Source: a virus
Virus record (IMG/VR): IMGVR_UViG_3300019762_000004
Location: 1 to 37,983 of that record
Reading direction: 5' to 3' (one strand)
DNA: 37,983 nt
Shown in pieces: positions 1 to 37,983 of this stretch. Under the pieces are notes generated by a model. The model did not search any database and was not told the DNA's origin. It worked only from the letters and a program-made list of their open reading frames with translations. Position 1 is the first letter of the stretch, and each line of letters opens with the position of its first letter. The position numbers were made by a program, and so were the translations under genes.

Positions 1-123
1 ATACCTAAATGATATTGACTACAAGACAACAATGGGGTTTGTTGCTAAATGGCCAGAGTTTACAAGGTTTATTGAGGGCAAGCAGTGGCCACCACCAACA
101 GAAGATACTAAATATATGCCAAG
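1..123. repeat. Terminal direct repeat, left copy
   Basis: These 123 bases are identical to positions 37861-37983. The portal reading frame continues across the junction without a break, so the repeat is most simply the overlap of a circular or circularly permuted assembly. Removing one copy leaves 37,860 bp. A physical terminal repeat is possible, but a 123-bp repeat that starts and ends mid-gene looks like assembly overlap. Confidence 0.95.
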
Positions 124-1651
124 GCCAGTAATTAATATATGTGACCAAACTGTAGAGAACAAAAGGTCTAATATATTATCACAACAATTAAAAATGCAAT
201 TTAGAGTTAAAGAATTGCCAGTAGGTGGAGATCAAGAAGAAAACCAAGTATATGAGGACTACGCTAAAGATTTCACTGACATGGCTGAAAACACATGGTA
301 TGACATTGACCAAGATACACTCATCAAAGAAAAGACCAATGATGCTATTTCATTAGGAACAGGAGTAAGTCATTTTTACTTTGATAATTCTTTCATAGGC
401 GGGACATTTCAAAAGTACGTTGGTAAAATGAAGGGTGAAATCATAGACCCTATGGATATGATACTTGGCAACAATCAATTAAAACCATACCAAATACAAA
501 TGCAACCGTTTATAATTTTGAAAAAGAGAGAAGATTTTAACAATACAATTGAAACAGCTAAAAAACGTGGTAAAGATTGGCAATTAATAAAGCCTGACCC
601 AACAACAGCTGATGAAAACGAGAAGTACGAGAGTGCAAGAGTTGAGTCCAAGAACAGCAAGGAAGTAACTACCTTCACTAAATACTACAAAGTTAAGGGT
701 GAAGTATGGTGGGTTAAAGTAACAAAGAACGCAACAGTTGTAAAAGCTAGCAGGTTATCACCAGAGCCAAAATGCAAGTTTAAATTATACCCAGTTGATA
801 TGTTAGGCTTAAAGCGCAGAAGAAAATCAGCATATTACAGAAGTCTAATCGAGGATATTATCCCTAATCAGAAATCGTTAAACTGGGGCATGGGTATGCA
901 ACTATTAGCAGTGCAACAAACAGCATGGCCTAAAATTATTGCAAAGGTGAATGCTCTCTCTCAAACAATCACTAATACACCAGGTGAAATTCTAACAGAC
1001 AACTACAATGGTGGTGGTGATGGGTTTAAATATATGCAGATGCCTAATACACCTAACACAGCACCAGCATTGACTCAAACCCTATTAGACTACACTAGAA
1101 GTGTAACAGGCGTAACAGAGGTATCGACTGGCGAGCAAATAGGTGCTAATATGGCTGCTGCTGCGATTATTGCGCTACAGAATCAAGCCCAAAGACCAAA
1201 TGATGATTACATGAAAGACGTAGTTGCTAGTGTTAAACGTGAAGGTGAAATATGGGAACAATTCTTTAAGTGCTTTTATAATTTCCCAAGAACCATTAAG
1301 GGCAAGGATGACGAAGGCAAAGAAATGTTTAAGAGTTTTGACGGTAAAATAGCTAGGGATATTGAATTTGATTTAATGGTAGACGTTGGGCCAGCTTCGA
1401 CTTATTCTGAATCATTGCAAGTTGCCATCCTAGACACTTACGCAGATAGGCAATGGATTGATAAATTTGACCATATTAAATATATGCCTAAGAACTCTAT
1501 ACCGCAAGGACTTAGAGAGCAAGTCGAAAAAGAGCGTGAAACTATGGCAGAGCAAGAACAACAAGTAAATGATGTTATGAGTCAGTTAACACCAGAAGAA
1601 AAGCAAGCAGTAGAGCAGAATCCAGCATTATTAGACGGATTGGGGGTTTAA
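1..1651 (+). CDS. Portal protein, 3' portion (gene spans the junction)
   Basis: This is the dodecameric portal that forms the DNA channel and docks the terminase. The true start is ATG 37823 at the other end of the window. Joined across the junction, the protein has about 562 residues. The first ATG inside this copy (position 32) is internal. The N-terminal third has a segment beginning RPVINICDQTVENK, characteristic in my judgement of the P22-type portal family. The C-terminus is rich in Glu and Gln (EKERETMAEQEQQVND), like a helical barrel or crown. The position after terS and terL and before scaffold and coat supports the call. Portal is confident; the P22-type subfamily is inference. Confidence 0.88.
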   Translation, partial: YLNDIDYKTTMGFVAKWPEFTRFIEGKQWPPPTEDTKYMPRPVINICDQTVENKRSNILSQQLKMQFRVKELPVGGDQEENQVYEDYAKDFTDMAENTWYDIDQDTLIKEKTNDAISLGTGVSHFYFDNSFIGGTFQKYVGKMKGEIIDPMDMILGNNQLKPYQIQMQPFIILKKREDFNNTIETAKKRGKDWQLIKPDPTTADENEKYESARVESKNSKEVTTFTKYYKVKGEVWWVKVTKNATVVKASRLSPEPKCKFKLYPVDMLGLKRRRKSAYYRSLIEDIIPNQKSLNWGMGMQLLAVQQTAWPKIIAKVNALSQTITNTPGEILTDNYNGGGDGFKYMQMPNTPNTAPALTQTLLDYTRSVTGVTEVSTGEQIGANMAAAAIIALQNQAQRPNDDYMKDVVASVKREGEIWEQFFKCFYNFPRTIKGKDDEGKEMFKSFDGKIARDIEFDLMVDVGPASTYSESLQVAILDTYADRQWIDKFDHIKYMPKNSIPQGLREQVEKERETMAEQEQQVNDVMSQLTPEEKQAVEQNPALLDGLGV

Positions 1652-1652
1652 T

Positions 1653-1853
1653 ATGAACTGTCCTAAATGTAATTCAAGATTAGTAAGAGCCAAAAGAGGT
1701 CATAAGACACAAGAAAATACTACAGAAATAGAAGTTGTTGACTTATGGGCTTGTCAAAACAAACGTTGCGAGTGGTACGCTGGTGAAGACTTGCAAAACC
1801 CTGAACACGTAGCCAAAAGGGATTCGGCTATCATACAAAGTGTAGATTATTAG
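1653..1853 (+). CDS. Small zinc-ribbon protein (66 aa)
   Basis: The start lies one base after the portal stop, so translation is probably coupled. Two cysteine pairs are visible, CPKC at residues 3-6 and C34/C39 (CQNKRC), which is a zinc-ribbon arrangement. It could be a minor head protein or a DNA-binding regulator; nothing in the sequence decides this. Similar Cys-pair mini-proteins recur in this genome. Confidence 0.7.
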   Translation: MNCPKCNSRLVRAKRGHKTQENTTEIEVVDLWACQNKRCEWYAGEDLQNPEHVAKRDSAIIQSVDY

Positions 1854-1861
1854 GAGGAGCA

Positions 1862-2026
1862 ATGGATAACGTGACAATAAATGACCAAGTGATATGCAAA
1901 ATAGAGTTTATTGATGCTAGCGACAATAACAAAGTATTAGGTACTGTGAATTGCGATGGTTCGCAAGAATGTGACAATGGTTATATGTTTAAATTCACTT
2001 ACCAAGAAGCTATCATCAAAGAGTAA
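1862..2026 (+). CDS. Small hypothetical protein (54 aa)
   Basis: A strong ribosome binding site (AGGAGG, then AGCA) lies just before ATG 1862, eight bases after the preceding stop. The protein is acidic with alternating hydrophobic residues (VICKIEFIDASDNNKVLGTV) that suggest a small beta-sheet fold. It is the last gene before the likely promoter at 2039-2067 and so closes the packaging/portal unit. I recognise no family. Confidence 0.6.
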   Translation: MDNVTINDQVICKIEFIDASDNNKVLGTVNCDGSQECDNGYMFKFTYQEAIIKE

Positions 2027-2038
2027 TGGCAAAATATT

Positions 2039-2067
2039 TTGCACTAAGTAAATATTAGTAGTATAAT
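2039..2067 (+). promoter_or_regulatory. Probable sigma-A promoter for the scaffold/capsid unit
   Basis: A perfect -10 TATAAT (2062-2067) lies 17 bases after TTGCAC (2039-2044), a weak -35 with 3/6 matches. It sits in the 80-base gap before the scaffold gene and would give extra transcription of the abundant capsid genes. The call rests on the -10 and spacing. Confidence 0.5.
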
Positions 2068-2106
2068 AAATTTAAATAGAAACATCTATTAAAAAGGAGA
2101 ATTATT

Positions 2107-2898
2107 ATGAAAAATCAAATTGCTGATAACGCAGTAACGGAGGAAGTCGTAGATCCTCAAACAACAGAAGAAGCTACAGAAGTAGTGGAAACTGGACAGG
2201 AAGTTGTTGAACCTACTGAAAGCGAAGAGGTAGAAGTCGCGTCTACCACGGAAGAAGTGAAGCAAAGTCCAGAAGAGAACTCTAAGTTTGCAGAAGTCAG
2301 AAAGAAAGCTGAAAAGGATGCTATTGACAAGTTCATATCTGATCAATATGGCGAATCACACGGTATTCACACTAAGGCTGACTATGACAAGGCAATTGCC
2401 AAGCAGAAGGAAACTGAACTACTTGAAAGTTTAAAGGATGGAGAAGTCGATCCTAATGATGTGTACGCACAATTAAAGGAAAACGACCCTGACTATCAAG
2501 AACTTAAAAAAAGTAGAGAAGCTACCTATGTCAAGAGCCAATTAGAGGAACTTAATAGCGATTTAAATGATTTAGGTATAGACGAAAACATAACTAGCCT
2601 AGACGATATCGCAAAACTTGATAATTCTGACAACGTTATCAAATATGTAGAGAAGGGCATGACTCTTTCAGAAGCGTATTTTTTAGCAAACAAACAATCA
2701 ATTATTCAAAAAGATAGAGACAAAATACAACAAGACACGATAAAGCAGATAGAAGCAAATGGCACTTCTACACCTGGTGCTTTATCAGACACAGGGGAGA
2801 CTAATTCATTCATTACCGAAGCACAAGTTGAAGCTATGACTCAACAAGAGGTAAATGACAATTATGACCTCATAATGAAATCCATGAAATCATGGTAA
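2107..2898 (+). CDS. Scaffold protein
   Basis: This 263-residue protein would act as an internal chaperone that shapes the procapsid and then leaves. The first 60 residues are very acidic and Glu/Thr/Val-rich (VTEEVVDPQTTEEATEVVET), followed by charged, helix-forming coiled-coil sequence. That composition, the lack of a globular motif and the position directly before the coat gene are typical of podovirus and siphovirus scaffolds. The C-terminus (NDNYDLIMKSMKSW) is short and basic/aromatic, as expected for a coat-binding tail. The RBS is AAAAAGGAG. The family is not identified by sequence, so the call rests on composition and gene order. Confidence 0.8.
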   Translation: MKNQIADNAVTEEVVDPQTTEEATEVVETGQEVVEPTESEEVEVASTTEEVKQSPEENSKFAEVRKKAEKDAIDKFISDQYGESHGIHTKADYDKAIAKQKETELLESLKDGEVDPNDVYAQLKENDPDYQELKKSREATYVKSQLEELNSDLNDLGIDENITSLDDIAKLDNSDNVIKYVEKGMTLSEAYFLANKQSIIQKDRDKIQQDTIKQIEANGTSTPGALSDTGETNSFITEAQVEAMTQQEVNDNYDLIMKSMKSW

Positions 2899-2909
2899 AG
2901 GGGAACTAA

Positions 2910-3749
2910 ATGAGTACTAAAAATTTTGCACCTAAAGTATGGGCAGCAACGATTTTAAGAACATTAGAATCTAAATTAGTAGCAAAGAAAGTATGTAACA
3001 CTCAGTACACAGGAGAAATCAAGAAGCAAGGTGACGCTGTTTACTTTAATGGACTAGCAGACCCTACAATTTTCAGTTACACTGGCGCAGACATTACGTA
3101 TGAAGCGTTAGAAGATTCAAGAGTTACATTATTAGTAGATCAAGCTGATGCCTTTGCATTTAAAGTAGGCGATATTGAAGCAGCGCAAGCGTCAATGGAT
3201 ACCAAAGGCTCGCAAGCTCAAAGAGCAGCTTATAAGTTAGCACAAGCATGTGATACTTATATTATGGGACTGTATGTAGATGCTGGTAAAACAGTAACTG
3301 CTGCAACTATTACAAGTGTAAATGTACTATCTTGGATTGGTGCATTTAAGCAAAAATTAGCAGAATCAGACGTTGACGTTTCTGATATGTGGATGACTAT
3401 TCCGCCTTGGATGCAGTTAAAACTTGAACTAGCTGGCGTTAAGTTCAGTATTAATGAAGGCATCAAGGGTAAAGGTGGTATGATGTGGTGTAATACATTA
3501 GGTTTTGATATCTATGTAACTAACCAAGTTATCAACACAGGAACAGAAGCAACTCCGATTTCTCATATTATGGCTGGTTCAGGAATGGCAATGGCATTTG
3601 CAGACCAAATCAACGAGACTGAAACGCTAAGAGCTATTAATACATTCGACGACTTAGTAAGAGGGTTACACAACTTTGGCGCTAAAGTTATAAAGGATCA
3701 AGAATTAGTTACAGGTGCTGCAACTTACGGAGCTGAAACAGAAATCTAA
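2910..3749 (+). CDS. Major capsid (coat) protein, HK97 fold
   Basis: At 279 residues this is a compact coat protein for the icosahedral head. The N-terminus (residues 1-30, APKVWAATILRTLESKLVAKK) resembles the N-terminal helix of the P22-type or short HK97-fold coats that lack a cleaved delta domain. It is followed by GDAVYFNGLADPTIFSYTG, the usual 'GD-V' strand of this fold. It follows the scaffold gene by 11 bases with RBS AAAGGGGAAC. A hairpin terminator candidate lies just downstream. Coat is confident from context; the closest subfamily cannot be set without structural comparison. Confidence 0.88.
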   Translation: MSTKNFAPKVWAATILRTLESKLVAKKVCNTQYTGEIKKQGDAVYFNGLADPTIFSYTGADITYEALEDSRVTLLVDQADAFAFKVGDIEAAQASMDTKGSQAQRAAYKLAQACDTYIMGLYVDAGKTVTAATITSVNVLSWIGAFKQKLAESDVDVSDMWMTIPPWMQLKLELAGVKFSINEGIKGKGGMMWCNTLGFDIYVTNQVINTGTEATPISHIMAGSGMAMAFADQINETETLRAINTFDDLVRGLHNFGAKVIKDQELVTGAATYGAETEI

Positions 3750-3756
3750 AATCAAT

Positions 3757-3779
3757 AGGGGCTTTGCCCCTTCTATATT
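3757..3779 (+). terminator. Hairpin after the coat gene (attenuator or weak terminator)
   Basis: A perfect 6-bp stem AGGGGC/GCCCCT with a TTT loop (3757-3771) is followed by the poor U-tract TCTATATT. It starts eight bases after the coat stop. It may partly terminate transcription or protect the 3' end of coat mRNA, raising coat above the downstream genes. Confidence 0.55.
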
Positions 3780-3791
3780 AGGAGGTACAAT

Positions 3792-4175
3792 ATGAGTGTT
3801 ACAGTAGTAGAATCAAAAATTACTGATAGAAACGAGATTACCACAGTTACGTCAAATGCTGCAACAGCAGACACAGACGGTCTAGCAGAGGTATTCACTC
3901 TTGAGAACACAGAAGAAAATATGTTGATTATCATCGGTGGCGCAGGAGCAGCAGCGGTTGGCGACATTGCTTATTCATTCGGATCGGGTGCAATGTGGAA
4001 TAGTAAAACTATCTCAGGCACAGTTACGAAGAACACAGAAGCAGTTATTTGTGTTGACACAGCTAATTGCAAGAAAGCAGATGGATCTATCGAGTTAACA
4101 TTAACACCTAATGCTGGTGACAAATTGTTAACAGATCATGCAGCTTACGTTAAAGTAATTGAAAACGTAGGTTAA
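3792..4175 (+). CDS. Putative capsid decoration protein (127 aa)
   Basis: It has an independent AGGAGG ribosome binding site and lies between two terminator-like hairpins directly after the coat gene, where podoviruses often keep an abundant head-decorating or cement protein. The sequence is Thr/Ala/Val-rich with alternating beta-strand patterns (IIIGGAGAAAVGDIAYSFGSG) and no signal peptide or catalytic motif. This is consistent with a small beta-sandwich. The assignment is from position and composition only. Confidence 0.6.
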   Translation: MSVTVVESKITDRNEITTVTSNAATADTDGLAEVFTLENTEENMLIIIGGAGAAAVGDIAYSFGSGAMWNSKTISGTVTKNTEAVICVDTANCKKADGSIELTLTPNAGDKLLTDHAAYVKVIENVG

Positions 4176-4198
4176 TCAAATAGCATAAAACAAAATAG

Positions 4199-4231
4199 AA
4201 TAGTGGGGTTTAATGACTCCACTATTTTTTA
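4199..4231 (+). terminator. Rho-independent terminator after the decoration gene
   Basis: A 10-bp stem (4199-4208 with 4217-4226, one G-U pair), an 8-base loop TTTAATGA and a TTTTT tract make this the best terminator inside the virion module. It would lower transcription of the connector and tail genes relative to coat and decoration. The next gene has its own AGGAGG site. Confidence 0.8.
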
Positions 4232-4246
4232 TTAGGAGGTAAATAC

Positions 4247-4561
4247 ATGAAGTTTAAATATGGACAAAATCACACTGTGATTCAGACTATCAAACACAAG
4301 CAAACTGGGGCTACTAATAGGTATGCAGTATGTAAGTTTGATGAAAATGGAGAGTTAGAAACAAATGACCCTAAAATAATTCACATTTTACAAAACAAAT
4401 TACCAGGTTGCACTTGGGAAGGTGAAGAAATCAACCCAGACGAAGTAAAAGAGATTCTATCTGATGATGAATTAAGACAACTTGCTAAATCTAAAGGGAT
4501 AAAGCACTGGCATAACAAGAAAATAAGTAACATTAAAAAAGAACTAGGCATGGAGGTGTAA
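4247..4561 (+). CDS. Hypothetical virion-module protein with HeH/LEM-like C-terminus (104 aa)
   Basis: The N-terminal part (residues 1-60) is a small mixed fold ending in PKIIHILQNKLPG. The C-terminal 35 residues (DDELRQLAKSKGIKHWHNKK) have the two-helix pattern of HeH/LEM/SAP or Rho-N-like modules, usually nucleic-acid or protein binding and common in connector-region proteins of Gram-positive phages. It is three bases upstream of the next gene. A head-completion role is possible but inferred from position. Confidence 0.65.
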   Translation: MKFKYGQNHTVIQTIKHKQTGATNRYAVCKFDENGELETNDPKIIHILQNKLPGCTWEGEEINPDEVKEILSDDELRQLAKSKGIKHWHNKKISNIKKELGMEV

Positions 4562-4563
4562 TT

Positions 4564-5130
4564 ATGGCATTACAGAATAGTATAGCAGTAGCATTTTTTA
4601 AGGCATTTGAAAGCTTTACAGGTGCATTAAAAACAATTGACAACGATCATGCATATATTCACAATGGAATTATGTTTGGTGCTTATGACAAAACTACTGT
4701 AGCGACAACAGATACAGTAGAATACGCTTTTATTACGCCGTCAACGGGATATATTCATTATAGACTAGCTGGAATAACTACAAGTGCTGATAGCGTTGAC
4801 ACGGCTATATATGAAGATGCGGAAGTAACGGCTGAAACAGGCACAGAGTTAGTTGCGAATAATAGAAGCAGATCATCTAGCAACACAGCAACTGCAGCCG
4901 TTATTAAAAATCCTACATTTACAGATGGCGGAACTTTACTACCAGCTTTTTCTAGTTTCTTGCCTGGATCAACTGGCATAGGCCAAACAAGAGTTGGTGC
5001 TGGCGGAAAATCAGAAGATGAAATAGTGTTTAAGCAAAACACTGTGTATAGGTTTGTAGCCACCAATGGAAGTTCTGGTGATAATATTATAGCAAGTAAT
5101 TTAAGATGGTATGAGGAACAGGAGGGATAA
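4564..5130 (+). CDS. Virion structural protein of the 'NRNR' type (188 aa)
   Basis: The protein has a pattern I recognise from an uncharacterised structural family near coat genes of many phages: an IHNG segment (residues 31-34), TGYIHYRLAG around residue 60, NNRSRSS near residue 98, and a closing strand with NTVYRFVATN and WYEE. The family is beta-rich and predicted to decorate heads or contribute to the tail; its exact function is unknown. It is spaced three bases from the genes on both sides, so it belongs to the connector operon. Confidence 0.65.
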   Translation: MALQNSIAVAFFKAFESFTGALKTIDNDHAYIHNGIMFGAYDKTTVATTDTVEYAFITPSTGYIHYRLAGITTSADSVDTAIYEDAEVTAETGTELVANNRSRSSSNTATAAVIKNPTFTDGGTLLPAFSSFLPGSTGIGQTRVGAGGKSEDEIVFKQNTVYRFVATNGSSGDNIIASNLRWYEEQEG

Positions 5131-5132
5131 TT

Positions 5133-6044
5133 ATGTCTACTAAACTAGATGCACAAAAATTCTTTCTTAGAGTACTTGATGAAGCCACTAAAAAGGGTGC
5201 AGACATTGCGCCCTCTAAAAATGCTGATTATAGAGATAAGTTTAATTATTTCTTGGATAAAGCGCAAAAATATGTGGCTGGAATTATTAAAATACCAGAA
5301 GTATTTCAAGTAACTCAATATCCAGTGCCTAATATGTTAGGACTTTTAAGAGGGTTTGAGATTATACAAGTACTACCCGACAATCCTAAGACGTATAGCT
5401 TTGTGGGTTGTCAATCTGCTTACTTTGAAATGGATAATATAGGCACGTGCACTATTAGTGTCAATGGAACACCAGTACAAACCATAGACAATACGCTTAA
5501 AAGACAATTTACATCATATAAGGTATTAATACCAGCGATTTCTACCGATACTGTTACAATCGAATTTTTGGGCTTGTATCCATACAATATAAGAAATACA
5601 GGGTTTTACGAATACACATTCCCAACTACTGATGATGTGCCAACATACACAGCTTATGTGGCGTATGATATGCCTGATAATTTCTTAGAGTTCGATTCAG
5701 TAATATTAAAGTCTGACCCAAGGGTTTACGAGGCTTATGTGGCTCATAAATGGGAAAATAACAGAAAAATTATATTGAATTACTATGACAAGGGATCGTT
5801 CGATATACATTACTTTAAATATCCTGAAACTATTGAACCTAACGCACCTGACGATACAGTACTTGACATAGAGGATAAAGTATTTGAGGTAGTATGCTTG
5901 CAATGCGCAACATTAGCAACAGCAGCAGATAACCCAGCACTATCAAGTTGGATTAGATCAATATACATTGAGAAGATTCAAAACATTACACAATTAGAGC
6001 AACCGACTTTTAACGCTGTTCAAACAGTGTTTTCAGCAATGTAG
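5133..6044 (+). CDS. Head-to-tail adaptor (P22 gp4-like tail accessory factor)
   Basis: This 303-residue protein would bind under the portal and start the tail. The helical N-terminus (residues 1-50, DKFNYFLDKAQKYVAGIIKI) and C-terminus (VFEVVCLQCATLATAADN) match the helical adaptor layout. A beta-rich insertion of about 80 residues lies at 90-170 (CTISVNGTPVQTIDN), suggesting a carbohydrate-binding-like or Ig-like module. Its position between coat and a gp10-like protein is the P22 order. The insertion makes it larger than P22 gp4 (166 aa). Function is inferred from gene order and architecture. Confidence 0.72.
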   Translation: MSTKLDAQKFFLRVLDEATKKGADIAPSKNADYRDKFNYFLDKAQKYVAGIIKIPEVFQVTQYPVPNMLGLLRGFEIIQVLPDNPKTYSFVGCQSAYFEMDNIGTCTISVNGTPVQTIDNTLKRQFTSYKVLIPAISTDTVTIEFLGLYPYNIRNTGFYEYTFPTTDDVPTYTAYVAYDMPDNFLEFDSVILKSDPRVYEAYVAHKWENNRKIILNYYDKGSFDIHYFKYPETIEPNAPDDTVLDIEDKVFEVVCLQCATLATAADNPALSSWIRSIYIEKIQNITQLEQPTFNAVQTVFSAM

Positions 6045-6053
6045 GAGGTACTT

Positions 6054-7913
6054 ATGGCTTATATAGCACCAAGGATAACACAGCCAGTAATACCAAAGCA
6101 ACAGTTTTGGCCATCTAAAGAGTCACGCCTTGATGGTGGGCTTGACTTGGCTAATATTGAGTTTGACTTACCAGAGGATAAGACTAGCGATTGCCTTAAT
6201 ATGTGGTACAAAGATGGCATACTAGATAAGAGGTGGGGTCAAGACTTTATAAAGACAGACGAATCACCAGAAGCAATCGGGCATTCAATCTACAGATACC
6301 TATACAAAGACTTTTTAATTAAGCACACAGGCACAAAGCTTTACAAACAAGACCCTAGCACTGGTATTATAACAGAAATCTTCACAGGCTTAAATGATGC
6401 CGAATCAAAGCTATTTAAATACAATGAAAACATATATTTAAAACAAGTCGGTAATTATGTTCAATGGGATGGCACAACAGCGAGTGACGTTGTTCCGTAT
6501 ATACCAAGTGTAATTATTAATAGATTACCTACTGGTGGTGGAGATTTAAACGAACAATACAACAGGTTAGGTGCTGGTTTTGCTAATTTATTTAATGGTG
6601 ATGGTTCTTCTACTGCTTACACGCTAACTGATTTAGATTTAGATGTAACAACTGTATTATGCTTAGTAAATGGAGTGCCAAAAGTTGAGGGTGTAGATTT
6701 TACAGTCAACAGAACAACGGGAGTTGTCACCTTTACAGTCGCACCAGCAAGCGGAACTAATAACGTGATTGTAACAGCATACAAAACAAATCAAGAGGAT
6801 ATAGATTCTATACTTAATTGCTTGGCAGTAAAGCCTTTTGGTGGTCAAAATGATAATAGGCTGTTCTTTGGAAATAACGGCACTGGTATTTATTACTGGA
6901 CAGGGATTTCTAGTGTTGGGGTTGATCCAACATACTTTCCTTATGACAACTTTAATATAGTTGGGCTTACTGATGAAAATATAACAGGGTTCAACAAGCA
7001 ACAAAACTCATTAATGATTATTAAAGAGCGTGAGATATACGCAGTTGATTACAACTTTGATGGTACTATAGGGGTATTTAATTCTTACCCTGTATCTGAT
7101 AAGTTCGGATGCGATTGTCCTGATACAATAGAAACAGTTAACAATAATACTGTATTTCTATCAAGTGAATTTGGTGTATGCGTGATTCAGTCTACTAACG
7201 TAGGCAATCAGAGGAACGTATTCGCTATAAGCAGAAATGTTGATCCTAAATTGTTGTTTGAATCAAACATAATAGAAGCGTCTTCGGTTCAACATGACGG
7301 AAACTATTGGTTATGCGTTAATGATAAGGTGTATTTATGGGATTATTTCTTAGCACCTTACTATGATACTGGCAACCCTGATGATAATGCGAAACGTCTT
7401 TCTTGGTGGTATTTTGACAATATTAATGCTAAATCTTTTGCGTCTGATGGAGACGAGCTATTTTACATTGACAGAACTAGTGGAAAAACAGTGAAATTTT
7501 ACACTGAATATGATGAAGGTCAATTTTTCGATTTTGGGTTAGGGTATGAAGGTAAGTACAGATATCCGTTCAGACTCGTAGGTAGCGGTTTGTATGAATT
7601 TACTATCACAAATGGTATAATAGGTGTAAGAAGTGATAGAAAAACAACCTACGAAGTGAAGTATTTTACTAATGACGACATAACAGGAGAAATAGAGACA
7701 GAGCCGATAGAGGTTGGTACTTTTTCGTGGGATACGTTCAATTGGTCAACATTTACATGGGGAATCATGCCAAAGCTGTTTTTATGGCCACTAAGACCAG
7801 CATTAAAAAACATTGAGTATTTCGCAGTAGAATTTTCCAATAATGAAGCTGGAAAATCAATGAACATTGCTTCTATGAGATGGCAATATCAAATTAAACG
7901 TCAAATAAAATAG
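6054..7913 (+). CDS. Tail hub / packaged-DNA stabilization protein (P22 gp10-like)
   Basis: The 619-residue length and the opening are typical of short-tail hub proteins with beta-propeller repeats. The opening contains RLDGGLDLAN, then LPEDKTSDCLNMW and a KRWGQ turn, the 'minimal-trap' start seen in gp10-type families. Through residues 80-470 short blades recur (LFKYNENIYLKQVGNYVQWDG; GGQNDNRLFFGNNGTGIYYW; DGDELFYIDRT). A possible Ig-like insertion lies near residues 180-250. It would close the portal channel after packaging and carry the fibre. It is nine bases downstream of the adaptor with RBS AGGAGG. Confidence 0.75.
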   Translation: MAYIAPRITQPVIPKQQFWPSKESRLDGGLDLANIEFDLPEDKTSDCLNMWYKDGILDKRWGQDFIKTDESPEAIGHSIYRYLYKDFLIKHTGTKLYKQDPSTGIITEIFTGLNDAESKLFKYNENIYLKQVGNYVQWDGTTASDVVPYIPSVIINRLPTGGGDLNEQYNRLGAGFANLFNGDGSSTAYTLTDLDLDVTTVLCLVNGVPKVEGVDFTVNRTTGVVTFTVAPASGTNNVIVTAYKTNQEDIDSILNCLAVKPFGGQNDNRLFFGNNGTGIYYWTGISSVGVDPTYFPYDNFNIVGLTDENITGFNKQQNSLMIIKEREIYAVDYNFDGTIGVFNSYPVSDKFGCDCPDTIETVNNNTVFLSSEFGVCVIQSTNVGNQRNVFAISRNVDPKLLFESNIIEASSVQHDGNYWLCVNDKVYLWDYFLAPYYDTGNPDDNAKRLSWWYFDNINAKSFASDGDELFYIDRTSGKTVKFYTEYDEGQFFDFGLGYEGKYRYPFRLVGSGLYEFTITNGIIGVRSDRKTTYEVKYFTNDDITGEIETEPIEVGTFSWDTFNWSTFTWGIMPKLFLWPLRPALKNIEYFAVEFSNNEAGKSMNIASMRWQYQIKRQIK

Positions 7914-7921
7914 GAGGAAAT

Positions 7922-9214
7922 ATGAGTTTTTCAACACGATTAAAAAAATTAACGGATTATGTCTATAGTCCTACTAATCCAGCGTCAGAAGATGCGATAA
8001 GAGAGCAGATAGACGATTCAATACAAGAAGTATATTCAAATACACAAAGCGCCTTGACGTCTAAGACTTTAGGCGATGCTGGATCTAACTTAGTTGGTCA
8101 TAATTCGGCAAGCATTACAGCTGACAACGTAGGTGATGCGCTGGAAGAAAACAGGACCGCAATAACCGACATAGTTTTAGGAGAAATACCAGATAATACA
8201 TTAACAGAATTAAAGATGGCAGCCGAAATGAAAAAGCAATCTGGTGGCGTTGCTAAATTTGATGATTTGGGAGATATATCTGCATTAGATACCACGAATA
8301 AAGATAGTGCAGTTGTAGCAATTAACGAAGTTAACGAAAATACAAACATTATCAGAGCTTCAAAATTATCAACAGGAACTGCAAATGCAATAACACTTGA
8401 TACACTTGGAGAGTTCGATAGGACTTTAGACGGAAACATATTACCGTTTACGCCATCGCTTACAAACACAGGAGCTGTTACAATATCGGAAGATAGTCAA
8501 ACAGCAAAAGCAGTTAAAAAATTTAACATTGATACTGATGCGTTTGTTGATGTCGACGCAGGCGATATAAAGAAAAATACGCCCACCTCATTAACGTGGA
8601 GTGTGTCAGACGATTTTTTTATATATGCCCCTAAAGGTGGGGCAAATCCTATGGAAGAGTGGGACAATCCTACCAGTAGTTACAGTGCGCCACAAGCCGC
8701 AACATTAGCTTTAAGAACTAGTGTTGTAGGATCTGGATGGATTATAGCTATTTGCAACCCAACATTTCAGACACCTAAATTTAGACTTGTAGTAGATGGA
8801 TCTGACCAAATAGGCGATGCCAGTAATGGTGCGCCACATCAAGCGTTTAATCACATAATGGCAATGATAAGATTTGAAACTGGTTTTTCGTATTATGATG
8901 ATATCTTAAATACAATGCAAATATACTATGTTTTAGGTGATGACTTTGAAATCGCTATACCCAAAACAGTTGCTAGTGGAAATATTAAAGTAACAACCAA
9001 TTCACTTATAAACGTAACAGGAAAAGGTTGGTTATATGGTGGCTTTGCTGGGAATAACGGTGCTACTATAGAAATAGATTCGGTAGATGTGGGACCAAAT
9101 AGAGATACACCTACATTTGCAACTATGTTTAAATTTGAAAATTCTCTTAATTTTAAACATCAATATGCAGTAGGAACGTCTGGTGTAACTTTAAACTATA
9201 CATTGTTACCATAG
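7922..9214 (+). CDS. Tail fibre / receptor-binding protein
   Basis: This 430-residue fibre probably contacts the cell surface. The N-terminal 60 residues (TRLKKLTDYVYSPTNPASED, then a helical stretch) would bind the tail hub. Residues 60-150 hold repeated trimeric-fibre phrases: VGHNSASITADNVGDALEEN, LGDISALDTTNKDSAVVAI. The C-terminal 220 residues are beta-rich with aromatic residues and lack a recognised depolymerase motif. It follows the hub by eight bases. Receptor specificity cannot be read from the sequence. Confidence 0.75.
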   Translation: MSFSTRLKKLTDYVYSPTNPASEDAIREQIDDSIQEVYSNTQSALTSKTLGDAGSNLVGHNSASITADNVGDALEENRTAITDIVLGEIPDNTLTELKMAAEMKKQSGGVAKFDDLGDISALDTTNKDSAVVAINEVNENTNIIRASKLSTGTANAITLDTLGEFDRTLDGNILPFTPSLTNTGAVTISEDSQTAKAVKKFNIDTDAFVDVDAGDIKKNTPTSLTWSVSDDFFIYAPKGGANPMEEWDNPTSSYSAPQAATLALRTSVVGSGWIIAICNPTFQTPKFRLVVDGSDQIGDASNGAPHQAFNHIMAMIRFETGFSYYDDILNTMQIYYVLGDDFEIAIPKTVASGNIKVTTNSLINVTGKGWLYGGFAGNNGATIEIDSVDVGPNRDTPTFATMFKFENSLNFKHQYAVGTSGVTLNYTLLP

Positions 9215-9226
9215 AAAGGGGAAGTT

Positions 9227-9637
9227 ATGAACGTTATTTTTAAGGGTAAAAAAACAGGTGCTGAAATATGGGAAATTATCCAACATGAACTACTAAATGA
9301 AACCGGCTACATACCTGATAGATTGTACGATTTTATACTTTATGACAAGGAAACAAAGCAAGGCATAAAGTATAGTGAATCTAAATTAATACCAACGCAA
9401 GAAGAAATTGAAATCGAACAAAGAGAAACAGCAAAACAAGAGGTATATGGTCAATTACAAAAAGCTATTGATTTAGATAATACTGAATTAATTGTTGCAC
9501 TAAGGGCAGAGTATACAGACTTATGTAATGGATGTCCTGTAAAATGCATTAGTACTTTAGATGAAGAGCTTACTGAATCGCAATTGAATGAAGAAAAGTA
9601 TTTAAATATTATCATGGAAGATGGGGGTGTTTGGTAA
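9227..9637 (+). CDS. Hypothetical protein after the tail fibre (136 aa)
   Basis: The N-terminal half has a beta/alpha pattern (VIFKGKKTGAEIWEIIQHEL). The C-terminal half is helical and acidic and holds two Cys pairs in NGCPVKC. Its position directly after the fibre gene suggests a fibre-assembly chaperone or small accessory virion protein. I recognise no family. It overlaps the next start through TAATG. Confidence 0.6.
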   Translation: MNVIFKGKKTGAEIWEIIQHELLNETGYIPDRLYDFILYDKETKQGIKYSESKLIPTQEEIEIEQRETAKQEVYGQLQKAIDLDNTELIVALRAEYTDLCNGCPVKCISTLDEELTESQLNEEKYLNIIMEDGGVW

Positions 9638-9819
9638 TGAGTGTAAAAGCTTTAGAAAGAATAATTGCGAAGCAAACAGATATCACAAAACTTAAAAATT
9701 TGCGAGATAGTGGCATTTCCAAATTAGAAAATATATTTGGCAATTTTGACGAATCATGCAAAGTTGATTTAGTTTATCAAATAAACGAGAGAATAAGAAT
9801 ATTAAACGAGGTGAAGTAA
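9637..9819 (+). CDS. Small helical protein (60 aa)
   Basis: The start is ATG 9637, overlapping the previous stop as TAATG, with GGGGGTG seven bases upstream; TTG 9631 is a weaker alternative. The protein is predicted to be mostly helical (SVKALERIIAKQTDITKLKN). Its stop overlaps the start of the ejection protein in the same TAATG arrangement, so the three genes are translationally coupled. P22 keeps a small gp14 at the equivalent place; no sequence similarity is claimed. Confidence 0.6.
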   Translation: MSVKALERIIAKQTDITKLKNLRDSGISKLENIFGNFDESCKVDLVYQINERIRILNEVK

Positions 9820-11210
9820 TGGCTAATAATTTATTTAAAGAAGTAACAACTGATGAACTTAAAAGAAATTTGAAGTTGTTGCCTTCTGGGGCTGATACTC
9901 AAACAACAAGAGATATAAAGGCTGAACTTTCAAGAAGATCACCTTCACTTCCAAAGACAACTAAAAAAAATACTATTGAAAGTCAAATCGCTGAAGCTAC
10001 TGCTGCTGGCAATTTTGAAGATGTAGCCACTCTTAAAGGGCTGAGTTCTAAAGACAAACCTATTCAGCCAGTAACAACAGTTCAAGATAACTTGCAAAAG
10101 CAATCCAGCGAAGCTACTAAAAGCTTATTATCAGCTTTAAAACAACGCATTAACGAGTCTGTAGGAGCGCAAAAGCAATTAATAGAACGTACACCACAAC
10201 AATACGACCCGCTTAGAGCGCAATCAGAAGTTGCAAAGGCTCAAAGTCTAAGAAGTGCACTGGAAAGATCGTCTAACTTAGGCGATAGAGGTGGCATAGG
10301 TAGAAGCGAAGCTTTAGCAACACAAACTGCTGGCGAAAATAGACTTGCAAATATTAATTTAGCTGAAAAAAATCAAATTGCTGATGCCAATGCAGAGATA
10401 GCTAGACTCGAAAATGAAGGCAGATTCCAAGAAGCTCAAATAGTATCTGGTCAAAAAGCTCAATTGCTTCAAAATTTAATAGCTCAACAGAATAGAGATC
10501 AAGATATAGCAAGACAAGACCGTTTCCAAACTGCTGGACTTACTGGCACACTTGACGGACAAAGAACAATGGCTGGTCAACAATTTGACTTAGGAGTTCA
10601 ACAAGCGGAACAACAAGCGCAAGAAAGCGCGTTTAGTCAACAATTACAAACAATAGGTCAATACAGTCAAGATTACGACGCTGAAATCAGACGTAGACAA
10701 GCCGTAAACCCTAATGACCCATTAATCCCATACTTAATCATGGCTAGAAATCAAAAGATTGCTGGAATCGAAGCTAGTAACGCTGAACAAATTGAGCGTA
10801 ATCAAGAATTGGCATTAGAGCAATATGACAGAGCGTTTAAATTGTGGGAAAAATCACCTAACGGAGCAAATGAATATGTATCTCCTATCTTAGGAATAGG
10901 ATTGGGAGAAATGGCGACCGACGCTCTTAAATTAAAAGTACAGACAGCACTCGATAGAGAGAAACTCAACCTAAGCAGAGCGAAAGAAGCTAGGATTGGA
11001 AGTTCTACGCCTAAAATAACAAAAGGCGATGTATGGGCAACTTGGGAACAAGTAAAGGATAATCCAGCAGAACAAGTTGGTCAATTCCTCACATCAAATG
11101 CTAAGAATATAATCAATACACTTGGCAAAGAAGCTTATGATTCAATGGTATCAGCCAACAAATTAAAAGCAACAAAGGACAGTTTCTTTAATACATTTAG
11201 GGGGGAATAA
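9819..11210 (+). CDS. Internal virion (ejection) protein, Gln-rich coiled coil (463 aa)
   Basis: It is long, helical and very rich in Gln, Ala and Glu (residues 100-330: AQSEVAKAQSLRSALERSSN; GVQQAEQQAQESAFSQQLQT), with a Gly/Arg hinge (NLGDRGGIGRSEAL) near residue 155. This is the composition and length of podovirus internal proteins such as P22 gp20 (471 aa), which leave the head with the DNA and help form a conduit across the envelope. The next gene is an even larger candidate ejection protein. No direct sequence match is claimed. Confidence 0.7.
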   Translation: MANNLFKEVTTDELKRNLKLLPSGADTQTTRDIKAELSRRSPSLPKTTKKNTIESQIAEATAAGNFEDVATLKGLSSKDKPIQPVTTVQDNLQKQSSEATKSLLSALKQRINESVGAQKQLIERTPQQYDPLRAQSEVAKAQSLRSALERSSNLGDRGGIGRSEALATQTAGENRLANINLAEKNQIADANAEIARLENEGRFQEAQIVSGQKAQLLQNLIAQQNRDQDIARQDRFQTAGLTGTLDGQRTMAGQQFDLGVQQAEQQAQESAFSQQLQTIGQYSQDYDAEIRRRQAVNPNDPLIPYLIMARNQKIAGIEASNAEQIERNQELALEQYDRAFKLWEKSPNGANEYVSPILGIGLGEMATDALKLKVQTALDREKLNLSRAKEARIGSSTPKITKGDVWATWEQVKDNPAEQVGQFLTSNAKNIINTLGKEAYDSMVSANKLKATKDSFFNTFRGE

Positions 11211-11211
11211 T

Positions 11212-14200
11212 ATGTTTGATTTAAGCATGTTTGAAGGCAAAACTAAAAAAGCAACAAATTCAAGTGGCTTAGATACCTCTATGTTTATTAAATCAGATTC
11301 AATTGAGCCTGCAACGCCAAAAGTGAAACCTACTGTTGCAACCGCACCTCAAACGTCAGCACCTTCTTACAAGCGAAATATAGACTATCTATCAACTATA
11401 GAGTCAGCACCTGTTAAATCTCCTACTCCACTTATTACGGGTGGTGGTAGGAGTGGTGCACAAAACGAAAGGTCCAGGTATTCAGTAGAAGATGCAAGAG
11501 AAAAGTCTCGACAACGATTCGAAGAGAACGAACAAAAGAGAGTAGAAAGAGAAGCCAGAGAAAAAGAGTTTCAGTCTATGCTGGAACAAAGTAGAAACTT
11601 AGAAGGTGAGCCTAGAACCAAAACAACTGGATTACTTAATCGTAAGGTAAAAATTGCTAGAACGTATGACGAATACAGAAATGATACGTCTAACTTCGTA
11701 CCACCTACCAAGAATGATCCTGAATACGATAAGTATATTGAAAGTTACAAGTTATCTGTGGCAGAAACACCTTTTAGAGCTGGCGTTGCTGAGTCTTTAA
11801 CCGGTGGCATTAGAAAGGGGCTAGAATATACATTTGACAAATCTGGCGACAGCCCATTATTTGAACCAACTAGACAATTGACCGAAGCAGAACAAACAGC
11901 AGAGACTTATAGACCAGAACAATTCAAAGCTGGACAAGTTACTGGTGAAATAGGAAAACAAGCTGCATTATATGCAACAGTTGGTAATGCGCTTAGAGGT
12001 ACTAAATTCTTTGAAAACTTAGGAACTAAACTAGGTGGTGAAAAAGTAGCGCAATTTACAGCTGGTCAAATAGCTGATTTATTTGTTGATGCTGCTATCC
12101 AAACACCACAAGAAATTCTTAGAAAAGATACCATCGAACAAATAGGATTTAATAGATTAATTGATGTTGGGTTTAATCTCGGCATAGGCGCATTTGCAGA
12201 ATATTTTAAAGCACTTAAAAACGCTGACCCACAAGGATTTGACAAAGCAGTCAAAGAATTGCCTGCAGATAAAGCTAAAACTATTCAACAAGAATTAGGA
12301 CTATCAGCAGATACTACAGCAGAATCTTATTTGAAAGAACAAGAAAAATTAGCTAGTAATATGGCTATTGAAGATTATTACAAGCAGTTTGATACAACAC
12401 CAAAACAAATTGTAGAGGATTTTAACAAATGGAGAGCGGATAATTTTGGTGGTGCTTTTGGTAAAATGGCAGAAGGTGACGAACAAGCGTTAAAAGAACT
12501 TTACAAAGAGTCAACCGGTATTGATTTAGATGTAGCTTTAAAAGAAACGGCACAAACAACTCCACCTTTGCTAAGACAAGTAGACCAACTTACACAATCA
12601 CCACAAGTAGCACCATTGTTAAATCAAGCAGATGTTGCAAGTTTAGCAGAACAACCGGTAAAACAAATTGATTTGTCTCAAACGGTTTCGAGAAACTTAA
12701 CACTATCCGAAGGCGAAAAACTACGAAAAACAATTAGCAATTCGTTGATGCGTTCTGAATTACCTAGTGATATGAAACAGTACTTCAAGGATAACCCATC
12801 TACTTATAAAACAATCACTAATGAAGAAACATGGAACAATGCGATCAAAAATGTAGCTAACAATTTTGATGATACTTTGAATAATTTCAAGACAAAGGAT
12901 GCTCTGGAAACTGCAAGTGATACAGGAGAAGCTATTGCATTATTACATCAAGTCAGTAAAACTGATATTGCAAATGCGAATTTATTAGCTCAAGAATTTG
13001 CAGAAAAAGCAACTAAATCAGGGCAAGCTATACAAGCTATAGTAATGCTACAAAAAAGTACACCTGAGGGGAAATTGGTAAGCGCACACAACATACTTAA
13101 AAATGCTACTAAAAAAATTGAGGACGAATTGCCTTCTGTTTATGCAAAAATGAAAGCTGATGGCACACTTCCTAAATTATCAGACGATGAAGCTAAATTT
13201 ATTATAGACAATATGACCGAAGCTCAAAACGCTACTGGAAAAGAAAGAATCAAATTAATTTCACAAGTAGATCAGATGTTGGCAGACAAAATACCCGCTA
13301 CTATGGGCGATAAAATTAGAGCACTTAGAAACCTATCGTTACTAGGTAACTTTAAAACCACTTTATCAAGAAACCCATTAGGCAACACTATATTCTCTGG
13401 GTTAGAAAATGTTTCTCAAATACCTAGTGGAATAACTGATGCTATGCTATCAAAAGTTCTTAAAACTCAAAGACAGACACCTATAACCCCTAACTTAAAG
13501 GCACAAGCAAAAGGATTCAAGCAAGGGTTATCCGATGTAGCCTCAGACATTAAGCTAAATATTGATACATCACCTACAAGGGGCGGTATAGAAATTCCTA
13601 GGAGTAGAAAGATATTTGAAAAGTCATTAGCTACTACTTTAAATGAATTAGCTGGAGAACCTGTAAAACTCGCTAAATTCTTAGAGATTTCATGGCTTAA
13701 CAAAGCTAATAATTGGCTTGGTGATGCTTTGAAGTTAGGCGATAGGCCTTACTATCAAGCTGCATACGAAATGAGATTAGCTGATTTAAAAAAACTAGGT
13801 GTAAATGCACCTGAAAAAGAACTAGAACAGCTAGCAAGTGATTTTGCATTACAGAGAGTTTTCCAAAACAATGGTCAGACAGCTAAGATGGTATCAAACT
13901 TTAAAAAATCGATTAATCAAGGTGTTAATCTTAAAGAATTTGGCATTGATTACGGATTGGGCGATATTGCAATGCCTTACACTCAAACACCTGCGAATAT
14001 ATTAGCAAAAGGGTTAGAATACACACCATTGAACATAATAAATCTTGGTAAAATTGCTGCTGGCGGTACCGCTGATGCATCTGCAGGGCTCGGTAAAATA
14101 GGCAAAAATATTGCGATGAATCAAAAACAGTTTACAGATTCAGTCGGTAGATTATTTACTGGTAGCGGAATTATTGCACTAGGTTATGCCATGGCCAAGA

Positions 14201-15075
14201 ACGGACACGTAACTGGAAAAACACAAGATACAAGTGGTAAAGTTAAGGACTTAAAACGTGATGTAGGAGAAAGAAACTATTCTATTAAAATAGGAGACAC
14301 GTGGTACTCTTACGATTGGGCGCAACCAGCAGCGACACCACTAGCAGTTGGAATAGATGCTTACTTGTCAGGAGAGAAAGAAGACGAATTTATTAAACGA
14401 GTAGAAAAGGGCATATTGTCTGGTGCTGACACCATATTCAAACAATCTTTATTCAGAGGTGTTACAAATATGTTTGGTGGTCAATATGGAACACCAGCAG
14501 AGGGAATATCCGATACAGTGCTTACAGCCCCAACACAATTCATGTCAACATTAGGTGGTCAAATAGCTCAATTTGGCGATAAGTATCAAAGAGAAGTAGA
14601 TTACAGCTCTCCAATTCAACAAGTATCCGATACACTTAAAAAGAAATTGCCAGGAGTTAGGGAAAAACTTCCACAAAAATTGAATATGCTTGGGCAACCT
14701 AAACTAGAGCAAGAAGGCAAAGGCAAAATTCAAAAAGCATTTGATACATTCTTCAACCCTTCAATAGTTTCAAACAAGACTACTAACGAAACATTGCTAG
14801 AAATAGAAAGGTTGTTTAACGAAACTAATAATACGGGAGTCATCCCATCGCGAATGCCTAACGGATTGAACAAGAAAGAACAGTACGATTTTAGAAAGCA
14901 ATTCGGAACAAAGATAAATAACGTGCTGTACGATACTTTCAATAGTAAATCGTACAAAAATAAATCTACATTCCAACAATCTGAGATTGTAGAAAAACTA
15001 ATTTCGGACACATATAAAAAAGCTAAGATTGATTTTTTGGCCGATTTAGAAAAAACTAAAAAGGAGCAATTATGA
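11212..15075 (+). CDS. Large internal virion / DNA-ejection protein (1287 aa)
   Basis: This is the largest gene in the genome. The N-terminus is Lys/Ser-rich and disordered, followed by a highly charged coiled coil (about 90-125). The middle is helical with small-residue stretches (TGEIGKQAALYATVGNALRG). Residues about 690-960 contain NFKTTLSRNPLGNTIFSGLE and LGDRPYYQAAYEM, phrases I associate with large podovirus ejection proteins. An amphipathic or membrane-prone segment (TGSGIIALGYAMAKNG) lies near residue 985. I see no lysozyme or transglycosylase motif. It corresponds by position to P22 gp16 but is about twice as long. Confidence 0.7.
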   Translation: MFDLSMFEGKTKKATNSSGLDTSMFIKSDSIEPATPKVKPTVATAPQTSAPSYKRNIDYLSTIESAPVKSPTPLITGGGRSGAQNERSRYSVEDAREKSRQRFEENEQKRVEREAREKEFQSMLEQSRNLEGEPRTKTTGLLNRKVKIARTYDEYRNDTSNFVPPTKNDPEYDKYIESYKLSVAETPFRAGVAESLTGGIRKGLEYTFDKSGDSPLFEPTRQLTEAEQTAETYRPEQFKAGQVTGEIGKQAALYATVGNALRGTKFFENLGTKLGGEKVAQFTAGQIADLFVDAAIQTPQEILRKDTIEQIGFNRLIDVGFNLGIGAFAEYFKALKNADPQGFDKAVKELPADKAKTIQQELGLSADTTAESYLKEQEKLASNMAIEDYYKQFDTTPKQIVEDFNKWRADNFGGAFGKMAEGDEQALKELYKESTGIDLDVALKETAQTTPPLLRQVDQLTQSPQVAPLLNQADVASLAEQPVKQIDLSQTVSRNLTLSEGEKLRKTISNSLMRSELPSDMKQYFKDNPSTYKTITNEETWNNAIKNVANNFDDTLNNFKTKDALETASDTGEAIALLHQVSKTDIANANLLAQEFAEKATKSGQAIQAIVMLQKSTPEGKLVSAHNILKNATKKIEDELPSVYAKMKADGTLPKLSDDEAKFIIDNMTEAQNATGKERIKLISQVDQMLADKIPATMGDKIRALRNLSLLGNFKTTLSRNPLGNTIFSGLENVSQIPSGITDAMLSKVLKTQRQTPITPNLKAQAKGFKQGLSDVASDIKLNIDTSPTRGGIEIPRSRKIFEKSLATTLNELAGEPVKLAKFLEISWLNKANNWLGDALKLGDRPYYQAAYEMRLADLKKLGVNAPEKELEQLASDFALQRVFQNNGQTAKMVSNFKKSINQGVNLKEFGIDYGLGDIAMPYTQTPANILAKGLEYTPLNIINLGKIAAGGTADASAGLGKIGKNIAMNQKQFTDSVGRLFTGSGIIALGYAMAKNGHVTGKTQDTSGKVKDLKRDVGERNYSIKIGDTWYSYDWAQPAATPLAVGIDAYLSGEKEDEFIKRVEKGILSGADTIFKQSLFRGVTNMFGGQYGTPAEGISDTVLTAPTQFMSTLGGQIAQFGDKYQREVDYSSPIQQVSDTLKKKLPGVREKLPQKLNMLGQPKLEQEGKGKIQKAFDTFFNPSIVSNKTTNETLLEIERLFNETNNTGVIPSRMPNGLNKKEQYDFRKQFGTKINNVLYDTFNSKSYKNKSTFQQSEIVEKLISDTYKKAKIDFLADLEKTKKEQL

Positions 15076-15191
15076 TGACTAGTGTAATAACGTTTTTATT
15101 AAACAATCTCGTTGGCGCATTAATAACATTCTTTGTGCTTTATTCCATATTTGGTATAATAAAGTTAGCAAAGGAGGTGCACCATGAATGA
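15072..15191 (+). CDS. Tiny membrane protein at the start of the lysis cassette (39 aa)
   Basis: ATG 15072 overlaps the previous stop as ATGA and follows AAGGAG. The whole protein is essentially one hydrophobic helix (VITFLLNNLVGALITFFVLY) with a short charged end. Its last codons contain the ribosome binding site and start of the next gene, so translation is coupled. It could be a pinholin-like or holin-modulating peptide; function is inferred from place and topology. Confidence 0.55.
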   Translation: MMTSVITFLLNNLVGALITFFVLYSIFGIIKLAKEVHHE

Positions 15192-15432
15192 CGCTACATG
15201 GATAACTATATTAATAGCAGTCTTAGGGGTTGTAATGACCCTTATAGGTGCTATATATGCATCTTTAAGTAAAGGTGTGGCGAAAAACGATGCAGAAATC
15301 GGAAACATAAAAGACAAATACCAAACTAAAGAAGATGCTAACAGAAGAGAAGACAAGTCTATTGAAACAATTAATAGAATAGAAGAAAAGATAGACAGAC
15401 TTATTAACAATATGTCTGGTGGTGATCGGTAA
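15184..15432 (+). CDS. XhlA/holin-like membrane protein with coiled coil (82 aa)
   Basis: A very strong ribosome binding site (AAAGGAGGTG) precedes ATG 15184. One N-terminal membrane helix (ITILIAVLGVVMTLIGAIYA) is followed by a charged coiled coil with NRIEEKIDRLINN. This resembles haemolysin XhlA-type or short holin-accessory proteins of Gram-positive phages, though XhlA usually has its membrane helix at the C-terminus. It precedes the amidase in the lysis cassette. Confidence 0.6.
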   Translation: MNDATWITILIAVLGVVMTLIGAIYASLSKGVAKNDAEIGNIKDKYQTKEDANRREDKSIETINRIEEKIDRLINNMSGGDR

Positions 15433-15695
15433 TGAAAAATAAAGTTTTTTTAATATTATTAGTAACCTTTTTAATCTGTTCTATTGCTATAAGTTCTATT
15501 TATTTAAGGAAACCTGACATACATACCGCTAGATACTACGATTTAATTGAGTTACAGTCCATAGGTGACGATTTAGCAAGTAAAATTATAGAATACTTAA
15601 ATGAAAATGAAAACGCTGTCATAGACGATTTAAAGGCGATTAAAGGCATAGGAGAAAAACGCATTGATATATTGAAAGGGGCATATAATGATTAA
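15432..15695 (+). CDS. Membrane-anchored helix-hairpin-helix (ComEA-like) protein (87 aa)
   Basis: An N-terminal hydrophobic helix (residues 4-22, VFLILLVTFLICSIAISS) would anchor or export the protein. The rest is a double helix-hairpin-helix: LQSIGDDLASKIIEYL (41-56) and LKAIKGIGEKRIDILK (67-82), the pattern of the DNA-binding domain of ComEA, the competence DNA receptor. The nearby Cys does not form a good lipobox. It starts at TAATG after the previous gene and overlaps the amidase start by eight bases. A surface DNA-binding protein in a lysis cassette is unexpected. DNA binding is inferred from the fold. Confidence 0.7.
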   Translation: MKNKVFLILLVTFLICSIAISSIYLRKPDIHTARYYDLIELQSIGDDLASKIIEYLNENENAVIDDLKAIKGIGEKRIDILKGAYND

Positions 15696-16395
15696 AGGTG
15701 TAATAGACGCAGGGCATTATGGAAAATACAACAAAGGTTGCTTGCCTGGATACTGGGAATCTGACTTTAATTTTAAGTTCGCAGGACTGTTAAAGCAAGA
15801 ACTTGAATCAACTGGTGAGTTTGAAATAACACTTGCTAGACCTACTACTAAGGATGTACCGTTAAGAACTAGGGGGAAGCTTGCAAAAGACAAAGACTTT
15901 TTCTTGTCAATCCATACTGATTCTGCTGGTAGTTCAACTGGATCGCTAGTAATAGATTCGGTTGACCTAGAAACAGAAGTATTTGCCAAGACTCTTACAG
16001 ACGCATGTGGTAAAGGATTTGGACTACCATCTAAACCAGTAAGAGAACGTAGAATCAAAAGTGCTAACGAGGATTACTATGCAGTTATAGATTCAGCACA
16101 AGATATAGGTTGTCCACTAGTTCACTTGCTAGAATGCGGAAATCATTCAAATAAAATCGACTGTGCTAGATTGATGGATGAAGAATTACAGATAAAAGCT
16201 GCTAAATTAGTCGCTAAAGCTTATATGGATTACTTTGGTGCAAAACCTAAAGCTAAGTCAGAAGTATCGCCTTGGGCAGTAAAAGGTCAAGCGTATTGCA
16301 TAAATAAAGGTATATCTGATGGAACTAAACCTAAGGACCTTGTAACTAGAGAAGAATTATGGACCATGATAGAAAGGATGGCAAACAATGAATAA
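15688..16395 (+). CDS. Endolysin: N-acetylmuramoyl-L-alanine amidase with SLH-like tail
   Basis: This enzyme would cut the bond between muramic acid and the stem peptide to release virions. The Amidase_3 zinc fold is clear: H10 in IDAGH, E24, H76 in SIHTD, and the catalytic E149 in LLECGNHS. Residues 193-232 (SPWAVKGQAYCINKGISDGT, then VTREELWTMIERM) match one S-layer-homology-type repeat, likely for wall attachment, as seen in clostridial phage lysins. It is followed with overlap by the holin. There is no signal peptide, so release needs the holin. Confidence 0.92.
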   Translation: MIKGVIDAGHYGKYNKGCLPGYWESDFNFKFAGLLKQELESTGEFEITLARPTTKDVPLRTRGKLAKDKDFFLSIHTDSAGSSTGSLVIDSVDLETEVFAKTLTDACGKGFGLPSKPVRERRIKSANEDYYAVIDSAQDIGCPLVHLLECGNHSNKIDCARLMDEELQIKAAKLVAKAYMDYFGAKPKAKSEVSPWAVKGQAYCINKGISDGTKPKDLVTREELWTMIERMANNE

Positions 16396-16576
16396 TAAAG
16401 TAACTGATTACCTGATGACATTTATAGTATTTGCAGTATTTGTTGCATTAGTAGCATATGTACTGTTTAATCCTAATTCAGAAACATCTATTGATGTAGT
16501 AAACGGATTCTTGTTAATAGCTTCAAATATAGCAACATTCTTCTTTACTAAACATCAAGTGACAAAAGGTGACTAA
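16388..16576 (+). CDS. Holin (62 aa, two membrane helices)
   Basis: Two hydrophobic segments (MTFIVFAVFVALVAYVLF and VNGFLLIASNIATFFF) are joined by a short polar turn with a charged C-terminus (KHQVTKGD), a class II-like holin layout. The gene overlaps the end of the amidase by eight bases and closes the rightward late operon. It would permeabilise the membrane and time lysis. The tail of the gene also contains the promoter at 16559-16587. Confidence 0.75.
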   Translation: MNNKVTDYLMTFIVFAVFVALVAYVLFNPNSETSIDVVNGFLLIASNIATFFFTKHQVTKGD

Positions 16577-16587
16577 AATGATATAAT
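16559..16587 (+). promoter_or_regulatory. Strong promoter inside the holin 3' end, for a small RNA
   Basis: GTGACA (5/6 to the -35) is 17 bases from a perfect TATAAT (16582-16587). Transcription would begin near 16594, just where a perfect inverted repeat starts. The only thing downstream on this strand before the opposing genes is the terminator at 16632, so the transcript would be about 75 nt long. Confidence 0.65.
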
Positions 16588-16593
16588 GTGTAT

Positions 16594-16668
16594 ACGTTCA
16601 AATGGTTTGAACGTCATTGCTGCTTTTACAGAAAACCCCAAGGTGTCGAAATCCTCGGGGTTTTTATT
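16594..16668 (+). ncRNA. Candidate small RNA (about 75 nt)
   Basis: The predicted transcript opens with a perfect 9-bp hairpin (16594-16602 with 16606-16614, loop TGG), has a short single-stranded middle (CATTGCTGCTTTTACAGA) and ends at a strong terminator. No reading frame with a ribosome binding site lies inside. The promoter, 5' hairpin and terminator are correctly spaced, suggesting a regulatory RNA in the late/plasmid border. Alternatives are a stable 5' leader truncated by the terminator, or an operator palindrome. The target is unknown. Confidence 0.5.
16632..16668. terminator. Bidirectional terminator between convergent late and plasmid blocks
   Basis: The stem AAAACCCC/GGGGTTTT (16632-16639 with 16657-16664), extended by AGG/CCT, has U-tracts on both strands. 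It separates the rightward lysis genes and small RNA from the leftward genes ending at 16679. Confidence 0.85.
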
Positions 16669-16678
16669 TTGTATTGAT

Positions 16679-16912
16679 TTATTTAAAACTAATGTTTGCA
16701 ACCCTTCCTCTTTTATCTTCTTCAAAATCGTAAAAAGCACCACAGGATTGACAACATAATCCATCTAAGTGCGTACCTACTTTTTCATAAAATCTTCTTC
16801 TTTTTGATATTTTTCCATTTTTATTTATAAATCTCGTTTCTTTTGATATGAATTCCTCTTCAAACATTAATTCTCCATTACAAACTAGACATTTAGCAAT
16901 TTCATATTTCAT
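16679..16912 (-). CDS. Cys-rich small protein (77 aa)
   Basis: Four cysteines in zinc-ribbon-like pairs (CLVC at 8-11 and CCQSC near 53-57) enclose a basic segment (KNGKISKRRRF). The ribosome binding site AGAAGG is of the same type as its neighbours. It is the last gene of the leftward plasmid block. Metal binding is inferred and the function is unknown. Confidence 0.65.
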   Translation of the reverse strand: MKYEIAKCLVCNGELMFEEEFISKETRFINKNGKISKRRRFYEKVGTHLDGLCCQSCGAFYDFEEDKRGRVANISFK

Positions 16913-16939
16913 ATATACCTTCTTTCTAATAGATGTTAC

Positions 16940-17122
16940 CTAATCTTCTTCGTGAGATACAGTGTGCATCAAATCTATTGTAGTTCTAAAATCCAACTTG
17001 AATATTAATATACCTATAACTCCTAGATTTATTATAGTTGAGTGTTTTTGTCTGTCAAACTTGAAACCACACCACCTAGACGGATTTTTGCTTGCATCTA
17101 TTATAATTGTTAATCCCTTCAT
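16940..17122 (-). CDS. Hypothetical protein (60 aa)
   Basis: I chose ATG 17122 because GAAAGAGGTGTAAGG stands directly before it, the same leader as the 17417 gene; an upstream ATG at 17152 would overlap the previous gene and lacks this site. The protein opens KGLTIIIDASKNPSRWCGFK and has a hydrophobic stretch (IINLGVIGILIFKLDF) that could be a strand-rich core or a weak membrane helix. No family is recognised. Confidence 0.5.
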   Translation of the reverse strand: MKGLTIIIDASKNPSRWCGFKFDRQKHSTIINLGVIGILIFKLDFRTTIDLMHTVSHEED

Positions 17123-17144
17123 CCTTACACCTCTTTCTATTAAC

Positions 17145-17417
17145 CTACTCATATATTTCTATCTTCGGATTCCTTAAAACATCTTCAACTATCATTGTAG
17201 TAGATAGCACTTGGATTTTAACTCCTTTTGATATCTTAATCGATCCAGTTTGACTATTTCCCATGTTTATATTTACTATTTTTCCTCTTAATGCTCCATG
17301 CTTTACTTTTTCTATTGGTAACACATAACCTTTGTTATATATATGCCAAGTACTCATAAGTTTTATTAAATCACCATCATGAATCCACTCTTGTTGCTTT
17401 ACTATTATATTGCTCAT
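17145..17417 (-). CDS. Hypothetical beta-rich protein (90 aa)
   Basis: The ribosome binding site AAAGAGGTGTAAGG precedes ATG 17417. The alternating pattern (GYVLPIEKVKHGALRGKIVN; GSIKISKGVKIQVLSTTMIV) suggests a small beta-barrel or SH3/OB-like domain. It is part of the leftward operon behind repA. Function is unknown. Confidence 0.55.
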   Translation of the reverse strand: MSNIIVKQQEWIHDGDLIKLMSTWHIYNKGYVLPIEKVKHGALRGKIVNINMGNSQTGSIKISKGVKIQVLSTTMIVEDVLRNPKIEIYE

Positions 17418-17431
17418 CCTTACACCTCTTT

Positions 17432-17599
17432 CTACCTATAAAAATCTTCGTCTAATATCTGTTCAAAATTGATCATTGTTTTCTGTTCAACACTATAATG
17501 ACATTCGTCACACACTTTACTTTGATTTCCTTCTTCATCTAATCCATTATGCATACAGTTGTTACATATTTTGGTTATATCTTTAATCTTGTATCCCAT
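17432..17599 (-). CDS. Small zinc-ribbon protein (55 aa)
   Basis: ATG 17599 follows AAAGAGGTTGCC. The protein has CNNC (12-15) and CDEC (30-33), two Cys pairs separated by a short acidic turn, the layout of a zinc knuckle or ribbon. The C-terminus is acidic and helical (EQKTMINFEQILDEDF). It lies in the leftward operon between other Cys-containing mini-proteins. A zinc-dependent regulatory role is speculative. Confidence 0.6.
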   Translation of the reverse strand: MGYKIKDITKICNNCMHNGLDEEGNQSKVCDECHYSVEQKTMINFEQILDEDFYR

Positions 17600-17611
17600 G
17601 GCAACCTCTTT

Positions 17612-17660
17612 CTATAACTTTCTACCACACATAGGGCAGAAGATTATTGATAGCCTATAA
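17612..17660 (-). pseudogene. Possible remnant of a zinc-ribbon C-terminus
   Basis: In one leftward frame the sequence reads IIFCPMCGRKL before a stop, the classic end of a zinc ribbon, but it has no start codon or ribosome binding site and begins just after a stop. It overlaps the end of the 17655 gene in another frame. It looks like the tail of a decayed or fused gene. Evidence is limited to the short motif. Confidence 0.3.
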
Positions 17661-17846
17661 CTTATTCATTTTTTCGTGTTCTTTTATTAGTTCAACTGCC
17701 TTATCATTTAGCGCCAATGTCATACATTCATCGCAATTGTTATGTTCACTATTTGCATGATTATCAGATAGTCCAATTGCAGAAGGACACTGAGACAAAT
17801 CTACTTGTTCACTTACTAGCCAATTTAATAATAACTTTTCTTTCAT
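17655..17846 (-). CDS. Small hypothetical protein (63 aa)
   Basis: The leader GAGAGGTATAGT before ATG 17846 matches that of the next gene upstream (18167). Three cysteines and two His-rich turns (CPSAIGLSDNHANSEHNNCDEC) suggest a metal-binding loop between helices. The end (LIKEHEKMNKL) is helical. No family is recognised. Confidence 0.55.
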   Translation of the reverse strand: MKEKLLLNWLVSEQVDLSQCPSAIGLSDNHANSEHNNCDECMTLALNDKAVELIKEHEKMNKL

Positions 17847-17873
17847 ACTATACCTCTCTTCTTGATTGATAAC

Positions 17874-18167
17874 CTACAATACACTTTTTACCGCTTCCCA
17901 TAATGCATCACACAGTTCTTTGTTTTCAAACCTATTGCACCACTCGGTGTTTTTTTCTTCTACCATTACATCAAATTCGTTTTTATGATTCAAATACAAA
18001 CTATCAAATTTAGAACCTAGCATTTCAATCATCTTACCTATCGTTAGTTTTTCAGCCATGTTAATAGGTGAATCACCATGGAACATTATATCTTTTAATT
18101 TGTAATGACCCGATACGTTTGATACTCTATATTCTTCTAATTGCTTCTCTGTTATATGCTGTTTCAT
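17874..18167 (-). CDS. Hypothetical helical protein (97 aa)
   Basis: It is the first full-size gene after repA on the same strand, with leader AGAAGGTATAGT. The sequence is largely helical and acidic (EKLTIGKMIEMLGSKFDSLY; NKELCDALWEAVKSVL). The position behind a plasmid initiator makes a copy-control or maintenance role conceivable, but no partition or antitoxin motif is visible. Confidence 0.55.
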   Translation of the reverse strand: MKQHITEKQLEEYRVSNVSGHYKLKDIMFHGDSPINMAEKLTIGKMIEMLGSKFDSLYLNHKNEFDVMVEEKNTEWCNRFENKELCDALWEAVKSVL

Positions 18168-18182
18168 ACTATACCTTCTTTC

Positions 18183-18211
18183 TTGATTGATTCCCTCTTA
18201 TAGTGTATACT
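18183..18211 (+). promoter_or_regulatory. Possible promoter for an antisense RNA behind repA
   Basis: TTGATT (4/6 to the -35) is 17 bases from TATACT (18206-18211, 5/6). It faces right, against repA and the genes behind it, and the only matching downstream signal is the terminator hairpin at 18269-18298. Chance matches are common in AT-rich DNA. Confidence 0.4.
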
Positions 18212-18266
18212 TTACATATACCAAGTTAACGAGATATTCCCTATATCTTCTTATATATCTACCCAT
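18198..18266 (-). CDS. Mini-ORF, 22 residues, possible small toxin or leader peptide
   Basis: The frame starts at ATG 18266, nine bases after GAAGG, and reads MGRYIRRYREYLVNLVYVKY then TL. It is short, basic at the front and hydrophobic/aromatic at the end, an amphipathic composition. On the leftward mRNA its ribosome binding site lies within an imperfect stem (AATAG-ACCTT paired with AAGGT-CTATT), so translation may be repressed by structure. The candidate RNA on the other strand covers most of the frame. A chance frame is the main alternative. Confidence 0.35.
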   Translation of the reverse strand: MGRYIRRYREYLVNLVYVKYTL

Positions 18267-18299
18267 GAAATAGGACCTTCTATAAGGTTCTATTTTTTA
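18218..18299 (+). ncRNA. Candidate antisense RNA (about 80 nt) behind repA
   Basis: A rightward transcript from the promoter at 18183 would contain a 6-7-bp hairpin with loop TCCCT (AGATAT/ATATCT) and end at an 11-bp stem (AATAGGACCTT/AAGGTTCTATT, one G-U pair) followed by TTTTTAT. On this strand the stem is unbroken, while on the opposite strand the G-U becomes an A-C mismatch with no U-tract, so the terminator is built for this strand. It is complementary to the ribosome binding site and most of the 22-residue frame. A link to RepA_N copy control or a type I toxin pair is inference. Confidence 0.45.
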
Positions 18300-19001
18300 T
18301 ATCTCTCTTTCTATTATTGCGTTCAGATAGTTCAAATTACAGTAATCGTATTTAGTCAAATGCCTTTCAAATACTTCTAGCCAGTCATTAGTGTTAAAAT
18401 CTTCTATGAATCCTTCTAGCTTACTGTATTCATTGTTTGGATCATGATATCTAACAGGCTTACCAAAGGTTTTGATACTAAAATCATTCAATAGATTTAA
18501 TAACACAGTCGTCTTTTCATCGAAAAGATGTAAGTATTTAGTATCGTTATGCTTAGTCTCTTTACTCTCAGTATCATTACCAAGCGATTTTGACACTTCT
18601 AGATAAGTCATATCGACTATCCTAGATTTATCATTATGACTATTCAAAGTAGTATCAACACTTTCAGGCTTTAGAATATACATTCTATTCGGTTTGCCTT
18701 GCCCTTGTCTAACTTGTAGCATCAATCTAGCTTTAATTAATTCTTTCTTGTACCTATTAATAGTACTTGTCGAAACGCTCATGTATTCAGCTAACTTCTC
18801 ACAATCATAATAGAAGAATATAAAACCGTTATCATCTATCCAATCGTTTTTAATACTTAGGTCTTGCCTGTCTCTTAATATAGAATACATCATCTTGCAA
18901 CCATTAGAAATATTGCTATATATCCTATTATCATACAACTTTTTAGGTGTCTGAAAAAACGTAAGTGTTTCTTGATCGTTCTTGCTATATAATCTACTCA
19001 T
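18297..19001 (-). CDS. repA: RepA_N-type plasmid replication initiator
   Basis: This 234-residue protein would bind the plasmid origin and recruit host replisome parts. The start is ATG 19001, placed after a near-perfect AAGGAGGTGAT; an upstream GTG lies inside that site and is unlikely. Residues 15-95 carry the RepA_N pattern: FFQTPKKLYDN, SNGCKMMYSILRDRQDLSIK, NDWIDDNGFIFFYY, then a helix-turn-helix (AEYMSVSTSTINRYKKELIK). Residues 195-234 form the helical C-domain. RepA_N initiators are known from low-copy plasmids of Bacillota such as pAD1 and pSK41. The central linker holds repeated DNA (18541-18638), where the origin lies in this family. Confidence 0.88.
   Translation of the reverse strand: MSRLYSKNDQETLTFFQTPKKLYDNRIYSNISNGCKMMYSILRDRQDLSIKNDWIDDNGFIFFYYDCEKLAEYMSVSTSTINRYKKELIKARLMLQVRQGQGKPNRMYILKPESVDTTLNSHNDKSRIVDMTYLEVSKSLGNDTESKETKHNDTKYLHLFDEKTTVLLNLLNDFSIKTFGKPVRYHDPNNEYSKLEGFIEDFNTNDWLEVFERHLTKYDYCNLNYLNAIIEREI
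18541..18638. repeat. Iteron-like repeats inside repA (candidate plasmid origin)
   Basis: Three similar 11-mers occur in the same orientation: GTATCGTTATG (18541), GTATCATTACC (18571) and TTATCATTATG (18628). They lie in the variable linker of the initiator (residues about 121-153, peptides HNDK, GNDT, HNDT). In RepA_N plasmids the origin lies within the central part of rep, so the place is right. The copies are imperfect and the spacing is uneven (30 and 57 bases). Confidence 0.4.
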
Positions 19002-19027
19002 TGTTATCACCTCCTTTCTATAGTAAC

Positions 19028-19056
19028 ATTATAACACATAATCAATATAAAGTGAA
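19028..19056 (-). promoter_or_regulatory. repA promoter with extended -10
   Basis: On the minus strand TTCACT (4/6) is 17 bases from TATAAT preceded by TGT, an extended -10. It would start repA mRNA about 20 bases before ATG 19001. It lies back to back with the rightward promoter at 19076-19104. Confidence 0.65.
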
Positions 19057-19075
19057 ATAAAAATTAAATAAATGT

Positions 19076-19104
19076 TTGACTTTTACAACTGTAGATGATA
19101 TTAT
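19076..19104 (+). promoter_or_regulatory. Early rightward promoter
   Basis: TTGACT (5/6) is 17 bases from TATTAT (5/6). The transcript would begin near 19111 and carry AAGGGAGGTGAG, the ribosome binding site of the AbrB-like gene. This promoter is divergent from repA, so one regulator in the 120-base gap could control both directions. Confidence 0.75.
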
Positions 19105-19129
19105 ATAGATACAAGGGAGGTGAGCGACA

Positions 19130-19282
19130 ATGGCTTATACAGAAATAGGGAAGAAGTTCAGAAGACAAGGTGGAAGTAATATTATATCAATCAAGGACGT
19201 GCCTTTGTACTTAGATGTTAATGACAAAGATGATTACAAGGTAACTTACAGCAAGAACAAGATAGTTATAGAGAAGGAGTAG
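19130..19282 (+). CDS. AbrB/MazE-like small DNA-binding protein (50 aa)
   Basis: The first early gene has the swapped-hairpin pattern: KKFRRQGGSNIISIKDV (residues 8-24) followed by LYLDVNDKDDYKVTYSKNKI and a closing VIEKE, matching the 'R-QGNS...I-IP...L-...GD...V...I-I' signature of AbrB, MazE and SpoVT family proteins. Such proteins bind promoter DNA as dimers and may be antitoxins. The next gene (59 aa) does not look like a MazF toxin. Placement at the divergent repA/early promoters suggests autoregulation. The call is by pattern only. Confidence 0.55.
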   Translation: MAYTEIGKKFRRQGGSNIISIKDVPLYLDVNDKDDYKVTYSKNKIVIEKE

Positions 19283-19284
19283 AT

Positions 19285-19464
19285 ATGGAAAAGTATAATG
19301 TGCCAGACGTGATAAAGAACTATTACAGTGCTTATAACGCTATAGCCAATGTAGGCACAATGGAAAATTTGCCTAAAGAATTAGAAAAATTATGCTTAAA
19401 CGCAACTAGAGAATTATTAAAAATAAATCGTTATATTAATGACAAAAGAGATGCGGATCAATAG
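19285..19464 (+). CDS. Small hypothetical protein (59 aa)
   Basis: It starts two bases after the AbrB-like gene stop, with AAGGAG upstream, so the two are co-translated. Helical sequence (VIKNYYSAYNAIANVGTMEN; LEKLCLNATRELLKINRY) with no recognised domain. As partner of an AbrB-like protein a toxin role is conceivable but unsupported by any active-site motif. Confidence 0.55.
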   Translation: MEKYNVPDVIKNYYSAYNAIANVGTMENLPKELEKLCLNATRELLKINRYINDKRDADQ

Positions 19465-19492
19465 TTATTACTAAAGTAGAGGAGTAGATGAT

Positions 19493-19870
19493 ATGAAAAT
19501 TAAAATGGAAGAATTAAAGAACAGTTTGTTCATGGAATCAAAAGAAAAAAGTTTTACAGGGTTTACAGTAGAGAACAAAAATGATATTAACAATGAAACG
19601 TTTGAAGTTTTAAAAGAAGAAGCTAAGTATGTTAAGGTTATTGAAATTGCAAACACAAATTTATTTGTACGAGAAGATGTTCTAATAGAATCGTTATTGT
19701 CTGATAGCATTAAAACAATAGAGGGTGGAGATATATACGAACATGGCTATCCTGAGGCAAGATTAATGCCTTCTGACCATTACGAAAAATGTAATGAGTC
19801 ATTTAAAGAATCGGTTTGCGATGATTTCAACGAAAAGATTAATGAAATATTAAATGATTATTTACAGTAG
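19493..19870 (+). CDS. Hypothetical early protein (125 aa)
   Basis: AGAGGAG lies eight bases before ATG 19493. The middle (VKVIEIANTNLFVREDVLIE) is beta-alpha in pattern and the C-terminus is acidic and helical (DDFNEKINEILNDYLQ). It is part of a run of short early genes spaced 10-30 bases apart. No family is recognised. Confidence 0.6.
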   Translation: MKIKMEELKNSLFMESKEKSFTGFTVENKNDINNETFEVLKEEAKYVKVIEIANTNLFVREDVLIESLLSDSIKTIEGGDIYEHGYPEARLMPSDHYEKCNESFKESVCDDFNEKINEILNDYLQ

Positions 19871-19890
19871 AGTATAAGAGAGGGATTAAC

Positions 19891-20037
19891 ATGGATAACC
19901 ATTTAAAAGCTAAATTAGCACTAAGAGTTTTGTATAATGAAGCGCTAAGATGCAGTTTATTGACGGAAGAATTTTTAAAAGAACAACGAGATATTATTGA
20001 AGCAGCACTTAGTAAATTGTACGAAGAAGAAAAGTAG
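19891..20037 (+). CDS. Small helical early protein (48 aa)
   Basis: GAGAGGG lies before ATG 19891. It is probably all helical (LALRVLYNEALRCSLLTEEF; RDIIEAALSKLYEEEK). The spacing and leader type match its neighbours. Function is unknown. Confidence 0.5.
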   Translation: MDNHLKAKLALRVLYNEALRCSLLTEEFLKEQRDIIEAALSKLYEEEK

Positions 20038-20049
20038 AGAGGGGTTAAC

Positions 20050-20220
20050 ATGACAAAGTATGATTTAATTATAAAAAGTAAAAACAAAGAACAGGGCTTT
20101 GATGGCGAAGTTAAATTTACAGATTTAACATTTGAAAAATCAGTTGAAGTAGCAAAAATGTTTGATGATAATTATAGTTATGTATGCGAATACATTATAA
20201 AAGAATCGTTACCAGTTTAA
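20050..20220 (+). CDS. Small hypothetical early protein (56 aa)
   Basis: GAGAGGGG precedes ATG 20050. It has a beta-alpha-beta pattern (KYDLIIKSKNKE; FEKSVEVAKMFDDNYSYVCE). No motif is recognised. It is co-directional and tightly spaced with its neighbours. Confidence 0.5.
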   Translation: MTKYDLIIKSKNKEQGFDGEVKFTDLTFEKSVEVAKMFDDNYSYVCEYIIKESLPV

Positions 20221-20226
20221 AGTAGA

Positions 20227-20436
20227 ATGGTAGATGGTATCATGCTAAATACAACAAATTATTATGGTCCAGGTCATGTAGTAGCATTTAGCAGTAAGAG
20301 TGGCAACACAGTATATCAAAACGGTAAGATGTATAGGAAGAATAGAAACGGAACTTGGAAGGAGATAGTTAGAAATGAAGATAGAAACAATGGGATTAGA
20401 TGTATCAATAGAAAAGCTAGAGATAGGAAATCATAA
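20227..20436 (+). CDS. Small hypothetical protein (69 aa), overlapping the next gene
   Basis: The first 49 residues look protein-like, with a small beta fold (GPGHVVAFSSKSGNTVYQNG; YRKNRNGTWKEIV). The last 20 residues overlap the next gene in another frame and are Arg/Asn-rich. There is no strong ribosome binding site; ATG 20242 is an alternative start. The 62-base overlap is unusually long for this genome, so the 3' part may be extra coding space gained by read-through of an older stop. Confidence 0.45.
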   Translation: MVDGIMLNTTNYYGPGHVVAFSSKSGNTVYQNGKMYRKNRNGTWKEIVRNEDRNNGIRCINRKARDRKS

Positions 20437-20680
20437 AATACCATCATTGGTATTAAAAAATGAAGATGAAAAAATTAACTTAAAATTTGAAACTACATAT
20501 CAAGGCATGGAACACATGGCAGAGCAGATTATATCAGCATTATTTGACTATGACGAAGATATGGCTCATAGATTATATCAAGAGTTTGGCAATGTGGCTG
20601 ATTTAAAAGAGGAAAACAGGAAACTAAGTGAAAAAATGAACAATCTATTAGACGATATTATGGCTGATGAAGATAATTAA
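20375..20680 (+). CDS. Hypothetical early protein with C-terminal coiled coil (101 aa)
   Basis: AAGGAGAT lies ten bases before ATG 20375, a good start even though it lies within the previous frame. The N-terminal half is beta-rich (IEKLEIGNHKIPSLVLKNED) and the end is a heptad helix (LKEENRKLSEKMNNLLDDIM). It precedes another small coiled-coil gene. Function is unknown. Confidence 0.6.
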   Translation: MKIETMGLDVSIEKLEIGNHKIPSLVLKNEDEKINLKFETTYQGMEHMAEQIISALFDYDEDMAHRLYQEFGNVADLKEENRKLSEKMNNLLDDIMADEDN

Positions 20681-20721
20681 TTAAAACACTAAGCGATTAC
20701 GCTAACTTGGAGGTAAAATAG

Positions 20722-20889
20722 ATGGCTAACAACAACGAACTGCACGCATACCATAACTACAGCTTTGAAGATATGGTTGACAAGATAGTAGAATTAGAAG
20801 AAAAAGTTGTGGAATTGGAAGATGAATTAGTAAATGCTAATGATGAAAACGCAACTTTACAAGATCAATTAGACGAATTAGAGGGGTAA
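20722..20889 (+). CDS. Leucine-zipper-like small protein (55 aa)
   Basis: GGAGG lies before ATG 20722. From residue 18 it is a continuous acidic heptad repeat (DKIVELEEKVVELEDELVNA), so it probably forms a coiled-coil dimer. It may pair with a neighbour; no enzyme motif. Confidence 0.55.
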   Translation: MANNNELHAYHNYSFEDMVDKIVELEEKVVELEDELVNANDENATLQDQLDELEG

Positions 20890-20893
20890 TGAT

Positions 20894-21061
20894 ATGACCA
20901 GCTATGTAGACGAGCAAATGCGAAAACAGTACAACCAAGAACATCAAAACGATCATTATTTTAAAAAGGCTATAAGGTGTAAAAATTGTAAAGAAGTTCT
21001 TATAAGTGGAAAGAGCTATTGCGCAAATTGTGGAGTTCCAACAAACTATAAAAGGAGATAA
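20894..21061 (+). CDS. Small zinc-ribbon protein (55 aa)
   Basis: Two pairs, CKNC (29-32) and CANC (43-46), follow a basic, Gln-rich N-terminus (EQMRKQYNQEHQNDHYFKK). The arrangement is a compact zinc ribbon like that in short regulators. It lies three bases before the DUF1351 gene and its 3' end holds that gene's ribosome binding site (AAAAGGAG), so the two are translated together. Confidence 0.6.
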   Translation: MTSYVDEQMRKQYNQEHQNDHYFKKAIRCKNCKEVLISGKSYCANCGVPTNYKRR

Positions 21062-21064
21062 AAC

Positions 21065-22102
21065 ATGAATTTACAAGTAACTGAATTGAAAATAGGAAAA
21101 GTATCACCAGCACAAATAGAATGGAACGGAGCAGAGATTAAAGCATCATTGGATGTAGCGTTAGAGAACTGCAGAAATACAGTTGTTACTGAAGAAACTT
21201 TAAAAGGTTCTAAAAAGACTATGGCAGAGTTAAACAAACAAGCCAAAGCGATTGACGATTTTAGAAAAACTACTGTTAAGAATCTTAACCCAGACATTAA
21301 AAAGTTTGAATCCGAAGCAAAAGAACTTGTAACGATGATTAAAGAAGCTAGAACAGTAATCAGCGATCAGGCTGATAAGTTTGAAGCTGACAGAAAAGCT
21401 AAAAAAGAATCTGACGTTGCAATATTAATTTCTACTTGTAAAGAAGAATCTACGCTGAGAGACGAGTACAAAGATAGAATTGAATTGTTAGACAGTTACT
21501 TAAACGCTACAATGACACTTACCAAGATTAAAGCAGACATTGAGCAACAATTATCAGTATTGGCAGTAGAGCAACAATCGTTTGACAATAAGGTAGATAC
21601 GGTGAAAGCTTTTATTGATATTCTAAACGATACTTACGCTTTACAAGTGCCATTAGATTATGAAAATTTTAGCCACTTAATTAGCCTTGATGTATCGGAA
21701 CTTAAAACAAAGGTTGAAGAATTAGCACAGCGTAGACAAAAACAAGAATTTGAAGCTGCTGAAAGAATTAGATTAGAAGCTGAAAGACAAGCCAAAGAAG
21801 AAGCAGACAGAATAATTGCAGAAGAAAAAGCAAAGCAACAAGCGGAACTTGACAGAATCGAAGCAGAGAAACAAGCCGAGATTAATCGCAGAGTTCAAGA
21901 AGAAACAAAAGCAGTAAAAGAAGAAGCAGAGCAACAGATTGAGAAAGCTGAAACAGTGGCTAACATTTCAAATAGCTTTATGCCAGTTGAATCAGAAATA
22001 GAAGAACCTAGAATGGACAGATTTTATGCATTACTTGGAACAGCAGAAGAATTTGAAGCATTGGATAGATACTTAGAAGCTAGTGGAATCGAGGTGCAAT
22101 GA
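21065..22102 (+). CDS. DUF1351-type phage protein (recombination module)
   Basis: The protein (345 aa) matches the known layout of DUF1351 proteins from Gram-positive phages. It has a conserved beginning (LKIGKVSPAQIEWNGAEIKA; SKKTMAELNKQAKAIDDFRK), a helical middle and a long charged coiled coil (220-300, QAKEEADRIIAEEKAKQQAE). The family is found beside single-strand annealing proteins, as here, and is believed to assist recombination or DNA binding, though no activity is proven to my knowledge. The stop overlaps the start of the annealing protein. Confidence 0.8.
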   Translation: MNLQVTELKIGKVSPAQIEWNGAEIKASLDVALENCRNTVVTEETLKGSKKTMAELNKQAKAIDDFRKTTVKNLNPDIKKFESEAKELVTMIKEARTVISDQADKFEADRKAKKESDVAILISTCKEESTLRDEYKDRIELLDSYLNATMTLTKIKADIEQQLSVLAVEQQSFDNKVDTVKAFIDILNDTYALQVPLDYENFSHLISLDVSELKTKVEELAQRRQKQEFEAAERIRLEAERQAKEEADRIIAEEKAKQQAELDRIEAEKQAEINRRVQEETKAVKEEAEQQIEKAETVANISNSFMPVESEIEEPRMDRFYALLGTAEEFEALDRYLEASGIEVQ

Positions 22103-22710
22103 TGAAATTTAAAGAATTGTATGGTATCAATGTAGAGAAGAATGTAGAGAAAAAAGGCAGATTTAAATATTTAAGTTGGGCTCATGCGTGGAAATGGTTT
22201 GTAGAGCAATATCCAAACGCTACATACGAAGTGTTAAAAGACGAATCTAACAATTGTTATTTTGGGAACAAGGATACAGGCTACATGGTTTATACCAAAG
22301 TAACTGCCGGAGATTTAACTCACGAAATGTGGTTACCGGTTATGGATCATAACAACAAAGCAATCAAAAGTCCTGACATGATGGCTATTAACAAAGCCGT
22401 TATGAGATGTTTAGTTAAGAATCTTGCTATGTTTGGGCTGGGGCTTTATATTTATGCTGGCGAAGATTTGCCAAACGAAGAAGATACTCCACAACAGAAT
22501 GCTACCGACAAAACCAATCATAACAATGGCATATCTGAAAGCCAAGTAAAACGATTAAATGCTATAGCATGGAGCAAAGGTTATAACTTTGAATCGGTAT
22601 CTAAAACAGCTAAGTCTAAATACGGAGTAACAGACTTAAATACATTAACAAAAACACAATATGATGAACTTTGCAAAGGATATGAAGGTTTACCTAATGC
22701 CAAGAAATAA
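22102..22710 (+). CDS. Single-strand annealing protein, DUF1071/Sak3 type
   Basis: This 202-residue protein would anneal complementary single strands during phage recombination and replication-fork repair. The N-terminal 125 residues carry the family signature: KGRFKYLSWAHAWKWFVEQY, then MWLPVMDHNNKAI and MMAINKAVMRCLVKNLAMFG with LGLYIYAGEDLP. The C-terminal 50 residues form a small helical unit. I prefer ATG 22102 over 22099 because GAGGTG is then at usable distance. The DUF1351 gene before it and the nuclease after it make the usual recombination set. Confidence 0.85.
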   Translation: MKFKELYGINVEKNVEKKGRFKYLSWAHAWKWFVEQYPNATYEVLKDESNNCYFGNKDTGYMVYTKVTAGDLTHEMWLPVMDHNNKAIKSPDMMAINKAVMRCLVKNLAMFGLGLYIYAGEDLPNEEDTPQQNATDKTNHNNGISESQVKRLNAIAWSKGYNFESVSKTAKSKYGVTDLNTLTKTQYDELCKGYEGLPNAKK

Positions 22711-23137
22711 ATGGAAAAGCGGAGCAGTCACAGGTCAGGCTTTTGAAAAAGAGTTTGACTTATGGCTAAATACCGCAAATATAACGTTTTACAGCGACGA
22801 TACACTTTCTACTGGGAAACGTAGAAGAAAAGATATAAAATGCGACAGAAGGCTAATAATTGGCGATAAAGAGGTATTTGTAGAGTTAAAGTCTACTACA
22901 TCAAAAGTAAACATCACTTATAAGCTATATAATGATGGTAGACAGTGGAAACTAAAGTTTCATCAGATAGTAAAGATGGACTGGTTAATCATCAACTACC
23001 ATGATGTAAATGAGACTTACGCAATTACTAAACGTGGCTTTCTACAGTTTGCAGCAAGTGTCAAAAAAAACAGTATTAGTTATAAGGACGTTAAGAATAT
23101 AGGCAAGATTATAGAAGGGATGGAATGGATAAAATGA
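22697..23137 (+). CDS. PD-(D/E)XK nuclease, Holliday-junction-resolvase-like (146 aa)
   Basis: ATG 22697 (MPRNKWKSGAVTG) is chosen because GAAGG lies eight bases before it; it overlaps the annealing-protein gene. Motifs of a PD-(D/E)XK fold are visible: an early E in GQAFEKEF, D in RKDIKCDRRL, and the central VFVELKSTT (E-x-K), followed by KFHQIVKMDWLIINYHD, reminiscent of RecU-like resolvases. It would cut branched intermediates made by the annealing protein. The exact substrate (junctions, flaps) is inferred. Confidence 0.7.
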   Translation: MPRNKWKSGAVTGQAFEKEFDLWLNTANITFYSDDTLSTGKRRRKDIKCDRRLIIGDKEVFVELKSTTSKVNITYKLYNDGRQWKLKFHQIVKMDWLIINYHDVNETYAITKRGFLQFAASVKKNSISYKDVKNIGKIIEGMEWIK

Positions 23138-23325
23138 AAGAGTTAAGTGCAACAACTTTAAGCAATCCTATCGAAATGTACAGGCAAGGGTTTTTAGATG
23201 GTCAAGAATCATATAAAAAGCTTTATGACGAAGCCGTTAAGATGGCAGAATTACAAGTACCTAAATATATAGTAGTTACACAAGAACAGTTCGACAAAAT
23301 TAAAAGACAAGACAACCTAGTATAG
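23125..23325 (+). CDS. Small hypothetical protein (66 aa)
   Basis: It overlaps the nuclease stop by 13 bases; ATG 23125 follows GAAGGG and ATG 23134 is an alternative. Helical (IEMYRQGFLDGQESYKKLYD) with a central strand (KYIVVTQEQFDKI). No family is recognised. It is part of the recombination operon. Confidence 0.55.
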   Translation: MDKMKELSATTLSNPIEMYRQGFLDGQESYKKLYDEAVKMAELQVPKYIVVTQEQFDKIKRQDNLV

Positions 23326-23340
23326 ATAGGAGTGATACTA

Positions 23341-23592
23341 TTGACTCTTATAGTAAAACGAGTCAAGGATGGTTGGATAGTATGTAGGAGCGGTAGCTGT
23401 AAACATAGTCACTTTAGAAGTAAATCGGCTGCGGTAAATCTTAAACAATTATTAATCAAAGGGATCATGCCTAAATCTCCATACTATTTAGAATCAGCTA
23501 GAAGGTTATTGACAGAAGATGAATTTAAATATTTAAAAGTTGAACACAAGCAAAAGTATGTGAATAGAGGTGGTTATGGGAAAAGAACATAA
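23341..23592 (+). CDS. Hypothetical basic protein with TTG start (83 aa)
   Basis: The likely start is TTG 23341, eight bases after AGGAG; a GTG at 23332 is too close to that site. It opens LIVKRVKDGWIVCRSGSCKH and is basic throughout (KSAAVNLKQLLIKG; EHKQKYVNRGGYGKR), so nucleic-acid binding is possible. It overlaps the HNH-like gene by 17 bases. Confidence 0.5.
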   Translation: MTLIVKRVKDGWIVCRSGSCKHSHFRSKSAAVNLKQLLIKGIMPKSPYYLESARRLLTEDEFKYLKVEHKQKYVNRGGYGKRT

Positions 23593-23866
23593 AAGTATAA
23601 AAAGTATTTACAGGGATTACGAGGATTGGGAGCTTGAATATCTAGAAGCTCATGAGCCAATTAAAGGAAATCCCAACAGAAGATTATCAATCGAACGTGG
23701 CATGTTTATGTATATCACATCAGAAGAACATCATAGATTACATCATACAGACGAAGGACAGGCACTTGATGAGCAGTACAAAAAAGAAATGCAATTACTA
23801 TGCATGGAAGCTCATAACATGACAGAGGATGAATTTAGAGAAGTATTCAAGATTAGTTATTTATAG
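23576..23866 (+). CDS. HNH-like phage nuclease/recombination protein (96 aa)
   Basis: ATG 23576 follows AGAGG. The protein matches a family of small phage proteins with HxIxGxxNRxxS...HH (here HEPIKGNPNRRLSIERGM, then TSEEHHRLHHT) and an acidic helical end (HNMTEDEFREVF). Those proteins resemble treble-clef HNH nucleases, and the paired His residues (HHRLHH) would bind metal, although the usual Cys pairs are missing. It lies in the recombination operon. Catalytic activity is inferred. Confidence 0.6.
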   Translation: MGKEHKSIKSIYRDYEDWELEYLEAHEPIKGNPNRRLSIERGMFMYITSEEHHRLHHTDEGQALDEQYKKEMQLLCMEAHNMTEDEFREVFKISYL

Positions 23867-23874
23867 GAGGTATT

Positions 23875-24222
23875 ATGGAAGTTAAATGTCAATACTGCGG
23901 AGAGGTTGCAGAATACGTAGATAGCAAAATAATATATGGCAAGTCTTATGGAATGATTTACTTGTGCAAACCTTGTAGAGCTTACGTTGGAGTACACAAA
24001 GGAACTGACAAGCCTCTCGGTATATTGGCCAACGCGCAATTGAGAGAGTGGAAAAAGAAAGCCCATGCTAGTTTTGATAAATTATGGAACAACAGAAAAG
24101 AAAGAAGGAAAATGTATAAATGGTTATCGGTTAAAATGGGTAAGGATGAAAAAGACACTCATATAGGAATGTTTAGCGTTGAAGAATGTATGCAAGTAGT
24201 AGAAATATGTGAAGGTGATTAA
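23875..24222 (+). CDS. DUF3268-type zinc-finger protein (115 aa)
   Basis: It has an AGGAGG leader and fits the family closely: CQYCGEVAEYVDSKIIYG (5-8 Cys pair), CKPC (31-34), then RAYVGVHKGTDKPLG and ANAQLREWKKKAHASFDKLW. The family (DUF3268, zinc-finger-containing) is common in Gram-positive phages and may bind DNA; its function is unknown. The recombination-gene setting fits a DNA-related job. Confidence 0.82.
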   Translation: MEVKCQYCGEVAEYVDSKIIYGKSYGMIYLCKPCRAYVGVHKGTDKPLGILANAQLREWKKKAHASFDKLWNNRKERRKMYKWLSVKMGKDEKDTHIGMFSVEECMQVVEICEGD

Positions 24223-24294
24223 ATGAAGCTAACAACTAAACAACTAACCCTATCAGGCAACAAGCTAACAATAGAGTTACCCACAAACAACTAA
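24223..24294 (+). CDS. Possible 23-residue peptide
   Basis: ATG 24223 abuts the preceding stop and follows AAGGTGAT, and the frame (MKLTTKQLTLSGNKLTIELP) looks like a real beta-hairpin peptide. The DNA is full of AACTAA repeats, so composition may mislead. It may be a translated leader for the next gene or just a chance frame. Confidence 0.3.
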   Translation: MKLTTKQLTLSGNKLTIELPTNN

Positions 24295-24327
24295 CAGCTG
24301 TTAATAACTTAAAAAAGAGGTGATGAA

Positions 24328-24696
24328 GTGGCATTATTTGACGATCATCAGATAAGAGAAAATTTATTAAAAGAGTTAGACAATGCAATTAAAATTAAAA
24401 GAGAACGTGGCCAACAGTTAGCACATAAAGAATTTGAGTATAGAGTAGCACTTACAAAAGCTATGGCTGAAGGAATGATAAACGGAATCAAAGAACTAGA
24501 TATTATAAAGCCAGTGGCAGCAACTGCGGTATACGATTTGTGTAGAGGTATACCACATGTAGCAAAATTAAGGTCAGAGAGAGATTCTTTCAAAGTGTTG
24601 AGTGAAACTGTGCAAGAACACATTTATGCGCTTAAAACTAAAATAAGAATCATTGACAGTGATATACAAAATACTATCAATAGAGGTGTAAGCTAA
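24328..24696 (+). CDS. Conserved phage coiled-coil protein (122 aa, GTG start)
   Basis: GTG 24328 follows AAGAGGTGATGAA. The pattern is one I recognise from many Gram-positive phages: a helical start with KRERGQQLAHKEFEYRVALT, a middle with YDLCRGIPHVAKLRSERDSF, then a second helix (YALKTKIRIIDSDIQNTI). Function is unknown. It overlaps the next gene through TAATG. Confidence 0.65.
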   Translation: MALFDDHQIRENLLKELDNAIKIKRERGQQLAHKEFEYRVALTKAMAEGMINGIKELDIIKPVAATAVYDLCRGIPHVAKLRSERDSFKVLSETVQEHIYALKTKIRIIDSDIQNTINRGVS

Positions 24697-24827
24697 TGAG
24701 TAAAGACCCTATAATACTAGAGCTACAAAAGTCTGAACAATGCAGAAAGTGCGCTAGATCAGAATGTAAAATAAATAAACCCGACCATGAGCCGTGCTTA
24801 GGCTTTAAAGAAAAGGAAGTGGAATAA
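24696..24827 (+). CDS. Small Cys-rich protein (43 aa)
   Basis: TAATG overlaps join it to the genes on both sides. Four cysteines (CRKC at 16-19, C24, C34) suit one zinc site. It is a short hydrophilic protein with no recognised family. Its size and spacing are typical of this early operon. Confidence 0.5.
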   Translation: MSKDPIILELQKSEQCRKCARSECKINKPDHEPCLGFKEKEVE

Positions 24828-24970
24828 TGGAAGGTATGACAAAAGAGGAATTTGTTGATAGAATGATGAAAGAACGCTTTATGAAGAAGGAAAAGGCTAG
24901 CCAAATGTCAAAAAGTTTTATAATTGATAGATGTATGGAAAGCAAGTACAAAGGCAGACGTAGAAAATAG
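24827..24970 (+). CDS. Small basic helical protein (47 aa)
   Basis: Translation is coupled by TAATG. The frame is Met/Lys-rich and helical (TKEEFVDRMMKERFMKKEKA) with a basic end (KYKGRRRK). It could be a small DNA-binding or modulator protein. It is the last gene before the 206-base control region ahead of the repressor. Confidence 0.5.
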   Translation: MEGMTKEEFVDRMMKERFMKKEKASQMSKSFIIDRCMESKYKGRRRK

Positions 24971-25102
24971 TCGCACACGCTATTATAAGTGTGCATGAAG
25001 TTTCTCTTTGGAAGGTTTTGTGGAATCTCCATAACTTAACAGATGAATAATTCCAGCGAATCTTATTCAGAGAATGCCGTCCTTAATTGGTCGGCTTTTT
25101 AT
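24971..25102 (+). ncRNA. Structured untranslated region, candidate RNA element
   Basis: Between the small basic gene and the repressor lies a run of four possible hairpins: GCACAC/GTGTGC (24973-24994), TTGTGGA/TCCATAA (around 25018-25034), TGAATAA/TTATTCA (25044-25069) and a terminator stem. No reading frame is convincing. It may be a structured 3' end of the early mRNA or a separate small RNA; I see no strong promoter of its own. Confidence 0.3.
25076..25102 (+). terminator. Early-operon terminator
   Basis: The stem GCCG-T-CC/GG-T-CGGC (25076-25082 with 25089-25095, one T-T mismatch) with loop TTAATT and a TTTTT tract would end the early transcript before the repressor promoter. Confidence 0.7.
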
Positions 25103-25119
25103 TGCAAATAAAGTTGCTA

Positions 25120-25154
25120 AAAGTGTTGACATTCCACTTTAAAAGGTATAGTAT
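25120..25154 (+). promoter_or_regulatory. Repressor promoter overlapped by an inverted-repeat operator
   Basis: A perfect -35 TTGACA (25126-25131) lies within the loop of AAAGTG-9-CACTTT (25120-25140). The -10 is TAGTAT at 17 bases or TATAGT at 15. A repressor dimer on the palindrome would cover the -35, so the downstream XRE protein probably controls its own promoter. Confidence 0.7.
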
Positions 25155-25177
25155 TATTATTAGGAGGTGAACAAACA

Positions 25178-25378
25178 ATGTTAAACATGAAAATAGCAAG
25201 GCTTAAAAAAGGTTTAAATCAATCTGAATTGGCAGAATTGGTAGGAGTGCAATCCAAGATAATCAGCAGATACGAAACTGGCGTTAATTATCCTACCGTA
25301 GATACATTGCTTAAGATTTCAGAAGCACTTAATGTTTCCGTGGACTACTTACTAGGAATAACAGACAAGGAGAGATAA
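25178..25378 (+). CDS. XRE-family (Cro/CI-like) repressor (66 aa)
   Basis: The protein is a single HTH_3 domain: LNMKIARLKKGLNQSELAEL, then VQSKIISRYETGVNYPTVDT and LLKISEALNVSVDYLLGI. It lacks a dimerisation or cleavage domain, so it resembles short Cro-like or Gram-positive plasmid/phage repressors and is unlikely to be RecA-cleaved. It follows the operator promoter with AGGAGG and is one base before the replication initiator, so it probably controls phage replication directly. Confidence 0.88.
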   Translation: MLNMKIARLKKGLNQSELAELVGVQSKIISRYETGVNYPTVDTLLKISEALNVSVDYLLGITDKER

Positions 25379-25379
25379 C

Positions 25380-26081
25380 TTGAAAGACACAGGATGGATA
25401 AAACTTCATAGATCAATAACTGATAGTTTTGTTTTCGACAATCCTGATAGGCTAAAATTTTGGGTATGGTGCTTATGCAAGGCCAGTCATAAAGACAGAA
25501 AACAAACTGTAGGGTTACAAGAAATCGAGTTAAAAAAAGGACAATTTATATTCGGAAGAAAGAAAGCTTCTGCTGAATTAAATATGGACGAAAACAAGAT
25601 TTATCGATTGAGCAAAACGTTTCAAAAGCGCGAGAAGATAGTGGTTAAATCGAACAACAAATATTCTCTTGTAACTGTTGTAAATTGGGAGTTCTACCAA
25701 GGAGAACGACAACAAAGTGAACAGCTAACCGACAACAAACCGACAACAAACCGACAACAAACCGACACAAACAAGAATGTAAAGAATATAAAGAATGAAA
25801 AAATAATACTATGGGGATTGGTTGAAGATTGCTCAAAAGATTTAGTTAGAGCTTACAAGGATTTTAATATAATGAGAAATTCAATCAAGAAGCCACTGAC
25901 CAAAAGAGCGCTTGCCGGCATAATAAAAAAAGTTGATAATTTCGCTGATAATGAAAGCGACAAGATAAAAATACTTGAAAATTCAATAGAGCATTCATGG
26001 CAAACAGTGTACGAATTAAAAATGTCGACCTCAAAAGAATCACTTAGTGTTGTGGTTGCTCCGAAAGGGTGGTGTGAATGA
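25380..26081 (+). CDS. Phage replisome organizer, DnaD-like initiator (233 aa)
   Basis: TTG 25380 follows AAGGAG and is the likely start. Residues 1-105 match the N-terminal domain of Gram-positive phage replisome organizers (TGWIKLHRSITDSFVFDNPD; a winged helix with ASAELNMDENKIYRLSKTFQ). Residues 110-140 form a Thr/Asn/Gln linker encoded by tandem DNA repeats. The C-terminal part is helical and DnaD-like. It would bind the repeats inside its own gene, open DNA and load the helicase coded immediately downstream (ATGA overlap). Confidence 0.8.
   Translation: MKDTGWIKLHRSITDSFVFDNPDRLKFWVWCLCKASHKDRKQTVGLQEIELKKGQFIFGRKKASAELNMDENKIYRLSKTFQKREKIVVKSNNKYSLVTVVNWEFYQGERQQSEQLTDNKPTTNRQQTDTNKNVKNIKNEKIILWGLVEDCSKDLVRAYKDFNIMRNSIKKPLTKRALAGIIKKVDNFADNESDKIKILENSIEHSWQTVYELKMSTSKESLSVVVAPKGWCE
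25706..25771. repeat. Tandem 11-bp iterons within the initiator gene: candidate phage origin
   Basis: ACCGACAACAA occurs three times exactly and back to back (25728-25760), with a one-base-deleted fourth copy (25761-25771) and a diverged copy at 25706-25715. Because 11 is not a multiple of three, the encoded peptide is not repetitive, so selection acts on the DNA. A very A-rich stretch follows (AAGAATGTAAAGAATATAAA, from 25772), like an unwinding element. Origins in this position are known for Gram-positive phage initiators. Confidence 0.75.
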
Positions 26082-27349
26082 GATTATATCCACAAGATAT
26101 AAAAGCAGAACAAGCATTAATAAGTTCAATGATACTTGACAATAGAATTATTGACGACGTTTTAAGCAAAATTACAAGCGATTATTTTTCAAGAATGGAT
26201 CACCAAGCTATATTTGAGAACATTCAAATACTAAGAGACAATAGAGTATCGATTGATTTGATTACATTGTCTGATAAATTGCCTAATAACAGTCATTACA
26301 TTTCAGAAATTACAACAGAGTTTTATACTGTTTACAACTACAATCATTATTTGGATATAATCGTAGACAAATATGAGTTAAGACAATTAGCTGAATATTC
26401 TAGCGAAATAATAAGAAGGATAGAGGAATCTGACGAGCCTAAAGAATATGCTCAAACACATGAATTTGATTTTAGAAAGTCGGATGAAATCAATCCAAGC
26501 ATGGCATTAGTAGCATTTGAAGAACTTGAATACATGAGAGAGATGCACGAAAGCAAAAAACCAAAAGGATTAAAAACTGGATTCAATGATTTGGATTATC
26601 TGCTTGATGGGTTAAAAGATGGTGATTTAATAACTATTGGGGCTAGGCCATCTATGGGAAAATCAACATTAGCAGTAAACATTATCAACAATATTGCTAA
26701 AAGTGGCAAGGTGGTGCAGATGTTTAGTTTGGAAATGAACAAGCGAAAACTTATGCAAAGAATGGCTTTCAGTTTGGCTAGAGTAAGCATGAGAAATTAT
26801 AAAAATAAATGTGTATCAGAATCTCAATGGAGTAAGATTACAAACGCTGTGGCAGATATATCAAATCAAAAGATATTTGTGCATGAAGAAAGCGTGAATG
26901 TATTGCAAATTAAAAGCAAAGCTAAAAGGTTGAAGAAAAAGCATGGTTTAGATTTGTTAGTGATAGATCATTTAGGATTATTAGATGATTCGAAGAAACA
27001 TAATTCAGAAAATGACAAGATAGGATTTGAAACAAAGACTTTAAAGAGGTTAGCTGGTGAATTAAATTGCCCGATAATAATACTTTCTCAATTATCTAGG
27101 GCTATAGAACAAAGACCGATAGAACATAGGCGACCACAATTATCCGATTTAAGAAACAGCGGAAATATAGAGCAAGATTCTGATGTGGTAATGTTTTTAT
27201 TTAGAGATGAATATTATACTAAAGAAGAAACAAAAAAGCCTGGAATTGGCGAAGTAATAATAGCAAAAAATAGAGATGGGGAATTAGGAGTAGTTGAACT
27301 TGCGTTCTTTGGAGAAATGACTAGATTCGAAAACTTATCAAGAGGATAG
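26078..27349 (+). CDS. DnaB-like replicative helicase
   Basis: The 423-residue protein has the DnaB N-domain (DIKAEQALISSMILDNRIID) and RecA-like core. Walker A is GARPSMGKST (188-197), Walker B LLVID (293-297), followed by the QLSRAIEQRP motif and LSDLRNSGNIEQDSDVVMFL. It would unwind phage DNA at the fork. It overlaps the initiator stop as ATGA, the standard initiator-helicase pair, which suggests theta-type replication independent of RepA. It is slightly shorter than cellular DnaB, as usual for phages. Confidence 0.93.
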   Translation: MRLYPQDIKAEQALISSMILDNRIIDDVLSKITSDYFSRMDHQAIFENIQILRDNRVSIDLITLSDKLPNNSHYISEITTEFYTVYNYNHYLDIIVDKYELRQLAEYSSEIIRRIEESDEPKEYAQTHEFDFRKSDEINPSMALVAFEELEYMREMHESKKPKGLKTGFNDLDYLLDGLKDGDLITIGARPSMGKSTLAVNIINNIAKSGKVVQMFSLEMNKRKLMQRMAFSLARVSMRNYKNKCVSESQWSKITNAVADISNQKIFVHEESVNVLQIKSKAKRLKKKHGLDLLVIDHLGLLDDSKKHNSENDKIGFETKTLKRLAGELNCPIIILSQLSRAIEQRPIEHRRPQLSDLRNSGNIEQDSDVVMFLFRDEYYTKEETKKPGIGEVIIAKNRDGELGVVELAFFGEMTRFENLSRG

Positions 27350-27364
27350 TTTAGGGGTGACGAA

Positions 27365-27634
27365 ATGGTAAGCAGAAGTATTAAGCTATTAGTCTTAGAT
27401 TTAATGATAAAGCAAAACATTAATCATAGACCTAGTTTAGTGGGAGTATCAAGAGAAGTTGAGCTAAAAATATCAAAAGCTGGCGGGATTAAAAACATCT
27501 GCAAGGAGCTTAATATACCTAGCAGACTAGAATTAGATTCAGTCTTAGAACGTGGCAGACAAGCAATTGCAGATAGAGAGGAACAGGCGCACCTACAGAA
27601 TGTTAGAGAAGCACATAGGAACGATATATATTAG
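27365..27634 (+). CDS. Hypothetical protein after the helicase (89 aa)
   Basis: ATG 27365 follows AGGGGTG. Helical, with a middle that reads like a small HTH (SREVELKISKAGGIKNICKE; ELNIPSRLELDSVLERG). The second half is charged. A DNA-binding or replication-accessory role is plausible from position only. No family is named. Confidence 0.55.
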   Translation: MVSRSIKLLVLDLMIKQNINHRPSLVGVSREVELKISKAGGIKNICKELNIPSRLELDSVLERGRQAIADREEQAHLQNVREAHRNDIY

Positions 27635-27650
27635 AGAGTGAGGTTAATGG

Positions 27651-27851
27651 ATGAATAACATGAGTGATGGTAAAAGTGATGGGTTAATATTTATGTATGT
27701 CAGAGATGGCGTCATATATCCAATTGCAGTTAAAAAAGAAAATTTAGAAATGATTGATTTAATGATACCTACGATGATTGGTGAAATAAAAGTTGTAACG
27801 TGCAAACCTCAAGGGAATTTAGTAAAGATTAGGGGTGGGAATGATGAATAA
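27651..27851 (+). CDS. Small hypothetical protein (66 aa)
   Basis: GAGAGTGAGG lies before ATG 27651. Beta-rich (GLIFMYVRDGVIYPIAVKKE; GEIKVVTCKPQGNLVKI), probably a compact barrel. It precedes YopX with overlap. Function is unknown. Confidence 0.55.
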   Translation: MNNMSDGKSDGLIFMYVRDGVIYPIAVKKENLEMIDLMIPTMIGEIKVVTCKPQGNLVKIRGGNDE

Positions 27852-28278
27852 ACATATATGCAAGGCTAAAAGAGTGGACAACGGGGGATGGGTAGAGGGT
27901 TTAATAAGTTACATTGATGAAAGTCATTGTTTAATACATAAAAACGAAAAAGGATTTTGTAGTTTTGTAGCACAAAACAATACAAGGATGATAACTCAAC
28001 CCAGTATAGAAGTTGATCCTAACACAGTATGCAGATACACAGGAAAAGAAAATGTATTTGAAGGCGATTATTTTATTTCAGAAGATTATGATGATGCCTA
28101 TTGTATAATATCGTACAACGAAGAATATTTTACGTGGGAAGTGGGTGTATGTGATGAACGTGTTTGCATTATGAATAAAGATACTCCGATAGGGTTTGGA
28201 GAGCCACTTAGTGAATGGAATGGTGCAATATTAAATATACTGGGAAATATCTATGATAGCGAGGTAACCAATGAATAA
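27844..28278 (+). CDS. YopX-family protein (144 aa)
   Basis: It shows the family's layout: an opening KHICKAKRVDNGGWVEGLIS, a middle VDPNTVCRYTGKENVFEGDY that corresponds to 'P-T-GQYTGL-D-N-IFEGD', then an SH3/barrel-like end. YopX was named from a Bacillus SPbeta prophage gene; function is unknown. ATG 27844 is preferred on spacing from AGGGGTGG (ATG 27841 possible). It overlaps the next gene by eight bases. Confidence 0.75.
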   Translation: MNKHICKAKRVDNGGWVEGLISYIDESHCLIHKNEKGFCSFVAQNNTRMITQPSIEVDPNTVCRYTGKENVFEGDYFISEDYDDAYCIISYNEEYFTWEVGVCDERVCIMNKDTPIGFGEPLSEWNGAILNILGNIYDSEVTNE

Positions 28279-28621
28279 ACTATACCAAACAGTTAAATAT
28301 TGCAAACAGTTTGAAAACATACCAATGTATGATAGATACGAAAAAGGTTGCAAGAATTGTCATCATACAGAATTATGCGATATATTGCCGTGTATGCCTG
28401 CTGAAATGGATTTGCTAAAGTTGGGTATATTATATCAAGACGAGTGTAAAAGTATTAATACAGAGGAATTACAAGAGGATTATCAAGCATCTGTGGAACT
28501 GGTAAGAAGGTTCGAGAAGGATTCGGAGAAGTTGGGCAAGATTAAAGACGTATTAGTCAATAGGAATTATGATTTACCTGTTGAAAGGTTGAATAAGATT
28601 GGGAAGATTGTGGGGGAGTAG
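28271..28621 (+). CDS. Cys-rich hypothetical protein (116 aa)
   Basis: The first 45 residues hold six cysteines (YCKQFE; GCKNCHHTELCDILPCM), which may bind one or two metals. The rest is helical (EDYQASVELVRRFEKDSEKL). It lies between YopX and a methyltransferase-like gene, all nearly contiguous. No family is recognised. Confidence 0.55.
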   Translation: MNKLYQTVKYCKQFENIPMYDRYEKGCKNCHHTELCDILPCMPAEMDLLKLGILYQDECKSINTEELQEDYQASVELVRRFEKDSEKLGKIKDVLVNRNYDLPVERLNKIGKIVGE

Positions 28622-29323
28622 ATGAAAGTATTAGTATTGTATTCGGGGACACAAGTTCTTGATAATCAATTCAGGGCAAATGGTCATAAAGTGGTAAGTG
28701 TAGAGTTGAATGAAGATTTCACTAAAAAACCATGGAACTTGGAACAATGGACAATTAGCGTCGGAGAATTAAAGATTAAAGAAATAATTAAAAGGCTAGG
28801 AGGTTATCCTGATATTATATGGGCAAGTCCTCTATGTACCACGCATAGCATTGCGGCTATAAGCACACACAGACAAAGCCTTGATAATGGAATTGGGTCT
28901 ACTCAAAAAGAAAGGAAAGACAGCAATGCATTAATCGCCAAAAGCGAGAAAGCTAAATCCCACGATCAATTACTATTAAAAACTCTTATGATTATACAGG
29001 AGTTAAAGCCAAAGTTATATTTTATAGAAAACCCAAGGGGGGGCATGAGAAAAAGTCAGTTAATGAGGGGTGTTATGTATAGATATACTGTAACCTATTG
29101 TTCATATGGAGATATATCGATGAAACCCACTGATATATGGACCAATCATCCTAATCCTAAATTTAAGCCAATGTGTTGGAATGGAAACACAGATTGTCAT
29201 CATCAACCAGCGCCAAGAGGGAGCAAAACAGGCACTCAAGGCAAAAAAGGTAATTTGGAACGATCTAAGATACCATTAGAATTATGTAAACATATTGTAA
29301 ACATATGCGAGGAATTTAGATGA
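28622..29323 (+). CDS. Cytosine-methyltransferase-fold protein, divergent (233 aa)
   Basis: It starts MKVLVLYSGT...VVSVELNEDF (motif I and II of the Rossmann fold), then IIWASPLCTTHS (69-72, C72 in the place of the catalytic Cys of the PCQ motif) and FIENPRGGMR (136-140, motif VI ENV-like). The usual QxRxR motif VIII is not present; instead GDISMKPTDIWTNH occurs. This pattern is common in phage 'DNA methylase' proteins whose activity is unproven. It may modify phage DNA or be a non-catalytic relative. A second, canonical enzyme is coded at 30795. Confidence 0.65.
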   Translation: MKVLVLYSGTQVLDNQFRANGHKVVSVELNEDFTKKPWNLEQWTISVGELKIKEIIKRLGGYPDIIWASPLCTTHSIAAISTHRQSLDNGIGSTQKERKDSNALIAKSEKAKSHDQLLLKTLMIIQELKPKLYFIENPRGGMRKSQLMRGVMYRYTVTYCSYGDISMKPTDIWTNHPNPKFKPMCWNGNTDCHHQPAPRGSKTGTQGKKGNLERSKIPLELCKHIVNICEEFR

Positions 29324-29484
29324 CACTAACACAAGCACTAGCCAACCATGGCTATACGCATCAAAAGTCTAAATCAATAGACGGAAAGCAAGATATATTT
29401 AAAAATGGTGAGTATGTAGGGACATTTAGCAGTAAACAGGCGTGGGATTATTTAAGGAGGAGGCATGTACAAAAAAATAATTGA
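29320..29484 (+). CDS. Small hypothetical protein (54 aa)
   Basis: It overlaps the preceding stop as ATGA and the following gene start by 20 bases. The sequence (LANHGYTHQKSKSIDGKQDI; EYVGTFSSKQAWDYLRRRHV) looks like a small strand-turn-helix protein. Its tail contains the ribosome binding site AAGGAGG of the MazG-like gene, so the two are coupled. Confidence 0.5.
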   Translation: MTLTQALANHGYTHQKSKSIDGKQDIFKNGEYVGTFSSKQAWDYLRRRHVQKNN

Positions 29485-29785
29485 ACACTTTGGAAAAGAA
29501 AATCAAATTGATAAACTAGTTGATGAAGAAATGCAAGAGTTTAGACAGGCCATCATATTATACGCATTAAATCCCTCAAGGTCGCTAATTGATAATGTTA
29601 TAGATGAACTCAATGACTTGACTGTATTAGTTAAACAGTTAGCAATATCAGAAGGATATGAGTATGTGGAGATTAGTGATAAGATGTATGGTGGTCAACT
29701 AATGAAAGTTGATCGGACTGTTAAAATTATTGATGAAATGAAATTGACTGGAAAAAGTTACGAAGAAATAAGAAAAAAATATTAG
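29465..29785 (+). CDS. MazG-like nucleotide pyrophosphohydrolase (106 aa)
   Basis: The all-helical pattern HFGKENQIDKLVDEEMQEFR...NVIDELNDLTVLVKQL matches the phage MazG-like or all-alpha NTP pyrophosphatase fold, with the metal-binding acids in DEEMQEF (about 18-24) and DELND (about 47-51). It would hydrolyse non-canonical or alarmone nucleotides, perhaps easing host starvation responses or supporting base modification. It is followed by a terminator. Confidence 0.72.
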   Translation: MYKKIIEHFGKENQIDKLVDEEMQEFRQAIILYALNPSRSLIDNVIDELNDLTVLVKQLAISEGYEYVEISDKMYGGQLMKVDRTVKIIDEMKLTGKSYEEIRKKY

Positions 29786-29807
29786 CTGCCTATGGTGGCT
29801 TTTATTT
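29785..29807 (+). terminator. Weak terminator after the MazG-like gene
   Basis: GCTGCC/GGTGGC (29785-29790 with 29794-29799, loop TAT, two G-U pairs) is followed by TTTTATTTT. It separates the helicase-linked operon from the Rha gene. Confidence 0.55.
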
Positions 29808-29830
29808 TATTCTAAATATAACCAAAGTTA

Positions 29831-29864
29831 TTGTTGTATTTATTCTTAAAGTATGATAAACTTT
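29831..29864 (+). promoter_or_regulatory. Probable promoter with operator-like inverted repeat ahead of rha
   Basis: AAAGT-7-ACTTT (29848-29864) encloses TATGAT, a -10-like hexamer, with TTGTTG (29831-29836) 15 bases upstream as a poor -35. The half-site AAAGT/ACTTT also ends the palindrome before the XRE gene, though with different spacing. It may be a shared repressor site. Confidence 0.4.
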
Positions 29865-29887
29865 CAATATAAAGGTGGTGAAAAGAA

Positions 29888-30598
29888 ATGAAGATAGTTG
29901 AATTAAAAAAAGAATTACCAGTTACTAATAGTGAAATCGTAGCTGAAGGTACAAACAGAACTCACAAATCAGTGATACAACTTATTCGGCAGTATGAAAA
30001 ACAATTAAACGAGTTCGGAACTTTAGCATTTGAAATGCGTAAGTCAGGCGGTAGACCTACCGAGATAGCATTGTTAAATGAGTCGCAAGTATACTTTTTG
30101 ATGACGTTAATGAGAAACAATGAAATAGTAGTGCTATTCAAAAAAAGATTAGTTAAAGAATTTATGAAAATGAAACAAGCTTTGATCCAATTACAAGTCA
30201 ATAGAAATAACGACGAATGGAAACTAAACAGAGATAAAGGAAAGAGAATCAGGAAGGAAACTACTGACACGATTCAGGATTTCGTTAGATACGCAACCAA
30301 TCAAGGTAGTAAAAACGCTGTTAAGTATTATGGCAATATAACTAAAATGGAAAATAAAGCGTTGTTTATACTAGAGCAAAAATATCCTAATGTAAGACAA
30401 ATGTTGAATAATTATCAGTTAACAACATTACACACCGCTGACATGATAGTTTCGGAAGCGTTAAAAGATGGAATGGAAAAAAAATTACACTATAAAGAAA
30501 TCTACAAACTAGCCAAAGAAAGGGTTGAAAAGTTATCACTATTAATTAAGCCAACAATGGTTATCAGTTATGAAGAAGTGAAAGTATTGGAGGACTAA
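29888..30598 (+). CDS. rha: Rha-family phage regulatory protein (236 aa)
   Basis: The N-terminal 100 residues carry the Rha signature: VTNSEIVAEGTNRTHKSVIQ, RKSGGRPTEIALLNESQVYF and LMRNNEIVVLFKKRLVKEFM. The C-terminal part is a separate helical domain with a basic linker (NRDKGKRIRKETTD), the two-part plan of Rha/antirepressor proteins. Rha proteins modulate phage growth or lysogeny decisions. The promoter with an inverted repeat just upstream suggests it is itself repressed. The gene has RBS AAAGGTGG. Confidence 0.82.
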   Translation: MKIVELKKELPVTNSEIVAEGTNRTHKSVIQLIRQYEKQLNEFGTLAFEMRKSGGRPTEIALLNESQVYFLMTLMRNNEIVVLFKKRLVKEFMKMKQALIQLQVNRNNDEWKLNRDKGKRIRKETTDTIQDFVRYATNQGSKNAVKYYGNITKMENKALFILEQKYPNVRQMLNNYQLTTLHTADMIVSEALKDGMEKKLHYKEIYKLAKERVEKLSLLIKPTMVISYEEVKVLED

Positions 30599-30600
30599 AC

Positions 30601-30792
30601 ATGAACGTTAAAATACTGTTTGATTATATGGATGCCTGTTGCTTCTTTGGATTAAATCCAAATATAAAAGGGTTAAGTGAACACAAGGCACTATTTGACA
30701 GATACGAAGCGATAACAGAGTGTTATAGATTAAACAAAGATCAGTTAGCAAAATTTAAAGCTAAACACGCAGAGGGATTATTGGAGGGTTAG
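30601..30792 (+). CDS. Small hypothetical protein (63 aa)
   Basis: It lies two bases after rha and two before the methyltransferase. Helical with adjacent Cys residues (YMDACCFFGLNPNIKGLSEH; LNKDQLAKFKAKHAEGLLEG). No family is recognised; co-transcription with the methyltransferase is likely. Confidence 0.55.
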   Translation: MNVKILFDYMDACCFFGLNPNIKGLSEHKALFDRYEAITECYRLNKDQLAKFKAKHAEGLLEG

Positions 30793-30794
30793 GT

Positions 30795-31706
30795 ATGAAT
30801 GTATTAAGTTTGTTTGATGGAATGAGTTGTGGAAGAATAGCCTTAGAAAAAGCAGGGGTTAAAGTTAACAATTATTTTAGTAGCGAGATAAAAGAACACG
30901 CTATTGAGGTTGCTAATTATAATTACCAAGAAGATGAAAAAAATAGACTTGGAGATATAACGGAAATAGACGGATTTAATTTGCCTAAAATTGATTTATT
31001 AATCGGTGGTAGTCCTTGTCAAGACTTTAGTGTAGCTAACAAAGAAAGATTGGGAGTGGAAGGGATTAAAAGTGGATTGTTTTATGAATTTGTAAGGCTA
31101 TTAAAAGAAACTAAACCTAAATACTTTTTATTGGAAAATGTCAGAATGAAAAAAGAACATCAAGACATAATTAGCAAAGAGTTAGGTTGTGAACCTATTA
31201 TTATAAACTCAAAAGAAATAGCACCACAGTTAAGACATAGATTGTATTGGACTAATATTCCGAATATAACAAATATAGTACCAAAAGATACTTTTTTAAA
31301 TGAAGTGCTAGATAACGGTTGGGCTGACAGAAAAAAAGCGAGAGCGTTATTAGAAAGTGATTCAAGGCCATTGACTACACCGGTTAAAATGTGTCACAGA
31401 TACTTTAATACAGGATTTACAACGCTAATATTTAAGTCAAAAGAACATTATACGGAACTAAAAAAACACTTTGATCAAAACTTTAAAGGCAAAAAAGCAA
31501 AAGAAATTGACGTCCTAATTCCAAGTATGGATTTAAGCGTTTACAATGGAGTACGTTATATGAATAAAAAAGAAAGAGAAAGATGCCAAACGGTACCAGA
31601 AGGTTATACAGAAATATTGAGTGAAAATGATGCAGCGTGTTTGCTAGGTGATGGTTGGACAGTAGATGTAATAGCACATATACTTAGCTTTATGCCTAAG
31701 GAATAA
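30795..31706 (+). CDS. DNA (cytosine-5-)-methyltransferase (303 aa)
   Basis: All core motifs are visible: LSLFDGMSCGRIALEKAG (SAM binding, 4-21), SPCQDFS (73-79, catalytic C75), LLENVRM (motif VI), QLRHRLYW (145-152, motif VIII) and a closing LLGDGWTVDVIAHI (motif X). The target-recognition region (about 165-260) is short. Of the C5 enzymes it most resembles the compact Dnmt3-like phage type. I see no companion restriction enzyme, so it probably masks phage DNA from host restriction or alters gene control. Confidence 0.9.
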   Translation: MNVLSLFDGMSCGRIALEKAGVKVNNYFSSEIKEHAIEVANYNYQEDEKNRLGDITEIDGFNLPKIDLLIGGSPCQDFSVANKERLGVEGIKSGLFYEFVRLLKETKPKYFLLENVRMKKEHQDIISKELGCEPIIINSKEIAPQLRHRLYWTNIPNITNIVPKDTFLNEVLDNGWADRKKARALLESDSRPLTTPVKMCHRYFNTGFTTLIFKSKEHYTELKKHFDQNFKGKKAKEIDVLIPSMDLSVYNGVRYMNKKERERCQTVPEGYTEILSENDAACLLGDGWTVDVIAHILSFMPKE

Positions 31707-31708
31707 CC

Positions 31709-31885
31709 ATGAATGACCGTCTAACATGCGTTATAGGGTCAGCAACATTAACACGTGGTAGTAAGTACACAGTGATTAATAACAGGGAATCAGAGGTACA
31801 AGTCATGTGCGATGATGGCAAGTATCGGTGGATAAAGAGGGATAGGTTTTTAAGTAGAGAGGAATTGGAGAGGTGTAAAATATGA
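31709..31885 (+). CDS. Small SH3-like protein (58 aa)
   Basis: ATG 31709 lies just after the methyltransferase stop. The pattern GSKYTVINNRESEVQVMCDD, then KYRWIKRDRFLS matches small phage SH3-like barrels ('Y-V-N---V-V--D-G-----Y--RF'). Function is unknown. It overlaps the next gene as ATGA. Confidence 0.55.
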   Translation: MNDRLTCVIGSATLTRGSKYTVINNRESEVQVMCDDGKYRWIKRDRFLSREELERCKI

Positions 31886-32304
31886 AAGCGAATTTTATAA
31901 GAGATGCATTGGGATTAATACCTCAGTATTCAGCAAATGCAATGTTTGAACTTGAAGAACTAGAAAAGAAAGCTGCCAGGGTTGATGAACTTGAAGAAGA
32001 GTTAAAAGCTGACCATGCAGCCAGTGAAGAAGTTATCGAAAATTTAACTGTTGACTATAATGAAATGTGCGAAAAGGTTGCTGAATTAGAATTATTGTTA
32101 GATGTAGAAAAGTTAGAAGTTAAAGAACTAGAACGATTAGCTGAGATAGGAAAGGCTGTTGAATTTGCGATACAAGATTTTCAAGATGAATTTAAATGTA
32201 GTATATCACAAGACTATAAAGAGTTGTTAATTGTAGACCATGGAGATACATGGGTAAGTTTGATGGATTGGTACAGAGAAGAGGTGTCTAATGGCAAAAT
32301 ATAG
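31882..32304 (+). CDS. Coiled-coil hypothetical protein (140 aa)
   Basis: Residues 20-95 are a strongly acidic heptad helix (FELEELEKKAARVDELEEEL; CEKVAELELLLDVEKLEV). The C-terminal 45 residues are globular (DYKELLIVDHGDTWVSLMDW). It overlaps its neighbours by 4-14 bases. No enzyme motif; an oligomerising accessory protein. Confidence 0.55.
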   Translation: MKANFIRDALGLIPQYSANAMFELEELEKKAARVDELEEELKADHAASEEVIENLTVDYNEMCEKVAELELLLDVEKLEVKELERLAEIGKAVEFAIQDFQDEFKCSISQDYKELLIVDHGDTWVSLMDWYREEVSNGKI

Positions 32305-32479
32305 ACTATATAGCGGATATGAAATGGAAATAGAATTTAAACCATTTAGAATCACAGGAGACTACACAGAAGAGCAAAGGATTGAATTTATAGAAAAATT
32401 TAATCGTGTAGAGAAAATACAAGGAGTTGGAATGATATTACCAATTGATTTCGGAAAGAAAGAGGTGTCTAATGACTGA
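32291..32479 (+). CDS. Small hypothetical protein (62 aa)
   Basis: GAGAAGAGGTG lies before the start. A beta-alpha-beta pattern (YEMEIEFKPFRITGDYTEEQ; RVEKIQGVGMILPIDFGK) gives a compact fold. It overlaps the genes on both sides. No family is recognised. Confidence 0.5.
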   Translation: MAKYRLYSGYEMEIEFKPFRITGDYTEEQRIEFIEKFNRVEKIQGVGMILPIDFGKKEVSND

Positions 32480-32831
32480 TAGAGAGTTAAAAGGTTTAGT
32501 GATATTTTTAACTGTAATATGCTTATTGTTAATGTTTGGATCATCTGAAATATTAAACAAAAGTGCTGACAAAACAAGGGTAATTGAAACGCTAAATTCT
32601 ACTGTAATAGAACTAGAGAAAGATACGGCAGCTTTGGAACTAGAAAACAAAGAATTGAAGGCAATTGTTAAATCTAAGAATATGGAAATAGCAGAATTAA
32701 AACAATCAGAAAGAGAGTACATAAGACTAGCAGATACAATTGACAATTCGATAGGATATTCAGCAAAGGAAACACTCAATAAACTTGATATGATATGTCA
32801 AGAGTTAGGTATAAATCAGGGAGGTAAGTAG
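32472..32831 (+). CDS. Membrane-anchored coiled-coil protein (119 aa)
   Basis: ATG 32472 follows AAGAGGTG; an upstream in-frame start would only extend into the previous gene. One N-terminal membrane helix (GLVIFLTVICLLLMFGSS) is followed by a long heptad repeat (IETLNSTVIELEKDTAALEL; IVKSKNMEIAELKQSEREY). The plan resembles spanin/Rz-like or membrane-tethered phage accessory proteins, but a spanin makes no sense in a Gram-positive host. Perhaps superinfection exclusion or cell-envelope interaction. Confidence 0.6.
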   Translation: MTDRELKGLVIFLTVICLLLMFGSSEILNKSADKTRVIETLNSTVIELEKDTAALELENKELKAIVKSKNMEIAELKQSEREYIRLADTIDNSIGYSAKETLNKLDMICQELGINQGGK

Positions 32832-32984
32832 ATGGGCAATATTAGAAGTTACAAAAGAAGCATAAATCTAGAGGATAAGAGTTATAAATTGTCTATTAGA
32901 AATCAAGCGATAGTAATTAGCGTGATGATAGTTTTCATAACGTTATCGGTATTTTTAACAGTTGGAATAGTTGATATAATGTAG
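32832..32984 (+). CDS. Small single-pass membrane protein (50 aa)
   Basis: It starts on the base after the preceding stop. Basic, cytoplasmic-type N-terminus (RSYKRSINLEDKSYKLSIRN) and one hydrophobic helix (AIVISVMIVFITLSVFLTV). It is paired with the preceding membrane protein, hinting at a joint envelope role such as exclusion of other phages; this is inference. Confidence 0.5.
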   Translation: MGNIRSYKRSINLEDKSYKLSIRNQAIVISVMIVFITLSVFLTVGIVDIM

Positions 32985-33028
32985 TAATTGCAAGGGTTAC
33001 ATGGTATAATAGAAGGAGAGGGAATGAT

Positions 33029-33379
33029 ATGAAAGAGATAGAAGTAATAGTCAATGGATATGTAATAGCTAGGAATAAAGTAGATGATAACGTAGAAGTT
33101 TTTATGCATTGCAGAGAAACGCCAACTGGATGTGAAATGATATTTAAAGAAGGTGATGTAGTAGAAATAAGAAGCACTAAAGTTGCTACACCAGTAGACA
33201 TATACACAGCGTTAAAAGATTGTGAAGAGACAGGGCAACGATATGAAAAAGTTAATGAAGGATATGATAAATATAAAAAGCAAATAATGTTTAAAAATCC
33301 AGTGAGTGGAGTTAGGATTAAATCTCGTACAGGTGAAAGCAATATGCGTTTAAGTGGTATGTGGATACCGATAGACTAA
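33029..33379 (+). CDS. Hypothetical protein (116 aa)
   Basis: GAAGGAGAGGG precedes ATG 33029. The N-terminal 60 residues are beta-rich (IEVIVNGYVIARNKVDDNVE; EMIFKEGDVVEIRSTK) and the rest is charged and helical. No recognised domain. It begins a further small-gene cluster before the Acb2/Tad1-like gene. Confidence 0.55.
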   Translation: MKEIEVIVNGYVIARNKVDDNVEVFMHCRETPTGCEMIFKEGDVVEIRSTKVATPVDIYTALKDCEETGQRYEKVNEGYDKYKKQIMFKNPVSGVRIKSRTGESNMRLSGMWIPID

Positions 33380-33392
33380 GGGGGATAACAAC

Positions 33393-33533
33393 ATGAAAAA
33401 ATGTCCTAAGTGTGGAAAAGAAGACAACGCAGAGTATTGTAGCAAGTGCGGTACTAAGCTAGTTAGAATAGATACACTATCTCCTAACGGTGGTGGTGGA
33501 GAGAGTCAGCAAAGTTATTTTGGGATAAAGTAA
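33393..33533 (+). CDS. Double-CxxC zinc-ribbon mini-protein (46 aa)
   Basis: MKKCPKCGKE...EYCSKCGTKL gives a textbook zinc ribbon (C4/C7 and C16/C19), as in 'zinc-ribbon' domains at the start of many bacterial membrane proteins. A Gly-rich tail (GGGGES) follows. It lies between two genes with the same leader (AAGGGGGATAAC / AAAGGGGGATAAC). Role unknown. Confidence 0.65.
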   Translation: MKKCPKCGKEDNAEYCSKCGTKLVRIDTLSPNGGGGESQQSYFGIK

Positions 33534-33544
33534 AGGGGGATAAC

Positions 33545-33853
33545 ATGAACTATATAATAATACCGTGGGCAGTATGTTTAGTTATAATATTGATAAGAGA
33601 AGTAGAACTCAAGTTATATTGCAAAAGAAAAAACTACAAAGTGGAGCGTAAAGGATTACTAGAAAGCCTTATGGAAAAAACGAGAACTTTGTTATTAATG
33701 GCCATACCTTTGATTAATATAGTTATTGCATACGCTATGCTAACAAAAAATACAGAAGAATTATTAAAGCCAATGTTTGAAAAGGGCTTGATGTACAAGG
33801 TGGACGAAAACGGTGAAAAGATTACGTATAGAAGGTTTAGCATAGGACTATAA
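33545..33853 (+). CDS. Membrane protein with two helices (102 aa)
   Basis: Two hydrophobic helices ([18 protein letters not shown] at the start; [20 protein letters not shown] near 47-66) flank a basic cytoplasmic loop ([15 protein letters not shown]). It could be a superinfection-exclusion or other envelope protein. No family is recognised. Confidence 0.55.
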
Positions 33854-33905
33854 ATCAATTAGTGCAGGCTATCACAGCTACTCTACACAATATAAGGAGG
33901 AAACA

Positions 33906-34262
33906 ATGAGAGAACTAAAGACAATTCAAAAGCGAGAGAAACTAAACGTAGTATATGCAGTTGATGAAAAAGGGAATGGCGGAGCAAATCACAAATACAA
34001 GATAGTATGTGACTGCGTAAGTCCAAGTAGGATAATTGATTTTCAGAATGGAGCAAGAAAAGAGCCTGACTCGGAACATGGTATTATTGATTCTGATTTA
34101 CTAGAGATTGTGCTAGATAGAATGAAAAGCTTTCAAGAAGGGCCATTCAGTAGCAGAGAAAATGCAATTGTGATTACTAAACTCGAAGAAGCTTTGATGT
34201 GGATGAACCGTAGAGTCGAGGACAGAATTGAAAGAAGTGTATTAGGCAAGAATGAAAAGTAA
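33906..34262 (+). CDS. Acb2/Tad1-type cyclic-nucleotide sponge, putative anti-defence protein (118 aa)
   Basis: The segment from residue 45, [20 protein letters not shown], then [40 protein letters not shown] and DRIERSVLG, fits the helical-hairpin signature of the Acb2/Tad1 superfamily ('FQ-GP-KE-GVNG...LL-I--DRL--FQ-G-F-C-EN--A-TKLEEAL-WL--RT-DR--R-V-G'). Acb2 sequesters CBASS cyclic oligonucleotides and Tad1 the Thoeris signal. The N-terminal 44 residues (with [13 protein letters not shown]) match the sequence that precedes the hairpin in common phage homologues. Assignment is by pattern memory; ligand binding is untested. It ends the rightward accessory block. Confidence 0.72.
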
Positions 34263-34269
34263 ACCAATC

Positions 34270-34295
34270 AGAGAGGATTAATTTTCCTCTCTTTT
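34270..34295 (+). terminator. Terminator after the Acb2/Tad1-like gene
   Basis: An 8-bp stem AGAGAGGA/TCCTCTCT (34270-34277 with 34285-34292) with loop TTAATTT is followed by TTT. It faces the end of the leftward operon at 34324. Confidence 0.75.
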
Positions 34296-34323
34296 GTGCT
34301 ATAAAGAAAAGCCTAACCAATGG

Positions 34324-34464
34324 CTAGACTTTAGAAGTATATATTTTGAGAAACTCTTGTTGTGATCTTAGGTAGAGGGTTAAGGCCTCTTTGATTTTAT
34401 CGGGATCGCCTTTGTAATAGGCTAGCAGTTCGGGGTTAACTCTTACTTTAAGTGTGTTATCCAT
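34324..34464 (-). CDS. Possible ribbon-helix-helix regulator (46 aa)
   Basis: The protein reads MDNTLKVRVNPELLAYYKGD, then PDKIKEALTLYLRSQQEFLK and a short end: one beta-strand and two helices, as in Arc/CopG-type regulators (45-53 aa). The start overlaps the preceding stop (TAATG). It is last in a leftward three-gene operon whose promoter holds palindromes. DNA binding is inferred from the secondary-structure pattern. Confidence 0.45.
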   Translation of the reverse strand: MDNTLKVRVNPELLAYYKGDPDKIKEALTLYLRSQQEFLKIYTSKV

Positions 34465-34637
34465 TAGCATTCTCTCCTTCTCAAATCAATCATATCTTGT
34501 TGCGCCCAACCTTGATGCGTTTCGGAGCTGTTTAAGTATTCTTGCTTTTCAAATTCAACTTGTTCATAGTGTGCTTTTTCACATCCACATTTGTTTTCGA
34601 TTGATTCACCGCAAAATTCGCAAAATAATTTTTTCAT
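34464..34637 (-). CDS. Small Cys-rich protein (57 aa)
   Basis: A strong AGGAGG leader precedes ATG 34637. CEFC (6-9) and CGC (17-19) would bind one zinc, followed by a helical tail (YEQVEFEKQEYLNSSETHQG). It is coupled to the RHH-like gene by TAATG. Function is unknown. Confidence 0.6.
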   Translation of the reverse strand: MKKLFCEFCGESIENKCGCEKAHYEQVEFEKQEYLNSSETHQGWAQQDMIDLRRREC

Positions 34638-34672
34638 GCGTGTACCTCCTGGTATAGAGGGGAAAAAGTCCC

Positions 34673-34861
34673 CTAGTTGTATAATTCGTTGTAAGCTTCT
34701 TCTAGTTTACTTTCGATCATTTCATTTCTCCAAGCATTATCTTTTAACCATCTGTCATTAGTTGCATAAGTTTTTCTGTTGTCTTTGTCTGCTTTGTAAT
34801 TTGCCAATGCTAATACTCTAAGTTTTTCGGTTGCTTTAAGTCCTGCTAGTAAGTTATCCAT
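34673..34861 (-). CDS. Small helical protein (62 aa), first of leftward operon
   Basis: I chose ATG 34861, five bases after TTGGAGG; a frame-extending ATG at 34873 lies upstream of that site. Helical and basic (LLAGLKATEKLRVLALANYK; RNEMIESKLEEAYNELYN). It is directly behind the divergent promoter pair. No family is recognised. Confidence 0.55.
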   Translation of the reverse strand: MDNLLAGLKATEKLRVLALANYKADKDNRKTYATNDRWLKDNAWRNEMIESKLEEAYNELYN

Positions 34862-34903
34862 ATTAACCTCCAAGTCATTGTTGTGTGTCTCATTTATAAA
34901 TAC

Positions 34904-34931
34904 ATTGTATCACATTTGTGCCACAAGTCAA
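34904..34931 (-). promoter_or_regulatory. Leftward promoter with palindromic operator candidates
   Basis: On the minus strand TTGACT (5/6) is 16 bases from TACAAT (5/6), itself preceded by TGA (extended -10). The spacer holds TTGTGGCACAA and TGTGATACA, two similar palindromic 9-11-mers, probably the binding sites of a repressor, perhaps the RHH-like product of this operon. Confidence 0.7.
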
Positions 34932-34939
34932 GGGGTTAA

Positions 34940-34977
34940 TTGAAATATTTTAAAAAAATCATTATATTTGATATACT
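34940..34977 (+). promoter_or_regulatory. Late promoter(s) ahead of terS
   Basis: TTGAAA (34940-34945) is 17 bases from TATATT (34963-34968). A second possible -10, TGATATACT (extended, 34969-34977), follows. Both precede the GGGAGAGGAG leader of terS and start the packaging/virion transcript. The region is divergent from the leftward promoter only about 10 bases away, so the two probably interfere or share a regulator. Confidence 0.65.
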
Positions 34978-34998
34978 AGAGGGAGAGGAGTTGATTAC

Positions 34999-35598
34999 AT
35001 GGCAGCTAATAGAAAGACTAACAAGTTAACAATTAAAGAAGAAAGCCTAGTACAAGCTATGTTGGTTGAGGATAGTCAACGTAAGGCCATGATAGCTTCT
35101 TTGTATAGTACAGACAATGCTAAACCTGAGACGATAGATAACAAGGCAAGCGCTATACTTAGAAAGCCCCATGTTAAGGCTAGGTATGACGAATTAAGGG
35201 CTAGGGCAATCAAAGAAGCAGAAGAAGAGGGCATATTCACTGTTAAACAAGTCTTAAAGGAGATTAAAGACCTTTTAGATACTAAGATAACAGATATAGC
35301 CGAAATCGTTACAGTGGAGAAAATAGAGCGTGATGACGAAGGCAAGATAGTTCTAGGTTCTGATGGTGAACCGTTAATAGAAACTTACCAAACAATGAGA
35401 ATAAAAGATACTGACGAAATGAGTGAAGCTGCGCTAAAGTCTATATCAGAGATAGGTCACAGTAGATATGGATTATATGTTAAAAGGTATGATAAACAAA
35501 AGACAATTGATCAAGCTGGTAAACACCTGAAGCTATTCACAGACAAAGTAGAACATTCAGGCGAAATATCAATGCCAATCATAAAAATAACAAAGTAG
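34999..35598 (+). CDS. terS: Terminase small subunit
   Basis: This 199-residue protein would recognise the packaging site and recruit the large subunit. It matches Terminase_2: an N-terminal HTH (KLTIKEESLVQAMLVEDSQR, then ASAILRKPHVKARYDELRAR), a central helical oligomerisation region (FTVKQVLKEIKDLLDTKITD) and the usual C-terminal phrase (FTDKVEHSGEISMPI). The amber stop is followed by an in-frame 27-codon stretch. It is separated from terL by the HNH gene. Confidence 0.9.
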   Translation: MAANRKTNKLTIKEESLVQAMLVEDSQRKAMIASLYSTDNAKPETIDNKASAILRKPHVKARYDELRARAIKEAEEEGIFTVKQVLKEIKDLLDTKITDIAEIVTVEKIERDDEGKIVLGSDGEPLIETYQTMRIKDTDEMSEAALKSISEIGHSRYGLYVKRYDKQKTIDQAGKHLKLFTDKVEHSGEISMPIIKITK

Positions 35599-35676
35599 CA
35601 ATTGCAATGGTTTGATTACATGTCGCCACAGGCGGAATACAAAAGGATTATGGCTTGTCGTGAGATAACCCCTCTA
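35599..35676 (+). pseudogene. Possible terL 5' remnant, in frame after terS
   Basis: After the terS amber stop the same frame stays open for 27 codons and reads QLQWFDYMSPQAEYKRIMAC then REITPLI. The FDY...Y..I pattern aligns with the start of the intact terL protein (YFDYILGAKYDAIVEIGGR). Two short DNA words, TTTGATTACAT and ACCCCTCTA, are shared between this segment and the start of terL. It may be what is left of an older terL start after the HNH gene entered. Confidence 0.35.
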
Positions 35677-36271
35677 ATTTAATTATTAGGAGGAACAATG
35701 AAAGAAATATGGAAAGATATAAAAGGATATGAGGGGTATTACCAAGTTAGCACCTTAGGAAGAGTTAAAAGTCTAGACAGGATAGTGTTGGCTAAAGATA
35801 AAAGGAAGATAAATTACAAAGGCAAGATTCTAAAGCTTTTAACTGCTAGAAAGTATATATCGGTATCTTTAAACAAATCAGGCGAATTTAAATCACCGTC
35901 AGTACACAGAATTGTTGCAGAAACCTTTATAGATAACCCGTTGTTAAAACAAGAAGTAAATCACATGGATGGAAATAAGTATAATAATCACGTTGACAAT
36001 CTGGAGTGGTGTACAAGAAAAGAAAATGATGATCATGCAAGAAAAACAGGGTTAACAAATACAAAAGGAGAAAATTGTTCATTATCTAAATTAAAAGAAA
36101 AAGATGTAATTGAAATTAGAAGATTATACGCGACTGGTGATTATTATCAAAAAGATATAGCTGAAATGTTTGGGATAACACAAGGCGGTGTCGGTCATAT
36201 AGTTAGGAGGATGGTATGGAAGCACATTTAGAAAAAACTATACGTATCACCCCTCTATATTTTGATTACAT
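35611..36271 (+). repeat. Short direct repeats flanking the HNH gene
   Basis: TTTGATTACAT occurs at 35611-35621 and 36261-36271; ACCCCTCTA occurs at 35668-35676 and 36249-36257. Their order is reversed on the two sides, so they are not one simple target duplication but two separate words shared by the terL start and the segment before the HNH gene. Confidence 0.6.
35698..36231 (+). CDS. HNH homing endonuclease (NUMOD4-HNH) between terS and terL
   Basis: Domains in order: NUMOD4 (WKDIKGYEGYYQVSTLGRVK, 5-24), an HNH_3 core with VHRIVAETFIDNP and VNHMDGNKYNNHVDNLEW (87-104, H89 and N97), and a C-terminal helix-turn-helix (YYQKDIAEMFGITQGGVGHI). Such free-standing endonucleases spread by cutting related genomes lacking them, and may be needed for or modulate packaging. 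Its end overlaps the terL start by 16 bases, so it supplies the terL ribosome binding site (AGGAGG). AT content resembles its neighbours. Confidence 0.9.
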   Translation: MKEIWKDIKGYEGYYQVSTLGRVKSLDRIVLAKDKRKINYKGKILKLLTARKYISVSLNKSGEFKSPSVHRIVAETFIDNPLLKQEVNHMDGNKYNNHVDNLEWCTRKENDDHARKTGLTNTKGENCSLSKLKEKDVIEIRRLYATGDYYQKDIAEMFGITQGGVGHIVRRMVWKHI

Positions 36272-37646
36272 TTTAGGTGCTAAATATGACGCTATTGTAG
36301 AAATAGGTGGCAGATATTCAGCCAAATCATATAATAGTCAGATTGAAGAAGCTGTAAATCTTGCAAGTAAAGAAAGTTACAAGCTATTAATCATACAAGA
36401 CTTAGACAAAGGTGGATCAGATGGTTATTATGCTGGTCTAGTTGATAAGATTGAACAGTTTGAACATACACCAGCTTATAATATTTCTCCATCATCTACA
36501 AAGATAGTTAATAAAATAAATGGGAATACTGTCCTGTTTAGAGGTTACAAAACTGATCAACAGAAAAAAGATGTTAAAAACATTGACCAGGTAACCAAAA
36601 TAGTTGTTGAAGAAGGTGAGTGGGTAGAATTTGATGATTTTCTAGCATTGATTCAACAGTTGAGAGGTAAAGTGCAAGAAGATAGACGCCTTGATATATT
36701 ACTAAACCCAGTTAACGAGTATTGCTTCGCTAACGAAAAGCTAGTACAAGGCACACCTGATGAAGTATTTGAATACTTCCCGAATAGTAAAAGGCCTAAA
36801 GTATTTGAAAAGCATTTCACCATAGGTGATAGTGATTTAACAATCAAGGTATTAGTAGTGTTATCGACACACTTTGATAATCCGTATCTAACAGACATAC
36901 AAAGAGCAGCTATTGAGATATATCGAGATACTGACCCAGAGAAGTATAAACAATTAGGTGAAGCTAGGTTTATTAAGTCAGGTGGATCATTCTTCAGTGA
37001 GTTCGACAAGGATGTTCATGTATGCAGATATTTTGAGCCACCTCAACACTGGCGAAGATACTTTGTAATGGATTATGGGCTTGATATGCTAGCTGGCTAT
37101 TGGGTAGCCATAGACGACCATAACAAGGCATGGTTCTACAGAGAAGTACATCAAAGTGACTTAATCATATCAAAGGCAGCTGAAAAGGTTAGATCAATGA
37201 CAACTAGGCAAGAAAACATATACCAATACTTAGCTCCGATAGATTTATGGAATCGTAGACAAGAGACTGGAAAGAGTGCGTCAGAGATATTTCAAGAAAA
37301 CGGCATATATCTAGCACAGGCTAATAACAATAGGATAGATGGTTGGCTAGATGTTAAAGAGTGGTTATCACCTTACGAGGATGAACAGGGCATAATGACA
37401 GCTAATGTGCAGATAACAGATAATTGCGAGAATCTCATTAGATGTTTAAGCCAAGTCAAGAAGGATGAAAAGAAACCTAATGATGTAGCGAAAGAACCAC
37501 ACGAATTAACTCATGCACCTGATGCATTTAGATATTTCTTTGCTGGTAGACCATACGCACATAGACCTAATAAGAAGAAACCAGTTGATAATATAAATAA
37601 GTTTGTTGCTAAACCTAAAACAGGAGGAGGACATTTGACATGGTAA
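36216..37646 (+). CDS. terL: Terminase large subunit
   Basis: This 476-residue ATPase-nuclease packages DNA through the portal. The ATPase Walker A is GGRYSAKS (31-38), with Ala in place of the usual Gly, common in this subfamily; Walker B is KIVVEEGEW. The C-terminal nuclease shows VMDYGLDMLAGYWVAIDD and the final HAPDAFRYFF. The layout fits Terminase_3/TerL types. The start ATG 36216 lies inside the end of the HNH gene. ATPase motifs look intact, so the HNH gene has not disrupted terL. Confidence 0.93.
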   Translation: MEAHLEKTIRITPLYFDYILGAKYDAIVEIGGRYSAKSYNSQIEEAVNLASKESYKLLIIQDLDKGGSDGYYAGLVDKIEQFEHTPAYNISPSSTKIVNKINGNTVLFRGYKTDQQKKDVKNIDQVTKIVVEEGEWVEFDDFLALIQQLRGKVQEDRRLDILLNPVNEYCFANEKLVQGTPDEVFEYFPNSKRPKVFEKHFTIGDSDLTIKVLVVLSTHFDNPYLTDIQRAAIEIYRDTDPEKYKQLGEARFIKSGGSFFSEFDKDVHVCRYFEPPQHWRRYFVMDYGLDMLAGYWVAIDDHNKAWFYREVHQSDLIISKAAEKVRSMTTRQENIYQYLAPIDLWNRRQETGKSASEIFQENGIYLAQANNNRIDGWLDVKEWLSPYEDEQGIMTANVQITDNCENLIRCLSQVKKDEKKPNDVAKEPHELTHAPDAFRYFFAGRPYAHRPNKKKPVDNINKFVAKPKTGGGHLTW

Positions 37647-37822
37647 AAGGCTTAACTGATAAGTTGGTAAGCATACTAGAGGATAGGCGAGACAGCCTAA
37701 GTGGTGAGGATATTAAGCATATAGTTGAGTCTATACAGTTATCAGAGTCATTAGTAACCGTAGAACTCGATCCAAAGGCTAAGACACCAGAAAAGATTAT
37801 GAAGGAATGGATGGGTGAGTAG
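37640..37822 (+). CDS. Small helical protein between terL and portal (60 aa)
   Basis: It overlaps the terL stop (ATGGTAA) and ends one base before the portal start, so all three are coupled. The sequence (DKLVSILEDRRDSLSGEDIK; TPEKIMKEWMGE) is helical and acidic. Its place suggests a packaging-motor accessory, but no family is known to me. Confidence 0.6.
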   Translation: MVKGLTDKLVSILEDRRDSLSGEDIKHIVESIQLSESLVTVELDPKAKTPEKIMKEWMGE

Positions 37823-37983
37823 ATGAAGATTAAAAAAGACCCAGGGAGCATATACCAAGAATACCTAAATGATATTGACTACAAGACAACAATGGGGTTT
37901 GTTGCTAAATGGCCAGAGTTTACAAGGTTTATTGAGGGCAAGCAGTGGCCACCACCAACAGAAGATACTAAATATATGCCAAG
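37823..37983 (+). CDS. Portal protein, 5' portion
   Basis: ATG 37823 starts on the base after the preceding stop. The frame reads MKIKKDPGSIYQEYLNDIDY and runs off the end in phase with the copy at position 1, so this is the authentic N-terminus of the portal (first 23 residues missing from the first ATG in the left copy). Confidence 0.9.
   Translation, partial: MKIKKDPGSIYQEYLNDIDYKTTMGFVAKWPEFTRFIEGKQWPPPTEDTKYMP
37861..37983. repeat. Terminal direct repeat, right copy
   Basis: Identical to positions 1-123. It shows that the sequence closes on itself within the portal gene. Confidence 0.95.

Follow-up and report, generated by a model that had tools for sequence, protein, structure and literature searches.

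A RepA_N initiator gene and a DnaD-like/DnaB operon, each with origin-like internal repeats, in a 38-kb phage genome

Results

Two replication loci in a circular phage genome

The DNA analysed here (the window) is the whole stretch of 37,983 bases of the virus record IMGVR_UViG_3300019762_000004, a virus of a low-GC bacterium. It contains two sets of replication genes: repA, coding for a RepA_N-type initiator (18297–19001, minus strand), and a plus-strand operon (25178–27349) coding for an XRE/Cro-type regulator, a DnaD-like protein and a DnaB-family helicase. The first and last 123 bases of the window are identical, and an independent contig coding for nearly identical proteins (L002) runs from the terminase gene across the end joint into the portal gene; these two findings show the phage genome to be complete and circular, with a length of 37,860 bp. 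The recognised phage genes include those for terminase, portal, major head protein and endolysin, and the combination of a complete phage gene set, a plasmid replicon and a circular genome is a trait of phage-plasmids. The absence of integration machinery is another such trait, albeit one not required of all phage-plasmids: no tyrosine integrase was found in the window, nor any other recombinase in its ORF inventory. Partition (ParA/ParM/ParB) or toxin-antitoxin genes, which are frequent in phage-plasmids but do not strictly define them, were not recognised in the ORF inventory, which includes several small ORFs of unassigned function, and neither was a CI-type repressor, so that a lysogenic state is something we can only infer.

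Elsewhere in the window, a gene for a Rha-type regulator (29888–30598; Pfam 4e-16) is flanked by two DNA methyltransferase genes (28622–29323 and 30795–31706), and a gene for a NUMOD4/HNH homing-type endonuclease (35698–36231) lies between the genes for the small and the large terminase. GC skew showed nothing indicative of an origin apart from the coding-strand bias, and Rfam yielded no RNA match in the window and, hence, no known antisense control RNA. Searches of bacterial genomes and viral contigs with only RepA or the terminase as query yielded no host genome, no extrachromosomal copy and no close relative of RepA; a second assembly confirming the borders of the RepA cassette was also sought, and none was found.

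The repA gene and its internal repeats

RepA has 234 aa when counted from the ATG at 19001, although a GTG start at 19010 is possible, and matches Pfam RepA_N above the cut-off (E = 1.2e-19). Its best PDB matches are the staphylococcal RepA_N crystal structures 4pta, 4pql and 5kbj (2.6e-23 for 4pta), and Foldseek matched its structural model to 4pql (1.4e-10). The N-terminal wHTH of RepA_N plasmid replicons, present in RepA according to Pfam and PDB matches, is modelled with confidence, and is followed by a linker predicted to be disordered (residues 116–159, pLDDT < 50) and by helices (residues 162–233) that would form a five-helix C-terminal domain (pLDDT ~61–76). RepA matched 2,818 plasmid records, with only ~30–36 % protein identity, and the matching proteins are annotated as replication initiator protein A. 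We considered whether RepA could be truncated, at 237 aa versus ~320 aa in staphylococci, and rejected this because viral RepA_N proteins with a compact C-terminus exist and no part of the helical domain is missing from the model. The three-part build of N-terminal domain, linker and C-terminal domain is that of plasmid pSK41 Rep; its linker is encoded by ori, its head binds four Rep boxes situated centrally in rep, and its genus-specific tail, a compact domain of five helices, binds primase (PMC5703833).

The central part of repA (18534–18650), coding for the predicted disordered linker, contains two blocks of repeats, as in RepA_N plasmids, in which the linker encoded by such repeats is dispensable. 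Period analysis identified three degenerate 23-bp repeats (18582–18650, minus strand) that are putative Rep boxes and a putative oriV; 23 bp was the best period tested in repA and in all the plasmid and viral RepA_N genes compared alongside, and its two-unit score was reached by 1 % of codon shuffles. Directly after these lie three copies of a 15-bp repeat resembling AATGATACTGAA (18534–18578, minus strand), with unit, period and place as in plasmid pUB101, a plasmid from S. simulans and a viral gene (G020). The summed mismatch score of this 15-bp block is 7; the best-scoring place elsewhere in the window has 12, and a score of 7 was not reached in any of 2000 codon shuffles. The repeats in repA are weaker as a tandem array than the iterons of the DnaD-like gene, yet they fit the consensus of the plasmid relatives at the expected place, and we consider the block origin-like. 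The 23-bp self-match is 29/46 in the window, 33/46 in pUB101 and 39/46 in G020, the window repeats being more degenerate than those of most viral relatives and comparable to those of pUB101; this degeneracy could mean decay. Most of the other viral RepA_N genes that were compared (L026–L094) show period 23 followed by period 15 in the part coding for the linker, as three to four copies of a 23-bp semi-palindromic repeat and then some three copies of a 15-bp one. RepA_N replicons are known for their narrow host range. The theta plasmids pSK41 and pUB101 share with the window an N-terminal domain, an ori-encoding linker and a C-terminal domain within a single gene, with repeats at the same place, but the RepA_N gene of the window is phage-borne.

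The XRE–DnaD–DnaB operon

The gene for the XRE/Cro-type regulator (66 aa; 25178–25378, plus strand; Pfam HTH_3, 1.1e-16) is followed by a gene with a TTG start (25380–26081, plus strand) for a 233-aa DnaD-like replication initiator or organizer. The latter matches PHROG 2514, annotated as DnaD-like helicase loader (phrog_2514, 9.9e-36), in a match that includes the wHTH type of N-terminal domain; the name DnaD-like is used here in the sense of the PHROG phage families only, because the protein did not match the Pfam DnaD domain that characterizes host-type DnaD primosome proteins. Its model comprises a wHTH N-terminal domain, a disordered linker (residues 111–147) and a helical C-terminal domain of low confidence. 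The operon continues with a gene for a 423-aa DnaB-family replicative helicase (26078–27349, plus strand), with both DnaB domains (DnaB_C, 6e-87; DnaB_N, Pfam DnaB, 1.6e-18).

Repeat analysis revealed an array of around six copies of the 11-bp iteron CGACAACAAAC inside the DnaD-like gene (25707–25772, plus strand), adjoined by 9-bp A-rich repeats, AAGAATGTA (25773–25801, plus strand; 83 % A+T), as a putative DNA unwinding element; both blocks encode the disordered linker. A comparable 11/22-bp array, placed as in the window gene, occurs in 79 of 80 viral DnaD relatives, which are not independent, as many are near-identical staphylococcal prophages and they comprise 43 distinct gene starts; an 11-bp-type array was present in only one of 202 other long ORFs from the same loci, used as control. 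The array lies at nt ~330–420 of the relatives' genes (L108–L187) and is followed by 9-bp repeats resembling AAGAATGTA, a layout to which the window gene conforms. Named relatives from Staphylococcus, Listeria-type and Lactobacillus phages keep both blocks and their place with different 11-bp units; among phrog_2514-type initiator genes, the sequence of the repeat unit varies between phages and the period is constant. The DnaD-like initiators of Phietavirus and related phages (phrog_2514) have this same 11-bp plus 9-bp layout and, in S. aureus phages, an N-terminal domain ~52 % identical to that of the window, but they differ in the C-terminal domain and the named examples lack RepA_N.

The initial annotation had described this region as a DnaD-type organizer with iterons and a DnaB-like helicase under an XRE operator. 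The iterons and the helicase were corroborated, and the organizer holds as a member of PHROG 2514 (E = 1e-35) and not by the Pfam DnaD definition. As for the operator, there is indeed a palindrome, AAAGTG-N9-CACTTT (25120–25140, plus strand), unique in the window, which overlaps the operon promoter and adjoins the XRE gene; binding of the XRE protein to it would be plausible from this arrangement.

Promoters and transcriptional organization

Separate promoter-like sites precede repA and the XRE–DnaD–DnaB operon, in agreement with the different promoters claimed initially. The site for repA (TTCACT-17-TATAAT, TG-extended; 19028–19056, minus strand) is back to back with that for the early operon (TTGACT-17-TATTAT, TG-extended; 19076–19104, plus strand), from which it diverges with ~20 bp between them, and its position leaves no room for an antisense RNA leader of the pSK41 type. 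The operon promoter (TTGACA-17-TAGTAT; 25126–25154, plus strand) contains ACTTTAAAAG in its spacer and forms with the palindrome an element that spans 25120–25154. A scan of the whole window found 70 promoter-like matches against 58 expected (sd 9), only slightly above chance, and the value of these matches is therefore in their position only.

Upstream of the operon promoter there are some 135 bases without an obvious gene or Rfam match (24966–25101), ending in a terminator-like hairpin, GCCGTCC-TTAATT-GGTCGGC-TTTTT (25076–25101, plus strand), that sets the XRE operon apart from the early genes before it. This hairpin was read from the sequence and was not called by the terminator scan, probably because of its one T-T mismatch. 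A relative whose XRE and DnaD genes are 68 % identical to those of the window (L108) also has a terminator here and keeps the spacer motif ACTTTAAAAG. Identity with this relative drops to 35 % in the adjoining helicase, suggesting a recombination border between the DnaD and DnaB genes.

The genome contains just two copies of the 9-mer CACTTTA(A/T)A, one at 25135 (plus strand) in the XRE/DnaD promoter and the other at 19054 (minus strand) in the −35 region of the repA promoter, against an estimate of about one by chance; it is possibly an operator half-site common to both promoters. Since the candidate half-site occurs only at these promoters, the XRE protein might act as an origin selector, a single regulator setting which in-gene origin is used, a role to which we assign little probability.

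Taken as a whole, the gene content, the separate promoter-like sites and the two origin-like blocks support the coexistence of two replication systems on this element, as initially proposed. The distance of about 7 kb then given for the origins was accurate: the two repeat blocks are 7.1 kb apart and lie on opposite strands.

Position of the RepA cassette and related phages

The RepA cassette is divergent, with the lysis genes on one side and the early genes on the other, a spot usually held by the lysogeny or integration cassette. In a related phage (G003; terminase 65 % and DUF1351 protein 76 % identical) this place is occupied by three tRNA genes (Pro, Gln and Asn; L096, 4433–4746) and there is no RepA_N. 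None of the 42 sampled viral records with the DnaD family of the window, several of which are fragments, contained RepA_N, and neither did any of six named records of the family (Phietavirus, Listeria-type and Lactobacillus examples); several phages with this DnaD family carry integrases. Three DnaD homologues from plasmid records were also examined and discarded, because they come from phages that bear a recombinase or an integrase and lack RepA_N.

In streptococcal prophages with RepA_N, a helicase or helicase loader gene adjoins it in one early operon, as in Streptococcus phages Javan275 and 9873, where RepA_N lies in the early/lytic operon beside the loader; because of this context, RepA_N is probably a lytic initiator in these phages and is not by itself the mark of a plasmid. 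A distant phage with terminase, portal and capsid genes (G039) has RepA_N at 14.5 kb and, at ~7–9 kb, a separate pair of DnaD-like and primase-helicase genes, so that at least two phages combine RepA_N with a separate DnaD-like pair; a tyrosine integrase was not found in G039. Its RepA_N contig (L085) also includes a TraG/coupling-protein-like ORF (6929–8299) beside the replication genes.

Discussion

We propose that this genome is probably that of a phage-plasmid with two replicons, RepA_N serving maintenance and DnaD/DnaB serving lytic replication. A plasmid life with a switch of origins, as known for P1, is probable because RepA_N occupies the place held by the integrase in integrating relatives, the phage replication genes form a separate operon, and each system has a recognisable putative origin within its gene. 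This division between maintenance and lytic replication was already suggested in the initial annotation; the divergent position of the cassette, the absence of an integrase and the lack of RepA_N in the DnaD relatives speak for it, and it is the assignment to phases that we infer. In the quiescent state, RepA would bind the 23-bp and 15-bp repeats in its own gene (18.53–18.65 kb) and recruit replication proteins of the host, giving theta replication at low copy number, with which no integrase would be needed. Upon induction or infection, expression of the XRE-controlled operon would allow the DnaD-like protein to bind the 11-bp iterons in its own gene (25.71–25.77 kb), to open the adjacent A-rich repeats and to organise loading of the phage DnaB helicase, leading to high-level lytic replication.

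RepA_N could instead be an additional initiator of lytic replication, or an initiator used in other hosts, with both origins firing lytically and no plasmid state. The streptococcal phages Javan275 and 9873 set a precedent for such a role, phage SPP1 has two lytic origins ~13 kb apart (PMC6316719), and the window has no recognised partition or repressor gene. Nevertheless, SPP1 serves both origins with one initiator, and the RepA_N gene of the window points away from the early genes, has the position of a lysogeny cassette and adjoins no loader, while a full DnaD/DnaB system exists elsewhere in the genome, which makes this alternative unlikely. The degeneracy of the 23-bp repeats relative to most viral relatives, together with a repA promoter only ~20 bp from the early promoter, could also be accounted for by a decaying plasmid acquisition, or by a protein whose sole role at the divergent promoter is that of a DNA-binding regulator or an incompatibility factor, with the DnaD origin doing all the replication. 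We hold this to be quite improbable, given that the repA frame is open, the wHTH is intact and the helical C-terminal domain is complete in the model, and that repeats of similar degeneracy (33/46 self-match) are found in plasmid pUB101.

The phage might likewise be strictly virulent, the repA cassette being passive cargo and the absence of an integrase reflecting only a lytic lifestyle. The lack of a recognised CI-like repressor or partition gene would fit with this, as would the tRNA cassette at the place of RepA in the related phage G003. Against it, the window contains a Rha-type regulator and an XRE gene, both typical of temperate phages, and the plasmid proteins matching RepA are annotated as replication initiators; such a lifestyle thus appears very unlikely, and a phage-plasmid with two replicons continues to be our preferred reading.

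Phage P1 carries partition genes, none of which were recognised in the window, from which it also differs in its protein families and host group. As proposed for the window, however, P1-like phage-plasmids combine separate maintenance and lytic replication genes on one element, repA (plasmid) and repL (lytic) in the case of P1 (PMC9603915). By analogy, the closest experimental precedent would be Miko, a mycobacteriophage with an extrachromosomal prophage, although its RepA is of another kind and it has parABS; in its group, relatives have an integration cassette with which the maintenance cassette is colinear, and deletion of Miko repA left lytic growth unaltered (PMC7157519). The Vibrio PLE satellite is also phage-related and combines a RepA_N initiator with iterons, but it replicates during ICP1 infection and is not the second replicon of a complete phage (PMC7145576). 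We also considered plasmid pBS32 of B. subtilis as a dual-mode case; it over-replicates upon SigN induction without induction of repN (PMC6751061).

For the DnaD-like system, the origin of SPP1 is comparable, with direct repeats and an AT-rich unwinding element inside initiator gene 38, and this supports reading the 11-bp array as a phage replication origin; the SPP1 gp38/gp39/gp40 system likewise includes a phage DnaB-type helicase, but it has a gp39-type loader, with no separate one recognised in the window, and one initiator for both origins (PMC6316719).

The principle of separate plasmid and lytic replicons is already known from P1 and Miko, and the novelty here is modest: the pairing, in a 38-kb phage, of a RepA_N replicon with a DnaD/DnaB replicon having its origin in the gene, each with a conserved origin anatomy. 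A search of the open-access literature, limited to the words "phage-plasmid" and "RepA_N", found no paper naming both. At 38 kb, the genome would be a compact model of a phage whose plasmid and lytic replicons each consist of one gene with an internal origin, and whose two initiators both have three parts, a DNA-binding head, a repeat-encoded linker and a helical tail, with different repeat grammars (23+15 bp versus 11+9 bp). It also leads to a testable prediction on the exchange of an integrase for a plasmid replicon in phages, and the 11+9-bp signature may serve to flag probable origins in many phages that infect low-GC Gram-positive bacteria.
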